DNA of 64,000 bases, taken from contig JANQNU010000084.1 of assembly GCA_028279405.1 (NCBI GenBank), forward strand, positions 1-64,000, given 5' to 3'. The notes under the pieces are model-generated. The model did not search any database. It worked only from the letters and a program-made list of their open reading frames with translations, and was not told the origin of the DNA. Below are positions 1-64,000 of this stretch, in pieces; within the stretch, counting starts at the first letter, position 1; each line of letters starts with the position of its first letter. The stretch comes from Phycisphaerae bacterium (GTDB lineage Bacteria; Planctomycetota; Phycisphaerae; UBA1845; Fen-1342). Position numbers and translations under genes: made by a program.

Positions 1-1380
1 TCACGGCGACCAATTGTGCGTTCAACGACAGCGCTGCATTCAACACCGGTATCGGCACGATCACTTTCGACTATTGCCTGCTGCCGGGCGGAAGCGGAAC
101 GAACATCGACGGCGTGCCGACGTTCGTCGATGCGGCGAACGGCGATTACCGCCTCGCGTCGGACTCGCTCGGCATCGACGCAGCCGACTACGACGCCTAT
201 ACGACAACCGGCGGCGGCGCCACTGACCTCGGCGGCAATCCCCGCACCGTAGACCACAGTTGCGTCACCAACAGCGGCAGCGGCGCGCTCACCTATCTCG
301 ACATCGGCGCGTACGAGTACCAAGCGGACAACGCCGACACCGACAACGACGGCATTCCTGACGACTGTGACACGTGCCCCAACTCGCCCAACGTATGGAA
401 CGTCACCCAAAACACTTTCCACCCGACAATCGCGGACGGTATTGACGCCGCGATCACCGGCGATGTGATCGAACTGGGCGCCTGCGTGCTCTTTGAACGG
501 AATCTGGACCTGTCCAGCAAGGACATCACCATCCGCGGCCAGGGCCCGGAACTCACCGCGATCGACGGCAACAACGTGGAGGGCTCGATTCTCCGGCTCC
601 GGAGCGGCAATGAGAGCATCATCGAGCAATTGACAATCCGGAACGGCGTTGCTGGACAGGCCAACGGCGGCGGCGCCGCGTTCATCAGCGGCGGCGCGAC
701 GACCACCGCGTTCCGGCGCGTCGTCTTTGCCGACAACGATTCGGGCGGGTTCAGCCACGGTGCCATATCCTGTTCTCGCGCCAACGCCACGTTCGAACAA
801 TGCATCTTCACAGGAAATACAGGAACGTCCGAGGCATCGGTGCTCGGCTACCTCGGGAGTCAAGGCCGGCAGGTCGTCTTCACCGATTGCCTCTTCTACC
901 AAAACGCCGGGGCAGCCGCAGCGATCCGCATACAGAACGGTGGGACCATGGTGGCGACCAACTGCACGTTCGTCGACACGCTGGACCGCTGGACATGGAT
1001 CGTATCAAACGAAAGCGGAGGTGAAGTCACGGCGACCAATTGTGCATTCGACGACAGCGCTGCATTCAACACTGGTATCGGCACGATCACCTTCGACTAT
1101 TGCCTGTTGCCAGGCGGAAGCGGAACGAACATCGACGGCATACCGACGTTTGTCGATGCCACCAACAACGACTATCGCCTCGCGCCGGACTCGCTCGGGA
1201 TCGACGCAGCCGACTACGACGCCTATACGGCGGCCGGCGGCGCGGCCACGGACGTCGGTGACGACCCCCGTTCCGTCGACGATCTTTGCGTTATCGACAG
1301 CGGCAGTGGAGCGCTCACCTATCTCGACATCGGCGCGTACGAGCGCCAGCCGGACGACATCGACAGCGACAGTGACGGTG
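1..1380 (+). repeat. Intragenic direct duplication, period 1,026 nt
   Basis: The sequence beginning TCACGGCGACCAATTGTGC at position 1 recurs at 1027. The match continues without any change of register to the phrase for 'TYLDIGAYE' (291 and 1317, again 1,026 apart). The unit is exactly 342 codons. At least the last ~115 codons of the upstream unit are duplicated here; how far the repeat runs to the left cannot be seen because the window starts inside it. Confidence 0.85.
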
Positions 1381-1658
1381 TTCCGGATCGCTGCGATATC
1401 TGCCCGGGCTTCGACGACAACGTCGACACCGACGGGAATGGGACGCCCGACGGCTGCGATACGGTGGCCATACCGGGTGACCTCGACCACGACGGCGACG
1501 TCGACATGGACGACTACAACCTGTTCCTGGCCACGTACGGCCTCGGCGCCGGCGACGAAAACTACAACGTCGAAGCCGACTACGACGGCGATGACTTCGT
1601 CGGCATGACCGACTTTGGAATCTGGTACGAGTACTACCTGGCTTTCGCCAACAGCTAA
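1..1658 (+). CDS. Secreted right-handed beta-helix / choice-of-anchor Q protein with C-terminal dockerin-like module (5' partial)
   Basis: The reading frame is open from the window edge (codons start at position 3) to TAA at 1656-1658, about 551 visible residues, so the start and any signal peptide lie outside. The middle (about nt 400-1000) is rich in short beta-helix rungs with Asn/Gly turns, as in pectate-lyase-like parallel beta-helices. Twice there is the block with 'DYRLAPDSLGIDAADYDAY', which matches the choice-of-anchor Q signature known from planctomycete and Verrucomicrobia surface proteins. TSP3-like Asp-rich calcium repeats (DTDNDGIPDDCD type) follow, then a C-terminal dockerin-like pair of EF-hand-type loops (GDLDHDGDVDMDDYNLF and DYDGDDFVGMTDF). 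The role is probably cell-surface or extracellular binding; no catalytic residues can be assigned. The C-terminus is almost the same as that of the next gene, suggesting a shared sorting or anchoring signal. Confidence 0.85.
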   Translation, partial: TATNCAFNDSAAFNTGIGTITFDYCLLPGGSGTNIDGVPTFVDAANGDYRLASDSLGIDAADYDAYTTTGGGATDLGGNPRTVDHSCVTNSGSGALTYLDIGAYEYQADNADTDNDGIPDDCDTCPNSPNVWNVTQNTFHPTIADGIDAAITGDVIELGACVLFERNLDLSSKDITIRGQGPELTAIDGNNVEGSILRLRSGNESIIEQLTIRNGVAGQANGGGAAFISGGATTTAFRRVVFADNDSGGFSHGAISCSRANATFEQCIFTGNTGTSEASVLGYLGSQGRQVVFTDCLFYQNAGAAAAIRIQNGGTMVATNCTFVDTLDRWTWIVSNESGGEVTATNCAFDDSAAFNTGIGTITFDYCLLPGGSGTNIDGIPTFVDATNNDYRLAPDSLGIDAADYDAYTAAGGAATDVGDDPRSVDDLCVIDSGSGALTYLDIGAYERQPDDIDSDSDGVPDRCDICPGFDDNVDTDGNGTPDGCDTVAIPGDLDHDGDVDMDDYNLFLATYGLGAGDENYNVEADYDGDDFVGMTDFGIWYEYYLAFANS

Positions 1659-1679
1659 AAGAACGCCGACGACAACTGA

Positions 1680-1744
1680 GAGCGCGGACGTCCGGCCCAT
1701 CCGGCAGTTTGCCAACGGGTCAAGCCCTTGGACGTTCCGCGCTC
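1680..1744 (+). terminator. Long-spaced inverted repeat after the beta-helix gene
   Basis: GAGCGCGGACGTCC (1680-1693) can pair with GGACGTTCCGCGCTC (1730-1744) with one bulged base, about 36 nt apart, starting 21 nt after the stop codon. The following bases (CTTTCATTCC) are only weakly T-rich, so this could be a terminator or just an mRNA-stabilising 3' stem. Confidence 0.35.
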
Positions 1745-1947
1745 CTTTCATTCCTCCACGCGATTCCTCACGCCACTGTTCGCAAACTTGCTCCCCCATT
1801 CACCCCATACCGACCGCCCACGATGCCGTTCAGGCAATCCAAGATTTTGTTACGGGTTGTGCACCGTTCGGTTGTTTACAGTGTGAGAGGGCATACAGAC
1901 AAACTGAAGCGTACTACCAAGGTAGTCAATCTCGGAGGAAAAACGCG

Positions 1948-4254
1948 ATGCCTCGATTTCGAAGAATGGGCTTCTGGGTCTTGGCGGCCCCGATCATGAC
2001 GACCTTGATAACGCCCGCGCGGGCGCAGGACTGCAACAACGACGGAATTCCCGACGCCGATCAAATGGTCGGCGATTATTCCACACACGTAACGAACGAC
2101 TTCCTGCCCTGCACACTCGATGAGCGCCCCTATCAGACGCTGGTTAACGTACCTGCGGCGCAGAGCGCGGTTACGCTAAGCGTGTATGCCCATTGCCAGA
2201 ACATCAACGATGCCGGCGAGTCCATAGACCTGTATGCGAACGGGATGTTTCTGGCCACGCTCTTTGAAGGAACCCATGGATTTGAGGCTACTGAGGTCGT
2301 CATGGTGCCGGCCGACGACTGGAACACGATTCGCCTGATACGTCCCGGCAACGAAGTCGTCTTCGAGGGCGTCCGGAACACCGCGTCCTGTGCCGGGCCG
2401 GATGACACGCCCATTCCGGGGTTCTGCTTCGAATTCACTTCGGTCGACGTAAGCTATACATTCGACGCCGACCTGAATGACAACGGCTGGCTGGACGAGT
2501 GTATTCCGGACTGCAATCCAAATGACACGGATAGCGACGGTGACGGCGTCCCTGACAACTGCGACCAGTGCCCCGGTACCATCGCCGACGACACGATCGT
2601 CGACGGGCTGGGATGCCCGATCCACCTCAGTCAGATCGATACGGACGGTGACGGAGATGTTGACGCGGACGACGTTGCAACCTTCGGCAGTGAACTGAAT
2701 GGACCCGGCGCCCCGACAGCCGCTGGTTCGCAATTGGACACCGACGGGGACAATGACCTGGATATGGCGGACGTCACGGTGCTGCAACGCGGTGCGCGCG
2801 GACGCGATGTAGCCGCCGATCCCACCTTCAGACTCGAGCGCCTCCCGCTCTATCGTCTGATCCGTAACGATGCGATCATCAACTGGACGTTCGGCGATGC
2901 CTACTGCGCGGGCGTGTTCGGAACGCACATGGGTGCCGTTGACAAAACGTCGAACATCTCGCAGCAGGAACAGATCGACGAGATGACGGCTGCCGCGGCC
3001 GCCGACCCGGATCGGAGCACCTGGATCGGGCTGCGCTACATTCGACCGACGGCGTTGTGGACGTGGTCGAACGGTCAGCAACTGATCCCGCCCGATCAAG
3101 GCGGTACGGATGCCGACAACTGGGACGGCATCACGCCGGACCCTACGACTGAAGGAGGGATTGCCAACTTTGCGGCCGCCGGGCACTTCACGATTCCGCC
3201 GTATCGATGGATCAATGCGGCCGATCAGCCGTCGATCCTCTTCAACGTCCGCAACTTCCTCGCGCAATTGCCGCCAAGCCCGGTCGCGCCGTTGTCGGTC
3301 GCGACCACGGAGACCGTCACGATCTCGCTGACCTCATCGCTCGCCGGAGAGATGATCGCACCGGGTACGTCAATCGACTGGACGGTCTCGGTCGAGGCCT
3401 CCGGCGGCGACAACGCCGGGCTGGCCGCGGTGCTGACGGACCTGGTTCAAGACGCCGGCAACCCTGCCTTGTTCGACATTCCGCAAGCGGACAGCGTGCC
3501 GGCGGCGATGAGCAACTTCAGCGCGCCGGATGGCATCAGTAACCCTGCGGAGAACGGAGCCGCCACCGGCTACGTCGGTGTCCAACGCGGCACCGCCGGC
3601 GCCATGAATCTAGTGCAGGTCGGCGGCGCGCAGAACAACCTCGGCGAGGCGCTCCACGGCGGCACGCTCGGCCAGAGCGCAAACCTCGTCGGCGGAATCG
3701 GTCAGAATGGTGCGGTCGTGGTGGCCAGCGGTACGTTCGTTGCACCCGCGACGGAGGGTGAGTACACGTTTCGCCTCGAAAATACGGTCGCGAACGTCAT
3801 CCACACGTTGAATTCAGCACCGGCCGCTTCCGTTGTGATCGAGCCGTCGATCGACGCATCAGCCGCCGGCTTCAGCCTTACGGTGGTCATTCTCGACACG
3901 GACGGTGACGGTGTCCCCGATGACCAGGACCAATGTCCTGGCTCCAACGACAACCTCGACACCGACGGCGACGGCGTACCGGACGGATGCGATGTCTGCC
4001 CCGGCTTCGACGACAACGTCGATACTGACGGCAACGGAACGCCCGACGGCTGCGATACGGTGGCCGTACCAGGTGACCTCGACCACGACGGCAACATCGA
4101 CATGGACGACTACAACCTGTTCCTGTCCGCGTACGGCAGTGGCGCCGGCGACGCCAACTACAACGCCGATGCCGACTACGACAGCGACGACTTCATCGGC
4201 ATGACCGACTTCGGCATCTGGTACAACCACTACCTGGCCTTCGCTAACAGCTGA
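1948..4254 (+). CDS. Secreted multidomain protein: C-type-lectin-like region, Ig-like region, TSP3 repeats, dockerin-like C-terminus
   Basis: The frame is open further upstream, but ATG 1948 is preferred. It follows GGAGGA (1934-1939) by 8 nt and opens a signal peptide (MPRFRRMGFWVLAAPIMTT... ending near ARA-QD). The mature protein (768 aa in all) begins with a DCNNDGIPDADQ calcium-type loop, then a beta-rich region (about residues 40-170) and TSP3-like Asp-rich loops (about 180-290). Residues about 296-431 have Trp/Gly spacing like a C-type lectin fold (STWIGLRYI, TALWTWSNG, PYRWINAAD). A beta-sandwich-like stretch follows to about 645, then TSP3 repeats and a dockerin-like module ending in 'FGIWYNHYLAFANS'. 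The protein is likely extracellular and calcium-binding; its ligand is unknown. It is probably a duplicate in domain plan of the gene before it, at least at the C-terminus. Confidence 0.85.
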   Translation: MPRFRRMGFWVLAAPIMTTLITPARAQDCNNDGIPDADQMVGDYSTHVTNDFLPCTLDERPYQTLVNVPAAQSAVTLSVYAHCQNINDAGESIDLYANGMFLATLFEGTHGFEATEVVMVPADDWNTIRLIRPGNEVVFEGVRNTASCAGPDDTPIPGFCFEFTSVDVSYTFDADLNDNGWLDECIPDCNPNDTDSDGDGVPDNCDQCPGTIADDTIVDGLGCPIHLSQIDTDGDGDVDADDVATFGSELNGPGAPTAAGSQLDTDGDNDLDMADVTVLQRGARGRDVAADPTFRLERLPLYRLIRNDAIINWTFGDAYCAGVFGTHMGAVDKTSNISQQEQIDEMTAAAAADPDRSTWIGLRYIRPTALWTWSNGQQLIPPDQGGTDADNWDGITPDPTTEGGIANFAAAGHFTIPPYRWINAADQPSILFNVRNFLAQLPPSPVAPLSVATTETVTISLTSSLAGEMIAPGTSIDWTVSVEASGGDNAGLAAVLTDLVQDAGNPALFDIPQADSVPAAMSNFSAPDGISNPAENGAATGYVGVQRGTAGAMNLVQVGGAQNNLGEALHGGTLGQSANLVGGIGQNGAVVVASGTFVAPATEGEYTFRLENTVANVIHTLNSAPAASVVIEPSIDASAAGFSLTVVILDTDGDGVPDDQDQCPGSNDNLDTDGDGVPDGCDVCPGFDDNVDTDGNGTPDGCDTVAVPGDLDHDGNIDMDDYNLFLSAYGSGAGDANYNADADYDSDDFIGMTDFGIWYNHYLAFANS

Positions 4255-4294
4255 GCGCCTACGGCCGGAACCGCACCAACGCGATAGGCTGACC

Positions 4295-4325
4295 GGGCGT
4301 CGGGATCCACGAGGGTCCCGCGCCC
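4295..4325 (+). terminator. Hairpin 41 nt after the dockerin-like gene
   Basis: GGGCG-T-CGGGA (4295-4305) pairs with TCCCG-CGCCC (4316-4325): ten base pairs with one bulged T and a 10-nt loop. No U-run follows, so it is an intrinsic-terminator-like stem of moderate credibility. The rest of 4255-4516 shows nothing else I can identify. Confidence 0.4.
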
Positions 4326-4516
4326 GCTCTCGATTCTGACCCCGCACCCCCTCTCTCGGTGGTCAGCTCCACCAGGCCCGCCATTCGAGCGCGCCGACCC
4401 TTCCGCGCGACCCTAGCGAGAGAACGCCGATCGGCGGTACACAATCCGATCCGACGCGGTTATCGTATCGTAGGTCGAGTGGGTGAACGCATGGGCCAGA
4501 CGGAGATCCATCCTTG

Positions 4517-5161
4517 ATGACCAACCCAAGACGCGGGGGCACGTTGATCGCAGGCGGCATCCTGTTGACCTTGACCGCGGGACTCAGCGGCTGCGAAGTC
4601 TTCAAGGCACTCGTCGTGCTGTGGGGCAAGGAGCCGACGCGCGAGGTCAAAGCCGAGTACCCCTACCTCGCAGGCAAGAAGGTTGCCGTCGTGGTCTGGG
4701 CCGAGATGGATACGCTCTTCGAATACCCGTTCGTGCAGTACGAGATTGCGAAGCACGCCGAGTACATTCTGGGTCAGCAGGTAGCGGACATCTCGTTCGT
4801 CCCGTCCAAGCGCGTCATCGCGCTGATGGAGCGCGAGCGCGACTGGGATCGCAAGCACCCGTCCTGGTTCGGCCGCACGTTCGACGCCGACCGCGTGCTG
4901 ATGATCGAGTTGACGCAGTACACAACGCGCGAGCCTGACAGTCCGCACCTCTACCGCGGTCGCATCGCAGCGAACGTCAAAGTTTATGACTCGGCCTATC
5001 CGGACGCAGCGCCGGCCTACCGCACCGAGGTGGAAACGGCCTACCCTCCGGATTCGACGGGCGAGTTCGGCATGAGCGACGGCGCCATTCGCAAAGCGAC
5101 CATGGAGGCCTTCGCCACGGATCTCGCGAAACCGTTTTACGATCGCCGCGAGAAGAGCTGA
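4517..5161 (+). CDS. Lipoprotein of unknown function (paralogue of the next gene)
   Basis: The 214-aa product starts at ATG 4517 (a TTG one codon upstream is also possible). The N-terminus has positive residues, a hydrophobic stretch and the lipobox LSGC, so it is a predicted lipoprotein. The mature part begins with 'EVFKALVVLWGKEP', then 'YLAGKKVAVVVWAEMDTLFEYPF' style beta-alpha sequence, and 'FDADRVLMIELTQY' midway. That plan (a value raised from the name of an envelope component, an early beta strand, then 'AD.V...' strand) is shared with the next gene, with which it overlaps by one base (TGATG). The pair plus the downstream permease are packed like one operon. I do not recognise a named function. 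An outer-membrane or periplasmic accessory role is inference from the lipobox only. Confidence 0.8.
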   Translation: MTNPRRGGTLIAGGILLTLTAGLSGCEVFKALVVLWGKEPTREVKAEYPYLAGKKVAVVVWAEMDTLFEYPFVQYEIAKHAEYILGQQVADISFVPSKRVIALMERERDWDRKHPSWFGRTFDADRVLMIELTQYTTREPDSPHLYRGRIAANVKVYDSAYPDAAPAYRTEVETAYPPDSTGEFGMSDGAIRKATMEAFATDLAKPFYDRREKS

Positions 5162-5823
5162 TGAGCACCATCACCCGCCGCATTGTGCTGACAGGCGTGC
5201 TTGCGGTACCAACCGCCCTTCTCGGCTGCCGTTCGCTCGGCTCGGTGCTGTACTTCCTCCAACCACGCCAATGGGTCCAGCCCGTCGTGGTTTTCGAAGG
5301 CGAACGCGTAGCGCTGTTCGTCGACGCGCCGTCACAGTACAGCAACCCCGTGTTCGAGCATGCGTTGCATGAGACGATGGAAAAGGAGTTCCGTCGAGCG
5401 AAAGTGGATGCCGTACTCGTTCCCTACCAGGAGACGCGCCTCTTGCGTCAGAAGCGTCCGGATCTGAGCAAGCTGAGCATCCAGGCGATCGGTCGCGAAT
5501 TGGCCGCAGACATCGTCATCTATGCGTACGTGCAGGATTTCGGTCTACGCGCCTCGCGCGAGTCGCCGATCGTACAGGCGCACACCGGACTGCGCATCAA
5601 GGTCGTCGACGTCAACCGGCCGGTGCAAGACGCGGTGCGGTACCCGGCGCCTCCCAACGACGAGGAAGGCGAGGTGTTCCATTACCACCGACAGGCAAAG
5701 GAAGCCGCCACACGCGAACTCGAAGATCGCGAATCGCGCAAGCTCGGCACCGACGTCGGCCGACGACTTGCCCGCTACTTCTACAAGTATGACGAAGAAG
5801 ACAAGCTACGGCCCGAGCCGTAA
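5161..5823 (+). CDS. Lipoprotein of unknown function (tandem paralogue)
   Basis: ATG 5161 overlaps the stop of the previous gene by one base, which implies translational coupling. The 220-aa product has an N-terminal twin-Arg-containing signal (TRRIVLTGVL) and lipobox LLGC, so it is a lipoprotein. It aligns by eye with the preceding protein: 'FEGERVALFVDAPSQ' against 'LAGKKVAVVVWAEMD', 'ELAADIVIYAYVQDF' against 'TFDADRVLMIELTQY', then a strand ending in KVVDVN / KVYDSA. The C-terminus is highly charged. The TRR motif is too short to claim Tat export. Function unknown; duplication followed by divergence is the simplest explanation for the pair. Confidence 0.8.
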   Translation: MSTITRRIVLTGVLAVPTALLGCRSLGSVLYFLQPRQWVQPVVVFEGERVALFVDAPSQYSNPVFEHALHETMEKEFRRAKVDAVLVPYQETRLLRQKRPDLSKLSIQAIGRELAADIVIYAYVQDFGLRASRESPIVQAHTGLRIKVVDVNRPVQDAVRYPAPPNDEEGEVFHYHRQAKEAATRELEDRESRKLGTDVGRRLARYFYKYDEEDKLRPEP

Positions 5824-5839
5824 GACGAATACAGAGGGC

Positions 5840-6799
5840 ATGCTCGCGCCCCGACTGTTGGTCCTGCTCATCGGTTGCGGTCTGCTTGTCGCGGTCTCGG
5901 CACTGCTCGGCCCGGTTCCGCTGGCCTGGAGCGACGTGCTGGACATCACCGGGGGCAACCCGTTCTGGACCCTGCGGGCGCCACGTGCGCTGCTGGCAGC
6001 AGTCGCGGGCGCCGGACTGGCGCTCGGCGGCGTCGTCTTTCAGGTGCTGTTTCGCAACCCGCTGGCCACCCCCTACACGCTGGGCGTCGCCAGCGGCGCA
6101 TCGCTCGCGGCGGCGCTCGGTCTGCTGATGGGGACGGTCTCGGCGCGCGGCGTTCCCCTCTCGCTCCTTGCGTTTCTGGGCGCGATGGTCGCGATGGCTC
6201 TCGTGTACCTGATGGGACGACTGCGCGGCGGGCGCGACATCCACGCCCTGCTGCTGGCCGGCGTATGTGTCGCGTACATCGGGTCGGCAGGGATCGTGCT
6301 CGTCACGTACATCGCCGATCAGGCCATCACCAACGAAATCGTCCAGTGGCTGATGGGCTCGCTCACGACCGTCGGCTGGCGGCCTTTGCTCGAGATCCTC
6401 GTGCTGCTCGTGCCAGTGCTGCTGATCTTTCTGCGCATGCACCGCGCGCTCGACAACCTTACACTCGGCGACGACGTCGCGTCAGCCCGCGGCGTCGACG
6501 TCGATCGCACCGTCTGGCTCAGCTTTACGTTGATCGGATTGCTCACCGCCGGCATCGTCGCGCACTGCGGCCCAATCGGGTTCGTCGGCCTGATCGTCCC
6601 CCATCTCACACGCCAGATCGTCGGCCCCCGCACGCTCCCGCTGATCTGCGGCGCCACACTCGTCGGCGGCGCATTCCTGGCACTCTGTGACGGATTCGCG
6701 CGGCTTCCAGCCTATGAAATCCCCGTCGGTGTGATCACGAACATCCTCGGCGCCGGCTTTTTCTTCTACCTGCTCGCGCGAAGCGGCGCCCAACGTTGA
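5840..6799 (+). CDS. FecCD/BtuC-type ABC transporter permease
   Basis: ATG 5840 gives 319 aa beginning directly with a membrane segment; the open frame extends upstream but over the previous gene. Family hallmarks are visible. 'LRAPRALLAAVAGAGLALGG' followed by 'FRNPLATPYTLGVASGA' is the N-terminal FecCD signature, and 'GPIGFVGLIVPHLTR' is the coupling-helix region that contacts the ATPase. About nine or ten hydrophobic segments fit the usual 10-TM fold (family length about 330). Such permeases import iron-siderophores, haem or cobalamin with a binding protein and an ATPase. Neither partner is adjacent, unless one of the two upstream lipoproteins serves as an accessory. It lies 16 nt after the second lipoprotein gene, so co-transcription is likely. 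The substrate cannot be told. Confidence 0.92.
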   Translation: MLAPRLLVLLIGCGLLVAVSALLGPVPLAWSDVLDITGGNPFWTLRAPRALLAAVAGAGLALGGVVFQVLFRNPLATPYTLGVASGASLAAALGLLMGTVSARGVPLSLLAFLGAMVAMALVYLMGRLRGGRDIHALLLAGVCVAYIGSAGIVLVTYIADQAITNEIVQWLMGSLTTVGWRPLLEILVLLVPVLLIFLRMHRALDNLTLGDDVASARGVDVDRTVWLSFTLIGLLTAGIVAHCGPIGFVGLIVPHLTRQIVGPRTLPLICGATLVGGAFLALCDGFARLPAYEIPVGVITNILGAGFFFYLLARSGAQR

Positions 6800-6805
6800 C
6801 CATCA

Positions 6806-7948
6806 TCATTCCGCGCGGAGCAGCTCGCGGGCAATGACGTGCCGCTGGATCTCGCTCGTACCCTCGTACAGCCGCGTGATCCGTGCGTCCCGGTAGAGCT
6901 GCTCGATGCGGAATTCGTGCACGTACCCGTAGCCACCGTGTACCTGCACACCGCGATCGACGATCCGCCCTGCCGCTTCACTCGCGTACAGCTTGGCCAT
7001 CGCGGCCTCCCGGGTGAACGGACGATCGTGATCCTTCAGCCATGCGGCACGGTCGACGAGTTGCTGCGCCGCGTCCAACTCGGTTCGGCTATCCGCAAGC
7101 ATCCACTGGATTGCCTGAAAACGCGCGATCGGGCGCCGAAACTGTTCCCGCTGCTGAGCATAGTCTGTCATCAGATCCAACGCGGCGCTCGCAATCCCCA
7201 GCGCCTGCGATGCAATCCCGATCCGGCCGCCATCCAGGGCCGAGAGCGCAATCCGCAGCCCCCAGCCAGGCTCGCCCAGCAAATGCGTATCGGGAATGAA
7301 AACGTCCTCCAGCGCCATCTCCGCGGTCTCGGAACCGCGAATCCCCATCTTGCCGTGGATCGGGTTCCGCTTGACCCCGGCCTGCTCCGCATCCATCAGG
7401 AACATACACAAATCGCTGTCCGCAAGCCCTTCGCCAAGCCGCGCCAGCACGATGAACCACCGGCCACGCAAGCCGTTGGTGACCCACATCTTCGTACCGG
7501 TCAGCCGATATCCGCCATCCACACGCGTCGCACGGGTCGTGATCGAACCGGGATCCGAGCCCGCATTGGGTTCACTGATCGCGAACGCCGCCAGGTTCCC
7601 GGCCTGGGCCAGACGACTCAATGTATCCGCGCGAATCGCGTCGGCGGCGTACGTCTTCAACGCCTCAGCAACCATGTTGTGAACACTCACCGTCACCGCC
7701 ACGGACGGCGACGCCCACGCCAGCTCGCGCACAATGTGCCCGTAAGCAACCATCGGACAGTCAAGACCACCCTGGGACTCCGGAATCCGCAGTGACATCA
7801 ATCCCTGCTCGTAGAGCCGGTCGAGGGCGCTGCAGCAGGACGCCTCGTTGCGATCCCATTCGCGATCCGGTTCGACCAGTTCCGCGCGCGCGTAATCGCG
7901 AACCGCGTCGACCAGCAGGCGGTGGTCTTCCGTATACTCCCTGTCCAT
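6806..7948 (-). CDS. Acyl-CoA dehydrogenase
   Basis: 380 aa, the normal family length, starting at ATG 7948 with GGAG about 10 nt before it. The flavin-binding signatures are present: 'AFAISEPNAGSDPGSI' and 'KMWVTNG'. The C-terminal 'RLYEGTSEIQRH' carries the Glu that acts as the catalytic base in short- and medium-chain enzymes, and 'QVHGGYGY' is the second C-terminal signature. It oxidises an acyl-CoA to the trans-2-enoyl-CoA, passing electrons to ETF; chain length or branched-chain preference cannot be read from the sequence. It is convergent with the permease (6 nt apart) and stands alone, without other beta-oxidation genes in the window. Confidence 0.95.
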   Translation of the reverse strand: MDREYTEDHRLLVDAVRDYARAELVEPDREWDRNEASCCSALDRLYEQGLMSLRIPESQGGLDCPMVAYGHIVRELAWASPSVAVTVSVHNMVAEALKTYAADAIRADTLSRLAQAGNLAAFAISEPNAGSDPGSITTRATRVDGGYRLTGTKMWVTNGLRGRWFIVLARLGEGLADSDLCMFLMDAEQAGVKRNPIHGKMGIRGSETAEMALEDVFIPDTHLLGEPGWGLRIALSALDGGRIGIASQALGIASAALDLMTDYAQQREQFRRPIARFQAIQWMLADSRTELDAAQQLVDRAAWLKDHDRPFTREAAMAKLYASEAAGRIVDRGVQVHGGYGYVHEFRIEQLYRDARITRLYEGTSEIQRHVIARELLRAE

Positions 7949-8143
7949 CCGTATCAGCTCCGTACCAAGCCAGCGATCAAACGAACCCCGCCCCTACAGC
8001 CCTCATTCTACCGCATTCGTACAGACCGTGCGACCGCCGCCAAGGCAGCGGACTCGGAGGTCCGGAAGCCTCCCCTCACTCGCGAAGAAGGCGCGCGAAG
8101 GGCGCAATGAATGGGCACCATGGGCTGGTTGTTGTAGATGGTT

Positions 8144-8225
8144 TGGTGCCCCAGGGTTCTACCCTGGGGGACACATCAACTCGCTCCCCGAAACACGTCC
8201 CCCACCCTAGAAGGGTGGGGCACCA
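8144..8225. repeat. Double-hairpin intergenic element, copy A
   Basis: Left arm: TGGTGCCCC, hairpin core AGGGT-TCT-ACCCT, GGGGGAC. After a 24-nt spacer the right arm reads GTCCCCC, core ACCCT-AGA-AGGGT, GGGGCACCA. Each arm folds by itself into a stem of nine base pairs. The outer ends (TGGTGCC.../...GGCACCA) are also inverted repeats of each other. It sits downstream of the M48 protease gene and upstream of the acyl-CoA dehydrogenase start. The remainder of 7949-8241 has nothing else recognisable. Confidence 0.85.
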
Positions 8226-8241
8226 CGCGTAGACACGGGCT

Positions 8242-10458
8242 TCATATCGGCAGCTTGCTCCGCTCCGCCTCCGGATCGACGGCGCGCACGTCCGTCGCGC
8301 GCTTCGACGGTTCTAGTCCGACGGCCGTCTCGACTGCGGTCGCGATGGTTGCAAGTCGGCGAATGGCCCGGTCGTACAACGCGTAGAGATTGTCTTCGAA
8401 AGTCCCGAGCGCGTTGAGAAACAGCCCCAGATCATTCTCGCTGGGCGGCAGTTCGAGCAGATACTGGCCGATCGTCATGTTCGCGCGTGCATGGGGAAAC
8501 GGATAGGGTTCGCTCCGCATGCTTTCGCGAACCTGTTTGAGGAAGGCGCGCAGGTGATCCATGCGAGCATTGCAGATGCTCTGCATCGTCCCATTCTCGG
8601 CGTTCTTCGACAGGACCTGAAGCGCCGCCATCAGCTCCAGTACGTTCGTTCGAAAGTCGACGATCTCAGCAAAAACTTCGCGCAGGGCCACCAGGGCCGT
8701 CAGCAATCGCTTGGCCTCCGCCAGCAGATGCTCCGCCCCCTGCACGCGCTGTTGTACCTCGGGAACGTTCAACAGTTGCAGCGCGGAAGCGAGCCGCTTG
8801 CGCGCGACTTTCTCGTAGGCAACGATCACTTTTTCCGCCAGCGATCGCTCATAGCTCGCTTTACGCTGCGCGTCGACGACGGCAGCCGAGGTCCATGCCG
8901 AAAGATCGAAGTCCTTCGGATCGAGAACGACCTTCGCTTTGATGCACGTCTCGGCAACCGCCGCGTGCACTCGTCGACGAACCGCCTGGTCGTACCGCGC
9001 ATACGCTTTCTCCACCTTTTGTCGCGCCCCGGAGACGCGCCGGTGGGCCTCGCGGAGCACGGCGAGCGTCTTCTTCGGCGCCGCGGGCGCCGGAACGCCA
9101 TCCGTCTCCGGCAACAACGGCCGTGTCGGGCAGGGCGCATGTCCCAAGTAGACCTCCACCGCGGCGCTCTCTGCTTGTGCTGCGTCGGCCTCCGCCCGCA
9201 ATTCCCGCGTCGGCTTGAGGTTCCGCCGATCGACTTCATCCCCAAGCATGGCCTTGAAGTACAGGAATGTGACCCGCCGACAAAGCTGACCGAAGTGAGT
9301 AAACAGGACCGACGCCGATGCCTTCAACTCAATGATTCCCGGCTCGGCCTGGCGCTCGGCGGCATGAATCCGCTGTCGGTCAGGTGGATGCGTATCGAAC
9401 CAGCCGCCCCGCTGCCCGCCGAGCAGTTCCTGGATCTCGTCACGGGCCTTGGCACTGAATTGGTCGTACTCGGACCGGATCAGCGCCGGGTAGTCGTCCG
9501 GGAGGATTCGGTTGCGCCAGAATTCGTCGAGACGGTATTCGACCATCCGCGCTGCGAACCCGAGTTGTCCGAGCTTGTTCGTCGTCGAGACGAACGTCTG
9601 CGAGCCACCCACGCGAATCTCGTAGCGGTCGGCGTCAAACTCCATGCGCCGCGACAGGAATCCGACGAACAAGGCTCCCACCAACGAAAGGAGCCGCAGA
9701 ATCAAACGGGAAACCCATACGCAGAATCGTGTCGCGAATGAGAACAGCGCCACGTACCAGAAGTCGTATCGTTCGTGGACTTCGAGCAGCCATTGGTCCC
9801 ATTCATCGCGTTCGTGAATCACGCGGTCGAACCAGTTCTGGACACCGCCGATGATCGCGGTGAAACGCATGCCGACGCCCTGCGAAAAGTGACCGAACTC
9901 GTGCGCCAGGACGCCGGTCAGTTCGCTCAGCGTCAAGCCGCTCACCAGGGGCAGCCCCACCGTCAACCGCAGGTCCCGCCGAAACAGGTTCCGAAGTCCG
10001 CTTCCCAGGCTCGCCGAAGCGTTGACGCTGCAATCGACATGAATCGAACGCGGCTGCGGGGCACGCACGATCTCGCAAAGCCGATCGACGTAGTCAAACA
10101 GCAGCGGTTGCTCGTCGCGCTTCAGCGCCAGGCTCCCCGGCGATGGCAACGAACGCGCGAACAGCGGCTTGATCATGAACAGGACCAGCACGCCGCCCAC
10201 CAGCAGCGGGCCGATGTAAGCAACGAGCGCTACGTAGATCCGCCCCCGACCGCCTCCGACCGCGTCGAGCAGCCAAACGTTGTGTGTTGCGTGGTAGTAG
10301 ACGCCGTAGGCCGCCCCGGCCACGAGCGCCAAGTACAGCAACGGCAGCAGCAGCATGATCACCGCGGCCAGCGCTATCCCCAACAAGTACGCCGGGGATC
10401 GCTGCACAGGAGCGATCTCACCGCGTAGGGCGTTCAGTACTGTCTCTCGGCTGGCCAT
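8242..10458 (-). CDS. Membrane-bound M48-family zinc metalloprotease
   Basis: The frame stays open to 11313, but that extension is antisense to the phosphatase gene. ATG 10458 has GGAGGGG 6 nt before it and gives 738 aa. Two membrane segments lie near the N-terminus (about residues 19-50 and 65-95). The zinc-binding HEFGH is at residues 186-190 (VLAHEFGHFSQG) and the third ligand is probably the Glu of 'RRMEFDADRYE'. 'FDTHPPDRQRI' is the post-catalytic motif typical of HtpX/BepA-like M48 enzymes. The C-terminal ~330 residues are an extra alpha-helical, charged region not needed for catalysis. Likely role: membrane or periplasmic protein quality control. The length (about 300 aa longer than HtpX) matches a group of large environmental M48 proteins. 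Confidence 0.92.
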   Translation of the reverse strand: MASRETVLNALRGEIAPVQRSPAYLLGIALAAVIMLLLPLLYLALVAGAAYGVYYHATHNVWLLDAVGGGRGRIYVALVAYIGPLLVGGVLVLFMIKPLFARSLPSPGSLALKRDEQPLLFDYVDRLCEIVRAPQPRSIHVDCSVNASASLGSGLRNLFRRDLRLTVGLPLVSGLTLSELTGVLAHEFGHFSQGVGMRFTAIIGGVQNWFDRVIHERDEWDQWLLEVHERYDFWYVALFSFATRFCVWVSRLILRLLSLVGALFVGFLSRRMEFDADRYEIRVGGSQTFVSTTNKLGQLGFAARMVEYRLDEFWRNRILPDDYPALIRSEYDQFSAKARDEIQELLGGQRGGWFDTHPPDRQRIHAAERQAEPGIIELKASASVLFTHFGQLCRRVTFLYFKAMLGDEVDRRNLKPTRELRAEADAAQAESAAVEVYLGHAPCPTRPLLPETDGVPAPAAPKKTLAVLREAHRRVSGARQKVEKAYARYDQAVRRRVHAAVAETCIKAKVVLDPKDFDLSAWTSAAVVDAQRKASYERSLAEKVIVAYEKVARKRLASALQLLNVPEVQQRVQGAEHLLAEAKRLLTALVALREVFAEIVDFRTNVLELMAALQVLSKNAENGTMQSICNARMDHLRAFLKQVRESMRSEPYPFPHARANMTIGQYLLELPPSENDLGLFLNALGTFEDNLYALYDRAIRRLATIATAVETAVGLEPSKRATDVRAVDPEAERSKLPI

Positions 10459-10566
10459 GACGCTCCCCTCCGCAACCCCTCCATTCAATCGTCTCCGCGC
10501 CGGAATTGCAACGCATTCGGTGCGTTCCGATTGCGTTCCGCAGAACCTGTCCCTACCCTTAGCGGC

Positions 10567-11811
10567 ATGAAGGACCTCTCGCGCGAGAACGCCCAGCTGC
10601 ACCGCATCCTCGACGTTTCGCGCTACATGGCGACGACGATCGACCTGGACCGGCTGCTGACCATGATCGTCGAGGCGACGTGCGAAGTGTTGACCTGCGA
10701 ACGAGCGACGATCTTCCTCTACGACGAGAAGAAGGACGAACTCTTCAGCCGCGTCGCCAAGGGCGTCGACGGCATCCGGTTCCCGGCCGATCGCGGCATT
10801 GCCGGCACGGCCGCCCGTGAGCGCGTCTGCGTCAACGTCTCCGATGCCTACGCGGACGACCGCTTCAACCCCGAGGTCGACAAACGAACCGGCTTTCGGA
10901 CCCGCAATATCCTGGCGTTCCCCCTCGAGAACCTCAACGGCGACCTCATCGGCGTCCTGCAAGCACTCAACAAGCATGAGCATGCCTTCGACGAGGCGGA
11001 CGAACAGCTCGCACACGTGCTCAGCGCGCAAGCTGGCGTCGCACTCGACCGTGGTCGACTGCTGGAGGAGTACGCCGAGAAGCAGCGGATGGCGCGCGAT
11101 CTGGACATCGCACGTGAGATTCAGGAGAGCCTCTTCCCAGGTCAGACGCCGGCGATCGGGGGCTACGAACTCGCGGGTTGGAACCAGCCCGCGGACGAGT
11201 GCGGCGGGGACTCCTACGACTTCATTCCGCTCCCAGACGGCCGCTGGGCGATCGTACTCGCCGACGCGACCGGTCACGGAATCGGTGCCGCGCTGGTCAT
11301 TGCCCAGTGCCACGCCTTGATTCGCGGCCTGCTGGCTGTCACGACCGATCTAAAGGCGCTCTGCGCCGGCGTCAACAAAGTGCTCTATGCCGACCTCGCC
11401 GCGGATCGCTTCGTCACCGCGTTCATTGGGATTCTCGACCCCGCCGAGCACCGGATCGACTACGTTTCGTGCGGGCAGGCGCCGCTCGTCATGGTGAGCG
11501 AAACAGTGGAAACCCGCACCGCCGGCAACGTCCCCCTTTCCGTGATCGACGACCTGGATGCCTCGGTGGAAGCCTTCGCGTTCGCGCCCGGGGCCGTGCT
11601 CGTACTCATGACCGACGGGTTCTACGAAACAACCAACCAGGAGCGCGAGCAATACGGGGACGAACGCGTCGCCGACTTCATCCAACGCAAATCGGACCTT
11701 CCGCTGCCCGCGATCATCCGCGAACTCAATCGCGAGATCGAACTGTTCAGCGCCAACCGGCCCCCGGCCGATGACCGCACCGCCGTCCTCATCCGTCGTC
11801 GACCCGATTGA
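10567..11811 (+). CDS. GAF-domain PP2C (SpoIIE/RsbU-type) serine phosphatase
   Basis: ATG 10567 gives 414 aa; a TTG 12 codons upstream is the alternative and no strong SD distinguishes them. Residues about 20-170 form a GAF domain (LLTMIVEATCEVL, ILAFPLENLNGDLIGVLQ). A helical linker with 'DIAREIQESLFP' is the standard junction to SpoIIE phosphatases. The catalytic domain shows 'ADATGHGIGAAL', 'VLMTDGFYET' and 'DDRTAVL', where the Asp residues bind Mn/Mg. Such proteins dephosphorylate anti-anti-sigma (STAS) factors in partner-switching cascades in response to a GAF ligand. No STAS or anti-sigma kinase gene is next to it, so its target is elsewhere. It is divergent from the M48 protease gene. 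Confidence 0.93.
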   Translation: MKDLSRENAQLHRILDVSRYMATTIDLDRLLTMIVEATCEVLTCERATIFLYDEKKDELFSRVAKGVDGIRFPADRGIAGTAARERVCVNVSDAYADDRFNPEVDKRTGFRTRNILAFPLENLNGDLIGVLQALNKHEHAFDEADEQLAHVLSAQAGVALDRGRLLEEYAEKQRMARDLDIAREIQESLFPGQTPAIGGYELAGWNQPADECGGDSYDFIPLPDGRWAIVLADATGHGIGAALVIAQCHALIRGLLAVTTDLKALCAGVNKVLYADLAADRFVTAFIGILDPAEHRIDYVSCGQAPLVMVSETVETRTAGNVPLSVIDDLDASVEAFAFAPGAVLVLMTDGFYETTNQEREQYGDERVADFIQRKSDLPLPAIIRELNREIELFSANRPPADDRTAVLIRRRPD

Positions 11812-12065
11812 GCTTTTCGCAGGCCCCGCGCCGCCAACTCATTGAATATCAACCGCCCCTGACTCGTCCACGAACCGGTGCCTCGAGGCCAGCCAACCGA
11901 TACCCACCGTCCTATGTTTATCGGACGGTCGGTCGCCGGTGGGCCCCGAGGTCGGTCGGCGTTGTGCGTTCGTCGGTCGGCCGTTGCCTTTATGCTGAGC
12001 TGACGGAATCCGTGGCTGGCGCCAACCAACGCGGGCTGCGGGTGTCCTTCTGGGAGGTGTTGCTC

Positions 12066-12671
12066 GTGGGACTCGACAATATCGCGAACCACGCGTCGAC
12101 GGACGCGGAGCTGGTGCGTCAAACACGCGCCGGCCAGCGGAGTTCCTTTGACGCCTTGATCGAGCGATACCAGCGAAGAGCGGTCTCGGTAGCCTATCGG
12201 CTGCTGGGCGATTTGCAGGACGCTCTCGAAGCGAGCCAGGATGCGTTTTTGCGGGCATACCAGGGTTTGGACTCGTTGGAGGACCCGGGCAGGTTCGGCG
12301 GCTGGTTCCTGCGAATCGTGACGAATACCTCGCTCAATCATCGCCGGGCGCGTGGCAATCGGCCGCGTCCGACGTCGTTGAGCGAGATTGTGGACGAGGA
12401 AATGGGCGTCGGGAGCGCTGCTGGCATACCGAGCGCCGCCGAGCGACCGGACGCCCGCGGACGGGCGGTAGAGTTGTCAGACCGAATACAGCGCGCAATC
12501 GCCGATCTGCCCGAGCACCAGCGGGTGGCACTGGTACTCTTCAGTATCGAGCAGATGCCGCAGAAAGAAGTCGCCCAGATCATGGGATGCAGCGTCGAGG
12601 CGGTAAAGTGGCATGTCTTTCAGGCGCGCAAGACGCTCCGCGAGCAACTCGACGACTTCATCACACGCTGA
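12066..12671 (+). CDS. ECF-type RNA polymerase sigma factor
   Basis: GTG 12066 is preferred: GGGAGG (12052-12057) lies 8 nt before it, and the product is 201 aa, the normal ECF size, whereas the longest frame adds 86 unlikely residues. Region 2 is clear ('DAFLRAYQGLDSLEDPGRFGGWFLRIVTN') and region 4 has the helix-turn-helix 'LPEHQRVALVLFSIEQMPQKEVAQIMGCSVEAVKWHVFQARKTLRE' core. A short insert separates the two. It forms a cluster with the next two genes (20 and 9 nt gaps). The region just upstream (11920-11990) contains four copies of GGTCGGTCG-like sequence, with unknown meaning. No ECF -35 GGAAC motif was recognised nearby, so autoregulation cannot be shown. Confidence 0.93.
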   Translation: MGLDNIANHASTDAELVRQTRAGQRSSFDALIERYQRRAVSVAYRLLGDLQDALEASQDAFLRAYQGLDSLEDPGRFGGWFLRIVTNTSLNHRRARGNRPRPTSLSEIVDEEMGVGSAAGIPSAAERPDARGRAVELSDRIQRAIADLPEHQRVALVLFSIEQMPQKEVAQIMGCSVEAVKWHVFQARKTLREQLDDFITR

Positions 12672-12691
12672 TGGTGTGAACCGGGAGACCG

Positions 12692-13387
12692 ATGGAAGAC
12701 GCAACCCGACAGTTGATCAGCCGCTGGCTGGACGAGCCGCAGAACGAGGCGCTGCGCGCCGCGGTCGAAGCGCAGGTCGCCGCCGATCCGGCGGTCGCTG
12801 CCGAGCGCGACGCCTGGCGTACGCTCCACCGGCTGCTCGCCCAGCCGCCTGCCGTGCTGGACCGGGTCGATTGGCCGCGCTACCGTGCGATGCTGGAGGC
12901 TCGACTGGACGCGGACACGACCGCGGAAACGGAGGCCGACGCGCAACTAACGACGCTGTTGGCCGCGCTGCCGTCGCTCGATTCCGCAGTCGATTGGGAG
13001 GCGTATCGCAATCAGGTCAGTGCCGCAGTCGGCGCGCATGCCGACCAGGCGCCTCCAGTGCGACGGCGCCGCGTTCTCCAGTTCACGTCCGGGCTCGCCG
13101 CCGCGGCAGCAATACTACTGGCACTACTCGTCTGGCCGGAACCGGTCGTCGAGAAACGCGTGCAGTCAGCGACAACCGTCGGTTCGAATGACTCCGAGGC
13201 CCGTGTGATTGCGGAAGCGGCGCTTCCCGCCGAGGAGCCGATCAGTACGATAGCGATTGCTCCGCCCGAAGTGGAAACGTTCGTTGCTGTGCACGAGCCG
13301 GCAGACTCGGTCGAACGCGAACCGACGGCATTGCTCGTCGTCTATGGTGCCGAAGGACCGCGGGACGAACCGCCGACGCTGTACTAG
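12692..13387 (+). CDS. Membrane protein, probable anti-sigma factor for the ECF sigma
   Basis: 231 aa, starting at ATG 12692 after GGGAGA, 20 nt behind the sigma gene. The N-terminal ~120 residues are helical and cytoplasmic-looking. A single membrane segment sits at about 129-148 (FTSGLAAAAAILLALLVW), followed by an Ala/Glu/Pro-rich outside part. That topology plus position is the usual anti-sigma plan. The zinc motif HxxxCxxC of ZAS anti-sigmas is missing. An internal repeat is visible: 'LDRVDWPRYRAMLEARL' resembles 'SAVDWEAYRNQVSAAV'. The anti-sigma role is inference from context. Confidence 0.75.
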   Translation: MEDATRQLISRWLDEPQNEALRAAVEAQVAADPAVAAERDAWRTLHRLLAQPPAVLDRVDWPRYRAMLEARLDADTTAETEADAQLTTLLAALPSLDSAVDWEAYRNQVSAAVGAHADQAPPVRRRRVLQFTSGLAAAAAILLALLVWPEPVVEKRVQSATTVGSNDSEARVIAEAALPAEEPISTIAIAPPEVETFVAVHEPADSVEREPTALLVVYGAEGPRDEPPTLY

Positions 13388-13396
13388 AGGAGACCC

Positions 13397-14542
13397 ATGA
13401 TCGCGCTCCAGCGGTTGCCCTTGTTCGCTTACATCCGGGTGGGCCTGTCGCTGCTGATGTTGGCGACGCTCCCGACCGCCCTCGGCCAGTTCCCGGCGAT
13501 GCAGCCCGTGCGCAACCTGGAGCAACTTCTCGACCAACCGATCGCCAAACGGCTCGATATCTCGCAGCGACCGGTGCGCGAAGCGTTCGCCGAGCTCTCC
13601 CGCGCGCTGGGAATTGAGATCAAGCTGAGCGAGGAGGCGGTCTCCTACCTGCCGTACGGCGAACGCACCCAAATCTCGATCGTGCTGGACAAGGTCAAAT
13701 TGCGGGATGGGTTGCGCCGGGTCTTCTCAGGCCTTGGTTTCGATATGCAAACGCACCAACGAACCATCACCACCGAACCACTGCCGGTTCTACGCCGAAT
13801 GCTGGGGCCGTTGACGCTGAGCCAGATCAAGATCCTCCACAAGCTTGCGTCAAACCAGTGGCGCGAGCTGGAAGGCGACGTCCCGATCTCGATTCAGATC
13901 GAACCGAATGACGGCGCGCGGGCGAAACTGGAAGCCGCGATCCGGCAAGCCGGCAGCGAGCCGAGCGCCGTTTTCGAGCTCGAAGCAGCAACCCGCACGC
14001 TCGGCTGGCACTGGCTACCGACCGACCAAGGGATCGTCGTGTGCAGACCCGCACTTCGCTTCGAGCAACAACTCGATTCGAGGATCTCCGTAGACTACGA
14101 ACATAAATCGCTCGAGGAAATCCTGACCGACATCGGCGGACGCACCGGAATACCCCTGCTCTACGCACCCGGCGTTCGCGAGCAAACCGGCAGAACCGCG
14201 GGCCCCGCACGATTTCAGCAAAGCGCTGCGCCGGTTCGACAGGTGCTGGCTGAACTGTCACGCAAGGCAGGCTTCAAATGGCACGCAACCCGCGACGGCG
14301 TTCTCATCGACATGGCGTCAGGGCCGCAGCCCGTTGCCGTACCACCGGGTGCCAATACGCCGCGGATCGTGGCGATCCTGCGCCTGCCGCTCGGCCCGGA
14401 CGGTACGACGATCGACTTCCTGATCCGCGAAGATGAACTACCCGAGGAATTCGACCAGTTGCGCGAACGGATGATGCCGGTCGTGATCGATCGCGTGCGT
14501 GAGATCCTTCGCGATCAACCCACCCGCGGACCGACACCCTAG
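13397..14542 (+). CDS. Secreted protein with STN-type (secretin/TonB short N-terminal) domains
   Basis: 381 aa from ATG 13397 (GAGGAG 6 nt upstream) with a signal peptide ending near 'LPTALGQF'. Two segments match the STN pattern of a short helix-strand-helix-strand domain: residues about 48-110 ('ISQRPVREAFAELSRALGIEIKL') and about 225-305 ('YEHKSLEEILTDIGGRTGIPLLY'). No secretin beta-barrel or TonB receptor follows, so it is an STN-only protein. In FecA-type and secretin-type signalling, such domains meet periplasmic partners. Lying 9 nt behind the anti-sigma-like gene, it may be the external sensor or effector of this sigma system; that is inference. Confidence 0.78.
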   Translation: MIALQRLPLFAYIRVGLSLLMLATLPTALGQFPAMQPVRNLEQLLDQPIAKRLDISQRPVREAFAELSRALGIEIKLSEEAVSYLPYGERTQISIVLDKVKLRDGLRRVFSGLGFDMQTHQRTITTEPLPVLRRMLGPLTLSQIKILHKLASNQWRELEGDVPISIQIEPNDGARAKLEAAIRQAGSEPSAVFELEAATRTLGWHWLPTDQGIVVCRPALRFEQQLDSRISVDYEHKSLEEILTDIGGRTGIPLLYAPGVREQTGRTAGPARFQQSAAPVRQVLAELSRKAGFKWHATRDGVLIDMASGPQPVAVPPGANTPRIVAILRLPLGPDGTTIDFLIREDELPEEFDQLRERMMPVVIDRVREILRDQPTRGPTP

Positions 14543-14551
14543 CGTGAGCCG

Positions 14552-15580
14552 CTACATGGGCTGCGGCGAGGCCAGCGCCGCGCGCGGCGTGCCGTCCGAA
14601 TCGACGAACCATACCTGATTGCGACCGTGTTCCTTCGCCTTGTACAACATCTGGTCCGCCTCGGAGACCATGGCTTCGATCGTGCCATGCTGGGCCGTGC
14701 ACTGCACGACGCCGAGGCTGACGGTGACGACCAGGCTGGTTCCGCCAGCCGAAATCGGCTCATGCTCGATGGCGTATCGCAACCGTTCGGCGAGTCGAAC
14801 GGCACCGACGATGTCCGTCTCGAGACAAGCGACGCAAAACTCCTCGCCTCCCAGACGACCGCAAAGGTCGTGCCGCCGAATTGTCTGCTGCAACCGCTCC
14901 GCGATCGCTTGCAGCACCGTATCCCCGAAACCGTGACCGTAGGTGTCGTTTACGCTCTTGAAACGGTCGACGTCAAACATGATGAACGACAGCGCGTTGC
15001 CGTGTCGTTTCGCAAGCGAGAAGTAGTCCCCCATCCGCTCGAAGACAGCCCGCCGATTCGGCAATCGCGTCAGCTCGTCCGTATTCGCCGTCACCGACAG
15101 ACGCCGTGATAGCGCTTCGAGTTCAACGTTGGCGAGCGCCAGCTCCCGTTGCCGTGCCAGCAACTCCGCCTGTAGCGACTGGATGCGCTGGCCGGCTCGG
15201 ATCCGCGCCAGTAACTCCTGGCGATGATAGGGCTTGACCAGATAGTCGTCGGCACCTGCCTCGAGACCCTCGACCACGCGCTCCTTTTCCGTGAGGGCCG
15301 TCAAAAGGATGTAGTAAATGCCGCCCAGCGCCCCCAGCGATTGCATCTCGCGAACGTACTGGAGCAACTGGAGGCCGTCCATCTCCGGCATCATCCAATC
15401 CGCAACCACCAGCCCACAGTTGGCGTCATGGATCGCGTCCCGCGCCTCCCGCCCGTTGGCGCACGGAACAACCTCGTAGCCAGCCTTCTCCAGGTACCGC
15501 TGCAATAGCGCAAGGGAGGCAGGCTCATCCTCGGCGATTAAGATACGGTTCGTGTTATCGGGCAATCTCGCTCTCCCCAC
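14552..15580 (-). CDS. Response regulator with GGDEF diguanylate cyclase output
   Basis: 342 aa, GTG start at 15580, facing away from priA. Residues 12-130 are a receiver domain: acidic pocket 'AEDE', phosphoacceptor D61 in 'VVADWMMPEMDG', T94 and K116 in 'LVKP'. A short coiled-coil linker leads to a GGDEF domain with 'TDELTRLPNRRAVF' and the active-site variant GGEEF, which is catalytically competent in the family. Five residues before GGEEF lies RRHD, the RxxD product-inhibition site. It should make cyclic di-GMP on phosphorylation. The cognate kinase is not adjacent. Confidence 0.95.
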   Translation of the reverse strand: MGRARLPDNTNRILIAEDEPASLALLQRYLEKAGYEVVPCANGREARDAIHDANCGLVVADWMMPEMDGLQLLQYVREMQSLGALGGIYYILLTALTEKERVVEGLEAGADDYLVKPYHRQELLARIRAGQRIQSLQAELLARQRELALANVELEALSRRLSVTANTDELTRLPNRRAVFERMGDYFSLAKRHGNALSFIMFDVDRFKSVNDTYGHGFGDTVLQAIAERLQQTIRRHDLCGRLGGEEFCVACLETDIVGAVRLAERLRYAIEHEPISAGGTSLVVTVSLGVVQCTAQHGTIEAMVSEADQMLYKAKEHGRNQVWFVDSDGTPRAALASPQPM

Positions 15581-15711
15581 AGTTGCGAAGCGATGTCAGT
15601 CAAATCGTCCAAAACCGCCAACCGCTTTCCTCCAGAGCGCGAAATCGTGTCGCCGACGCGCCGCAGTGCGTCGCGGGCAAAGGTCGCATGCGCACGAGGA
15701 GGTCGGCGTTC

Positions 15712-18018
15712 ATGAAGTCCGACGGCGGCTCCACGCGTCAACTCTGGCTGGTTCCCGGCTCGGGGCATGACCAGTCGACGCTCGTCGCCGAGGTCGCCGT
15801 CCGTTTTCGGACGTTTCGAACCTACACCTTCTCCGTCCCGGAATCGTTGCAGGACACCCTCAGGCCCGGGTCATTCGTACGGGTCCCATATGGACGGGGC
15901 GCGCGCCCGGTCGACGGATTCTGCTTGCGCGTTTCGCGACAGCCGTGGCACCACACCCTGAAGGACGTGCTGACCGCCGACCCGCCCACCTTCGAACTGC
16001 CGGCCGGCCTGACGCGCCTCGGCCTGTGGATCAGCGAGTACTACTTCTGTCCGCCAGGACGAACGTTCGGCATGCTCCTACCCGAAGCCCTGCGCGCCGC
16101 CGGCCCACGGCGCACGCGAATGGTGATCCGGCTGACATCCGAAGAACGAACGCCGTCCGATCCCGGCGACTCGAGCACAGATCGGTCGACTTCCGCCCCG
16201 ACGGCAAAGCAGCGCGCCGTGCTGGAGCAACTCACGGACGGACCACTGCCGCTCAAGGAGCTGCTTTCGCGCGCGTCGGTCACGCGCTCGGTCGTGGATC
16301 GACTGGAACAACGCCGCGAGGTACGACTATACGACGCCGAAATCGCTCCCCAAAGCGCACCGTCGCGCTTCGTCGAATCCCCCGAAGATCACCATTCCCT
16401 GACGGACGAGCAGCAGCGCGCGCTGGACGCGATCATCGACGCCACGCAAACCGACGGTTTCCGCCCGACGCTGCTCTTCGGCCTCCCTGGCAGTGGCAAG
16501 ACGGAAGTCTACGTTCGCGCGGTCCGCGCGGTCATTCGCCAATCGCGACAAGCAATCATCCTCGTGCCGGAAATCGCGCTCGCGACACAGATGATGGACC
16601 GACTGGCGCGACGGTTCGACCGCGTCGCGGTCCTGCATAGCGGATTGACGGCGCGCGCCCGCGCCGACGCGCTGCGGACGATCGCGGGTGGCGGTGCCGA
16701 CGTCGTGATCGGAACCCGCAGCGCAATCTTTGCCCCCTGCCCGCGCCTCGGCCTGATCGTTGTCGACGAAGAGCAGGAGTCGAGCTTCAAGAATCTCGGC
16801 GCCCCGTTCTTTCATGCCCGCGACGTGGCCGTCAAACGCGCGCAAATCGAGGACATTCCGCTCGTACTCGGTACTGCGACCCCGTCGCTGGAAACCTGGC
16901 ACAACGTCGAACGCGGACGATATGACAAGCTCACCCTGACCAAGCGCGTGCCCGGGGCACGTTTACCACGAGTCGCACTCGTCCAACGCGGCCTCGACAG
17001 CCCGAGTGGGGAACCGTCGCTGCTTTCGATGGAGCTCCGCGACTGCGTCGTGGACGCGCTCCGCGACAACGCGCAGGTCATTCTGCTGCACAATCGCCGT
17101 GGGCAGGCCGCGTTCGTCCGTTGTCACCGCTGCAATCTCCCGCTTTGCTGTCCGCGGTGCGGTTTGCATCTGGTCCTGCATCGCGCCGGCGCGTTGCTCA
17201 AATGTCACCGATGCGATCACCGCGAGCCGATGCCGGAGCATTGCCCCGACCCGCAATGCCGCGGACCACTCCGACAGCGCGGCCTCGCAATTCAACACTT
17301 GGAAGAAGAGCTGCACGCGCTCGTCCCTCGAACGCGACTGCTGCGCCTGGACAGCGACACGATGAAGCGCCAGACCGACTATGAACACGCGTTGCGCGAT
17401 TTCGCGCAGGGCAACGCGGACGTTCTGCTGGGTACGCAGATGATCGCAAAGGGACTCGACTTTCCTCGGGTCCAGCTCGTCGGCGTCATCGACGCGGACG
17501 CCGCTCTTGCCCTTCCGGACTTCCGGGCCGGGGAATGGGCCTTTCAACTCCTGGTGCAGGTGCTGGGCCGTGCCGGTCGACAGCAAGGCGACTCGTTGGC
17601 GCTCGTCCAAACCGCTGACGAGCCTTCGTCCGTGATCGAAGACGCGGTCCGAATGGATTATGTTGCGTTCGCGTCGCGCGAAATGACCTATCGTCGGCGA
17701 TATGCCTACCCTCCCATCACCCGCCTCGCTCGGATCGTCGTCGCGGACGAGCGACCGCAAGTGGCCGAGCGTGAATCGGAGCGAATTTGTCGCAAACTCA
17801 GCGAACGCGCGACGACCCTGAGTGCCGATATTCGCATCGATCCCCCATCTGCGTGCCCGCACTATCGACTACGAGGCCGAATCCGCTGGCAGTTCACCAT
17901 CCGCGCCCCGCTCGACGGCAGCCTCCAGCGTCTGCTCCACGCCGCCGCGGAAAGCGATGCATTGCGAACGACCGCGGAGCGAACCACGATCGACGTGGAC
18001 GCACTCGACTTCACGTGA
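15712..18018 (+). CDS. priA: Primosomal protein N', replication restart helicase PriA
   Basis: ATG 15712 is preferred over the longer frame: GAGGAGG lies about 9 nt upstream and the 768-aa product has normal PriA length. The N-terminal DNA-binding domain ('TYTFSVPESLQDTLRPGSFVRVPYGRG') comes first. Then follow the helicase core with Walker A 'GLPGSGKTE' (K263), 'VIGTRSAIFAPC', and a motif II reading DEEQ instead of the usual DEEH. Eight cysteines of the two zinc sites lie at about residues 470-525 (CHRCNLPLCCPRC, CHRC, CPDPQC). 'GTQMIAKGLDFPRV' and 'QVLGRAGR' complete the helicase motifs. It reloads the replisome at stalled forks. Confidence 0.96.
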   Translation: MKSDGGSTRQLWLVPGSGHDQSTLVAEVAVRFRTFRTYTFSVPESLQDTLRPGSFVRVPYGRGARPVDGFCLRVSRQPWHHTLKDVLTADPPTFELPAGLTRLGLWISEYYFCPPGRTFGMLLPEALRAAGPRRTRMVIRLTSEERTPSDPGDSSTDRSTSAPTAKQRAVLEQLTDGPLPLKELLSRASVTRSVVDRLEQRREVRLYDAEIAPQSAPSRFVESPEDHHSLTDEQQRALDAIIDATQTDGFRPTLLFGLPGSGKTEVYVRAVRAVIRQSRQAIILVPEIALATQMMDRLARRFDRVAVLHSGLTARARADALRTIAGGGADVVIGTRSAIFAPCPRLGLIVVDEEQESSFKNLGAPFFHARDVAVKRAQIEDIPLVLGTATPSLETWHNVERGRYDKLTLTKRVPGARLPRVALVQRGLDSPSGEPSLLSMELRDCVVDALRDNAQVILLHNRRGQAAFVRCHRCNLPLCCPRCGLHLVLHRAGALLKCHRCDHREPMPEHCPDPQCRGPLRQRGLAIQHLEEELHALVPRTRLLRLDSDTMKRQTDYEHALRDFAQGNADVLLGTQMIAKGLDFPRVQLVGVIDADAALALPDFRAGEWAFQLLVQVLGRAGRQQGDSLALVQTADEPSSVIEDAVRMDYVAFASREMTYRRRYAYPPITRLARIVVADERPQVAERESERICRKLSERATTLSADIRIDPPSACPHYRLRGRIRWQFTIRAPLDGSLQRLLHAAAESDALRTTAERTTIDVDALDFT

Positions 18019-18028
18019 CACCAAGCGC

Positions 18029-18072
18029 AAAAAAAAAGAGGGCACCGGGGCAAAAAAGCGCCCGGTGCTCTC
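18029..18072 (-). terminator. Strong leftward Rho-independent terminator behind priA
   Basis: On the minus strand a 12-bp stem (18072-18061 with 18049-18038, core GCACCGGG/CCCGGTGC) is followed directly by nine T's (A's at 18029-18037 on the plus strand). It is thus oriented to stop transcription moving left, towards priA's 3' end. On the plus strand the stem exists but has no U-run after it. Confidence 0.75.
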
Positions 18073-18094
18073 CGGAGGGGAAAGAAGCTTATCG

Positions 18095-18122
18095 ATAATA
18101 GTCATCTTTGGCTGAGAATCAA
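18095..18122 (-). promoter_or_regulatory. Sigma-70-like promoter, leftward
   Basis: On the minus strand, TTGATT (18122-18117), a 16-nt spacer and TATTAT (18100-18095) fit a -35/-10 pair. Predicted start near 18088. The only thing it can transcribe before the terminator at 18072-18029 is about 60 nt with no room for a gene. Confidence 0.4.
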
Positions 18123-18322
18123 GGTTTATCGGGCGTCCAGATGAACATTTTGTGAAAAAAATGACATCGGAGATCGGAAACACGATCGAAGGACAATCGC
18201 TTCGTTGTCAAAGCGCCTGCCCTAGCTGGCCGATGCAGCCAAGGTACGTCAGAGTGCGATTGTCCTCCAACGGGACAACGGCCCTGGCATGTGGCTATCG
18301 TGAAGCATTGGGGGCATCGAGA

Positions 18323-19369
18323 ATGCAGCGGGCGCGCTCCCGACGCCTGATCGTTTCCGTCTTCCTAGCGGTTGCGCTAGGTGGACTGGTACTCTTTTTG
18401 CAGTGGTCCGGAACGCTGACGGCGGCGTCCGCTGCGAAGCGCCCACACCGCGGGCCGCTTGCCGAGACCGCCGACCTTCGCAACGAGCCGATCCAGCCGA
18501 TTCCGCTATCCGTTCCGGTGAACGAAGGGCTGGCGGACCTCGGCCGACGGTTGTTTCACGACCGTCGACTCTCGCTCGACGAGACGATTTCCTGCGCCGA
18601 CTGCCACGAAATGGCCAAGGCGGGGCAGGACGGTCGGCGCGTTTCCGTCGGAATCGAGGGCAAGACCGGACGTCGGAACGCGCCGACGGTGTTCAACAGC
18701 CGATACAACTTCCGGCAGTTCTGGGACGGTCGTGCGGCCACACTGGAGGAGCAGGTTGACGGTCCACTTCAGGATCCGTCCGAAATGGGGGCCACCTGGG
18801 ACCTCGTCCTGCACCGACTGCGCGCCGACGCCACCTACGTCGCGGACTTCAACGCACGCTTTCCGGACGGCATTACGGCCCCCAACGTGCGAACTGCGAT
18901 CGCGACCTTCGAGCGCTCGCTCATCACGCCGAACAGTCGTTTTGACCGCTGGCTTCGGGGAGACGATCAGGCACTGACGCCGATCGAGCTCAAGGGGTAC
19001 CAGTTGTTCAAGCGGCTCGGCTGCGTCGCGTGCCACCAGGGTCGCAACGTGGGCGGCAACCTCTACCAGCATTTCGGCGTGCTCCGCGCGCCACCCGAAA
19101 GCCCGACCAACGAACCCGTCGACCTGGGGCGATTCCATGTCACCCAGAAGGAGGTCGACCGGTTCAAATTCAAGGTGCCGAGCCTCCGCAACGTCGAACG
19201 AACGGCGCCGTACTTCCACGACGGTTCCGTGCCGACGCTGGACGAGGCCGTTCGTGTCATGCTGGAGTATCAGGTCGGTCGTAGTGGCAACGAAGCCGAA
19301 GTGGCGGCGATCGTAGCGTTCCTGAAGACGCTCACCGGCGATACACCAGACGGGGGAGAGTCGCGATGA
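18323..19369 (+). CDS. Di-heme cytochrome c peroxidase (CcpA/MauG family)
   Basis: ATG 18323 gives 348 aa with an N-terminal membrane anchor or signal (LIVSVFLAVALGGLVLFL); the frame is open further left but without likely coding. Two haem-binding motifs are present: CADCH (residues 91-95) and CVACH (234-238). 'GRRLFHDRRLS', 'RRNAPTVFN' and 'FKVPSLRNVERTAPYFHDG' are conserved family motifs. The family reduces H2O2 to water with electrons from small c-type cytochromes in the periplasm, or works as a MauG-type oxidase. It overlaps the next gene, a hybrid kinase, by 4 nt (ATGA). The haems would be attached by the ResB/CcsA system encoded at 37077-41570. Confidence 0.93.
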   Translation: MQRARSRRLIVSVFLAVALGGLVLFLQWSGTLTAASAAKRPHRGPLAETADLRNEPIQPIPLSVPVNEGLADLGRRLFHDRRLSLDETISCADCHEMAKAGQDGRRVSVGIEGKTGRRNAPTVFNSRYNFRQFWDGRAATLEEQVDGPLQDPSEMGATWDLVLHRLRADATYVADFNARFPDGITAPNVRTAIATFERSLITPNSRFDRWLRGDDQALTPIELKGYQLFKRLGCVACHQGRNVGGNLYQHFGVLRAPPESPTNEPVDLGRFHVTQKEVDRFKFKVPSLRNVERTAPYFHDGSVPTLDEAVRVMLEYQVGRSGNEAEVAAIVAFLKTLTGDTPDGGESR

Positions 19370-21597
19370 GGCGCATTGACCCCTGGCGCTCGGCGGGGCT
19401 GCTCACCGTGATCGTCGCGACCGTTGTCGTGTTGTACAACCGGTCACTCATCGACGATCCCCGTCGACACCTCGAAGTGCTCGAGCGCTTCCGCCGATTG
19501 GAGCAGACGGACGCGCTGCTCAAGCAAGAACTGCTGCTCGCGCGATTCCAGCTGCTCGAGCACTACGACTCGATCGTCGCCGGCCTTGGCCGTCTCGACG
19601 CCGACAGCGCTGACCTGCTGCGTTTCGGGCGTACATCCCACTGGATCGACGCGCCCATGCTCGAGGCGCAGCTCTCGTCGTGCCGTAACGCGATCGAGGA
19701 TCAGCATGGCATCGTTCAGCAACTCGTCTCCGCGAATGCAGTGCTGCAAAACTCGGTGCGGTTCCTACCGGAAGTGATCACGGAAGCGGAAATGTTGACG
19801 GCCCACGAACCGCAGGTCGTCACCGCGCTCGCCGAGCTGTTGAGGGCAATGCTGCGGTACGAACACGGTCGAACCATCGCACTCGAAGTCCATATGGCCG
19901 AAGCGCTTCAGGCGCTGCGCATCGTCGACACGGCGCATCTGTCGCCGCCGGCGACCGAGGCGATTGACTCGTGCATCCGGCACGCCGAGATCGTGTTGCG
20001 GTACGGTACCCAGGTCAATCAGTTGATGAACTCCGTTCTCGATTCCAACACGGACGAGACGATCGCGCTCGCGGTAAGGGCATATGAGGAGCATTATGCC
20101 ACGTTGGCATTGATCGCGCGCCGCTACCGGACGGGCCTGGCGGGCGCCGCGCTGGTGCTGATCGTCTACTGTGGCACGATGCTCTTCCAGCTCGTCGGGA
20201 CGACGCGCGCGCTGCGCAATCTCACACGGACGCAGGAGGAGCGGATTTCAGAGCGCACCGCTCGGCTCGCGGATCATACCCGCCTGCTCGAGACGTCGCT
20301 CAGCGAACTCGAGTCGCAAACGCGTCGCGTCGAGGAGAAGCGCTCCGAACTGGAGTTGGCCAACCTGCAACTCCAGGAGGCGCACAAGGCCGCACAAAGC
20401 GCCACTCGAGCCAAGAGCGAGTTCCTGGCCAACATGAGCCACGAGCTTCGCACGCCCATGACAGCCATCCTCGGTTTCACCGACGTACTGCTCGAGGGCG
20501 CCAGCAGCGAGAACTGCAAGCCGGAAGAACTGAATGCGATGCAGACGATTCGCCGAAACGGCGAGTACCTGCTCGGCCTGCTCAACGACCTGCTCGACCT
20601 TTCGAAGATCGAAGCCGACAAACTCGATCTCGAGCAGATCCAATGCCCGACCCTCGACGTTGTCGGGTCCGTCGTCGACCTGATGCGCGTGCGTGCAGAT
20701 GCCAAGGGCCTGAACTTGGTCGTCGAATGCCGGACGACGATCCCGGAAACGATCACGACCGACCCCACCCGGCTCAAGCAGATCCTCGTCAATCTGACCG
20801 GCAATGCGATCAAATTCACCGAAACGGGAACCGTACGGCTGGCACTGGCGATGGAATCGACGACGGCCGGCGGACGGCTTCTGATCGACGTCGTCGACAG
20901 TGGGATCGGGATGACGCCCGAGCAGGTCGAGCGGTTGTTCGTCCCCTTCTCGCAAGCGGATTCGTCGATGACGCGCCGCTTCGGCGGCACCGGGCTGGGC
21001 CTGACGATCAGCCGTCGCATGGCCCAGATGCTCGGCGGCGACATCGCGGTCCACGAGACGGCTCCCAATCAGGGGTCCACCTTCCGGCTCAGCATCGATC
21101 CCGGCGACATTGCCAATACACGCATGATCCAAGTGGCACCGAGCGGCGCCGGCGCGCAGGGTTCGAAGCCGACCAAGAAGGCGAAGATCACCTTCGACCC
21201 GTTGAACGCCCGCATCCTGCTCGCCGAAGACGGTCCGGACAACCAGGTGCTGATCCGTCACGTACTAAAAAAGTTCGGCGCCGAGGTCACCGTGGTCGAG
21301 AATGGTCAGCAGGCGGTGGAGGCGGCAAACGCCGCCGTCGCCGACGGTCAGCCGTTCGACCTGATCCTGATGGACATGCAGATGCCGGTCATGGACGGAT
21401 ACGAGGCGACGCGCAACCTGCGCGCCTCGGGCTATCCGCATCCGATCGTCGCGCTGACCGCACACGCCATGGCCAGTGACCGCGAGCGCTGTCTGCAGGC
21501 CGGTTGCGACGAGTTCGCCACCAAGCCCGTCGATCGGCAAGTGCTATACAGTGTCATCGCCGACCAGCTCCGACGCCCCGCCGACGTCAGCGGATAG
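19366..21597 (+). CDS. Hybrid sensor histidine kinase/response regulator with an all-helical extracytoplasmic sensor
   Basis: 743 aa; ATG 19366 overlaps the stop of the peroxidase gene. One membrane segment near residues 11-25, a helical extracytoplasmic region to about 245 resembling the DAHL-type sensor domain, and a second membrane segment at about 255-275. A coiled coil (TQEERISERTARL onwards) follows, then HisKA with phospho-accepting H359 in 'SHELRTPM', and the HATPase with 'DPTRLKQILVNLTGNAIKF', 'VDSGIGM' and 'GGTGLGLTI'. The C-terminal receiver domain has D670 in 'LILMDMQMPVMDG'. No DNA-binding domain is present, so output must pass to another protein. Coupling with the peroxidase suggests a sensor of redox or peroxide state; inference. 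Confidence 0.94.
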   Translation: MRRIDPWRSAGLLTVIVATVVVLYNRSLIDDPRRHLEVLERFRRLEQTDALLKQELLLARFQLLEHYDSIVAGLGRLDADSADLLRFGRTSHWIDAPMLEAQLSSCRNAIEDQHGIVQQLVSANAVLQNSVRFLPEVITEAEMLTAHEPQVVTALAELLRAMLRYEHGRTIALEVHMAEALQALRIVDTAHLSPPATEAIDSCIRHAEIVLRYGTQVNQLMNSVLDSNTDETIALAVRAYEEHYATLALIARRYRTGLAGAALVLIVYCGTMLFQLVGTTRALRNLTRTQEERISERTARLADHTRLLETSLSELESQTRRVEEKRSELELANLQLQEAHKAAQSATRAKSEFLANMSHELRTPMTAILGFTDVLLEGASSENCKPEELNAMQTIRRNGEYLLGLLNDLLDLSKIEADKLDLEQIQCPTLDVVGSVVDLMRVRADAKGLNLVVECRTTIPETITTDPTRLKQILVNLTGNAIKFTETGTVRLALAMESTTAGGRLLIDVVDSGIGMTPEQVERLFVPFSQADSSMTRRFGGTGLGLTISRRMAQMLGGDIAVHETAPNQGSTFRLSIDPGDIANTRMIQVAPSGAGAQGSKPTKKAKITFDPLNARILLAEDGPDNQVLIRHVLKKFGAEVTVVENGQQAVEAANAAVADGQPFDLILMDMQMPVMDGYEATRNLRASGYPHPIVALTAHAMASDRERCLQAGCDEFATKPVDRQVLYSVIADQLRRPADVSG

Positions 21598-21598
21598 C

Positions 21599-21625
21599 GC
21601 TCGACCGCCCGCCGCGCCGTCGAGC
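21599..21625. terminator. Hairpin between convergent genes
   Basis: GCTCGAC (21599-21605) and GTCGAGC (21619-21625), 13-nt loop, fill most of the 37-nt gap between the hybrid kinase and oligopeptidase B genes. No T-run on either side; a bidirectional terminator is possible. Confidence 0.35.
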
Positions 21626-21634
21626 AAACCGCGT

Positions 21635-23773
21635 TCAGTCCTTCGGTCCGGAATCGCCGACCGAGCGCTGCGAACGACCCGGGCCTGCGACCTGGTCAAT
21701 AAAGAACGCGTACGAGCGCGCGATCTCGCGCAGGCGGGCGTACCTGCCGGAAGCGCCGCCATGCCCGGCGCCCATATGCGTATGGAACATCAGCGGGTTG
21801 TCGTCCGTCTTCAGGCGCCGCAGGCGTGCCGTCCACTTCGCGGGCTCCCAGTACTGGACCCGCGGATCATTGATTCCAGTGGTCACCAGCATCGCGGGGT
21901 AGTCCTGGGCGCGCACGTTGTCGTACGGCGAATAGGACAGCATGTAGTCGAAGTACTGCTTATCGTTCGGGTTGCCCCACTCTTCATACTCGATGACGGT
22001 CAACGGCAGCGTCGGATCGAGCATGGTGTTGACCACATCCACGAACGGGACTTCCGCATTCACGGCGGCAAACAGATCGGGGCGCATGTTGGTCACCGCC
22101 CCCATCAGCAATCCACCCGCACTGCCGCCCTGAATCGCGAGGCACTCCGAGGTCGTGTACCGCTCGCGGATCAGGTGCTCCGCGCAGGCGACGAAATCGG
22201 TGAATGTATTCTTCTTGTGCAGCAACTTGCCGTGCTCATACCAGGTGCGGCCTAACGCTCCGCCGCCTCGGACGTGCGCGATCGCGAACACGAATCCGCG
22301 ATCGACCAGGCTGAACCGCGTCGAAGAAAAACCGGGATCGATGGAAATGCCGTACGAGCCGTAGCCGTAGAGCAGGGTCGGGTTGGATCCGTCGCGCTTG
22401 ATGTCCTTGCGATGCAATACCGAAATCGGAACCTGCGTTCCGTCGGCGGCGGTCGCGAGAATTCGCGCCTGCGCGTAGTTGGCCGGGTCGAAACCGCCCA
22501 GCACTTCCTGGCGCTTCAGCACCTGCTGCGTACGCGCGTTCATGTCGTATTCGAGCACCGAGTCCGGCGTCACCAACGACTCGTAGTTCAGCCGCAGCCG
22601 GGTGGTGGTAAACTCGCGGTTCGCGCTGCGCCGGACCGTGTAGACGGGCTCGTCAAAGCCAATCCGATGCGCCGTTCCATCGACCAGGTTCATAACCCGC
22701 ACATGCGTCAGCCCCTCTTCGCGTTCATAGACCACGAGGTGGTCGGCGAACGCATCGATGCCGTCGATTGTCACCGCAGCGCGATGCGGAAGAAGCACCT
22801 CCGCGTCCGCTCCCGCCCGCGGGTCGGTCGCGATCCGCTCGAGCCGGAAGTTGGCCGCGTCCTGATTGGTCATCACATAGAAATGATCGTCGCGGTGCGC
22901 GATGCGATACTCAACCCCGCGCGCCCGCGGTCGCACGACGCGCCACTCACCAAGCGGCTGGAAGGCGTCCAGGACACGGACCTCATTCGTCGTGTTGCTC
23001 CGTAGGAAAATCGTCAGGAACGCGTCGCTCCGCGTCCGGCTGATATTGACGAAGAACGCATCATCCGCTTCGTGATATACCAGCACGTCATCGGCCGGCG
23101 CTTCCCCGAGCCGGTGCCGGAAGACCTTGAACGGCCGCTTCGCTGCATCGAGCGTGACGTAGAAGAGCGTCCGGTTGTCCATCGCCCAGGCCAGCGCCGG
23201 TCCCAGGTTGGTCGCAGTGTCGCCACGGACCTCGCCAGTGCGCAGGTCTTTGATGAAGAGCGTGTAGGCCTCCGCGCCGCTCGTGTCGACCAGATAGGCC
23301 AGCAATGCATGATCCGGACTCGGGCTGACAGCGGTCACACGAAAATAGTCGTGCCCGGTGGCCAGCGCATTCGGATCGAGAATGATCTCCTCGGGCGCGT
23401 CGAGCCGACCGCGCTTGCGGCAGTGAAGCGGGTATTGCTTGCCTTTTTCGGTCCGCGTGTAGTAGTACCAACTCTTGTCCCGCACCGGTACCGTCTGGTC
23501 GTCTTCTTTCAGCCGCGCGACCATCTCCTGATAGAGTTGCTCCTGAAGTTTCGCCGTGTGTTTCAGCAGCGCATCGCAATAGGCATTCTCCGCCTCCAGA
23601 TAGTGGATGACCGCGGCATCGCCGCGCGTTCGCAACCAGTGGTAGTCGTCGATGCGCTCCTGCCCATGCACGATGGACCGCTGCGAACGGACCTCCGCCA
23701 CCGGCGGTTCCGGCGGCTCAGCCCTGACCGCGACGGCCGCGAGCGCCACAAGACCGAAATGCAGGTGTCCCAT
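21635..23773 (-). CDS. ptrB: Oligopeptidase B-like S9 serine peptidase, probably exported
   Basis: ATG 23773 is chosen because AGGAG lies 7 nt before it and it opens a short signal-like segment (HFGLVALAAVAVRAEPP); 712 aa. The N-terminal propeller starts with 'DDYHWLR', the usual S9A/PtrB opening. Catalytic Ser is S551 in GGSAGG; the Asp is in 'GINDPRVQYWEP' and the His in 'GAGHGGASGR'. 'GYGSYGISIDPGFSS' and 'IAHVRGGGALGRTWY' are strong PtrB signatures. It cleaves short peptides after basic residues. The predicted signal peptide would place it in the periplasm, unlike the cytoplasmic E. coli enzyme. Confidence 0.93.
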   Translation of the reverse strand: MGHLHFGLVALAAVAVRAEPPEPPVAEVRSQRSIVHGQERIDDYHWLRTRGDAAVIHYLEAENAYCDALLKHTAKLQEQLYQEMVARLKEDDQTVPVRDKSWYYYTRTEKGKQYPLHCRKRGRLDAPEEIILDPNALATGHDYFRVTAVSPSPDHALLAYLVDTSGAEAYTLFIKDLRTGEVRGDTATNLGPALAWAMDNRTLFYVTLDAAKRPFKVFRHRLGEAPADDVLVYHEADDAFFVNISRTRSDAFLTIFLRSNTTNEVRVLDAFQPLGEWRVVRPRARGVEYRIAHRDDHFYVMTNQDAANFRLERIATDPRAGADAEVLLPHRAAVTIDGIDAFADHLVVYEREEGLTHVRVMNLVDGTAHRIGFDEPVYTVRRSANREFTTTRLRLNYESLVTPDSVLEYDMNARTQQVLKRQEVLGGFDPANYAQARILATAADGTQVPISVLHRKDIKRDGSNPTLLYGYGSYGISIDPGFSSTRFSLVDRGFVFAIAHVRGGGALGRTWYEHGKLLHKKNTFTDFVACAEHLIRERYTTSECLAIQGGSAGGLLMGAVTNMRPDLFAAVNAEVPFVDVVNTMLDPTLPLTVIEYEEWGNPNDKQYFDYMLSYSPYDNVRAQDYPAMLVTTGINDPRVQYWEPAKWTARLRRLKTDDNPLMFHTHMGAGHGGASGRYARLREIARSYAFFIDQVAGPGRSQRSVGDSGPKD

Positions 23774-23980
23774 CAGCGTCTCCTTGAAACGAGTATCGAC
23801 GATACGATTCATCGCGTGTGATCTTGCGCCACCGACACCGACCGTCAACCCCCCGGCAAGCACTGAAAGTCCTGCCAGCCTTAATGGAACACTAACATTC
23901 GAGAGATATCGTCCTGACGAGCGGGCGTCTCGACGACCGGCGTGCGTACCCGAGCCCGCTGATTAACCGGAAGGAGTCCT

Positions 23981-24982
23981 TTGTTGCCCATCAGAGTGTT
24001 CCGATCGCTGATCGTATGTCTATTCTTTGCAACTCTTTACGGCTGTGGTCCGACGACCCCGAAGAAGCAGACCGTACGGATCGACGGATCGAGCACGGTG
24101 CAGCCGATCATGACGGCGGCGGCCGAGTTGTACGGTGACAAGGCGGACATCCGGGTCGGCGTATCGGGAACCGGCGGCGGATTCAAGAAGTTCCTCGACG
24201 AGCGCCCGAACCTGCGTACCGACATTTCCAACGCTTCGCGGCCGATCAAGCCGGTGGAGGTCGAGTTGGCCAGCAAGGTCGGCGTCGACTTCATCGAACT
24301 CGCGATCGGTTTCGACGGGATCGCGGTGGTCATCAACCCGCAGAACGATTGGGCCAAGTCGCTGACGATGCCCGAGTTGCGACGAATCTGGTCGCGCGAT
24401 GGCAATGTAAAGACGTGGAAGGACGTGCGCGATACCTTCCCGGACGTGCCGATCACGCTCTACGGCCCGGGCACGGACAGCGGAACATTCGACTTTTTCA
24501 TCGAGACCGTCGTTGGTGAGCGCGAGAACGCCCGTAGCGACTACACGATGAGCGAGGATGACAACGTCATCGTTCAAGGTGTTTCGCGCGACAAGGGCGG
24601 GATCGGCTACTTCGGGCTGGCGTACTTCAAAGCCAACGAGAACAAGCTGGCTGTGCTGGGGATCGACCCTGGCGATGGTGTGCCGGTCAAGCCGTCGCTG
24701 GAGACGGTGCGCAGCGGTTCCTACCATCCGCTTTCGCGACCGTTGCTCGTCTACGTCAGCACGGGCGCTGCGGCGCGGCCGGGGGTACAGACGTTTCTTC
24801 AGTTTCTGCTCGAGAACGCGGAGCGTATCGTTGAACATCCGAAGGTGGGATACGTAGCGTTGCCGCCCGAGATGTACCAGTTGGCTCGCCGACGGCTCGA
24901 CCGAAAGGTGACGGGGACCGTGTTTGCGGGCGCACGACAGGACAAATCGCTCGAAGAGCTGTTCCGAGTCGACGAGGGCTGA
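23981..24982 (+). CDS. pstS: Phosphate-binding lipoprotein PstS
   Basis: 333 aa. The start must be TTG (23981, or the next codon TTG 23984), since no in-frame ATG precedes the signal; AAGGAG lies 4-7 nt before. The signal peptide ends in lipobox LYGC. Mature protein: 'VRIDGSSTVQPIM' and 'GVSGTGGGFKKFLDERPNLRTDISNASRPIK' contain the Ser/Thr residues that bind phosphate, and 'GPGTDSGTFDFF' is a further PstS signature. The gene heads pstSCAB. A Pho box was looked for in 23774-23980 and not convincingly seen. Confidence 0.95.
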   Translation: MLPIRVFRSLIVCLFFATLYGCGPTTPKKQTVRIDGSSTVQPIMTAAAELYGDKADIRVGVSGTGGGFKKFLDERPNLRTDISNASRPIKPVEVELASKVGVDFIELAIGFDGIAVVINPQNDWAKSLTMPELRRIWSRDGNVKTWKDVRDTFPDVPITLYGPGTDSGTFDFFIETVVGERENARSDYTMSEDDNVIVQGVSRDKGGIGYFGLAYFKANENKLAVLGIDPGDGVPVKPSLETVRSGSYHPLSRPLLVYVSTGAAARPGVQTFLQFLLENAERIVEHPKVGYVALPPEMYQLARRRLDRKVTGTVFAGARQDKSLEELFRVDEG

Positions 24983-24988
24983 CGTTCG

Positions 24989-25882
24989 ATGGGATCGGCA
25001 CTGGGGCAAAAGCCGTGGGAACCGCTGATCCGCTTGTTCCTGCTGGCCTGTGCGGTCGTCTCGATTGCGACGACGGCCGGGATCATCCTGGTGCTCGTAA
25101 CCGAGGCCGCGACGTTCTTTCGTGAAGTGTCGCCGCTCGAGTTCTTCTTCACGACCAGTTGGGACCCCCTGCTTCGAAACGAGTTCGGCGTTCTGCCGCT
25201 GATCTGCGGCACGTTGCTGGTCGCGGGCGGCGCATTGCTGATTGCAGTGCCGATGGGGCTGGGGACCGCCATTCTGATGAGCGAGTATCTGCCGAACTGG
25301 ATGCGGCAGATTGCCAAACCGATCCTCGAGATCCTCGCCGGCATCCCGACCGTCGTATACGGGTATTTCGCGCTGGTGTTTATCACGCCGCAGATTATCC
25401 AGCGGCTGTTTCCGTCGGCGGCGCCGTTCAACGGTGCCAGCGCCGCGATCGTCGTGGGGATCATGATCATCCCGACGATCGCCTCCTTGTGCGACGATTC
25501 GTTCCGCGCCGTGCCCAACCGACTGCGCGAAGCGGGCTACGCGCTGGCAGCAACGCGACTCGAAGTCTCCACGCGGATCGTCCTGCCCGCTTCGACGTCC
25601 GGTGTCATTGCCGCCTGTCTCCTCGGGCTGGGCCGCGCGATCGGCGAGACGATGGCGGTCTCGATGGCGGCGGGGATCACGCCGAAGTTGACGCTGAATC
25701 CGCTGGTACCGATCCAGACGATGACCAGCTTCATCGTCCAGGTCCGCGGCGGCGATGCCGCGCAGGGCACCACGGCCTATCGCGCACTGTTTGCCGTCGG
25801 GCTGACGCTATTCGCGATCACGCTGATCACCAACCTGGTGTCACACCGGGTATTGCGTCGTTTCCGCGAGGTGTATGAATGA
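24989..25882 (+). CDS. pstC: Phosphate ABC transporter permease PstC
   Basis: 297 aa from ATG 24989, 6 nt after pstS. Six membrane segments; the ATPase-contacting EAA-type loop reads 'REAGYALAATRLEVSTRIVLPAS...IAACLLGLGRAIGETMAV', in which the RAIGETMAV signature is diagnostic of PstC. It pairs with PstA to form the phosphate channel. Its last four bases overlap pstA (ATGA). Confidence 0.96.
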   Translation: MGSALGQKPWEPLIRLFLLACAVVSIATTAGIILVLVTEAATFFREVSPLEFFFTTSWDPLLRNEFGVLPLICGTLLVAGGALLIAVPMGLGTAILMSEYLPNWMRQIAKPILEILAGIPTVVYGYFALVFITPQIIQRLFPSAAPFNGASAAIVVGIMIIPTIASLCDDSFRAVPNRLREAGYALAATRLEVSTRIVLPASTSGVIAACLLGLGRAIGETMAVSMAAGITPKLTLNPLVPIQTMTSFIVQVRGGDAAQGTTAYRALFAVGLTLFAITLITNLVSHRVLRRFREVYE

Positions 25883-26778
25883 GCAGCCTTCCGCTGAGCA
25901 CCGCGCAGTCACAGTTTCAACCCCGTCTGGCGCAACGCAGATTCTGGGGCGCGGTCTTCATGGTGATCTGCTGGCTATTGAGCCTGGTCTCGCTCGCGGT
26001 GCTGGTCTCGCTGCTGGTGCACGTCTGGAACGAGGGCGGCAGCTGGCTTTCGTTGAAGCTGCTGACGAATTATGCGTCTGTACTGAACCCGCGCGAGGCT
26101 GGGCTGAAGAGCGCATTGTGGGGTACGATCTGGCTGGCAGTGCTGACCGCGATCTTCTCGATCACGATCGGAATCGGTGCCGCGGTCTATCTCGAAGAGT
26201 TCGCTGCGCGCAACCGGTTCACCCGCTTCATTCATTTGAACATCGCCAATCTGGCGGGCGTCCCCTCCATCGTGTACGGCATCCTCGGCCTGGCGTTGTT
26301 CGTTCGCTGGTGTCGGTATGACGAAAGCGTGCTTTCGGGCGCGTTGACGCTGACCTTGCTGATCCTTCCGGTCATCATCATCGCGGCGCGCGAGGCGCTG
26401 GCGGCGGTCCCGAGTTCGTTGCGACAGGCAGCGCTGGCCCTGGGGGCAACCCGTTGGCAGACGGTCTGGCATCACGTATTGCCGGCCGCGTTGCCGGGCA
26501 TCATGACGGGGATCATCCTCGCCATTTCGCGCGCGATCGGCGAGACGGCGCCACTGATCATGGTCGGGGCGGTGGGATACATCCGGTCGGTCCCGGAGTC
26601 CTTGCGAAGCCCGTTCACGGCGTTGCCGATCCAGATCTTCGACTGGACGGGTCGTCCGCAGTCCGAGTTCCATCATCTGGCGGCGGCGGGTATCCTCGTG
26701 CTGCTGGGTGTTTTGCTGACGATGAACGCGCTCGCCGCGGGGATCCGTGCCTGGCAACAACGCTCGAAGGTGCAGTGA
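25879..26778 (+). CDS. pstA: Phosphate ABC transporter permease PstA
   Basis: 299 aa from ATG 25879, overlapping pstC by 4 nt. 'AALYLEEFA'-type sequence (here [12 protein letters not shown]), '[15 protein letters not shown]' and '[16 protein letters not shown]' are PstA signatures. Six membrane segments. Stop TGA overlaps the ATG of pstB by one base, so pstCAB are translationally coupled. Confidence 0.96.
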
Positions 26779-27608
26779 TGAACCCTCCTGAACTGTTGCC
26801 GCGGCCGACGCTGCGGGTCGACACGAACGACTCTTCTCCGCGACCGGAGTCGGCCCCGGAGGACGCGCCGATCCGTGTTTGCGACTTCTCGCTCGCATAC
26901 GGCACGTTTCAGGCAATCAAGCAGGTCTCCCTGACAATCCCCGCGCGCGAGGTAACGGCAATCATCGGCCCGTCCGGCTGCGGCAAAAGTACGCTCTTGC
27001 GCTCGATGAATCGCATGAACGACTTCGTGTCGACCGTTCGCACCGAAGGCGAGATTCTCTACCGCAACGTGAACATTTACGCCAACGACTGTGACCCGGT
27101 CGAGCTGCGTCGGCGGGTCGGCATGGTCTTTCAACGACCGAACCCGTTCCCGAAGTCGATCTTCAAGAATGTCGCGTGGGGGGCGCGCATCAACGGATAT
27201 CGAGGCAACCTCAACGAGTTGGTCGAGGAGTCGTTACAGAAGGCGGCGCTGTGGGACGAGGTCAAGGACAAGCTCCACCAGAATGCGCTGACCCTCTCCG
27301 GCGGCCAGCAACAGCGTCTTTGCATTGCCCGCTCGATCGCGCTTCAGCCCGAAGTGCTCCTGATGGACGAACCCTGCTCCGCATTGGACCCGATCGCGAC
27401 ATCGCGGATCGAGGACCTGATCGATCAGCTCAAGTCCCAGTACACGGTCGTGCTGGTGACCCACAACATGCAGCAAGCGGCGCGCGTTTCGGACCGAACG
27501 GTGTTCATGCTGATGGGGGAACTGGTAGAGGTCGACCGCACGTCGGTAATCTTCACCAAACCCAAGGAGCAGCGTACGCAGGATTACATCTCAGGACGCT
27601 TCGGTTAA
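26778..27608 (+). CDS. pstB: Phosphate ABC transporter ATP-binding protein PstB
   Basis: ATG 26778 overlaps the pstA stop (TGATG) and gives 276 aa with a ~30-residue non-conserved N-terminus. Walker A 'GPSGCGKST', the PstB-specific 'RSMNRMND', Q-loop '[14 protein letters not shown]', signature 'SGGQQQRL', Walker B '[13 protein letters not shown]' and the H-loop 'LVTHNMQQA' are all intact. It powers phosphate uptake through PstCA. Confidence 0.97.
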
Positions 27609-27751
27609 GCCAAAACCGCCAGAATCCGATAAAATCAGGGGCTTGGGCGCGCATTTAAGGGCAGTCGGGCTAGAATGATTTGTTTGCGTTTGGTTAAGGT
27701 CGCCGTGTCGAACGGTAGGGCCGGAATGAACGAGAGACGAAAGCTGACCTA

Positions 27752-28402
27752 GTGACTGCTCATTTCGTCAACCTGCTGGACGAGCTTCGTCGGCGATCGC
27801 TGCGCATTGCGAGCCAGGTGGAGGATATGCTCCAGGAGGCTTGCGAGTGTGTCTTTCAGCCGGTGGAGACGCTTGCGGAGCGGGTGATTCAGCGCGACGC
27901 CGAGATCGACCGTGAGGAGGTCGCTGTCGAGGGGGAGGTCATTCGGCTGATGGCCTTGTACCAGCCGGTGGGTGCCGACCTGCGGCTGCTGTTCACGATC
28001 CTGAAGGTCACCAACGACTTGGAGCGAATCGCGGATTGCACGGTCAACCTCGCTGAGCGCGCGCGCCACAAGGAGGTTCAGGAGCTGGCACGCCGAAGTG
28101 AGTTCATGCACGAGCTGTGTCCGCTGGTTCGCCGATCGCTGCGGAACGTCGTGCACGCGTACGCGAACGAGGCGGAGGACGTGGCGCGCCGTGTGATCGA
28201 GGACGACCAGAACGTGGACGATCTGTTCGGACGGGTCGTGAAGGAGGTCGTCGCGATGGCGCCGAATGAGCCGGACCGGATCGCGGGCCATCTGGACCTG
28301 CTGTCGATCGCCAAGAACCTGGAACGAATCGCCGATCATGCCACGAACATCGCCGAGGACGTGATCTTCCTGCTGACGGGCGCCATCGTTCGGCATCAGT
28401 AG
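27752..28402 (+). CDS. phoU: Phosphate signalling/transport accessory protein PhoU
   Basis: GTG 27752, 216 aa, the usual length. Two PhoU repeats are visible, each with the metal-binding pattern: 'ILKVTNDLERIADCTVNLAER' and 'LSIAKNLERIADHATNIAEDV'. It represses the Pho response and modulates the transporter under phosphate sufficiency. The 143-nt gap after pstB is longer than elsewhere in the cluster, so phoU may have its own promoter; a TAGAAT at about 27672 is a weak -10 candidate. No phoB/phoR follows. Confidence 0.95.
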   Translation: MTAHFVNLLDELRRRSLRIASQVEDMLQEACECVFQPVETLAERVIQRDAEIDREEVAVEGEVIRLMALYQPVGADLRLLFTILKVTNDLERIADCTVNLAERARHKEVQELARRSEFMHELCPLVRRSLRNVVHAYANEAEDVARRVIEDDQNVDDLFGRVVKEVVAMAPNEPDRIAGHLDLLSIAKNLERIADHATNIAEDVIFLLTGAIVRHQ

Positions 28403-28415
28403 ATGTTCGGTACCG

Positions 28416-29570
28416 TCACCGTGCGGTCCGTCGCAGTCGGGCTCCGGGCAGGCGTTGGATCAGCCCTTTGAGTTCGAGCCCGGTGAGCGCCGCGAGCGCT
28501 TCGCCGGCCGGCCGATCGATGCGAGCGAGCACGATCTCCTGCAATATCTCTTCGGTGCCCACCAGTTGCAGCAGTTGCGCTTCGCACGCATCAAGCGCGA
28601 TCGCAGGCGCGCTCGATTCCGCGAGCGTTTGGACGGGTTCATCCGGGCGGATGCGCGCGCCGGGCGCTGCGATCTGCTTTCCGAGGTCGCCGAGCTCGAC
28701 GAGGATGTCCTCGAGGCTGGTGACGAGCTTGGCGGCGCTGTCGCGAATCAGCGCGTTGGTCCCCTGGGCCATCGGCTCGAGCAGCCGACCGGGAACGGCA
28801 AACACCTCGCGGTTGTACTCATTTGCCAATCTCGCGGTGATCAGCGCACCGCTACGATCGGCGGCTTCGACGACCAGCGTCCCCAGTGTCATGCCGGCGA
28901 TGATCCGGTTTCGTGCGGGAAAGTTCTGTGCGCGAACGGCCGTCTTCAGCGGCAGCTCGGACACCCAGGCGCCGTTCTCCAGAAGACGTTCCGCGAGGCC
29001 CTGGTTTTCCGGCGGGTAGATCTCCGTCAAGCCGCGCCCCATGACCGCGACCGACCGGCCGCCGACGTCTACCGCGCCGTGATGGGCGAATGCGTCGATC
29101 CCCCGCGCCATCCCACTGACGACCGTAAACCCGATCCCGCCGAGCAACTCGCCGAAACGACGTGCCTGCTCGCCGCCGTATACCGAGCACTTCCGACTAC
29201 CGACGATTGCGAGCGCGACCTGGTCGGTATCACGAAGCGTCCCGCGGACATAGAGCACGATCGGCGCGTCGGGAATCTCGCGCAGGCCGCGCGGATACTC
29301 GTCGTCCGCACGACATAGAATCCGCACGTCGTGCTCGGCACAGGCGTTGACCTCGAGCGCGATTCCGGCATCGTCCCGCGCCCGCGCGATCGAATCGGCA
29401 CGCTTTCGGCCGATACCCGGCACACACTCCAACTCGGCGACCGGTGCCGCCAACGCCCGCTCGGCATCGTGAAAATGTTCGAGAATCCGCGAAAAGAGAA
29501 TCGGTCCGACACCGTCCACCAGCGCCCAGCGCAGGTAGGATTCTGCGACCGTCGAAAGTACGCTGCCCAT
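28416..29570 (-). CDS. dprA: DNA processing protein DprA
   Basis: ATG 29570 gives 384 aa. The N-terminal helix-hairpin-helix region ('LECVPGIGRKRADSIARA') precedes the Rossmann-like DprA core with 'AIVGSRKCSVYG', 'VVSGMARGIDAFAHHGAV' and 'SELPLKTAVRAQNFPARNRIIAGM'. It ends in a winged-helix-like C-terminal domain (about 310-384, 'ILQEIVLARIDRPAGEALAALTGLELKGLI'). DprA loads RecA onto incoming single-stranded DNA in transformation. It converges with phoU with 13 nt between the stops. Confidence 0.95.
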   Translation of the reverse strand: MGSVLSTVAESYLRWALVDGVGPILFSRILEHFHDAERALAAPVAELECVPGIGRKRADSIARARDDAGIALEVNACAEHDVRILCRADDEYPRGLREIPDAPIVLYVRGTLRDTDQVALAIVGSRKCSVYGGEQARRFGELLGGIGFTVVSGMARGIDAFAHHGAVDVGGRSVAVMGRGLTEIYPPENQGLAERLLENGAWVSELPLKTAVRAQNFPARNRIIAGMTLGTLVVEAADRSGALITARLANEYNREVFAVPGRLLEPMAQGTNALIRDSAAKLVTSLEDILVELGDLGKQIAAPGARIRPDEPVQTLAESSAPAIALDACEAQLLQLVGTEEILQEIVLARIDRPAGEALAALTGLELKGLIQRLPGARLRRTAR

Positions 29571-29695
29571 CGAGTTCCCCGCATGATAATGCTCACCCGG
29601 TCCGCGACCGGTCAACACGTCTAAATGTTAATCGAATTGATAATGAGTGCGAACGCGTTGATCTTCGCGAATGGGCATGGCTCGTACCGCGTGCC

Positions 29696-29724
29696 GGTGC
29701 CCCACCCCATCTCGGGTTGGGGAC
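29696..29724. repeat. Single arm of the double-hairpin element
   Basis: GGTGCCCCACCCC / ATCTC / GGGTTGGGGAC: one imperfect hairpin arm of the same kind as copies A-E, 74 nt left of copy B. The surrounding gene-free stretch 29571-29929 holds only this arm and copy B. Confidence 0.7.
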
Positions 29725-29797
29725 GGACCGTCACTTGCGTAGGAGGCGCATGAAAGGCGTGATGGATTGCCGCCACAGGCTGAAACTGCGGGCGATT

Positions 29798-29878
29798 TGG
29801 TGCCCCAGGGTTCTACCCTGGGGGGACACATTGGCTTGCTGCGAACAAGTCCCCCACCCTAAAAGGGCGGGGGCACCA
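29798..29878. repeat. Double-hairpin intergenic element, copy B
   Basis: The left arm is identical to copy A (TGGTGCCCC + AGGGT-TCT-ACCCT + GGGGGGAC). The right arm is GTCCCCC + ACCCT-AAA-AGGGC + GGGGGCACCA, with one mispaired position. The spacer shares ACA...TTGCTG with copies A and E. Located between the start of dprA and the stop of the AraC-type regulator, both on the minus strand. Confidence 0.85.
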
Positions 29879-29929
29879 CGCAACTGGGACATCGCCTTCG
29901 TGCTTCTTGTTCACGCACAAGCGCGTTGG

Positions 29930-30826
29930 CTACTCGCTGGCGAGCGGCAAGTAGATCTCGGTGTACAGGTCTTCGGGTTTCGTATCCATCGGCGAGTTGC
30001 GGTAGAACTCCATCGGCGGCGCGGCGCGCAACTCGCGGCCGCTCGCGGGTAACCACTCGCCGATGAGGGCTCGGTAGACATCGGGCAGCTTCTCATAGGG
30101 TCCGCGATGGACCGCGACGGCACACGCACCGCCCGCGAGCGTCTGAAAACCGATCTCGCCTTCCGGCTCGAAGTCAGGCCGCACCGAAATGCACGCGTCA
30201 GCCCTGAGCTTGTCCGGCGGCGTCACCTCGGGATCGTCGTGATACACGCCGATACTGGACACACCGGGACCGATCAGGCCGCGCGGCCCGGCCCAGCCCA
30301 TTAGCTTTTGGAAAGCGGCTCCAACTTCGTGATACGGACCGACGTGGCGCATGAACGCCACCGGAACGGGATCGATCGTTTCGATGCGAACATCCACGGG
30401 CGCACCTCCTTTGTAAGGCTCGAATGTCAGTGTTTCCGGATTCGTTTCGTAGTGGACGCGATTGGCCACGGGCGGCATCGCCGCCTGGTGGCCGCTGCGG
30501 TAGTCGGACGGCGACGCACCAAACATCGTGCCAAAGGCACGTGTGAACGCCTCATGCGTTTCGTAGCCGGCCTGGAACGCGATGCTCGTCACCTTCGCGT
30601 CGGTGTGCTTCAAATGCACGGCTGCCCGCTCGAGCCGCAGCCGACGGATGTGTTCCTTGACGCTCTCGCCGACGATACTGCGGAAGATGCGGTGAAAGTG
30701 ATATGGAGAAAAGTGGGCAACGTGCGCCAGCGACTCGAGATCGAGGGCCTCATCGAGATTCCGCTGAATATGGACCAGGACCCGCAGGATCCGCTCGTGA
30801 TAGGTAGACTGTGTTTCCGATCTCAT
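29930..30826 (-). CDS. AraC-family regulator fused to a GyrI-like effector-binding domain
   Basis: 298 aa from ATG 30826. Residues about 8-110 are two AraC helix-turn-helices ('LESLAHVAHFSPYHFHRIFRSIVGES' and 'VTSIAFQAGYETHEAFTRAFGTMFGASPSDYR'). Residues about 125-298 are a GyrI-like/Rob C-terminal ligand-binding domain ('VDVRIETIDPVPVAFMRHVGPY', 'RPDFEPEGEIGFQTLAGG', 'AVAVHRGPYEKLPDVYRALIGEWL'). Such proteins respond to small lipophilic compounds and often control efflux or detoxification genes; no such target is next to it. Confidence 0.93.
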   Translation of the reverse strand: MRSETQSTYHERILRVLVHIQRNLDEALDLESLAHVAHFSPYHFHRIFRSIVGESVKEHIRRLRLERAAVHLKHTDAKVTSIAFQAGYETHEAFTRAFGTMFGASPSDYRSGHQAAMPPVANRVHYETNPETLTFEPYKGGAPVDVRIETIDPVPVAFMRHVGPYHEVGAAFQKLMGWAGPRGLIGPGVSSIGVYHDDPEVTPPDKLRADACISVRPDFEPEGEIGFQTLAGGACAVAVHRGPYEKLPDVYRALIGEWLPASGRELRAAPPMEFYRNSPMDTKPEDLYTEIYLPLASE

Positions 30827-30910
30827 GGTGGTCAGCGTAGCCGCTCCTCATATCGCGTGCTTGACCGTTTTTGCGAACTTCCCGCGCGTCGAGCCGGCGT
30901 CGGTCGCTGC

Positions 30911-30938
30911 TTGCCTCCGAAAGCCGTTCGGCTATGAT
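30911..30938 (+). promoter_or_regulatory. Sigma-70-like promoter just upstream of a start codon
   Basis: TTGCCT (30911-30916), 16-nt spacer, TATGAT (30933-30938). The expected start of transcription (about 30945) falls at the ATG of the next gene (30946), implying a leaderless mRNA. Confidence 0.45.
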
Positions 30939-30945
30939 TACCGGA

Positions 30946-31392
30946 ATGCGGAAAGTGCCCCCCGAGAGCCTCGTTCGACTGCTGGCGACCAGCGCGCTTT
31001 TGCTGGTTGGCGCCGGACACGCGGGTGCGTTCCCGTGGCTGAGCGAGGTACCGGCCACCGTCGAGCCGGCCGAAGAGCCTTCGCCGGCAAACGATGAGGG
31101 CAAACCCGAATCGGGTCCGACGCCGGTAAGCTTCCTGGGGGCCATGCCGGATGTCGCCAAGCCCGAGGGAACCCAGTCTGAGCGGACGCCGGGGCGCGTC
31201 CGTACCGTAGAGCCCGAGATTCCGTCGACGGGCAACGGTGATTCGGTCAGCGATACTGCCTTTCTGCCAACCATAGGGCAGCCCGCGTTCAATACGCTTC
31301 GCGTGGGGCTGTTGCCGGGCGTCGCCGAGCGCGAGCACCGGCCACCGACAGTTCGCTACTGCCAGCTGCCCAATCCACCGCCTGCCGGTTGA
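30946..31392 (+). CDS. Small secreted protein of unknown function
   Basis: 148 aa from ATG 30946 (ATG 30934 is the alternative). A signal peptide (LVRLLATSALLLVGAGHAGA) is followed by a low-complexity Pro/Glu/Ser-rich mature part of about 115 residues with one Cys. No domain recognised. No SD is seen before 30946, in keeping with the possible leaderless start. It lies between the AraC-type gene (divergent) and secDF (same strand, 118 nt downstream). Confidence 0.6.
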   Translation: MRKVPPESLVRLLATSALLLVGAGHAGAFPWLSEVPATVEPAEEPSPANDEGKPESGPTPVSFLGAMPDVAKPEGTQSERTPGRVRTVEPEIPSTGNGDSVSDTAFLPTIGQPAFNTLRVGLLPGVAEREHRPPTVRYCQLPNPPPAG

Positions 31393-31510
31393 AGTATGCG
31401 CGCCCGGGCGTTGACGCGCGGGTGCTGCAATCGCGATCGACCGCACGCACTCTCTCTTTGCAATTGACGCAACACGTATCTGTTCTCTGCTTTGCTCGAG
31501 GATCGTATCC

Positions 31511-34500
31511 ATGTTTGAACGCAATCTGGCCCAGAAAGTCGCCATCATCCTGGTAGTCGCCGTCGTGGCATTGCTATTTCTCGTTCGGGTCGACGGCGAT
31601 TCCGGCCTGTCCCTGAATCTCAAGCCGGGTCTCGATATCGCCGGCGGCGTGTCGATGATCTACGAGATCAACGACGAGGGTCTCGGAAACGACAACGTCG
31701 CGGAAGAGATGATCAAGCTGTTGAAACAGCGCGTCGACAAGGACGGCGTGCTCGATCTGGTGTGGCGTGGCGTGGGCCGCAACCGGATCGAGGTCCAAAT
31801 GCCGCTGCCACCAAAACGCACGCTGCAGTTGAAAGAGGGCTATTCGTCCGCCCTGGAAGAACTCTTCGAGGACGTTGTAAAGCCGTCGGACGTGGAGCGC
31901 ATCGCCCGGCTGCCGGAGGACCAGCGTCGGTCCGAGGCTGAGCGGGTGGCGAAGGGCGTCGTGAAGGACCTGCCCAAGCAGGTCGACGCGATTCTCACGG
32001 CTGCGCAGCGATACGACGACTATCGGGCCGCGATCGAGAAGTTGAACGCGGCGCCGCCCGCCGACGACGATGCAGAGAACGGCGCGGTGTCGCAGGCTGA
32101 ACTCGACGTCCGCGACGCGCAGGAGCTCTGGCAGGACGCGAAGGACGCGGTACTCGCGATGAACCTTGACCGCACGCGCTTTCAGGACACGCTGCAGATG
32201 GCCGGAGGCTCGGACATTCGCAACGCGAGCCTGCAAGAACTGACAGGCATCGACGTCAAGTCGAAGCGGAGCATCGATGAGGCGATCGAAGCCGTCAACG
32301 TCGACGAGTATCCGCTCGGCCGCAACATTCTGGAGGTCGTCCAGCGATTCGATACCTGGCGCAAGAGCAAGGGTAAGCTCGACAGCGCGGCGGACCTGCA
32401 GCGGCTGCTGATGGGTGCCGGCGTGCTCGAGTTCCGGATCCTGGCGGAGCCCAGCCCCGAGAATCAGGCCAAGTATGCCTCGCTGCGCCGGCAGCTCGCC
32501 GAATTCGGGCCGACGAAGCGCGACGGCGAGTACGGCTGGTTCAAGATCGACAACCCGATCGGCTTCTTCAGCCTCAACTCGCCTGCCGAGCTGGCGGAAT
32601 ACAACTACCTGCAGGATCCGTCGATCGTCGTCGACAAGCGCGGCAACGATTACTACGTTCTGGCACACATGAGCGCCGAGAAGGGCTTGCTGCATACCAA
32701 GGGCAAGTCGTGGCAGCTGCGTCGGGCGATGATCGGCAACGACAACATCGGCCGCCTGGCGGTAAACTTCGAACTCGACGCGCTCGGCGGTCAACGGTTC
32801 GGCGAACTGACCGGCCGCAACATCGGTCGCCGACTGTGCATCATGGTGGACGACATCGCATACTCGGCGCCCAATATCGAGGGCCGGATCACTACGCAGG
32901 GAATCATCCGTGGTGACTTCAGCGTCGAGAAGGTGCAGTATCTGGTGGGGACGATGCAGGCCGGCTCGCTGCCCGCACGGCTGAAGGAGACGCCGATCTC
33001 GGAACGGACGATCGGTTCCAGCCTGGGTGAACAGAACCTGCGGCAATCCACGTACGCCGCGCTGTGGGGGGTCATCCTGGTCGCGGTGCTGATGCTGGTG
33101 TACTACCTGTTCGCGGGCGTGGTCGCCAACGTCGCGCTGCTGCTGAACATCATCCTCGTACTCGCCTCGATGGCCGCCCTCGAGGCGCGGTTCACGCTCG
33201 CAGGAATCGCCGGTGTGATCTTGACGATCGGTATGGTCGTCGACGCCAACGTGCTGATCTTCGAGCGGATGCGCGAAGAGAAGGAACGCGGATCGACACT
33301 GCGGATGATCATCAAGAATGGGTACGACAAGGCCCTGTCCACGATTATGGACTCGAACATCACGACGCTGCTGACATGCATCATTATCTACAACGTCGGC
33401 AGCGAAGAAATCAAGGGCTTCGGCCTGACGCTCGGCTGCGGGATCGTGCTGAGTCTGTTCACGTCACTTTATGTCAGCCGCACACTGTTCTCCCTGCTGA
33501 TCAAGTACCGCCTGCTCAAGGAAGTGCCGATGCTCAAGCTCGTCGGCGTGCCCACGATCAACTGGTACGGGATGCGCAAAGTGTTCATTCCGGTCTCGGT
33601 GACCGTGATCGTGGTCGGCATGGGGGCTTTGCTGACACGTCCGTCCCGTGATCTGCTCGACGTCGAGTTCATCGGCGGCGTCAGCGCTGAATTCGCACTT
33701 GTCGAGCCGACGCAGACCGAATCTGAGATTTCGGGACCGTTGACGGAGTTCAGCGAGCAGCTGAAGGCTGATGTCGACAAGGTCGCGGCCGCGACGGTCG
33801 AGGCGACCGAAACGCCGGCGACCTATCGCGTGACGATGGGCGATCTGCCCGCCGGGCTGGTCGCCGCGATCGTGCATGAGCCGCTCGAAGACAAGAACTG
33901 GCTGGCGCGTGGCGGGATCAGTCCGCAGACCGGAGCGCGGGCCGTCGAGGTCACGCTCCAGCAGGACATTCCGGCAAAGGATCTCGAGGACTTCGTGCGA
34001 TCGGTCGCGCGCACGCGCACCGAGGGTACAGTCGAACAGGCCGCCGACAATCTCGCCCAGGCCAACCTCGGTACCGTGCTCGAAGCCGGCATGACCGAGA
34101 AGGGCCGCTACTGGAACATCACGACGACCGAACGGAACAAGCGACTCGTACAGTACGCGCTCGAACAGTCGCTCGGCGATCGGCTGGAGCGCCAGCCGCG
34201 GATCAACTTCAACTTCCGCGGTCAGGACGGCCACGCGTATGTCATTACCGACTCGCGATTGGAAACCGTGATACCGACCCTGCCGGGCGGCGCGGGCGAT
34301 GACATTACCGACTTCCAGGGCGGCGCCGCGATGTGGCTCGACGAGCTCTCCCCGCCGGCATCGTTGCCTGAGTTGACCAGCCGCATCAAGAACATGCGGC
34401 TGCAGCCCGGCTATCAGGACTTTCCGTATCGCGACTTCCGCGTGGTTGGCGTTACCGAATCCGATCGCAAGGACCGTGACGGAAACCCGCTCTATTCGAG

Positions 34501-35236
34501 CGTGGTTGTGACGGTCGTCGACCAGTCGTACCGCTACTCCGAGAACCCGGAAAGCTGGATCAGCCAGTTCGCGCAGAAAGAACGTGAACTGGTCACGGCG
34601 GCGCTCGGAACGGAGCAATCGCTGCGGCGTGTTTCACAGTTCAAGCCGCAGATCGCTGCGCAAGCGACGCAGCGCGCGATCATTGCGCTGGTCCTTTCCT
34701 GGGCGATGATCATCGGCTACCTGTGGGTTCGGTTCGGGCGTCCGGTATACGGCATCGCCGGCGTCGTCGCGTTGATCCACGACGTCCTGATCGCACTCTC
34801 ATTCCTGGGCATTGCCGGCATCATCGGCGGCCAGGGGCGCTTCGGAGAGTTCCTGCTGATCGACGATTTCAAGATCAACATGACGATCGTGGCGGCGTTC
34901 CTGACGATCATCGGTTACTCGATTAACGACTCGATCGTCATCTTTGACCGCATCCGCGAGATGCGCGGCCGCCTGGGCATTGTTACGCCGAAGATCATCA
35001 ACGACGCGATCAACCAGTGTCTCTCGCGTACGATCATGACCAGCGCCACGACCTTCCTGGTGCTGCTCATCATGTACGTCTTCGGCGGAAGCAGCATCCG
35101 CGGGTTCAACTACTGCATGCTGATCGGCGTCATTACCGGTACGTACTCTTCGATCGCGATTGCATCGCCGCTGCTGATCTGGGGCTCGAAGGTCATCGAG
35201 TCAAAGCCGGTGCCGACGGCGCCTGCCACCGCCTAG
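31511..35236 (+). CDS. secDF: Fused protein translocase subunit SecDF
   Basis: 1,241 aa. ATG 31511 follows GAGG by about 10 nt. The SecD half starts with a membrane segment and 'LNLKPGLDIAGGVSMIYEI', has a large periplasmic P1 region, and a membrane bundle with 'GMVVDANVLIFERMREEKERG'. A further membrane segment near residue 693 starts the SecF half, which ends in a bundle with 'GYSINDSIVIFDRIREMRG' and 'MTSATTFLVLLIMYVFGG'. The protein uses the proton gradient to pull secreted proteins out of SecYEG. The fusion is common in planctomycetes and some Firmicutes. The periplasmic part of the SecF half (about residues 715-1055) is about three times the usual size. It would support export of the many lipoproteins and surface proteins encoded here. 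Confidence 0.95.
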   Translation: MFERNLAQKVAIILVVAVVALLFLVRVDGDSGLSLNLKPGLDIAGGVSMIYEINDEGLGNDNVAEEMIKLLKQRVDKDGVLDLVWRGVGRNRIEVQMPLPPKRTLQLKEGYSSALEELFEDVVKPSDVERIARLPEDQRRSEAERVAKGVVKDLPKQVDAILTAAQRYDDYRAAIEKLNAAPPADDDAENGAVSQAELDVRDAQELWQDAKDAVLAMNLDRTRFQDTLQMAGGSDIRNASLQELTGIDVKSKRSIDEAIEAVNVDEYPLGRNILEVVQRFDTWRKSKGKLDSAADLQRLLMGAGVLEFRILAEPSPENQAKYASLRRQLAEFGPTKRDGEYGWFKIDNPIGFFSLNSPAELAEYNYLQDPSIVVDKRGNDYYVLAHMSAEKGLLHTKGKSWQLRRAMIGNDNIGRLAVNFELDALGGQRFGELTGRNIGRRLCIMVDDIAYSAPNIEGRITTQGIIRGDFSVEKVQYLVGTMQAGSLPARLKETPISERTIGSSLGEQNLRQSTYAALWGVILVAVLMLVYYLFAGVVANVALLLNIILVLASMAALEARFTLAGIAGVILTIGMVVDANVLIFERMREEKERGSTLRMIIKNGYDKALSTIMDSNITTLLTCIIIYNVGSEEIKGFGLTLGCGIVLSLFTSLYVSRTLFSLLIKYRLLKEVPMLKLVGVPTINWYGMRKVFIPVSVTVIVVGMGALLTRPSRDLLDVEFIGGVSAEFALVEPTQTESEISGPLTEFSEQLKADVDKVAAATVEATETPATYRVTMGDLPAGLVAAIVHEPLEDKNWLARGGISPQTGARAVEVTLQQDIPAKDLEDFVRSVARTRTEGTVEQAADNLAQANLGTVLEAGMTEKGRYWNITTTERNKRLVQYALEQSLGDRLERQPRINFNFRGQDGHAYVITDSRLETVIPTLPGGAGDDITDFQGGAAMWLDELSPPASLPELTSRIKNMRLQPGYQDFPYRDFRVVGVTESDRKDRDGNPLYSSVVVTVVDQSYRYSENPESWISQFAQKERELVTAALGTEQSLRRVSQFKPQIAAQATQRAIIALVLSWAMIIGYLWVRFGRPVYGIAGVVALIHDVLIALSFLGIAGIIGGQGRFGEFLLIDDFKINMTIVAAFLTIIGYSINDSIVIFDRIREMRGRLGIVTPKIINDAINQCLSRTIMTSATTFLVLLIMYVFGGSSIRGFNYCMLIGVITGTYSSIAIASPLLIWGSKVIESKPVPTAPATA

Positions 35237-35402
35237 GCTGCAGGATCGGCACTCCGACAGCCGTGAGGACGACGATCTCGGGCGCGTTCCGTGATGGGCG
35301 CGCCCGTCGACCTTGTCCGCGAAGGATGCGACAAAGCACAGTCGGGCCGCTACGCTAGCGCACGGACCACATGCCCCTGTCGAACTGACCAGGAGGACGA
35401 TC

Positions 35403-36236
35403 ATGCCGCCGGCGTCATATGGACCGTTGGACGCGTTGAACGACCCCAGCGCACGGCACGCGATCCTTACCCATTTCCCGGTCGTGCTGTCGATCGGCGT
35501 TCTGCTGCTCACGATCGCTTCAGCGGCGATGAAGGGTGCCAATCGCACGCTTCGAACGACCGCGCTGGTAGCAAGCGTGTTGTTGCTGATATCGGCGCTG
35601 GTCGCGGTTCGCAGCGGCGACGCTGCCGAGGCGGCCGTCGGCAACATCCCGCAGGTCGCGCGCGATCTCGTTCACGAGCACGAGGAGCAAGCGGAGCGGG
35701 TTTGGCTCTTTGCACTGGCGATCGTGCTCGCGGTGGCAACGGGGTGGGCCAAGCCGCGCCGCGCACCGCTGCTCTCTTCGATCGCCGCTGCCGTTGTCGC
35801 GTTAGTCTCGGTCGGGTGGATCGGACAGACGGCGCACCACGGCGGAACGCTCGTCTATGTGTATGGCGTTGGGACGCCGAAACCGTTGGCGGATGCAGAC
35901 CTGCGTTCGGACGAGGAGAAGGCTGCTGGATTCGCTGATGTACGGATCGCGCACTTCGTCACGAAGGTTCAACCCCTACTGGACGAGCACTGCCAGGGTT
36001 GTCATGGCGGGGAAGACCCGCCTGCGAACCTGGATCTGACGTCGATCACTTCGATTCTCGAGGGTGGCGACACCGGCCCCGCGGTGATTCCTGGAAAGCC
36101 GAACGAAGGTGTGCTGATGCGAGCGCTTTCCTACGAGGACGAAGAGATCGCCATGCCGCCGGACGAGAAGCTCAGCGACGATGCGATCACCGCGATCGCC
36201 GCCTGGATTCGCGACGGCGCCGTCTGGACAGAGTAA
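35403..36236 (+). CDS. Membrane protein with C-terminal c-type cytochrome domain
   Basis: 277 aa from ATG 35403 with AGGAGG 7 nt upstream. The N-terminal ~150 residues have four hydrophobic segments with conserved His ('HAILTHFPVVLSIGVLLL', 'IGQTAHHGG'), resembling the DUF2231 membrane domain. The C-terminal part has one haem motif CQGCH (residues 197-201) and the sequence 'MPPDEKLSDDAITAIAAWIRDGAVW', the pattern of planctomycete-type cytochromes. It is probably a membrane-anchored electron carrier with the haem outside. The haem would be attached by the ResB/CcsA pair encoded next to it on the other strand. Confidence 0.85.
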   Translation: MPPASYGPLDALNDPSARHAILTHFPVVLSIGVLLLTIASAAMKGANRTLRTTALVASVLLLISALVAVRSGDAAEAAVGNIPQVARDLVHEHEEQAERVWLFALAIVLAVATGWAKPRRAPLLSSIAAAVVALVSVGWIGQTAHHGGTLVYVYGVGTPKPLADADLRSDEEKAAGFADVRIAHFVTKVQPLLDEHCQGCHGGEDPPANLDLTSITSILEGGDTGPAVIPGKPNEGVLMRALSYEDEEIAMPPDEKLSDDAITAIAAWIRDGAVWTE

Positions 36237-36248
36237 CCCGTCGCGGCG

Positions 36249-37055
36249 CTATGCGTCTTCGAAGCGCGCCGAACGTAGCAACTCGAAGAACCCGTCACGA
36301 TTGGCATTCATCGTGTCTGCCGGACCGACGGCCTTGAAGAACCAGGGCCCTTCGGGCGTTTCCACGACCGCTGCGAACATGCGATAGCTATCCTGCGGCT
36401 CGACCTTCGGCATCATCGGCATCGGTGACGGCGCATAGCGGCCGGCGACGTCGAGCACGGTGACCTTCAGGCTGTTGGCCTCGAACGATTCGACGACGGA
36501 GTTTTCTTGCCCGAGCGGATTGCCGTCGGAATCGGTGAACATGCCGCGCCAGCGATCCAGGTTGGCCGTCACTGATCCACCTTGCCCGGCGCCGAAATAG
36601 AAGACGATCAACTCACCGTCGCTCGAGCCGTCCTCCACCTTGGGAATGGCGAACTCCGCTTTGCGCATCATCGTGTTCTTCGGTCGGCGGTAGCGCCAGT
36701 TGTCGGGAGCCTCGTACCGCAGCTTGGGCTGCGCCTCGGAGACTGCCGGATGGCCCGCCGGCACGTTTGCGGCCGGATTCGGCGTCGCGCTGGCAGTGAT
36801 CGGCGGGTGACCGCTGGGGAGCGCCGCCTCGGCATTGTCAGGCGCCGGCCGGTTTCCTTTAACAAGCGACTCGATCGCCGCGCGTTCGCTGTCGCTGACC
36901 TGAACGGCGGTGTCCGACTCCGCGCCGACCGTACTCGTTTGGGCCCCTTCATCGGATGCCCCGCGCCCTCCGCGGTCGCAGCCGACCGGTCCAAACGCCA
37001 CCACCGCGAGTCCTGCCATTCCGGCCGTTACCATCATCCATCGACGCCGACTCAA
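36249..37055 (-). CDS. Lipoprotein of unknown function in the cytochrome c maturation cluster
   Basis: 268 aa. TTG 37055 is the likely start: GGAGG lies 7 nt before it, and the nearby ATG is out of frame. Signal peptide with lipobox PVGC. After a Pro/Ala-rich linker, residues about 125-268 form a compact domain ('YEAPDNWRYRRPKNTMMRKAEF', 'GELIVFYFGAGQGGSVTANLDRW'). This looks like a small beta-rich domain seen in other planctomycete lipoproteins, but I cannot name it. It is the third gene behind resB-ccsA (21-nt gap), so it is likely co-expressed with them. Confidence 0.78.
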   Translation of the reverse strand: MSRRRWMMVTAGMAGLAVVAFGPVGCDRGGRGASDEGAQTSTVGAESDTAVQVSDSERAAIESLVKGNRPAPDNAEAALPSGHPPITASATPNPAANVPAGHPAVSEAQPKLRYEAPDNWRYRRPKNTMMRKAEFAIPKVEDGSSDGELIVFYFGAGQGGSVTANLDRWRGMFTDSDGNPLGQENSVVESFEANSLKVTVLDVAGRYAPSPMPMMPKVEPQDSYRMFAAVVETPEGPWFFKAVGPADTMNANRDGFFELLRSARFEDA

Positions 37056-37076
37056 ACCATCACCTCCGCCCGTCGA

Positions 37077-39173
37077 TCAGGCGTAACTGTGCAGTCCGAC
37101 GATATAGAAGTTCACGAAGCACCAATTGAACACCATCATCAGGCAGCCGGCAACCGACAACCACGCCGTCCACAATCCCCGGCGCTTCACGATGAAACGT
37201 GTGTGGATCAGGATCGCGTAGATGATCCAGGTATTCATCGCGAACACTTCCTTCGGATCCCAGCCCCAGGGGCGACCCCACGAATAGTCGGCCCACACCG
37301 CTCCGAGGATGATGCCGACAAAGAGCATCACGAAAACCAGGTTCAGAATGATCAGATGGCTCCAGTCGGTTGTGTGCAGCCAACCGGGCAACGGTTCGTC
37401 CTTGCGGCCTTCGTCGCCGGGTGCCCCACCGGCCATGATCGGCCGCTGGAGCGGAAGCGCCCCTTCCGCACCCGCCGGAACGACCGCAAATCCCCGCTGC
37501 AACTGGCCGGGTCCCAATCGCCCCACGGCCGTTGCGCCCGCCCACGCCAGACCGCCGATCAACATGGACGAGGCCAGCCCGAACAGGAAGCCCTGATGTC
37601 CGAGTCCAACAGCGAACGCGGCCACGAGCAATGCCGCGGCCCAGGTGATCGATTCGCCTGACGCACGCGTCCAGACCAGGCTGGCGATCGCCAGGATCAG
37701 CGTGCCGCATAGCAGCCAACCGAACAGCTGCACCTGCCACAGTGGCTGCGGCCCGCCGACGGCGACTCCCTTGAACGCACCGAACGAGACGCCGATCAGC
37801 ACCGTCCCCAGCAGTGCAACCACTACGCCGGAGAGCGTCGATTGTCGCGGGTACCGGTGCCGGTAGTAACCGAACAGGTAGACCAATGCGATCACCGCCG
37901 CCACGAAGATGAACGCGTACGAGAAAATGATCAGCGTCGTGTGGATCCGCAACATGACGTCGTCGAGGATAGCCCGGATCGACGTCAGCGTACCGCCGCC
38001 GGGAATGATGTACTGGGCGACGATCAGCGCCGAGAACCCGGTGACGTTACCCGCGAGCGCGAAGACGCGCGTCTTGTAGATCAGCTCGAGCAGCAGCGCG
38101 ATACAGACGCCCGCCCAGGCAGCGCCGGTCACCGCTTCGAACATGTTCGCGACCGGAATCCGGCCGAGGATGTACCAGCGCAGCGAAACGCCGTACGCGT
38201 GCAGCAAGAGACCAACGATCAGGAACAGCATCGCGACCACGCGCGGCGTCTTCCAGCCGGTGGCGAGCAGCCAGATGCTGGCAATGGCACCGACGAAGTA
38301 GACCAGCCAGCCCCAGGTCAGCTTGCCCATCGCGTAGTAATGCGCCTCGGCGGCCCGTTGCGACTCGCCGGGATAGTGTCCCGCGGGCGCCAGCCCCGGC
38401 AAGAGCCCGGCCAGCTTGTCGAGATTTTCCTGGACCGCCTCCGCGTCTCCCTTCTGCCAGCCCTGGCGGAGCGAAGCCCACGTGACCGTGAGGTCCACCG
38501 CCTCCCGCGCGGTGTAACCCGGTATGGGACCGCCGCGCTGCGCTTCAACACCGGCCTCGCGCAACAGGTCCTCCGGCAGATTCGCGATCAGCTCCTTCGG
38601 CGAATGCCACGGAGCGTCCAGCGCCTCCTCCTTCGCCGGAACGACCAGCATCAGTTGCTCCATCATCCCGGCAATGAACTCGGCCTGCCGGACGCGGTTG
38701 GCCGAACGGATGGTAATCGCGCTCGAACCCAACTCCTCGATGTGCGCCCGCACCCCCTGGTTCATGATCTGCCGCGGCGTCAGGTAGCCCTTTTCCCGAA
38801 TGTACTCGCGCTCCGCAGCCGGGAAGTGCTTGGCAAACGCATGCCGCACCGCAGCTTCCTTGACCCGGATGACCGGCTCGTGGACATACTTGTCCTTGTT
38901 GAACACCCACTCGAACACTGACGCCAACGGGCTCAATCCGGGCAGGTGTTCCTTGCCGTACATCTCACTGAAGGCTTCGCGCGCGAACGAATCCAGCGTC
39001 TTGTAGCGTTCGCCGTCCTGCACCGCGATCAGCCGCGCCCGTGACCAGTCGAGCTGCCCATCGAGCGCAATCGCCGTCTCGGACGGTGGTAGCGGCAACT
39101 CCTGACGACAACCGGTCAGCAACACACCAGTGATGATCACCATCATCCCGGTTCGCATGATGCACCTTTTCAT
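37077..39173 (-). CDS. ccsA: Cytochrome c biogenesis protein, CcsA/CcmF-like haem-handling membrane protein
   Basis: ATG 39173 (GAGGA about 10 nt upstream) gives 698 aa. The first ~265 residues follow a lipobox-like signal (GVLLTGC) and form a soluble, helical extracytoplasmic region, unusual for CcsA. After that come about ten membrane segments. The haem-binding WWD-type motif is 'WGRPWGWDPKEVF' (about residue 640), with flanking conserved His residues ('RIHTTLIIFSYAF', 'HTRFIVKRRG'). With ResB it forms the System II haem lyase that attaches haem to CxxCH proteins outside the membrane. Located 63 nt after resB. Confidence 0.92.
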   Translation of the reverse strand: MKRCIMRTGMMVIITGVLLTGCRQELPLPPSETAIALDGQLDWSRARLIAVQDGERYKTLDSFAREAFSEMYGKEHLPGLSPLASVFEWVFNKDKYVHEPVIRVKEAAVRHAFAKHFPAAEREYIREKGYLTPRQIMNQGVRAHIEELGSSAITIRSANRVRQAEFIAGMMEQLMLVVPAKEEALDAPWHSPKELIANLPEDLLREAGVEAQRGGPIPGYTAREAVDLTVTWASLRQGWQKGDAEAVQENLDKLAGLLPGLAPAGHYPGESQRAAEAHYYAMGKLTWGWLVYFVGAIASIWLLATGWKTPRVVAMLFLIVGLLLHAYGVSLRWYILGRIPVANMFEAVTGAAWAGVCIALLLELIYKTRVFALAGNVTGFSALIVAQYIIPGGGTLTSIRAILDDVMLRIHTTLIIFSYAFIFVAAVIALVYLFGYYRHRYPRQSTLSGVVVALLGTVLIGVSFGAFKGVAVGGPQPLWQVQLFGWLLCGTLILAIASLVWTRASGESITWAAALLVAAFAVGLGHQGFLFGLASSMLIGGLAWAGATAVGRLGPGQLQRGFAVVPAGAEGALPLQRPIMAGGAPGDEGRKDEPLPGWLHTTDWSHLIILNLVFVMLFVGIILGAVWADYSWGRPWGWDPKEVFAMNTWIIYAILIHTRFIVKRRGLWTAWLSVAGCLMMVFNWCFVNFYIVGLHSYA

Positions 39174-39236
39174 CGAATCCAATCCTCGTCCTCTCCGACC
39201 AAGCACGTCGCATCCCGCCGCGTGCCGGGACCTGCG

Positions 39237-41570
39237 CTATACTTCGAGTGGCGCACTCGACGTTCGTGCCGCTACCACCTCAGCTTCGGCCTCACGCCGT
39301 CGCTTGGCCTCGGCCGCCTTCTCCTGTGCGGCTGCGAGCTGGGCCTGCTGGATGAACGGCTTGACATAAAACGCATACAGACAGCCGAGCGTGATCAGAA
39401 CACAGCCCAGCACCATCGGCCAGATGCCCCGTCGGTTCCCCACACCAAGCGTGGTAAAGCTCCAGTCGTCCTTCGCCGCCCCGCTCTGGAAATAGGTCCA
39501 ACGACCCAGCGAGTAGGTACCGTTCGTCTCGACCACCGCCGACTCCGGCCGCTCGCCACCCTCCGCCAACGCTACGAAGTCACTGCGCCACGCGGAGACG
39601 GTGCGCCGCCCGGGGAAATACGTCACGCCGAGCTTACGGCCCCAAAGCTCGGCGCCCAGATCGTGCGGCAGCCGGGAGTAGACCACCTCCCACCGCTCGA
39701 GAGCGCCGCCGGGCCCGGTGGGCGTCTCCACCTGAACCGGCATCGCGTCAATGTGCGGATAGACGCTAAAGAACGCCCATTGATTGTCTTCCCAGCCCGC
39801 AAGCTCACCCTTGCCCGTAAACTTGAGTCGAACCGCCGACCGCTGATGCGGACTCGTATTCTCGCGTTGATCCACCGGCTCGAGGAGCGGCACCTGCGTT
39901 CGGCGTGCATGCGTCAACGTCTCGAGTAGCGCGAACTCCAGATCGACACCCGGAATCGGCAGTCCCACCGGCTGATCCAGCGCCGCCAGTTCCTGCGAGA
40001 CCGTCCCGTCCGCGCGAAGCTGCGCGAGCGTGATCCGACCCGCCTCGAGGTCGTCCGCAGTCGCCAGCAGATACACCCAACCATTGCCCAGCGAACGGTA
40101 ATGCAACGTCAGATTCGGGTCGTACGGTCCCTCGCGGTGGCGCACGCCCTGCTCGTCGATGTCCTGTGACAACGACGGAAAACGCTGGATCACCGTCCGG
40201 GAGTACTTCTTGTCCGGCGCCACGACGTCGATCATCGCAGCCGGCGAATCCGCATTCTCGAACCCCGGCGACATCATCGGCCACGACGGCAACAATTGAC
40301 TCACGGTCAGCGTATAGCCCGTGTCGCCGAGCGGGATCTCCTGCCCGGCCGTGATCGCGAGCGTCTGCTCGAACGGCGGATCGACCAGCTTGATGTGCAA
40401 CTCGTGAGCCCCGACCCCGGGCCGGAGCAACGTGGACCGCTGCGCATCGTCCTCGATCAACCTGAATTCGAAGGGCGTCTTGAACGGCGCCAGCGCCCGA
40501 CGCGGGTCCGCGAGCAACGTGCGCTCCGTCTGCTCTTCGCCGCCGGGGACGCGGAGCCGAAACCGCACCGCCGGATTCAGCGTTCCGCCACCTTCCGAAT
40601 AGTGCTCGATCGCCCGCGTACTCGTGTACGGCACGTAACCGGTCACGACGACGTCGAACGGAGCCTCGTCGAGCGTCCGCGGCAGCGGCATCCGCCACGG
40701 TTCGAACCATCCGGTCGGCACCGAAACGCCGGCGACCCGAATCGTCGGGCTCGTCCGCTTGGTGGGAATCGCGACGCCCGCGGTATCGCGCAGCTGATAC
40801 CCCTCGTCGAGGTATCGCTCACGAAAGTACGGCAAGCCGATCAAGTCCACATACTGCCAGTCGCGACCGGCCGGCCGATAGAACAGCGCCGCGTGCTCGC
40901 GGTCGAAGAACCGCGTCTCGGCCGGGTACGTTCGCAGACGTAACGCGATCCGGCCGTCCGCGATCGGGATGTCCGCTCCGTCCGCAATCAGGATCCGCTC
41001 CTTCGCCGGCGCGTCGCCGATCCGGGTAACGACCTTGGCCTGCGTGAGACGCTGGTTGTTGTCGTCGTAGGTCAGGTCATTGATCCGAACGGCAATCGCG
41101 CCCCCGAGCATCGGCGCATTGGTCGTCCAGGACTGTCCGGGCTCTGCCAGCAATTCCGCCACCGGCCGACCGGCGTTCGCCGTGCTCAGCACCTGAATTC
41201 GGGGCGACCGCAACGTCACGTCCCCTTCGATCTTCGTGCCGAAGTAGACGACCGAGCCGATGCAGAGAACCAGGATTCCTGTATGCACCGTGAGCACACC
41301 GAGGTTCTTGACCGTGAAGCGGATCCGGGTCAGCGTCGCCAGCGTCACGGACACACACAGGAGCAAGATGGCCGACACGAAGAGCCAGTGACCGAAGGCC
41401 TGCATCTCCGTCATCTCGAGATAGGCCCGGACCCACGGCAACGCCGACAGGACCGAAGCGTAGACCAACGCCACGAACATCAGAAAGACGCCGAGGCGAA
41501 TGCTCGCAAGGAACCGAATGATCGGGTTGCTGTACCAGTCCGCGAGGGGTGGACGACTGCTGGAAAACAC
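39237..41570 (-). CDS. resB: ResB-like cytochrome c biogenesis protein
   Basis: 777 aa, GTG start at 41570 with GGAG 8 nt before it. Three membrane segments at the N-terminus (about 20-45, 62-85, 95-115) carry 'FLASIRLGVFLMFVALVYASVLSA', the ResB opening. A very large periplasmic domain follows (about residues 120-730), and a last membrane segment at about 735-755 precedes a charged Ala/Glu/Lys tail. ResB (CcsB) works with CcsA in haem delivery and apocytochrome reduction. First gene of a resB-ccsA-lipoprotein operon. Confidence 0.92.
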   Translation of the reverse strand: MFSSSRPPLADWYSNPIIRFLASIRLGVFLMFVALVYASVLSALPWVRAYLEMTEMQAFGHWLFVSAILLLCVSVTLATLTRIRFTVKNLGVLTVHTGILVLCIGSVVYFGTKIEGDVTLRSPRIQVLSTANAGRPVAELLAEPGQSWTTNAPMLGGAIAVRINDLTYDDNNQRLTQAKVVTRIGDAPAKERILIADGADIPIADGRIALRLRTYPAETRFFDREHAALFYRPAGRDWQYVDLIGLPYFRERYLDEGYQLRDTAGVAIPTKRTSPTIRVAGVSVPTGWFEPWRMPLPRTLDEAPFDVVVTGYVPYTSTRAIEHYSEGGGTLNPAVRFRLRVPGGEEQTERTLLADPRRALAPFKTPFEFRLIEDDAQRSTLLRPGVGAHELHIKLVDPPFEQTLAITAGQEIPLGDTGYTLTVSQLLPSWPMMSPGFENADSPAAMIDVVAPDKKYSRTVIQRFPSLSQDIDEQGVRHREGPYDPNLTLHYRSLGNGWVYLLATADDLEAGRITLAQLRADGTVSQELAALDQPVGLPIPGVDLEFALLETLTHARRTQVPLLEPVDQRENTSPHQRSAVRLKFTGKGELAGWEDNQWAFFSVYPHIDAMPVQVETPTGPGGALERWEVVYSRLPHDLGAELWGRKLGVTYFPGRRTVSAWRSDFVALAEGGERPESAVVETNGTYSLGRWTYFQSGAAKDDWSFTTLGVGNRRGIWPMVLGCVLITLGCLYAFYVKPFIQQAQLAAAQEKAAEAKRRREAEAEVVAARTSSAPLEV

Positions 41571-41617
41571 TAGGCCGCTCCGTGCTGCGTTCGAGGGAGG
41601 CTACGCCGTGAACAATA

Positions 41618-41688
41618 TGGAGCCGGCGGCGGACTACCTGACGGTGCCAAGGCCGAATGGAAGGTTCGGCCGGGTTCCGCCGGCTCCA
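41618..41688 (-). promoter_or_regulatory. Nested inverted repeat in the leader region of resB
   Basis: An outer perfect 12-bp pair (TGGAGCCGGCGG 41618-41629 with CCGCCGGCTCCA 41677-41688) encloses an inner 7-bp hairpin (GGCCGAA 41651-41657 with TTCGGCC 41665-41671). The element lies 48-118 nt before the resB start, in the expected 5' leader. No U-run follows on the minus strand, so it is not a simple terminator; an RNA control element or a small repeat are both possible. Confidence 0.5.
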
Positions 41689-41971
41689 CGTGATACCAGC
41701 TCCTACAAGCGGGATGCCAGGCGCTATCAATCATAGCCACACTCCATTGTACGTGGCCGCTCGCTACCGCCAAGCACCGCAAAACAACCCGCGCCATGCG
41801 CTGAAATGCACACGTTCGAGGCGACAGGCTCCAGGCCTCCTCACCCCGACCAGCAACCAAGTCGCCAAATTTCGGGCCAACCACCGCGAAAATCGGTCCA
41901 AATCGCTCACGGAGTGCGTGATTTCACACACCTGGGGCCTCCTGGTCATCCGAGCGGACGCTTGAACGCGG
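41689..41971. other. Gene-free divergent region between resB and the oxidoreductase genes
   Basis: Part of the 479-nt space between divergent resB and the ferredoxin oxidoreductase genes. It holds an imperfect inverted repeat GTGCGTGA-TT-TCACACAC (41914-41931; seven of eight positions pair), about 41 nt before the sigma-54-like promoter, well placed for an activator. Otherwise I see nothing that looks coding. Confidence 0.5.
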
Positions 41972-41987
41972 TGGCACACGTCTTGCT
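41972..41987 (+). promoter_or_regulatory. Sigma-54 (RpoN) type promoter
   Basis: TGGCACACGTCTTGCT matches the -24/-12 consensus TGGCACG-N4-TTGCW at every position but one (A for G at position 7). GG is at 41973-41974 and GC at 41985-41986, exactly the required spacing. The start of transcription is expected near 41998, about 50 nt before the oxidoreductase ATG at 42050. Confidence 0.6.
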
Positions 41988-42049
41988 CACAATGCCAATA
42001 GCGAGTGGCAACGCACTTGCATCGAGTATAGGCCGCAGGAGACAGCGTG

Positions 42050-42994
42050 ATGGCTTACCACCTGCCTTTTCGAGACGATCTCGGATTCTGCAATGTCTTT
42101 CTTTCCGCTCTTGGCGGCGACGGGGCGAACACTGCCGCAAAGTTGCTGTTCAAGATCGGGTGCTCCCACTTCGGTCTCGACGGCGGCTACGATGCCCGCT
42201 ACGGCTCGGAAAAGAAGGGGACCGCGACAGACGTCTCCGTCCGATTCTGCGAGGTCGGGACGCCGGTGCGACAGTCCGGCCCGACCGACCGTCCACACTA
42301 CCTGGTCGTCTTCCACCCGGACCTGATCGGGCCGCTCGAACTCTATCGCGGACTGCAGGACGGCGCGGTGTGCATCGTGAACACCGTCCAGACGCCCGCA
42401 GCCATGCGGGAGCTGTTGCGCCTCACCCACGGACGGGTGATCTGCGTCGACGCCGCCCGAATCGCACGCGAGACGCGCAGTCGGCTGAACGTGCCGCTGC
42501 TGGCCGTGCTTTGCCATCTGCTCCAATTCCCCGACGATCAGGTGCGCGAAGACGTGAGCGCCCAATGGCCGCGAGCCGCGACGCAGAACCTCGCGGCGTT
42601 CGATGCGGCGATTGGCGCATCGGTCGCGGGAGAATTCGAGCCCGACGATCGGTTCGCGTACATGGCGCCCAAAACGACCCGCGGGCCGCTGGGCTGGCGC
42701 AACATGCTCAACGGCGGCACGATCGACGCCCTGACGCATAGCACCCGCGATCGCGACAATCGTGTCGCAGCGCGCGGCCGCGTGCCACACTTCGACCCCG
42801 CGGCATGTAACTCCTGCGGCATCTGCCTCACCGTCTGTTCCGATCCCGGCGGGCTGCTCTGGGAGGACGGCAAGATGGTCGGAATCGACGAAGCGTTCTG
42901 TAAAGGCTGCATGCGGTGCGTGGAAGTCTGCCCAACGACCAAGCGCGGACACGCCCTCGAGACGCCGACGGCCTCCACCAGCGAAGGAAACTGA
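42050..42994 (+). CDS. 2-oxoacid:ferredoxin oxidoreductase, fused gamma and delta (ferredoxin) subunits
   Basis: ATG 42050 (AGGAG 9 nt upstream), 314 aa. The first ~185 residues match the gamma subunit ('GLGGDGANTAAKLL' type, here LSALGGDGANTAAKLLFKIG). The C-terminal ~70 residues are a two-cluster ferredoxin: 'CNSCGICLTVC' and 'CKGCMRCVEVCP', each set plus a following Cys able to bind a [4Fe-4S] cluster. In separate-subunit enzymes these are two proteins. Together with the next gene (2 nt gap) it makes a complete pyruvate- or 2-oxoglutarate-type ferredoxin oxidoreductase that forms acyl-CoA, CO2 and reduced ferredoxin. The substrate cannot be decided by eye. Confidence 0.92.
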   Translation: MAYHLPFRDDLGFCNVFLSALGGDGANTAAKLLFKIGCSHFGLDGGYDARYGSEKKGTATDVSVRFCEVGTPVRQSGPTDRPHYLVVFHPDLIGPLELYRGLQDGAVCIVNTVQTPAAMRELLRLTHGRVICVDAARIARETRSRLNVPLLAVLCHLLQFPDDQVREDVSAQWPRAATQNLAAFDAAIGASVAGEFEPDDRFAYMAPKTTRGPLGWRNMLNGGTIDALTHSTRDRDNRVAARGRVPHFDPAACNSCGICLTVCSDPGGLLWEDGKMVGIDEAFCKGCMRCVEVCPTTKRGHALETPTASTSEGN

Positions 42995-42996
42995 CA

Positions 42997-45294
42997 ATGA
43001 ACGTAGCGGCGCTCGATCAACCCCGCGGAACGCTGGAGCAGCGCGTCTTCCTGGGCAACGGCAACGAGGCCGTGGCCCGCGCGATCCTCGACATCGGCTA
43101 CGACGCCGAGGGCTACTATCCGATCACACCGTCCTCCGACGCCGGCGAGGCCGTTTCGAAAGCGTACGCAAAAGGCGAGACCGACATTGCGTTCCTGGTC
43201 GGCACCAGCGAGTTGGCCGCGATCTCGATTTGCGCCGGCGCCGCGGTGGCCGGCGGACGAGTCGTCGACGTCACCAGCGCCAACGGACTGCTGCTGAAGG
43301 CCGAGCAGATGCCCGCGATCGCCGGCCTCGGATTGCCGATGGTCCTCAACCTCTCCACACGCGACGTCTCGGCCCCGCTGAACATCAAAAACGGACACAC
43401 CGATCTATACGCGGCCCTCGGCTGGGGCTGGTTGATCTTCCTGGCGCCCAACGTCCAGGCCTGCTACGACATGAACATCATCGCGATTCGTGTCGCCGAG
43501 GCGGTGAACCTGCCGGCAATCGTCGCCTACGACGGATTCCACACCTCGCACGCCAATCGCCGAATCGAGGTCTTTGCGAACCGCGACGATCTGCGCAATT
43601 TTGTCGGGCCATCGCCGTTCAAGGAAACGCTAAAGGGCAGCAACGGCCGCTTCAGTCTGCTCGACGTCAAGCATCCTCGCACCTTCGGCCCGTACATGAA
43701 CGATGACCTGATCAACACCAAGGTCCAGCTCGACCTGAAATTCAAAGAAGCCCACGCGCTGATCCCCAAGGTGTTCGACGAGTTCGCACAACTGTCCGGC
43801 CGACAGTACTCCGTCATCCAGAGTCACGGCAGCCGCGGCGCCGACCGCTGTCTCGTCGCGCTCAACAGCGCCGGCGAAGCTGCGAAAGACGCAGTGGATG
43901 AACTCGCGGAACGACATGAGGCGGTCCGCGTGATCCTGCCCACCGTTCTGCGCCCCTGGCCCGAACAGGAGTGGATCGATGCGCTCTCGGGCACGGGTTG
44001 GGTCGCCGTTGCCGAACGGGCAAGCCAGTATGGCGCCAGCAACTACCTGGCGAACGAAATCGGTGCCACCCTTCAACGCCATGGCAACAACGCCGAAATC
44101 ATTCAGCGCACGTACGGCGTCGGCGGACTCAACTTCACCCGCGAGGACGCGCTCGCGCTCTTCGAACTGATCGACGCCCACCACCAGGCGTCACCGCCAG
44201 CCCGAACCGATGACGAGATTCCTTCATTGCCGTTTGCCCCCGAAAAGAGCTACCACGGCGCCTGGGCGGGCGATCCCGACTATCAGCCCGCGCCCAACCT
44301 CGTCCCGTTGACGGTCGAGGAGTGCACGATCAACGAACAGATGAACGGCAAGGTCAACCTGCGCAAACTCTCGGAGATGCCGGTTCGCTTTGAAAAACAC
44401 ACCGCGTGCCCCGGCTGCGGCATCTTCACCACACTGAATCTCTTCCTGCGCGGAATCGATGGGCACGTCGTGCTGCTCTTTCATACCGGCTGCGGAATGG
44501 TGGTCACGACCGGCTACCCACTGACCAGCTTTCGGGTCCCCTACTTCCACAACCTGTTCCACAACGGCACGTCGACCGCCACCGGCGTCGTCGAGATGAT
44601 CAAACGCTTCAAAGCCCGTGGCGACCTGCCCGAAGACATCACCACCATCCTCGTTACCGGCGACGGCGGCGACGACATCGGTATGGATCAACTCATCGGC
44701 GCAGCGCTGCGAAACGACCCGTTCATCGTGCTCGAGTACGACAACAAGGGCTACATGAACACCGGCGCCCAACTCTGCTACTCGGGCTACAAGGGCCAGC
44801 AGGCGGCCAACGCGTTCTACGGCCCGCAACAATCGGGCAAACGCACCCACCACAAGGACGTCATCGAGATCCTTCGCGGTACATTCGCGCCCTACATCGC
44901 AACCGTCGCCGAATCACACGCGCCCGATATGATCCGCAAGGCCCGCAAAGCGCAGGCAACGGTCCGCGCCGGCGGCTTCGCGTTCTGCAAGGCACTCTCA
45001 GTGTGCCCGCTCAACTGGGGCATGAACGAGCATGTCGGACCGTCGGCGATCGAAGCCTGCGTCAACGCCTGCATGCACCCGCTCTACGAGATCAACCACG
45101 GAATCACGACGATCACGATCGATCCCGAGAAGAGCAAAAAGAAAGTCCCGGTCACCGACGCATTCACCAAGATGGGCGGCGCGTTCCGCCATCTGTGCGA
45201 TCCGGCGCACGCCGACCTCGCGCAAGAAGTACAGCAAGAAGTCGATCGACGATGGCAACGTCTGAAGGAATTGAACGACAATGAACGACTGTAG
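42997..45294 (+). CDS. 2-oxoacid:ferredoxin oxidoreductase, fused alpha and beta subunits
   Basis: ATG 42997 gives 765 aa. The alpha part (about 1-400) has 'EGYYPITPSSDAGEAV' and 'VDVTSANGLLLKAEQMP', typical of the substrate-binding alpha subunit. The beta part starts about residue 460 with 'HTACPGCGIFTTLN' (C471 and C474) and holds the thiamine diphosphate motif GDGGDDIGMDQ (from residue 555) followed by 'EYDNKGYMNTGAQLCYSGYKG'. Oxygen-sensitive cofactors imply an anaerobic or low-oxygen role. The two-gene gamma-delta / alpha-beta layout behind a sigma-54 promoter is unusual. Confidence 0.93.
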   Translation: MNVAALDQPRGTLEQRVFLGNGNEAVARAILDIGYDAEGYYPITPSSDAGEAVSKAYAKGETDIAFLVGTSELAAISICAGAAVAGGRVVDVTSANGLLLKAEQMPAIAGLGLPMVLNLSTRDVSAPLNIKNGHTDLYAALGWGWLIFLAPNVQACYDMNIIAIRVAEAVNLPAIVAYDGFHTSHANRRIEVFANRDDLRNFVGPSPFKETLKGSNGRFSLLDVKHPRTFGPYMNDDLINTKVQLDLKFKEAHALIPKVFDEFAQLSGRQYSVIQSHGSRGADRCLVALNSAGEAAKDAVDELAERHEAVRVILPTVLRPWPEQEWIDALSGTGWVAVAERASQYGASNYLANEIGATLQRHGNNAEIIQRTYGVGGLNFTREDALALFELIDAHHQASPPARTDDEIPSLPFAPEKSYHGAWAGDPDYQPAPNLVPLTVEECTINEQMNGKVNLRKLSEMPVRFEKHTACPGCGIFTTLNLFLRGIDGHVVLLFHTGCGMVVTTGYPLTSFRVPYFHNLFHNGTSTATGVVEMIKRFKARGDLPEDITTILVTGDGGDDIGMDQLIGAALRNDPFIVLEYDNKGYMNTGAQLCYSGYKGQQAANAFYGPQQSGKRTHHKDVIEILRGTFAPYIATVAESHAPDMIRKARKAQATVRAGGFAFCKALSVCPLNWGMNEHVGPSAIEACVNACMHPLYEINHGITTITIDPEKSKKKVPVTDAFTKMGGAFRHLCDPAHADLAQEVQQEVDRRWQRLKELNDNERL

Positions 45295-45366
45295 CGCTCG
45301 TCGGCCCGAACTATAGTGGGCGAAAACCCCGCCCCACCCCTTCGCTTGCTGAGAATCGCAGTTCTG

Positions 45367-45436
45367 CACCCTTCAGGGTGGGGGACGCGTTTCGCTCAGG
45401 ATCAAGGTGTCCCCCAGGGTAGAACCCTGGGGCACC
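45367..45436. repeat. Double-hairpin intergenic element, copy C (reverse orientation, one end truncated)
   Basis: Arm 1: GCACCCTTCAGGGTGGGGGAC, missing most of its outer CCCC end. After a 22-nt spacer, arm 2: GTGTCCCCC + AGGGT-AGA-ACCCT + GGGGCACCA. Relative to copy A the element is inverted. Confidence 0.8.
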
Positions 45437-45477
45437 AAACCACCAACAATACGAGCCCTCGACGCAGACGATTGTAC

Positions 45478-45508
45478 CGGTGCCCCACCCGTTCTAGGGG
45501 TGGGGACG
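45478..45508. repeat. Single arm of the double-hairpin element
   Basis: CGGTGCCCCACCC / GTTCTA / GGGGTGGGGAC, 42 nt from copy C; stem CCCCACCC with GGGTGGGG. Confidence 0.7.
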
Positions 45509-45643
45509 GAAGCATCGTGCTCAGCAAGCCGGGACCGCAACCGATCCCGATCGCCCTCGATTTCAGGGCATTTTGAAAACGGACGTTGCAGGAAACGCGC
45601 GACCGTTTGATTTGAAAGCGGGTATCTGCCGGCTGTTTTTTTC

Positions 45644-45673
45644 TTGTCGCGCTCGGTATTCATCGAGTAAAAT
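45644..45673 (+). promoter_or_regulatory. Sigma-70-like promoter of the cold shock gene
   Basis: TTGTCG (45644-45649), 18-nt spacer, TAAAAT (45668-45673). Expected start near 45680, giving a leader of about 185 nt before the csp ATG. In that leader GCCGAC and GTCGGC (about 45752-45777) can form a stem. Long structured leaders are typical of cold-induced csp mRNAs. Confidence 0.55.
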
Positions 45674-45864
45674 TCCCGTCGGCAGATCTGACGCTCGAAC
45701 AGCCCACATCTAACCCCTGCGACGGCTGGTAAAGCGTCTCCGAAGTGGTGCCGACTTTACGTTACGTCGGCGAAGTGCCATGGAAAACTAGGTCTGAGCA
45801 GGCAGACCGCAGCGACAACCGCGCACCACCGCACATCTCGCGTCGGTTTGTCGGAGGAATTGCC

Positions 45865-46083
45865 ATGACGTCCGGGAACGTCAAGTGGTTTGATCGCAAG
45901 AAGGGCTACGGTTTCATTGTCGGTCCTGATGGTCAGGACGTTTTCGTTCACTTCAGCAACATCGACGGCGATGGATTTCGTTGTCTGCGACATGGCGAGA
46001 ACGTCGAGTACGAGTTGATCCAGACCGACAAAGGCTACCAGGCCAACCACGTCAAAACGCTAGAGCCAGCACATACAGGTTGA
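45865..46083 (+). CDS. Cold shock domain protein (CspA family)
   Basis: ATG 45865 with GGAGGA 6 nt upstream; 72 aa. RNP-1 'KGYGFIVG' and RNP-2 'DVFVHFSNI' are intact, and the start 'MTSGNVKWFDRKKGYGF' is standard. It binds single-stranded nucleic acid as an RNA chaperone. The open frame extends 40 codons further left but the SD and family length support this start. Confidence 0.95.
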   Translation: MTSGNVKWFDRKKGYGFIVGPDGQDVFVHFSNIDGDGFRCLRHGENVEYELIQTDKGYQANHVKTLEPAHTG

Positions 46084-46100
46084 AAGGGTCGGGATTGCCA

Positions 46101-46135
46101 GCCGGGGGTCGTGACGTCTCCGCGCGCCCCCCGGC
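46101..46135 (+). terminator. GC-rich stem after the cold shock gene
   Basis: GCCGGGGG (46101-46108) and CCCCCGGC (46128-46135), 19-nt loop, 17 nt after the csp stop and between convergent genes. No U-run, so only a possible terminator. Confidence 0.35.
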
Positions 46136-46218
46136 CGGGGCAGCCTGCCCATTCGATCGCTCCGCACCGAAACCGCTACCGACGAAGTCGGAACAATAGC
46201 GCCGATCGCCGGAAGCGG

Positions 46219-47670
46219 TCAGTTCGCGAGGGCCGCAATCGGTCGGCGGATGATCTCATACAACACCCGCCAGGACTTGGCCCCGCCAAAAAAGATCAGC
46301 AGCGAGAAGACGAACGCGTGCATCGTCAGCAGCCAGGCGCACAACTGCGGCAAAGGCCACAATCGTAGCCACGCACGCCGCACGCTGGCCAGACCACCGC
46401 TCGGCTGCGCGTCCAACTCACGCACCCAACCGACCCACTGTTGATTCACCCACAGCATGACCCCCATCACCATCCCCCACAGCACCATCTGCACCATGAC
46501 CTCGTGCCAGATGCCACAGATCGCGAACGTCGATACCAGCGCGACCAGCGGCCGCTTGTTGCCGCCGATCGGGATGTAGACGTAGTCCCGCAGAATGGAT
46601 GACAGGCTGATATGCCAGCGCCGCCAAAAGTCGCGCAAGCTGGTCGCGAACCAGCACCATTGGAAGTTCTCGATCTGCCGGTAGCCGAGGATCCAAGCGA
46701 TCCCGGCCGAGATGTCGCAGTATCCGCTGAACTCCAGATAGAGCCAGAAGATGTTGATGAAGACGCCGAAATAGAGCAGCGCGTAGGACTCGATCAGTTC
46801 CGGCTGCGCGTAATACGTCTGGGTGGCCATGTATCGCAGAATGACCGGGTAGAAGTAGAACGTCGCAACCAACCCCTTGAACACGCCCCAGCCGATGCGC
46901 AGTACGCCGAGGACCGTCCAGCGCAGACTGCGCTGCGAGAAACACGCATCGACCTGCTGCTGAAACTCCGGGAAACGCTCAATCGGCCCCTGCATCAGCG
47001 CCGGCCCATAACAGACGTACGCCAGGAACCGGGGCAACGAGCGCGCCGCATCCGGAATGCCGCCGCGACGGATCTCCGCAAAATAGTGGGTCAACCGCAC
47101 CGCGAGGTACGCTGTGCCGACAATGTGGGCAAACCGGAAGACATCGAACAATCGCGGTAGATGGTCAGGCGACTGACCCGGAACGATCCCCCACCGCTCC
47201 CAGGCCAGGCCACGGTACCCCAGCGGATAGAGCCAGGGCAACCGCGCTCGAAGCCAAACCTCGACGTCCGTTGGCAACTGCACGATCGAGTCCAGATGCG
47301 ATGCAACGAGATACCAGACACCGATCAGCAGGATCGCCGCGATCGGCGGCCCGATCGGAAGCACGTCGGTCCGTTTACACTCGACCGCGAACCGCTCGGC
47401 AAGATGATAGAAGCCGATCGCAAGCAACAACCAGCCGACCGCGTAGAAGGCGCCATACAAGTACGCGACGAACACCAGCCCGGCAGCGATGAGCCCCATG
47501 CGAAAGTGCTTGCGCGGCACGAGCAACAGCAGCGGCACGAGCGGCAGGAAGTACACGACCTGAAACCGGTCGTCGAAGACCTGCTCAAGCCAGAATCCGC
47601 GCACGGCTGGCCAGTCCGCGGTCTGCCACGGCGCGATCAGAAACCGCCAGAGCTGCTCTATCTGTGACAT
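46219..47670 (-). CDS. MBOAT-family membrane O-acyltransferase
   Basis: 483 aa from ATG 47670. About 10-12 membrane segments. Signature region 'SLRDFWRRWHISLSSILRDYVYIPIGGNK' with the first conserved His, and the catalytic-type His in 'ICGIWHEVMVQMVLWG', as in AlgI/DltB. 'FSGYCDISAGIAWILGY' is another MBOAT motif. Such enzymes move an acyl or acetyl group across the membrane to an extracellular polymer. No alginate or teichoic acid genes flank it, so the acceptor is unknown. It is divergent from selB. Confidence 0.92.
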   Translation of the reverse strand: MSQIEQLWRFLIAPWQTADWPAVRGFWLEQVFDDRFQVVYFLPLVPLLLLVPRKHFRMGLIAAGLVFVAYLYGAFYAVGWLLLAIGFYHLAERFAVECKRTDVLPIGPPIAAILLIGVWYLVASHLDSIVQLPTDVEVWLRARLPWLYPLGYRGLAWERWGIVPGQSPDHLPRLFDVFRFAHIVGTAYLAVRLTHYFAEIRRGGIPDAARSLPRFLAYVCYGPALMQGPIERFPEFQQQVDACFSQRSLRWTVLGVLRIGWGVFKGLVATFYFYPVILRYMATQTYYAQPELIESYALLYFGVFINIFWLYLEFSGYCDISAGIAWILGYRQIENFQWCWFATSLRDFWRRWHISLSSILRDYVYIPIGGNKRPLVALVSTFAICGIWHEVMVQMVLWGMVMGVMLWVNQQWVGWVRELDAQPSGGLASVRRAWLRLWPLPQLCAWLLTMHAFVFSLLIFFGGAKSWRVLYEIIRRPIAALAN

Positions 47671-47797
47671 CGGAGGAGTGATACACGCTCGCGCCGCTCC
47701 TGTCAGCAGGTCGGGCCGTCAGATCACAGCGACCGAGCACCAGATCTCCCTCACCAACCCTTCGAAGCAAGGGGCCTGCTCAACTACAATATTGCCG

Positions 47798-49732
47798 ATG
47801 GACACAGCACCCAGACTGATCGTCGGCACCGCCGGCCACATTGATCACGGCAAAAGCCGATTGGTCCATGCCCTGACCGGCGTCCATCCGGACCGCCTTC
47901 CCGAAGAGCAAGCCCGCGGCCTGACGATCGATCTGGGGTTCGCGCACACCCGGCTCGACGACGCGGACATCTGGTTCGTCGACGTGCCCGGACACGAGCG
48001 GTTCCTCCGCAACATGGTCGCAGGCGCCGCCGGCGTCGATCTCGCGCTACTGATCGTCGCCGCCGACGATTCGGTCATGCCGCAGACGCGCGAGCACGCC
48101 GAAATCCTGCAACTACTGGGCGTCGATCGTACAATCCTCGTCATCACCAAGTGCGACCTGGTGGATCAGGAATGGGTGGACGCCGTCGCTTCCGAAGCAC
48201 AGGAACTGCTGGAGTCCCTACAACTCCCGCACTCGGCAACCGTTCATACCTCGGTGGAAACAGGGACGGGCCTCGACACGCTCCGAACGGCACTGGTGAC
48301 CGCCGCCCGGCAGCCTTCGGGTCGGCGTGACACGCGCAGCTGGTTCCGTCTGCCGATCGATCGCTCGTTTACCGTTCCCGGGCGCGGAACGGTGGTGACC
48401 GGTTCCCTTATGCACGGCAGTGTCGAACCGAACGCCGAGCTGGAGCTCTGGCCCGGACCGCGGCGGGTTCGCGTCCGCGACTTGCAGACCCATCGCGCGC
48501 ACGCCGACCGCGCCGCCGGCCGAATGCGTCTCGCGGTCAACCTGGCAAACGTAGCGGTCAAAGACGCGTGGCGCGGCTGCGAGTTGGCGACGCCGGGCTA
48601 CCTCTGCGAAGCGCGATGCATGGACGTTTTTGTTCGCTCGTTCCGAATGCCCGGCAAGCGAATCCGCCAGAAGCCGCGCGTCCGCGTCCATCTCGCGACG
48701 CGTGAACTGCGCGCCGAGTTGCGCTGGGCGCAGCCGGCGGATCAGGAGCGCTTGCACGACACTTTCGCTCAACTGCGCCTGACGGAGCCCATCGTCGCCA
48801 GTTGGCGCCAGCCGTTCATTCTGCGAGACGACGCTGGAGAGCGAACGCTCGGCGGCGGATTCGTGCTGCGACCCAGTAGCACGCCGTGGTCTTCTGGACG
48901 CGGCGCACAAGCCCCCGTCCTGACCACGTTACGGGACGGCAAACCCAAGGAACGGGTCGAGGCGGCCGTTCGGCTGGCCGGTTGGGCGTCGATGCCCGAC
49001 GAGCGGCTCGCGACCGCCGCCGGCCTCGCAGACGCGTCGGAGTCGCGTCGGGTGCTCGCGAGCCTTCGAGACCGCGGCATCGTGCACGAATTGCGCGAAG
49101 GGACCCGCGTAATACACGTTCATGCCGTCGTTCTGGCCGAAATCGCCGACCAACTGCGGACTCGCGTCGATACCTATCTGGAGAGCCATCGTCGCATTGC
49201 GGGCGTTCCGCGCGGCGAGTGGCCGGGCTGGATGCCGCGGTCGTGCCCCGGAGCGTTTCACGGGGCGCTGGCCGTCTGGATGGTCGAGAAGGGACCGTTC
49301 CGGGTCGACAATAACCATGTGGTTCCGGCCGGAAAGCGACTGGAGCTGCCCCCGGAGGACCAGCGAATGCTCGACGCGATCCTGTCCGAGTTGGCGGCGG
49401 GCCGATTTCAGCCGCCGACAATCGAGGCGCTGCCGAGCTGGTCGGCAAAGAAGGCCCGACGGATCGCCGAACTGGTGGACCTGGCTGCGGCGCGGGGCCT
49501 GGTCAAACGCCTCGGCAAGGACCTCTGGCTGCATGGGGACCTGTGGCAGGAAGGCTGCCGCAAGGTCAGCACCGAGATTCATCGACGCGGTCCGATGACC
49601 GTCAGCGCGATCCGGGAGCTGCTCGGGTCTTCGCGCAAATACATCGTTCCGTTGGTGGAACAATTGGACGCCGCCGGCATCACGCGTCGCGTCGGGGACG
49701 TCCGTGAACTGGGCCCGAGCAACATGACATGA
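47798..49732 (+). CDS. selB: Selenocysteine-specific translation elongation factor SelB
   Basis: ATG 47798, 644 aa, the normal length for SelB (the frame continues 40 codons left without support). G1 'GTAGHIDHGKS' (K19), G3 'DVPGHERFLRNM', G4 'TKCDL', then two beta-barrel domains with 'DRSFTVPGRGTVVTGSL'. The C-terminal ~240 residues are a chain of winged helices that in SelB bind the SECIS stem ('EALPSWSAKKARRIAELVDLA', 'FSSRKYIVPLVEQLDAAG'-type end). It implies that this organism makes selenoproteins. selA, selD and the Sec tRNA are not in the window. It overlaps the next gene by 4 nt. Confidence 0.95.
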   Translation: MDTAPRLIVGTAGHIDHGKSRLVHALTGVHPDRLPEEQARGLTIDLGFAHTRLDDADIWFVDVPGHERFLRNMVAGAAGVDLALLIVAADDSVMPQTREHAEILQLLGVDRTILVITKCDLVDQEWVDAVASEAQELLESLQLPHSATVHTSVETGTGLDTLRTALVTAARQPSGRRDTRSWFRLPIDRSFTVPGRGTVVTGSLMHGSVEPNAELELWPGPRRVRVRDLQTHRAHADRAAGRMRLAVNLANVAVKDAWRGCELATPGYLCEARCMDVFVRSFRMPGKRIRQKPRVRVHLATRELRAELRWAQPADQERLHDTFAQLRLTEPIVASWRQPFILRDDAGERTLGGGFVLRPSSTPWSSGRGAQAPVLTTLRDGKPKERVEAAVRLAGWASMPDERLATAAGLADASESRRVLASLRDRGIVHELREGTRVIHVHAVVLAEIADQLRTRVDTYLESHRRIAGVPRGEWPGWMPRSCPGAFHGALAVWMVEKGPFRVDNNHVVPAGKRLELPPEDQRMLDAILSELAAGRFQPPTIEALPSWSAKKARRIAELVDLAAARGLVKRLGKDLWLHGDLWQEGCRKVSTEIHRRGPMTVSAIRELLGSSRKYIVPLVEQLDAAGITRRVGDVRELGPSNMT

Positions 49733-50550
49733 GTCAATCGATCGCCGTGCAGAAACCTGCCGTCAACCAGCCGCAGCCGGCCCGACCGACGGGCCGCGAA
49801 TCCGTCGTCACCGCGATACCGAGCCTGAGTGTCGTCATCCCGGCGTACAATGCCGCCCCGACCCTCGCTGACACGTTGCACGACGTCTTCGCGTGGCTCC
49901 GCGGACAGAACATCCCATCCGAAGTCATCGTCGTCGACGACGGCAGCACCGACCAGACCGCCGAGATTGCCAGCTCGTTCGGCGCCGGCGTCAAGCTGAT
50001 TCCGCTGGGAACCAATCGTGGCAAGGGCTTCGCAGTGCGCACCGGCATGCTCGCAGCAGAACACGAATGGGTGCTGTTCATGGACGTCGACAACTCGACG
50101 CGTATCACGCACCTGGAGCGATTCGCGCCCGCCGCCGCTACGAGCGATGTCCTGATCGCATCGCGCCGGCTGCCGGACTCACGCATCGTTCGCAAGCAGC
50201 ACCTGATTCGCCAACTCCTGGGCAAGACGTTCCCATTCTTCGCCCAGACACTCGCGCTTCCGGGGATCCGCGATACCCAATGCGGCTTCAAGCTGTTTCG
50301 TCGAACCGCGGCGCTGGACGTCTTCGGCCGAGCGCGGGTCGAACGCTTCGCATTTGACGTCGAAGTCCTCCTGCTCGCACGACTGCTCAACTATCGCATC
50401 GTCGAGTTGCCGGTGGACTGGGACAACCCCGTCGACAGTCGCGTCAGCATTCGCCGCGATCCCTTCGTCATGCTGCTGGACCTCGTTCGTATGGTCTGGC
50501 GCCTGCGCATCCGACGACAGATCCCCGACGGTAACACCAAACAGCATTAG
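49729..50550 (+). CDS. Family 2 glycosyltransferase (dolichyl-/polyprenyl-phosphate glycosyltransferase type)
   Basis: 273 aa from ATG 49729, overlapping the selB stop (ATGA). GT-A fold with 'SVVIPAYNAAPTLADTL', 'EVIVVDDGSTDQTAEIA', 'LGTNRGKGFAVRTGML', the metal-binding 'MDVDNSTRITHLERF' in place of DxD, and 'GIRDTQCGFKLFRRTAA', which is typical of the DPM1/ALG5-like group. It probably transfers a sugar from a nucleotide sugar to a polyprenyl phosphate. The last codons sit in a 30-bp duplicated segment. Confidence 0.9.
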   Translation: MSQSIAVQKPAVNQPQPARPTGRESVVTAIPSLSVVIPAYNAAPTLADTLHDVFAWLRGQNIPSEVIVVDDGSTDQTAEIASSFGAGVKLIPLGTNRGKGFAVRTGMLAAEHEWVLFMDVDNSTRITHLERFAPAAATSDVLIASRRLPDSRIVRKQHLIRQLLGKTFPFFAQTLALPGIRDTQCGFKLFRRTAALDVFGRARVERFAFDVEVLLLARLLNYRIVELPVDWDNPVDSRVSIRRDPFVMLLDLVRMVWRLRIRRQIPDGNTKQH

Positions 50551-50584
50551 CCAGCCGACGGTAGCACCGAACAGCATTAGCCGG
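50525..50584. repeat. Exact-period 30-bp tandem duplication spanning a stop codon
   Basis: Two copies of a 30-bp unit beginning CCGACGGTA at 50525 and 50555, with three differences. Copy 1 encodes the end of the glycosyltransferase (PDGNTKQH, TAG at 50548-50550); copy 2 repeats the same, including a second TAG, outside the gene. Confidence 0.8.
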
Positions 50585-50605
50585 CCAACGTACGGTGCGT
50601 TCGTT

Positions 50606-50780
50606 GTAGGGAGCGCACTGCCGACAAGCCGCCAAAGGAGGATTTTGCATGAACACCGGGTGGCACTGGTAGCTTGCTACCAGTGTTCAACGGGTGCTTG
50701 TGCAGCATTCGCTTAATCCACCAAGCGACTTGACTATTCGCACGTTCCCAACACTGGCGGACAAGCCGCCAGTGCCACCC
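50606..50780. repeat. Second double-hairpin repeat family
   Basis: Arm 1 (50658-50687): GGGTGGCACTGG-TAG-CTTG-CTA-CCAGTGTT. Arm 2 (50749-50780), read on the minus strand: GGGTGGCACTGG-CGG-CTTGT-CCG-CCAGTGTT. The flanks are the same, but the stem core has changed from TAG/CTA to CGG/CCG with pairing kept. A truncated third piece (GCACTGCCGACAAGCCGCC) lies at about 50616-50634. The stretch 50585-50878 holds no credible gene. Confidence 0.75.
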
Positions 50781-50878
50781 CATCATCAATGCGAGCCCCG
50801 AGCGCGAGCGAGGGGCACCGGCAACGCTCGATATTGTTGCCGGACGATGCAACCGCGCCCCCGCCTAAGCGACCGCGC

Positions 50879-50956
50879 GGTGCCCCACCCCATCTTGGGG
50901 TGGGGGACGGAAGGATGGGTTTGTCAGTCCCCCATCCCTGGAAGGGATGGGGCACC
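50879..50956. repeat. Double-hairpin intergenic element, copy D
   Basis: Left arm GGTGCCCC + ACCCCA-TCT-TGGGGT + GGGGGAC; right arm GTCCCCC + ATCCCT-GGA-AGGGAT + GGGGCACC. Both stem cores differ from copies A-C and E, yet both are fully paired. Confidence 0.85.
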
Positions 50957-51001
50957 GTGCACAGACACAGCCTCGCAATGGGAGCCTTCCCTGGCTTGCG
51001 C

Positions 51002-51033
51002 AAAAAAAAACGCCGAACGGAAACCGTTCGGCG
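51002..51033 (-). terminator. Rho-independent terminator of the small-peptide gene
   Basis: On the minus strand a perfect 10-bp stem (CGCCGAACGG / CCGTTCGGCG, 3-nt loop) is followed by nine T's (A's at 51002-51010 on the plus strand). It ends the leftward transcript 57 nt after the stop of the 23-codon ORF. Confidence 0.8.
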
Positions 51034-51089
51034 TGAGTCAGAGGAGGGTGAAACGATGCGAACATCGAACAGGAGCGGCAGATTCCTCG

Positions 51090-51161
51090 TTAGCACAAGG
51101 CCATGTAACAGGCGACGAAATAGACGGCGATACGGATTCGCTGCGGGGTCCATTGGAACAT
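51090..51161 (-). CDS. Small hydrophobic peptide, 23 residues
   Basis: ATG at 51161 to TAA at 51090; AAGGAGG lies 7 nt before the start. The peptide starts MFQWTPQRIRIAVYFVACYM and ends ALC: a short basic N-terminus and a hydrophobic stretch of about 14 residues long enough to enter a membrane. A promoter (51276-51247), this SD and a strong terminator (51033-51002) frame it, so it looks like a complete free-standing gene. A small hairpin (AGCCC/GGGCT, 51198-51183) in the leader just before the SD could control translation. No known family recognised; a 23-codon ORF could also be chance, but all signals agree. Confidence 0.55.
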   Translation of the reverse strand: MFQWTPQRIRIAVYFVACYMALC

Positions 51162-51246
51162 TCTCTCGCCTCCTTGGCATCAGCCCTCTGTTGGGCTTTC
51201 TTGACGCCCGCGTGCTCCCGACGCGCACGGGCTGCATGTCTGCCAG

Positions 51247-51276
51247 TTGATACGAAGGAGGGACGAGAGGGGTCAA
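51247..51276 (-). promoter_or_regulatory. Sigma-70-like promoter of the small-peptide gene
   Basis: On the minus strand: TTGACC (51276-51271), 18-nt spacer, TATCAA (51252-51247). The predicted start near 51240 gives a transcript of about 240 nt ending at the terminator at 51002. Confidence 0.45.
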
Positions 51277-51440
51277 TCCGAGGAGGGTACTTCCGCGCCA
51301 AGAGCAGCCACGATCGTCGATGACGACTTTTTATCGTCCGACAACAGGGGTTTCCGATAATCGGTATCGGTCATGTGCCCCATCCGCAGCCCCATATGGC
51401 TGCGCGTCCGGGCCCCGCAATCAGGTGCAATCGGGTGTGG

Positions 51441-52139
51441 TTATTCCCCGGCGTCGCGCGTGCCGGCGCCAGCGGAGGCCGGAATCAGGGAGACGTTGGG
51501 AGGTGCGGGTCGACCGAACTCCTGGACCCAGTAGATCCCGAACTCGCCCCCGCGCCGAATCCCGACGCCAAGCTCTTCGTAGTCCGGGTTCAGGATGTTG
51601 GCCCGATGCCCCGGGCTGCCCATCCAGTCCGACATAACCCGCTGCGGGTCGGGTTGACCGGCGGCGAGATTCTCACCGATCAGCAGGAATTCGTAGCCGA
51701 ACTCTTCGGCGCGATCGCGCAGCCGGGTCCCGGTCACGGGGTTGTCGTGCGCGAAGAAGTTGTGCTGGATCATCTCGCATGCGTACTGGGTCGCCTGCGC
51801 TTCCAGCGTGGCGTTCCGCGCCACAGCGTTCAGGCCGGCCCGGGCCCGTTCCTCGTTGACCAAACGTAACACTTCGTCCTGCCAGGCCGCGACGCTCGTG
51901 AAGGTCCGGCAGTTCGGAAACTGATTGGAGAGCTGGTCGGTAAACGTCGAGCCGGTGGTCGATCCGCTGGTGTTGTCCGAGACGGCGGTATTGCCACCCG
52001 TTCCCGATCCGCCGGCGCCCGTTCCGCCGTCCGGAGCCCCGGTAAAGGTCGGGCCTTGCACGCCCGCCTGCGGACAGCCACCAACGTTCAGCAACAATCC
52101 TGCAAGGAGCCCTGCCAGCATCAACGTTCGGTTCAGCAT
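51441..52139 (-). CDS. CAP/SCP-domain lipoprotein
   Basis: 232 aa from ATG 52139 with GAGGTGAT about 7 nt upstream. Signal peptide with lipobox VGGC, then a Gly/Thr/Ser-rich linker. Residues about 82-215 form the CAP domain: 'WQDEVLRLVNEERARAGLNAV', 'HNFFAHDNPVTGTRLRDRAEEFGY', 'GENLAAGQPDPQRVMSDWMGSPGHRANILNPDYEELGVG'. The family His/Glu residues (H of HNFFAHD, E of IGEN, H of PGHR) are present. Bacterial SCP-like proteins are extracellular and of unclear function. Confidence 0.93.
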   Translation of the reverse strand: MLNRTLMLAGLLAGLLLNVGGCPQAGVQGPTFTGAPDGGTGAGGSGTGGNTAVSDNTSGSTTGSTFTDQLSNQFPNCRTFTSVAAWQDEVLRLVNEERARAGLNAVARNATLEAQATQYACEMIQHNFFAHDNPVTGTRLRDRAEEFGYEFLLIGENLAAGQPDPQRVMSDWMGSPGHRANILNPDYEELGVGIRRGGEFGIYWVQEFGRPAPPNVSLIPASAGAGTRDAGE

Positions 52140-52313
52140 CGATCGATCACCTCACTCGGACTATCGGATGGCAGCCGTCCCGCAGCTGCCTCTATCTTAC
52201 GAAACACCCCGCGATTCGGAAGCCAAAAGTGGGCCTTTTCGCGCCCTGGTCGACCGATAATCTTCCTCGCGATCCACGGGGGCAAAAACCGTGCAAAATC
52301 GGAAATAATATGC
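52140..52313. other. Gene-free leader and spacer
   Basis: Between the CAP gene start (minus) and the small RNA promoter (plus). Nothing coding; AT content rises sharply from 52290. Confidence 0.5.
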
Positions 52314-52341
52314 TTGAAACGATTCGGCCCCGTGATATACT
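52314..52341 (+). promoter_or_regulatory. Strong sigma-70 promoter of the candidate small RNA
   Basis: TTGAAA (52314-52319), 16-nt spacer, TATACT (52336-52341); four of six and five of six consensus matches. Predicted start about 52347-52349. Confidence 0.6.
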
Positions 52342-52346
52342 TTTCT

Positions 52347-52482
52347 ATGATGAGAAGGAAGTGGAATTTCCAGCTCCTTCTCCGGGCGTTCCATAAGTCC
52401 ATGCTACGAAAATACTTGCTTCCACTCGCTGCGGCACCCTCAGACCGCGCCAATACCCACGGGGTGCCGCACGCCTTTTTTT
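52347..52482 (+). ncRNA. Candidate small regulatory RNA, about 135 nt
   Basis: It starts 6-8 nt after a strong promoter and ends in a strong intrinsic terminator. The 5' end folds into a long hairpin: GAGAAGGA (52352-52359) with TCCTTCTC (52375-52382), and inside it TGGA with TCCA. The middle ~48 nt are largely unpaired. The TTCCAC at about 52420-52425 could compete for GTGGAA (52361-52366), giving an alternative fold. A 48-codon frame begins at 52347, but its stop lies beyond the terminator T-run, so translation is unlikely. It does not show the conserved motifs of SRP RNA, 6S RNA, tmRNA or RNase P that I know. Confidence 0.55.
52431..52482 (+). terminator. Rho-independent terminator of the candidate small RNA
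   Basis: GCGGCACCC (52431-52439) pairs with GGGTGCCGC (52462-52470), extended by a T-A pair; seven T's follow at 52476-52482 after ACGCC. Confidence 0.75.
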
Positions 52483-52613
52483 CTGCACTTTAGATGTTAT
52501 CCTGATGTTTGGATCTTGTTACGGTTGCGGTGCGCTCATTTCAACCACACACTGTTCGCTCGATGTTCGTATATTGGCGCGCCGCGGCGCAGAATTGTCA
52601 CGTAAACCAGATG

Positions 52614-53069
52614 TTAGCTGATTGTTCGGATGGCAGGCTCGTCGTCATCCGGGGTGGTGGCGGTCGGGATCAGGTCAGCGACGGTCTGACGTCGAAGGCG
52701 CTCCCGCGCCTGCTGCATGGCGTCGTTGAATACGCCGTGAATCTGTGCGAGGGCTTCCAGGTGTTCGCTTTGCAGGTCTTTCTGCGCCGGTCGATCCGAC
52801 ATCAGATCATCGACGGCTTCGATAATCTCGAGCAGGTCGATTTCCGAGGGATGCCGTGCGAGACGGAACCCGCCGCGCGGGCCACGACCGGACTGCAGGA
52901 CGTTGGCGCGGGCCAACGACGTCATCACCTTGGCCGCGTATGCGGATGGCAGGTGCAACTCCTTGGCCAACTCTCCGGCCTGAATTCCCGGCGAGTCGGT
53001 TTCCGGAGCCCGTTTCGCGATCTCCGCGACTGCGAGGATCGCGTAGGTAGCCGCTTTGCTGCCCAGCAT
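52614..53069 (-). CDS. Rrf2-family transcriptional regulator without Fe-S cysteines
   Basis: ATG 53069 gives 151 aa. Winged helix: 'KAATYAILAVAEIAK', 'GIQAGELAKELHLPSAYAAKVMTSLARANVLQSGRGPRGGFRLAR', the standard Rrf2 pattern (helix-turn-helix then wing with GPxGGF). The cysteine triad that binds an Fe-S cluster in IscR, NsrR and RirA is absent; the whole protein has no Cys. Its signal must therefore be something else. A promoter sits upstream on the same strand. It is divergent from the kinase-like gene. Confidence 0.92.
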   Translation of the reverse strand: MLGSKAATYAILAVAEIAKRAPETDSPGIQAGELAKELHLPSAYAAKVMTSLARANVLQSGRGPRGGFRLARHPSEIDLLEIIEAVDDLMSDRPAQKDLQSEHLEALAQIHGVFNDAMQQARERLRRQTVADLIPTATTPDDDEPAIRTIS

Positions 53070-53133
53070 CAGTACAAACAACCCTGAGAAAAAAACCCTG
53101 ACCAAATAGCTTTCGGAACGAGAAAGGTTACAA

Positions 53134-53163
53134 ATTATAGGTCGGCCAAAATCCGGAAGTAAA
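53134..53163 (-). promoter_or_regulatory. Promoter of the Rrf2 gene
   Basis: On the minus strand TTTACT (53163-53158), 18-nt spacer, TATAAT (53139-53134, a perfect -10). Start near 53127, leader about 57 nt. Confidence 0.6.
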
Positions 53164-53222
53164 CCCGCTCGACCCGACGCGTGTCGCGGTCGAAACCGTA
53201 TGCGCCGCGTTGGACGGAAGAT

Positions 53223-54023
53223 ATGAACGAAAGCAGTCCCGCAAAAAAACCACGAAAACTCCCAAGGCCCTGGCTATACGCACTCCCCCAGGGTCAGCTT
53301 CCGAAATCGGTAAAATGCGCCGGCGTCCGATATGCGCACGCCCACACCTTCAAGCACGACTTCTTCGCGGCCACCGGAAGGTACGAATCCGATAGCCAGT
53401 CCGCGGTCCTCAAAGTCGGTCGCATCACCGACTTCTTCGGCCTCCCACTCGACTGGATAGGCCGCTTTCTCCGCGATCGGGAGTCCAGGCTCTACGAGAT
53501 GGTCGAGGACCTCCCGGGTGTGCCCTCATTTATCGGACGAGTTGGAGCCACCGGGTTTCTGCATGATTTCGTGCCGGGGCATCCACTCGGCCGCGACGAG
53601 GCGGTTTCGGACACGTTCTTTGACGAGTTGAGCGGACTGTTGAGCACGCTCCACGGGCGTGATATCGCGTATGTCGACCTGAACAAGCGACAGAACATAC
53701 TGATGGGCGATGACGGCAAACCATATCTGATCGACTTCCAGATCTCGCTTCATCTGCCTGGAAACGGGTGGGGTCGCGTTCCGGGAGCGCGGTGGCTGCT
53801 GACTCGCTTTCAGCGGGCGGACGAATATCATCTCCTGAAGCACAAGCGGCGATTGCGGCCGGACCTGATGACGGCAGCCGAAACGGCCCGTGTGACGCAC
53901 GTGAGTTTCTGGATTCGGCTGCATCGGCTGGTAGCACGTCCGTTTACCTATCTTCGTCGAAGGACGCTGGAACGGATTCGAAAGAGTGAGACCGTGCACG
54001 TGGCCGGTTCAGACGCGAAGTAG
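53223..54023 (+). CDS. Small kinase-like protein (lipopolysaccharide-kinase/RIO-like fold)
   Basis: 266 aa from ATG 53223. An N-terminal lobe with 'SAVLKVGR' (probable ATP-contacting Lys), hinge 'FLHDFVPGHPL', catalytic-loop-like 'DIAYVDLNKRQNILMGDDG' and metal-site-like 'PYLIDFQISL' (DFQ in place of DFG). A basic C-terminal tail follows. The layout matches short atypical kinases that phosphorylate sugars of lipid A or similar substrates rather than proteins, but the exact family is uncertain. It stands between the Rrf2 regulator and an unknown gene. Confidence 0.78.
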   Translation: MNESSPAKKPRKLPRPWLYALPQGQLPKSVKCAGVRYAHAHTFKHDFFAATGRYESDSQSAVLKVGRITDFFGLPLDWIGRFLRDRESRLYEMVEDLPGVPSFIGRVGATGFLHDFVPGHPLGRDEAVSDTFFDELSGLLSTLHGRDIAYVDLNKRQNILMGDDGKPYLIDFQISLHLPGNGWGRVPGARWLLTRFQRADEYHLLKHKRRLRPDLMTAAETARVTHVSFWIRLHRLVARPFTYLRRRTLERIRKSETVHVAGSDAK

Positions 54024-54063
54024 TTGACGATCTGCTGTCTGCAGACCGCAACGAGGAGAAACG

Positions 54064-54564
54064 ATGGCTCTGACGAGCGCACAGCAGGAGACCGTGGAGC
54101 AGTTTCGGGCGACTTTTCGCGCGCGATATGCCAGTGACCCGCGTTTTTCGAACATTGCGGACGCGGACCGCGACGACGGTGCCTGGCTGATGACCCGGTT
54201 TGCCGTCGCGGATCGGCTTTGGCTGGAGTTGTGTGTGCGCCCCTCGATTCCGCAGGTCCGGGTCGGGATCATGACGGATGACCGCTGGATCAGCGAGGAA
54301 CTCGAGGACGCGATCGAGGAAACCGGCGATTCGATGTCCGAGTTCGTGGAGTCTGGCTTCGACGAAGTGGGGCTCGACTGCCCTGAGCCGACAGTCGAAC
54401 ACTACCGAGACCAAGGCAAGTACTATTACTTTGCAACGGCGCTGGAACTCGGCGCTCTTGATGAACTGGGCACGTCCGTGACGCTGGACCGCGTTGCGCG
54501 AATGATTGACGGCTACTACGAGGCGTTCCGGAAGGCGATCGCGAAGACCGGGCAGGAAGCGTAG
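54064..54564 (+). CDS. Conserved-looking cytoplasmic protein of unknown function
   Basis: 166 aa from ATG 54064 with GAGGAG 6 nt upstream. No signal peptide or membrane segment; acidic, helical N-terminus and C-terminus around a beta-rich centre ('ADRLWLELCVRPSIPQVRVGIMTDD'). Good coding character, SD and codon use. No domain recognised. It might be transcribed with the kinase-like gene (40-nt gap). Confidence 0.75.
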   Translation: MALTSAQQETVEQFRATFRARYASDPRFSNIADADRDDGAWLMTRFAVADRLWLELCVRPSIPQVRVGIMTDDRWISEELEDAIEETGDSMSEFVESGFDEVGLDCPEPTVEHYRDQGKYYYFATALELGALDELGTSVTLDRVARMIDGYYEAFRKAIAKTGQEA

Positions 54565-54624
54565 CAAGGACTTCCGCGATCGGAGCGCGACGGGGCGCAT
54601 GCGACGCCGACTGGAGAGGGCCTG

Positions 54625-55728
54625 ATGATGCGATTTCTGACGACTGTGCTGATGGCTGCCGTACCGGTTTCGATGATGGTGGCTGCTGGGTGCGGCGCAC
54701 CCCGGACGAGCGGGCAGGGTTCGCCGCGGGAAACGGCGGCGTCAAGGAACGATGGGACGATGAAGATTTCCAAGACCGGATACGACGTGACGCCATTGCC
54801 GCCGGAGACGGTAGCGGAACTCGCTGGCAAGCTCGATACGGAAACGTACCAGATCACACAGAAAGCGGGCACGGAACGCCCGTTCTGCGGAACGCTGCTG
54901 GATAACAAGAAGGACGGCGTCTACACCTGTGTGGTCTGCGGGTTGCCGTTGTTTTCGAGCGAACACAAGTTCAACTCCGGAACCGGGTGGCCGAGTTTCT
55001 GGCGCGAGTTCGATCCGGAGCATGTCGCGCGGCTCTCAGACAACAGCCATGGCATGGTGCGTACCGAGATCGAGTGTGCCCGATGCGGCGCTCATCTGGG
55101 CCATGTGTTCGAGGACGGCCCGAAGCCGACCGGAGAGCGGCACTGTCTCAATTCGGCATCGCTCGAGTTTTTCGATAAGGGTGCAGCACTGCCGGCGCGA
55201 AGCCAGCCGACAACTGCGAAGTCGGCCGATGGCAAAGGTGACGGGAAAGCGGTTGCGTACTTCGCGGGCGGTTGTTTCTGGGGCCTGGAGCACTATTTCC
55301 AGAAGGGTCCAGGCGTGTTGGACGCGGTCAGCGGTTATATGCAAGGCGACGTCGAGAACCCTGACTACAAGGTGGTCTGTGACGACACTACCGGTCATGC
55401 CGAAACGGTGATGGTGACGTACGACCCGTCCCGGATTCGCTATGGTCAGCTGCTCGAAGCGTTCTTCAAGATGCACGACGCCACGCAGGTCAATCGACAA
55501 GGCCCGGACATCGGCGCGCAGTATCGCTCCGGGATCTGGTACGTGAACGATTCGCAGAAGCGAGAAGCCGAGGCCTTTATTCGCGAGCTTATGTCGAACG
55601 GCGCCTACAAGGGACGAAAGATCGCGACCGAGGTTGCGGCCGCAAAGCGTTTCTGGCCCGCGGAAGATTATCACCAGGACTACATCGTTCGCACCGGCCG
55701 CACATGCCATGTGACCAATCCCTGGTAG
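54625..55728 (+). CDS. msrBA: Bifunctional methionine sulfoxide reductase, MsrB-MsrA lipoprotein
   Basis: 367 aa from ATG 54625 (54628 is equally possible). Signal peptide with lipobox VAAGC (C23). The MsrB domain comes first (about 50-185): zinc Cys pairs CVVC and CARC, 'FNSGTGWPSFW' and the active-site Cys C174 in 'RHCLNSASLEF'. The MsrA domain follows (about 210-360) with the catalytic 'GGCFWGLEHYF' (C217). The active sites repair methionine R- and S-sulfoxides respectively. Export and lipid anchoring place repair at the envelope. The usual order in many fused enzymes is MsrA then MsrB; here it is reversed. Both catalytic positions are Cys, not selenocysteine. Confidence 0.94.
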   Translation: MMRFLTTVLMAAVPVSMMVAAGCGAPRTSGQGSPRETAASRNDGTMKISKTGYDVTPLPPETVAELAGKLDTETYQITQKAGTERPFCGTLLDNKKDGVYTCVVCGLPLFSSEHKFNSGTGWPSFWREFDPEHVARLSDNSHGMVRTEIECARCGAHLGHVFEDGPKPTGERHCLNSASLEFFDKGAALPARSQPTTAKSADGKGDGKAVAYFAGGCFWGLEHYFQKGPGVLDAVSGYMQGDVENPDYKVVCDDTTGHAETVMVTYDPSRIRYGQLLEAFFKMHDATQVNRQGPDIGAQYRSGIWYVNDSQKREAEAFIRELMSNGAYKGRKIATEVAAAKRFWPAEDYHQDYIVRTGRTCHVTNPW

Positions 55729-56045
55729 CACCGAGCGGCCGTTGGCCAGCATCACGACGACGTCCGGGTCGCGATACGCCCCTCATTGAGGCCCGGTCCG
55801 CGGCCCCGGTGAAGAAGCCGCGAGCGTTGCGCTAATCCTGCCATAAACATCGGCGATCGCGCTTATCACGCCTTGTTCACGACTTGTGAAACGGTACGCT
55901 GCCTCCATCGGCGATCGGCGTCTTGGCGAGGACCGTCGTCTGCGAAACAGTGTGCGTCCTCTCCCGCGCCGTCCGGCTTGGGGCAAGACGGACAATCGCC
56001 GCGGATCGACGGCGTCCACAATCGACTGACAACGAGGAGTTTCGC
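55729..56045. other. Gene-free region before the metallophosphoesterase gene
   Basis: A 12-bp direct repeat CATCGGCGATCG occurs at about 55847 and 55907, 60 nt apart. I see no convincing promoter, gene or terminator; long frames on the minus strand here are shadows of the next gene. Confidence 0.4.
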
Positions 56046-58100
56046 GTGAAAACGAACGTGATGGCGGCTGTCTGTATCGGCCTCGGGATCGGGTTCGCAG
56101 CGTCGGCGCTGGGTGATCCGCCGACGAAGTCCAACGATAACATCGGCCACACGCGGCACATGCACCGCCATAACAAGCCGCATCCGCGCGTCACCGCGAC
56201 AGACCGCTTCGTGACCTCTCGCACGTCCGATGTGAAGCTCCCTCTGCCCGAGGAGAAGGACGCATTCTTCTTCGTGGTCTTCGGCGATCGAACCGGCGGC
56301 CCCGCCGGCGGTGTCTCGGTCCTGGCTGACGCTGTACGGGACGTCAACCTGCTCGAGCCGGACCTGGTCATGACCGTCGGCGACCTGATCCAAGGGTACA
56401 ACGAAACACCGCAGTGGATGGCACAGATGCGCGAGTTCAAGGGCATCATGGACCAACTGCTCTGCCCCTGGTTCCCGGTCGCCGGCAACCACGATACATA
56501 CTGGCGCGGCCCCAAGGGCAAGAAGAAACCCGAAGGCGAGCACGACCGCGACTACGAGATGCACTTCGGACCGCTGTGGTACGCGTTCGAGCACAAGAAC
56601 TGCTGGTTCATCGCGCTCTACTCCGACGAAGGCAACCTCGAAACCGGCAAGAAGGACATTCGCGACCCCGAGTGCCAGCGGATGAGCCCGGAGCAGTACG
56701 ACTGGCTCGCGCAAACGCTCGATCGAGCGCATGACGCGGATCACGTGTTCATCTTTCTACACCACCCGCGCTGGCTTGGCGGGAACTACGGCGACGACTG
56801 GAACCGCGTTCACGAGTTGCTGGTCAAGGCCGGTAACGTGTCGGCTGTCTTCGCCGGCCATATCCACCGGGCGCGCTTCGATCCGAAGGACGGGATCCGC
56901 TACGTCACGCTCGCGACCGTGGGCGGCGGGCAATCGGGCCTCGTCCCGGCCGCCGGCTACCTGCACCACTTCGATATCGTCACCGTCCGCAAGACCCAAA
57001 TTGCACTGGCGGCGCTGCCGGTTGGCGAAGTGATCGACGTTCAAGAAGTGACCGGCCAGATGCAGGCCGAATGCGTCGCGCTCGTACAGAAGGGAACGAC
57101 GCTCGCCGGTGCCGTGCGGCTCGAGGCGGACGGCAGCGCGCGTGGGCGTGTGACGGCGACGGTCCGCAATACGACGTCACGACCGATTGAGGTGACATTG
57201 ACGCCGACAAGTGCAGACAGCCGGTGGCGCGCCATACCCGATCATGCACATCGTACGGTCCAACCTGGCAAGACCTTTGATTTGCCGTTCGACGTGGTAC
57301 GCGCCGCCAACTCACTCGACGCGGCCTTTCACGTCCCGACTCTCGAAGTCAATATGGACTACCTCGCGCCGGGACAGCGCTATCCGATGCCGGCGAAGCA
57401 GCTCGAGCTTCCGCTGGTCACTGAACTCCTGCCGCCCTCCGTTCCCGCACGAGAGCACGCGCTGGTGCTCGACGGTCGCGACGACCACGTCAAGATCGCC
57501 GCGAAAAAGGTGGCCCTCCCGGATGGTCCGCTGACGCTCGAGTGCTGGTTTCGGGCCGACGCGTTCGGGAACCGTACCGGCCTGGTCACGAAGACCGAGG
57601 GCTCTGATTACGGGATCTTCGTGAACCGTGGGCTCCCGCACTTCTCCGTTTTCCTCGGCAAGCGCTACGTCACGGCGAAGTCGGAAGAACGAGCCCTGAA
57701 GCCCGGCCGTTGGTATCACATTGCGGGCGAATACGACGGCACGCACGTCAACCTCTACCTCGACGGCCAGCTCGTGGCGACGACGCCGGGCAGTGGAAAG
57801 CGCAAGACAAACCGGTTGCCGCTGATCGTCGGCGCCGACGTGCGCGGCAACGGCGGCGCTATGTCGCACTTCAAGGGCGCGATCGACGAAGTGCGGCTAT
57901 CGTCGACCGCGCGCTACACGGGTCGCGCATCCACGCCGACCCGTCGGCTGGAGCCCGACTCTCGAACGGCGCTGCTGCTGCACATGGACGGAATGGCCGG
58001 ACCGTGGCTGTTCGACGCGTCGCCGCGTGGGCTGCATTCGCGGCCGGAGAACGGCGCCGCGCTCGCCGAGGTCACGACCCACGCCACCACCGAAGAGTGA
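56046..58100 (+). CDS. Secreted calcineurin-like metallophosphoesterase with C-terminal LamG-like domain
   Basis: GTG 56046 (GAGGAG 6 nt upstream) gives 684 aa with a signal peptide ending near 'ASALGD'. Metallophosphoesterase motifs are in order: 'VFGDRTGGP' (GD, with R for the usual xH), 'GDLIQGY', 'GNHDTYW', 'FIFLHHPRW' and 'FAGHIHRAR'. From about residue 475 the sequence 'EHALVLDGRDDHVKIAAKKVALPDGPLTLECWF' starts a LamG/concanavalin-type lectin fold, ending near 650 with 'FKGAIDEVRLSSTARY'. A phosphodiesterase or phosphatase acting outside the cell on a glycan-bearing substrate is plausible. Confidence 0.93.
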   Translation: MKTNVMAAVCIGLGIGFAASALGDPPTKSNDNIGHTRHMHRHNKPHPRVTATDRFVTSRTSDVKLPLPEEKDAFFFVVFGDRTGGPAGGVSVLADAVRDVNLLEPDLVMTVGDLIQGYNETPQWMAQMREFKGIMDQLLCPWFPVAGNHDTYWRGPKGKKKPEGEHDRDYEMHFGPLWYAFEHKNCWFIALYSDEGNLETGKKDIRDPECQRMSPEQYDWLAQTLDRAHDADHVFIFLHHPRWLGGNYGDDWNRVHELLVKAGNVSAVFAGHIHRARFDPKDGIRYVTLATVGGGQSGLVPAAGYLHHFDIVTVRKTQIALAALPVGEVIDVQEVTGQMQAECVALVQKGTTLAGAVRLEADGSARGRVTATVRNTTSRPIEVTLTPTSADSRWRAIPDHAHRTVQPGKTFDLPFDVVRAANSLDAAFHVPTLEVNMDYLAPGQRYPMPAKQLELPLVTELLPPSVPAREHALVLDGRDDHVKIAAKKVALPDGPLTLECWFRADAFGNRTGLVTKTEGSDYGIFVNRGLPHFSVFLGKRYVTAKSEERALKPGRWYHIAGEYDGTHVNLYLDGQLVATTPGSGKRKTNRLPLIVGADVRGNGGAMSHFKGAIDEVRLSSTARYTGRASTPTRRLEPDSRTALLLHMDGMAGPWLFDASPRGLHSRPENGAALAEVTTHATTEE

Positions 58101-58120
58101 TTTGACGGACCTTGCCGACC

Positions 58121-58156
58121 CGCCACACCGACCGGCGATAAGCCGGGCGCGGTGCG
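58121..58156 (+). terminator. Imperfect stem between convergent genes
   Basis: CCGGC (58132-58136) and GCCGG (58142-58146) with a 5-nt loop, extended by further broken pairing on both sides. No T-run; weak candidate. Confidence 0.25.
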
Positions 58157-58246
58157 GCTCAAGCTGGATTCCGATGAACTGCTATGTCGTGGTTGACTGA
58201 CGACGCGGCTACGTCTGGGCGAACTACGCATCGTCCATTGACCACG

Positions 58247-58660
58247 TCAATACCAGGCGCGCTGCAGTCGAGTCTCCTTACGTGCCGGGTCAAAATCCAT
58301 CTGGAGCACGTCCATGATCCCCGCGCGCCCCAGTAAGTTGGGCACGTCGTCGCCATCCGCCAATGCGATGGGCACCGGGATCTGGATGTTGGGGCCCATT
58401 CGTACAATGAGTCGATGGAGCGTGAGCAAGACGGGATTGCCGCCCACGCTGAACAGCTCGACGCGTTGCCCGGACTCGGGATCGACCCCAAGGAGGTCAC
58501 CGGCCGACCGCTTCATCAGGGAGATCACAGCGCCCGTGTCAATCGCAACCGAGAATTGGCGCCAGCGATCGTCGCCCCCACGCAATTCGACTTCGGCAAA
58601 AGGAACCCACTGCTCGCCAAAGTACCTCGTAGGCCGTCTACGCCAAGCAAAGGCAGGCAT
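58247..58660 (-). CDS. Retropepsin-like aspartyl protease-type protein
   Basis: ATG 58660 gives 137 aa. 'RQFSVAIDTGAVISLM' contains the D-T-G triplet of retroviral-type aspartyl proteases, and 'NLLGRAGIMDVLQMDFD' matches the conserved end of the fold. The open frame continues 33 codons left but over the gene before it. It overlaps the DUF5678 gene by 23 nt, so the two should be one transcript. Confidence 0.8.
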   Translation of the reverse strand: MPAFAWRRRPTRYFGEQWVPFAEVELRGGDDRWRQFSVAIDTGAVISLMKRSAGDLLGVDPESGQRVELFSVGGNPVLLTLHRLIVRMGPNIQIPVPIALADGDDVPNLLGRAGIMDVLQMDFDPARKETRLQRAWY

Positions 58661-58862
58661 ACAGCGTATCCGTTTCTCGCTCGACGGCCTCGAGTAGATA
58701 ACCGCCCTGTGGGCATTGCTCGTCCGCGAGACGAGCCACTTCCGTGGCCGTATCAGCAAACGCTATGACTCTTCCATCGTAGACCGCGATCCACTTTCCC
58801 GCATATTGACGGTGGATCTCGACACTATGTTCGGTAAGCCACGCAAAATCGGCTTCACTCAT
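58638..58862 (-). CDS. DUF5678-type small protein
   Basis: 74 aa from ATG 58862 with GAGG 8 nt upstream. 'HRQYAGKWIAVYDGRVIAFADTATEVARL' is the whole DUF5678 pattern (a short beta-hairpin followed by a helix). Its neighbour downstream is a retropepsin-like protein that overlaps it, a pair seen in many bacteria and archaea. Function unknown. Confidence 0.82.
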   Translation of the reverse strand: MSEADFAWLTEHSVEIHRQYAGKWIAVYDGRVIAFADTATEVARLADEQCPQGGYLLEAVERETDTLYACLCLA

Positions 58863-58956
58863 GGAACCACCCTCGTCACGACTCTCTTACTTGGATCATT
58901 GTACGCATTCCGGCGTCAAATGAAAGAGAACGTTAGGATTATTTTAGGGGCCTTTG

Positions 58957-59574
58957 CTAATGATCTAGTCCGCTGTGCATCGTGGGGCCTGGCGGCTGAG
59001 ACTGGATAACCTGCGCTTCCAGGTCGAGCCATTCCTGCCAGCGCTCGTGGGTTTGCCCGACTTCCGGCAACGACTCGGCCAGGCCGAGGAACACGCGGAA
59101 GTGCCCATGCTCGCTGGCCCACAGACCGCGGTAGACTTTGGCAAGCTCGTCGTCTTCGGACGCACGCGCCAGCAGCGCGAACCGCTCGCAGGAGCGGGCC
59201 TCGATCAGCGCACTGACGAACAGTCGGTCGGCGATCTCGCGTGGACCGTGACCGCTACGAACGTGTTGGCGGAGATCGCTGGCATACGTATTGGCGTGTG
59301 TGCGGGCAAGCGCGCCGCCTCGACGGGCGATCAGTCGCGTGACCAGGGCCAGGTGCTCCACCTCGTCGCGCGCGACCGCGGTCATCACCTGCACCCAGTT
59401 CTCCGGCGGTGATGGTTCAGGCCAGCGGTTCAGCAGCGTCAAGGCATTGGCCGCGGCCTTTTTCTCCAAGTGGGCATGATCGCTCAGCAGCGCCAGCGGC
59501 TCCCGAAGCACCTGACGGGCCCACACAGCCGGAGTCCGGTAGCGAAGCGGCAACGACTCGATCGACACATCCAC
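58957..59574 (-). CDS. miaE: MiaE-like tRNA-modifying diiron hydroxylase
   Basis: 205 aa; GTG 59574 (no in-frame ATG nearby) with GAGGG about 9 nt upstream. Diiron-ligand motifs: 'HAHLEKKAAANAL', 'VARDEVEHLALV', 'EARSCERFALLA' and 'LWASEHGHFRVFLGLA', the Glu/His set of the MiaE branch of the ferritin-like superfamily. In Salmonella MiaE hydroxylates the isopentenyl side chain of ms2i6A37 in tRNA using O2. Confidence 0.92.
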   Translation of the reverse strand: MDVSIESLPLRYRTPAVWARQVLREPLALLSDHAHLEKKAAANALTLLNRWPEPSPPENWVQVMTAVARDEVEHLALVTRLIARRGGALARTHANTYASDLRQHVRSGHGPREIADRLFVSALIEARSCERFALLARASEDDELAKVYRGLWASEHGHFRVFLGLAESLPEVGQTHERWQEWLDLEAQVIQSQPPGPTMHSGLDH

Positions 59575-59681
59575 CGAGACAATCCCTCACAACACAAGCA
59601 ACCGGCGGCCGGCATCGCACCGGGCCCCACGGCCACACGTATTGTAAGGACGGATGGGATCAGAGAAAGAGCCGACCGTCT

Positions 59682-62030
59682 TCAGACAGACGGCTGCGAC
59701 GTCGCAGCCTCCACGACCAGCGTGCTGCTCATGGTTGTGTCGTTGGTCGACCACGTCGGCAACGGCGAAAGCTGGAGCTGTCGCGCTCGGAGTTGGTCCG
59801 TGAACACCAGCAGGCTTCCCGTACAGCACGCCACCGCGACGGCGATCACCGTTTCGATGATTGCACGGTCGCTGAAGCAGAGCAGGAAGTAGCCGCCGAC
59901 GAACGGTGCCAGCAACGCCACCGGCACCAGCACTGATGACAACCGCCGAACGGGGATATTCAGCCGCAACGGCATGACGACCGACAGCGCCGCAATCAGC
60001 GCCGCCCATAGCGCCACGCGCCCCGCGAGGGTGTACCGTCCCAGCGGAATCGGCAACGCGCCGCTGAGCAGGCGGTCGAGCGCGGCCGCCTGGATCTCGA
60101 CCCCGAACAGATCCGCATCCGGGTAGTAGTCGCTCGGCGGGATTGTCATGCCGATGACGACTGCCCGCTCTTCAAACCAGTCGCGCAACTGGGCGTCACT
60201 GGCCTCGAGAACGTCCCGGTAGGAAACGCACGCCGCCCGAACAACCTCCGCGACCGCCCGCGGAACGGTCGTCAGCGGGTGCGCCGTGTCCGGGTTCAAC
60301 AACGGATCCTTCTCGACCGGCAGGTAGCAAACAACCGGGATCGTATCCGTATCGAGATGCCAGCGCAACGCATCCACCGGCGGATTGCGCCGACGGTAGC
60401 GGACCTCGATTCCACGCAACTGGGGTCGAAGTACGGCCTCGCTGTCGGGTCTGCGAACCGCCGTAAATGCTGCGGTCGCAAGCGTCGGCACCATCGGCTC
60501 GAAACCGGGCTGCTTGAGCGCCAGCGCATAGCCCACTTCTACGGAGTCCTCCACCGGCGCCACCCCGACCAGCGATCCGTACCCATCGATCACGCCGCGG
60601 ATCTTTTCGCATATCTGCGGCTCGCTGTTCACGTCGAAGCGACTGCTGCCGACGACCACCGGGACCGGGCACGCTTCGAGCGCCGCCGCAAACGTCGGAT
60701 CGTACTGCGCGGCGCACTTCGAGAAGTAGAAGTCCCACGCGATCATTCGCGGCCTGGCATCCGACAGGCGTCGCATCAGCGCAGCATGCAGCAGCCGCCA
60801 CGAATAGCGATCCGTCGGCTGGATTGCCGGCGAGATCTCGTTGAACGCACCAGCCTGCAACGCGCGTAACGTGGCCGCGTCGAACGTAATCAGGCGCACG
60901 TTGGCGCCATGTTCGTCGCCGACGGGGACGAACCGAGCGCTGCCTACCTGGAACGCCAGAAGGCATGCAACGGCAGTCGTGGCCGTGATCGTCACCCGCG
61001 TCAACAGCGGGCGATTCTGCACGAGGTATGCCCCGATCCGTCCCGTGCGATAGAGCATGGATCGCGATCGCCGAGCCTGCACGACGCCTCCGGCCAGGTA
61101 GGCATCCAGATCGCGCAGCAGCGCCTCGCAGTCGGGATAGCGCTCGTCCGGGTCCGGCTCGATGCAATGCTGAATGATCGCCGCCAGGTCTTGCGCCCGA
61201 TCGATCCGGCGTGTGCGCAGGATGCGCAGGACCCGGTCGTTGCGGATCGCGAACTTGGCAGGCTCTCCGGTAATCCAATGGAACAACATTGCGCCGAGCG
61301 CGAAGATGTCCGCACGGGCATCGACCTGATCGCCGGCAAGTTGCTCCGGCGAGATGTAGCCGATCGTGCCAAGCGGACCTTCGCGGCGTGTGCCGGAATC
61401 GCTCTCCTCCTGGCGGAGCTTCAGCCGTTTCGCAATTCCGAAGTCGACGATCCGCGGCTCGCTTTCGTGATCGATCAGTATGTTCAACGGCTTGATGTCC
61501 CGATGAACCACGCCTTGACGGTGCGCGTAGCCGATGGCGGCGACGATCTTACGGAAGAGCGTCAGCTGCCGGCGCAGGTTCGGACGCTCGGCCCGCACGA
61601 ACTCGTCGAGCGGCCGACCGTCGACGAATTCCATCGTGTAATACGACGGCGCCGTGCTCAGTTGGGCCTCGTACAGCGTTGCGATGTTCGGGTGCCGGAG
61701 GGCCGCGATCAGGTGTACCTCGTTGGCGAAGAACGCTTCGCGCCGCGGCTTCTCGCTCGAGCACACCTTGATCGCCTCGAAGCGCTGTTTTCCATGATGG
61801 ATCGCGCGATACACGTTGCCGAACCCGCCGCGGCCGACCTGTTCCAGGATCGTATAGTTCCGAATGACCGGGTAACGTGTCGCCGTGAGCTTTCGAAACC
61901 GCGCTCGACAACGATCGCACGTCAGCAAGTGATCGTGCAGCTTTCGAATTGCGGCGCGGTCGGTGAGTTCCTGGTCCGCCAGCTTATCGAGCTGCTTATC
62001 CGAAATGCAATGTGGACGTGATCCCGACAT
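59682..62030 (-). CDS. Ser/Thr protein kinase with N-terminal zinc-finger-like motif and CHASE2-type sensor
   Basis: ATG 62030 gives 782 aa. At residues 34-41, H-LLT-C-DR-C gives HxxxCxxC, as in anti-sigma zinc fingers. The kinase domain (about 57-320) has the G-loop GRGGFG, K88, 'HRDIKPLNIL' (D178) and 'VDFGIAK'. One membrane segment near 370-390 is followed by a long extracytoplasmic region resembling CHASE2 ('MIAWDFYFSKC', 'DGYGSLVGVAPVEDS', 'LFGVEIQAAALDRLL'). Three membrane segments end the protein. It probably senses an outside signal and phosphorylates cytoplasmic partners. Confidence 0.93.
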   Translation of the reverse strand: MSGSRPHCISDKQLDKLADQELTDRAAIRKLHDHLLTCDRCRARFRKLTATRYPVIRNYTILEQVGRGGFGNVYRAIHHGKQRFEAIKVCSSEKPRREAFFANEVHLIAALRHPNIATLYEAQLSTAPSYYTMEFVDGRPLDEFVRAERPNLRRQLTLFRKIVAAIGYAHRQGVVHRDIKPLNILIDHESEPRIVDFGIAKRLKLRQEESDSGTRREGPLGTIGYISPEQLAGDQVDARADIFALGAMLFHWITGEPAKFAIRNDRVLRILRTRRIDRAQDLAAIIQHCIEPDPDERYPDCEALLRDLDAYLAGGVVQARRSRSMLYRTGRIGAYLVQNRPLLTRVTITATTAVACLLAFQVGSARFVPVGDEHGANVRLITFDAATLRALQAGAFNEISPAIQPTDRYSWRLLHAALMRRLSDARPRMIAWDFYFSKCAAQYDPTFAAALEACPVPVVVGSSRFDVNSEPQICEKIRGVIDGYGSLVGVAPVEDSVEVGYALALKQPGFEPMVPTLATAAFTAVRRPDSEAVLRPQLRGIEVRYRRRNPPVDALRWHLDTDTIPVVCYLPVEKDPLLNPDTAHPLTTVPRAVAEVVRAACVSYRDVLEASDAQLRDWFEERAVVIGMTIPPSDYYPDADLFGVEIQAAALDRLLSGALPIPLGRYTLAGRVALWAALIAALSVVMPLRLNIPVRRLSSVLVPVALLAPFVGGYFLLCFSDRAIIETVIAVAVACCTGSLLVFTDQLRARQLQLSPLPTWSTNDTTMSSTLVVEAATSQPSV

Positions 62031-62117
62031 GCCTGACCCATCCGTGAGAGTGACATTCGGCGTTCGCGGATCATAGCACGCCAACAACACGCCCCGCAAC
62101 GAAAATCCGAACTGGTT

Positions 62118-62200
62118 TGGTGCCCCAGGGTTCTACCCTGGGGGGACATATCAACTTGCTGCCCAAGACACGTCCGCCACCCTGAAAGGGTGGGGCACCA
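62118..62200. repeat. Double-hairpin intergenic element, copy E
   Basis: The left arm is identical in its core to copies A and B (TGGTGCCCC + AGGGT-TCT-ACCCT + GGGGGGAC). The right arm GTCCGCC + ACCCT-GAA-AGGGT + GGGGCACCA has one changed base. The spacer TATCAACTTGCTGCCCAAGACAC closely matches copy A. It lies in the divergent region between the Ser/Thr kinase and propeller genes. Confidence 0.85.
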
Positions 62201-62244
62201 CACCGGTTGCCCATACAAGAGCGATCCCCAACAAATCAGGGTGG

Positions 62245-62263
62245 GGCGGGCGTCTCGCCCGCC
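62245..62263. repeat. Short perfect hairpin GGCGGGCG-TCT-CGCCCGCC
   Basis: An 8-bp stem with TCT loop, 45 nt from copy E. It has the same loop as the other elements and may be a third type of the same kind of repeat. Confidence 0.5.
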
Positions 62264-62375
62264 TGTGCACCTCGCGAGCCAAGGGTGCAAGCTCCCTCCA
62301 TGCCACCGATCTGGTAGAATCGTGGCCGAGCGCGAGCCAGCGTCTTCAACACCGACCGGTCACCGGAGAATCGTC

Positions 62376-63740
62376 ATGTATCTGCGACGCATGCTAGTGG
62401 TTTGTCTGTTCGTGAGTGCCGGCGCGACACATCTCAGCGCCAACGACAACTGGCCACAGTGGCGCGGCCCGACGCTCGACAGTCGAACGGATTGCGCCCA
62501 GCTTCCGCTGACCTGGACGCGGAACGAGAACATCGTCTGGAAGACTCCCCTACCGGCCTGGTCGGCGGCGACGCCGATCGTGTTTGGCGACCGTGTGTTC
62601 GTGGTCTCGCCGACGGCGGGTGACGGTGAGGCTGGCGAGGACGAGGTCGCCCGCACCCTGCGGCAAATGGACCGTCGCGATCCCGGCGGCAACCAGATCA
62701 TGTTGCACTGCCTGGCGCGCGACACGGGCAAGGAGCTTTGGAAACGCCCGATCGGCACGGGAAACACGCTCTTCGGCAAGCACAACATGGCGTCGCCGTC
62801 GCCGGTAACCAATGGCCGGCAGATCGTCACACTCACCGGCACCGGCATCCTGACCGGCTTTGATTACGAGGGGAAACAGCTCTGGCAACACGACCTCCAG
62901 AAGAAGTACGGCGCGTTCGGGCTCGGCTGGGGATATGCATCGTCGCCGCTGCTTCATGATGACAAGGTCATTGTCGAAGTGTTGCACCAGACGCGCGGCA
63001 AGTCGCCGTCGTATCTGGCGGCCTTCGATCCCGCGTCCGGCAAAGTCCTCTGGCGAGCACTGCGCGAGAGCGACGCGCAATGGGAATGTCCCGACGCCTA
63101 CACGACACCGACCGTGCTGAAGTATGACGATCGCGCCGAGATCATCGTCAGTGGCGCAGACTGCGTAACAGCTCACGATCCCAAGACGGGTTACGAAGTC
63201 TGGCGCGCCGCCGGCCTGAATCCGGAGAAGCGAAAAAACTACCGTATCTGCGGCAGCCCGACCGTCGCCGGCGACGTGGTCTTCTGCACCTCACGGCGCA
63301 GGCCCGTCATCGCGGTCCGGGGCGGCGGTAAGGGAGACGTGACATCATCGCACACCCTCTGGACATTCTCCGAGCGCCGCGGCGGACCGGACGTGCCATC
63401 AGCGATCTCCGACGGCAAATACCTCTACATGGTTGACGACCGCGGAATCGCCAGTTGCCTCGACGCAACCAACGGCAAACGCGTATGGGGCCCCGAACGA
63501 ACCGTTTCGGGAACGGTCAGCGCGTCGCCGCTACTAACGGACGGCCGCTGGTATATCACCAACGAATCCGGCGTGACAACAGTGCTCAAGACCGGGCCGC
63601 AGTTCGAAATCCTGGCGACGAACGACCTCGAGGATGTCTACACGATTGCCTCCCTCGCGGCCGCGCGCGACCAACTGTTCATTCGCACCTCGGACGCCGT
63701 CTACTGTATTGCAGACAAAGCCAAGCAGCGCCCTCAATGA
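62376..63740 (+). CDS. Secreted PQQ-type beta-propeller repeat protein
   Basis: ATG 62376 (GGAGA 6 nt upstream) gives 454 aa with a signal peptide ending near 'THLSAND'. 'NWPQWRGPTLD' is the common opening of planctomycete BamB/PQQ-like propeller proteins. Trp-containing blades are visible ('KELWKRPIGTG', 'GKQLWQHDLQ', 'SGKVLWRALRES', 'TGYEVWRAAGLN', 'NGKRVWGPERTV'). It has no quinoprotein dehydrogenase active-site residues I can see, so it is more likely a scaffold or binding propeller than a dehydrogenase. Confidence 0.9.
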   Translation: MYLRRMLVVCLFVSAGATHLSANDNWPQWRGPTLDSRTDCAQLPLTWTRNENIVWKTPLPAWSAATPIVFGDRVFVVSPTAGDGEAGEDEVARTLRQMDRRDPGGNQIMLHCLARDTGKELWKRPIGTGNTLFGKHNMASPSPVTNGRQIVTLTGTGILTGFDYEGKQLWQHDLQKKYGAFGLGWGYASSPLLHDDKVIVEVLHQTRGKSPSYLAAFDPASGKVLWRALRESDAQWECPDAYTTPTVLKYDDRAEIIVSGADCVTAHDPKTGYEVWRAAGLNPEKRKNYRICGSPTVAGDVVFCTSRRRPVIAVRGGGKGDVTSSHTLWTFSERRGGPDVPSAISDGKYLYMVDDRGIASCLDATNGKRVWGPERTVSGTVSASPLLTDGRWYITNESGVTTVLKTGPQFEILATNDLEDVYTIASLAAARDQLFIRTSDAVYCIADKAKQRPQ

Positions 63741-63896
63741 ACAGCCCGCCGGCAAACGCGAAAACTCGACCGCGCATTCAAGTCGCCGCAGGCTGCGAAC
63801 GTTTTTTGGCGGCAATTGCGAGATATCAGACGTTCCCTGGCGCGATCGCATTGAACACTTCTTCGCGGGGACACTGCGCAGCCTCGTCATCGGAGC

Positions 63897-63902
63897 TATA
63901 AT
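63897..63902 (+). promoter_or_regulatory. Perfect -10 box TATAAT before the last gene
   Basis: TATAAT at 63897-63902 without a good -35 at 16-18 nt. A start near 63909 would leave a leader of about 70 nt to the ATG at 63980. Confidence 0.4.
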
Positions 63903-63979
63903 TCCCCGCGTTCGACGAAGGCGGTCGTCCCGTTGCGACCGGGTCGTCATCGGTGGACCGCGAAACGGAGAGCGAAATC

Positions 63980-64000
63980 ATGCGAAGGATCGGCTCGGTA
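63980..64000 (+). CDS. Start of a gene cut by the window edge
   Basis: ATG 63980 is preceded by GGAGAG (about 7 nt spacing) and encodes MRRIGSV before the sequence ends. A basic start like this is common for signal peptides. Function cannot be told. Confidence 0.45.

Follow-up and report, generated by a model that had tools for sequence, protein, structure and literature searches.

The cyanobacterial small RNA (sRNA) Yfr1 is widely conserved and carries a near-invariant, unpaired, C-rich motif before its terminator hairpin. In Actinobacteria, the mraW RNA motif is a structured leader that acts in cis near mraW/rsmH. Many members of the Planctomycetota lack FtsZ, and division in this phylum is unusual. 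The sRNA StsR of Rhodobacter sphaeroides binds UpsM and the 5' leader of the division/cell-wall (dcw) cluster (PMC8307010, PMC5089854). A 64,000-nt stretch of planctomycete DNA, called the window here, contains an sRNA locus for which StsR and MmgR appear to be the closest analogues, by predicted mode of action only. The elements of the locus are as follows.

52314-52319, plus strand: -35 element TTGAAA, read from the sequence; 26 of 27 family genomes have a TTGANN-like element with a constant 16-nt spacer
52336-52341, plus strand: -10 element TATACT, found in 26 of 27 family genomes, 69 to 77 nt upstream of the CTTCC core
52348-52482, plus strand: predicted sRNA transcript of ~135 nt, its start placed 7 nt after the -10 box
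52352-52382, plus strand: 5' hairpin GAGAAGGA...TCCTTCTC, in the predicted fold and private to the window copy
52392-52400, plus strand: CATAAGTCC, by family alignment a member of a conserved GTAAGTGC-like box within the otherwise variable 5' half
52419-52435, plus strand: proposed seed CUUCCACUCGCUGCGGC, near-invariant order-wide, with complementary sites at rsmH leaders, the pha operon, and nuoJ
52430-52471, plus strand: intrinsic terminator stem-loop, its conserved loop with GACCGCGCC, from pairing and family folds
52472-52482, plus strand: terminator tail, CGCC and seven T's (52476-52482), T-rich in most relatives
53181-54023, plus strand: kinase-like gene, the conserved downstream neighbor in the family (context only)

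An earlier note on the window had proposed a stand-alone sRNA gene with a TTGAAA-16-TATACT promoter, a long 5' hairpin, a mostly unpaired middle, and a terminator stem of 9 to 10 bp followed by seven T's. All of these are present in the window sequence: the promoter at 52314-52341, the hairpin as part of the predicted fold, the unpaired middle, and a terminator stem, UGCGGCACCC/GGGUGCCGCA, of 10 bp, which pairs 52430-52439 with 52462-52471. The first 11 nt of the seed precede this stem, and the remainder lies in its 5' arm. A generic terminator scan of the locus missed the full stem because the loop is ~22 nt long. The fold, which contains both hairpin and terminator, has a z score of -2.7 against shuffled sequences (1 in 200 was as good), and the promoter match alone is modestly above chance, with 2 matches in 3 kb against 0.7 expected. 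Fold and promoter of this single sequence make an only moderate case for an sRNA gene; it is conservation, with promoter and core found again in genomes of the family and the order, that makes the observation decisive. Upstream of the sRNA, the window has a CAP/YkwD-family lipoprotein gene on the minus strand (51441-52139), a place taken by another membrane-protein gene in most family members.

Using the whole intergenic region (52140-52613) as the homology query, we found a conserved block of 64 to 77 nt, roughly 52409-52483, at mostly 93 to 99% identity in the family genomes and at 78 to 94% identity in nearly all other sampled genomes of the order, which we take to be GTDB UBA1845; two sampled genomes of the order gave no such block in this search. 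A covariance model of the core, which spans ~52414-52483 and consists of CUUCCACUCGCUGCGGCACCC, a 20-nt loop, and the terminator, matched in 101 of 114 order genomes, including 63 of the 65 good ones. The same model had no match among 391 genomes sampled from other parts of the phylum, under strict filters and with few candidates scored per genome, a setting in which distant relatives may escape. Among named genomes there were 29 true matches, all in Planctomycetota and mostly labeled Phycisphaerae. The sRNA is single copy in most order genomes; a second, sometimes degenerate copy of the core (about 27 to 81 bits) was seen at L066 (G031), L501 (G483), L502 (G469), L503 (G492), and G467:C202. 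Across the order, a promoter scoring at least 9/12 precedes 61 of 81 loci, compared with 10% of shuffles, and the predicted RNA is 126 to 135 nt long in the 25 family genomes modeled. In 21 of 27 family genomes, the sRNA has as its neighbor a homologue of the kinase-like gene, which has weak similarity to serine/threonine and KDO kinases, while other families have different neighbors, so the sRNA is an independent unit. Comparative genomics thereby bears out the stand-alone, promoter-driven, terminator-ended small RNA, and we regard it as almost certain that the gene is real.

Conservation is concentrated in the 3' half, which comprises the unpaired CUUCCACUCGC, the terminator stem, and the loop with its near-invariant GACCGCGCC. 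The earlier note had held that conserved stems with compensatory changes would support its reading. In the alignment of relatives, 100% of the cells are paired over the 10 pairs of the terminator stem; nine of the pairs are invariant, and the tenth is G-C in place of A-U in three sequences. In the family folds, the loop is ~92% unpaired. Among 19 aligned family members, variation in the 5' half is free except in the GTAAGTGC-like box, in which AA is invariant and the neighboring residues are mostly kept. The 5' hairpin region differs in both sequence and shape among relatives, and the hairpin was rejected as the functional element. Of the layout that had been proposed, the 5' hairpin and the switch between two folds are not conserved; the conserved, and probably functional, half is the 3' one. 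The competing TTCCAC/GTGGAA folds do exist in this one sequence, but they have no conservation in relatives. An alternative fold of the seed with the 5' half was also rejected, the best anti-seed match there having 3.28 mismatches compared with 3.26 in shuffled sequence.

The block might instead belong to a short, unannotated gene as its conserved terminator or 3' untranslated region (UTR), or might encode a small protein, as a 145-aa open reading frame (52056-52493) spans the unit. The stop of this frame does fall after the T run, as had been noted; it is not the only frame, however, since a second one (52229-52396) also overlaps the unit. Against a coding origin, the family has a conserved promoter 69 to 77 nt upstream of the core, the 5' half is too divergent for a conserved reading frame, and the neighboring genes are different in other families. 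Moreover, conservation tracks an RNA element rather than codons, as seen from indels of 1 to 5 nt in the terminator loop, the invariant unpaired motif, and the A-U to G-C exchange in the stem. We consider a 3' UTR or small-protein gene extremely improbable.

Rfam 15, a search that had been suggested for the window, returned no family match above the gathering score. One of three subthreshold matches in the region lies at the terminator and is to RF00519 (suhB/MmgR), and membership was rejected at 12.2 bits (E 5.6) against a cutoff of 41 bits. A CsrB/RsmZ-type sponge with repeated ANGGA hairpins was likewise rejected, as GGA is missing from both the unpaired and the loop sequences that are conserved; a GGA in the 5' half of the window copy is not conserved. 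A housekeeping or protein-binding RNA (6S-like, SRP-like, or protein titrating), in which seed and loop would be protein contacts and the complementary sites incidental, deserves more weight. The unpaired motif and the loop GACCGCGCC are extremely conserved in a mostly single-copy, order-wide RNA, and the terminator loop has no consistent target complement, as might be expected of protein contacts. Yet no Rfam match to 6S, SRP, tmRNA, or RNase P was obtained even at an E value of ≤10, and 6S RNA was rejected on structure: the folds combine a variable 5' part with a 10-bp terminator stem whose loop is ~20 nt, and they lack the long 6S rod, whose large central bubble mimics an open promoter. The recurrence of sites in one orientation at rsmH and pha, described below, would also be unexpected for such an RNA, and we consider it unlikely. 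The locus instead has the properties of a base-pairing sRNA gene: its own promoter, a Rho-independent terminator, a length within 50 to 300 nt, an intergenic location, and, judged by sequence, a short conserved seed with complements in unlinked mRNAs close to their translation starts. No planctomycete sRNA of such a kind is described in the literature that we searched, and the gene was previously uncatalogued.

Partial matches to the core in relatives turned out to be complementary sites. Complements of CUUCCACUCGCUGCGG recur in the pairing orientation only, at the mraZ-rsmH leader and the PHA operon. Eight of the partial matches, all from the window's family, are located between mraZ and rsmH. 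The pattern was initially noticed in family f1 and turned up again in f8 and f4. With up to 2 mismatches, CCGCAGCGAGTGGAAG is present in 26 of 90 rsmH upstream regions (5 exact; 9 in f1, 1 in f4, and 16 in f8). The three control orientations gave 0, and dinucleotide shuffles led to an expectation of ~0.1. The f1 sites lie about 110 to 185 nt upstream of the rsmH domain, and most of those in f8 shortly past the mraZ stop. Family f7 and many others have no rsmH-leader site although their seed is equally conserved, so no single target explains the conservation, and the sRNA must have further targets or a role with a protein. In the window's own genome, the rsmH leader has no site; the rsmH gene itself carries a 36-nt two-block match, which may be a coding coincidence.

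Some further features of these leaders were observed. Two incomplete genomes have exact rsmH-leader sites, L308 (G471) and L342 (G462), but yielded no sRNA copy; the sRNA is present in sister genomes of the latter. The mraZ-rsmH leaders (L277-L366, e.g., L366, L313, and L327) are non-coding and 300 to 600 nt long, and ANGGA on their sense strand is 2.3-fold enriched (227 observed, 100 in shuffles, and 50 on the reverse strand), often within GGA-loop hairpins such as GCGA-ANGGAN-TCGC, CACGGATGTG, and GACAGGGATGTC. Those of f8 also have a terminator-like GGGGG..CCCCC with a T run. CsrA is present in 60 of 61 genomes, and the leaders have no relevant Rfam match. They may represent an undescribed CsrA-controlled leader or sponge RNA.

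Sites at the PHA operon recur in families f1, f7, and f8, with ≤2 mismatches in 8 of 20 3-kb upstream regions against 0, 0, and 1 in controls. An exact GCRGCGRGTGGAA lies 15 to 45 nt before the thiolase start in seven genomes of five genera (control, 0); the small gene before phaC is weakly PhaR-like. A site with one mismatch is located 11 nt before the ATG of nuoJ in the window's own genome (G000:C62:74592), and in the relative G003 the nuoJ site is 9 nt before the start. The gene was identified by the Pfam domain Oxidored_q3; RNAduplex energies for nuoJ were no better than those of shuffles of the GC-rich sequence window and were set aside. Matches surveyed within 60 nt upstream of a start numbered 9 sense and 0 antisense, and cytochrome b is among the start-proximal sites (G032 and G036). 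Other complements were seen elsewhere. In L373 and L388 (G499 and G497), near position 1500, an exact seed complement lies 16 nt past a stop codon, just before a terminator, possibly as a 3' UTR site or decoy. In G011 (L261, L263, L264, and L265), five copies of a short repeat, GGGTGCCCCAtCCTTGAACGAGCGCAGCGAGTGGAAGGGTGGGGGAC, contain the seed complement, mostly in non-coding DNA.

A short motif common to the fronts of functionally related genes could also be a regulon box, the shared 14 to 16 nt then being a DNA site through which a transcription factor governs the sRNA locus along with rsmH, pha, and nuoJ. The sites occur in a single orientation, with the reverse sense in 0 of 90 rsmH leaders even at ≤3 mismatches and the 9:0 sense bias near starts, and they are found immediately upstream of start codons, directly behind the mraZ stop, or within genes rather than at promoters. 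Within the sRNA gene itself, it is the near-invariant 3' half, predicted to be transcribed, that holds the motif. A DNA site is thus very unlikely, and base pairing is preferred.

Several results limit the case for these targets. In the window's own genome, loose complementary matches are not enriched (83 compared with 131 in the control). Order-wide, 15- to 16-mer matches are in roughly 3-fold excess over reversed controls. We do not count this excess as proof, since many of the matches arise by codon coincidence: the codons for RSEWK in B12-dependent ribonucleotide reductase and RGEWK in TPR proteins create them, and matches in coding regions were discounted for this reason. The seed is nearly invariant and so offers no compensatory changes by which to judge pairing, and the coupling of sRNA and target flanks is slight (rsmH, p = 0.11 for pairs and 0.049 for run length; pha, p = 0.83). 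On average, the seed is 54% unpaired in family folds, and full pairing with a target would require the terminator stem to open.

The most likely explanation is a trans-acting antisense sRNA that tunes division, carbon storage, and respiration, and on the sequence comparisons it probably acts through the predicted rsmH, PHA, and nuoJ targets. The earlier note had put forward a regulatory RNA of unknown target; the regulatory RNA is supported, and specific predicted targets now take the place of the unknown one. The gene would be an autonomous unit of ~135 nt in one order of Phycisphaerae-type Planctomycetota, its transcription presumably initiated at the sigma70-type promoter and ended at the Rho-independent terminator. 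The C-rich CUUCCACUCGCUGCGGC, partly single stranded before the terminator stem and partly inside it, would serve as the seed, pairing with GCAGCGAGUGGAAG-type sites in messages of the dcw cluster (mraZ-rsmH leader), of the PHA operon (ahead of the genes for thiolase or the small PHA-synthase subunit, or of phaC), and of genes such as nuoJ near their start codons. Sites 5 to 45 nt before a start codon suggest a translational block, in which ribosome binding would be prevented. The more distant rsmH-leader sites suggest action at the level of the leader, where structure, stability, or read-through might be affected, like that of StsR on the R. sphaeroides dcw leader (PMC8307010). Its role may be to shift resources between growth and division, respiration, and carbon storage.

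More tentatively, we suggest an ancient, order-wide riboregulator that coordinates cell division (through the dcw leader), PHA storage, and respiration by pairing with a single invariant 16-nt segment. Its target sites would repeatedly have been lost, gained, or moved among leader, start codon, and coding region while the sRNA stayed frozen, and it may interplay with CsrA on the GGA-rich mraZ-rsmH leader RNA. An sRNA that is frozen across an order, with its own promoter and concrete predicted targets in growth and carbon storage, offers a testable circuit in little-studied environmental planctomycetes. The dcw link is interesting because division in the phylum is unusual and because the dcw leader is also the target of an unrelated sRNA from an alphaproteobacterium.

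Compared with known systems, the planctomycete RNA shares RNA-level control near mraW/rsmH with the mraW motif, which is a cis leader and not a trans-acting sRNA. It shares with Yfr1 the C-rich unpaired motif ahead of the terminator hairpin and the wide conservation, although motif and phylum are different and Yfr1 is about half as long. Like MmgR (alpha-r8) of Sinorhizobium meliloti, it is a small sRNA with an intrinsic terminator and a link, here predicted, to PHA/PHB storage, but MmgR affects phasins, whereas the planctomycete predicted sites are at thiolase and PHA-synthase genes (PMC8401924). Like StsR, it would act in trans on the leader of the mraZ-rsmH division/cell-wall cluster. StsR, in contrast, is from a different phylum, binds Hfq, and has its site upstream of mraZ, while the planctomycete sites are located between mraZ and rsmH, with pha and nuoJ as further predicted targets.
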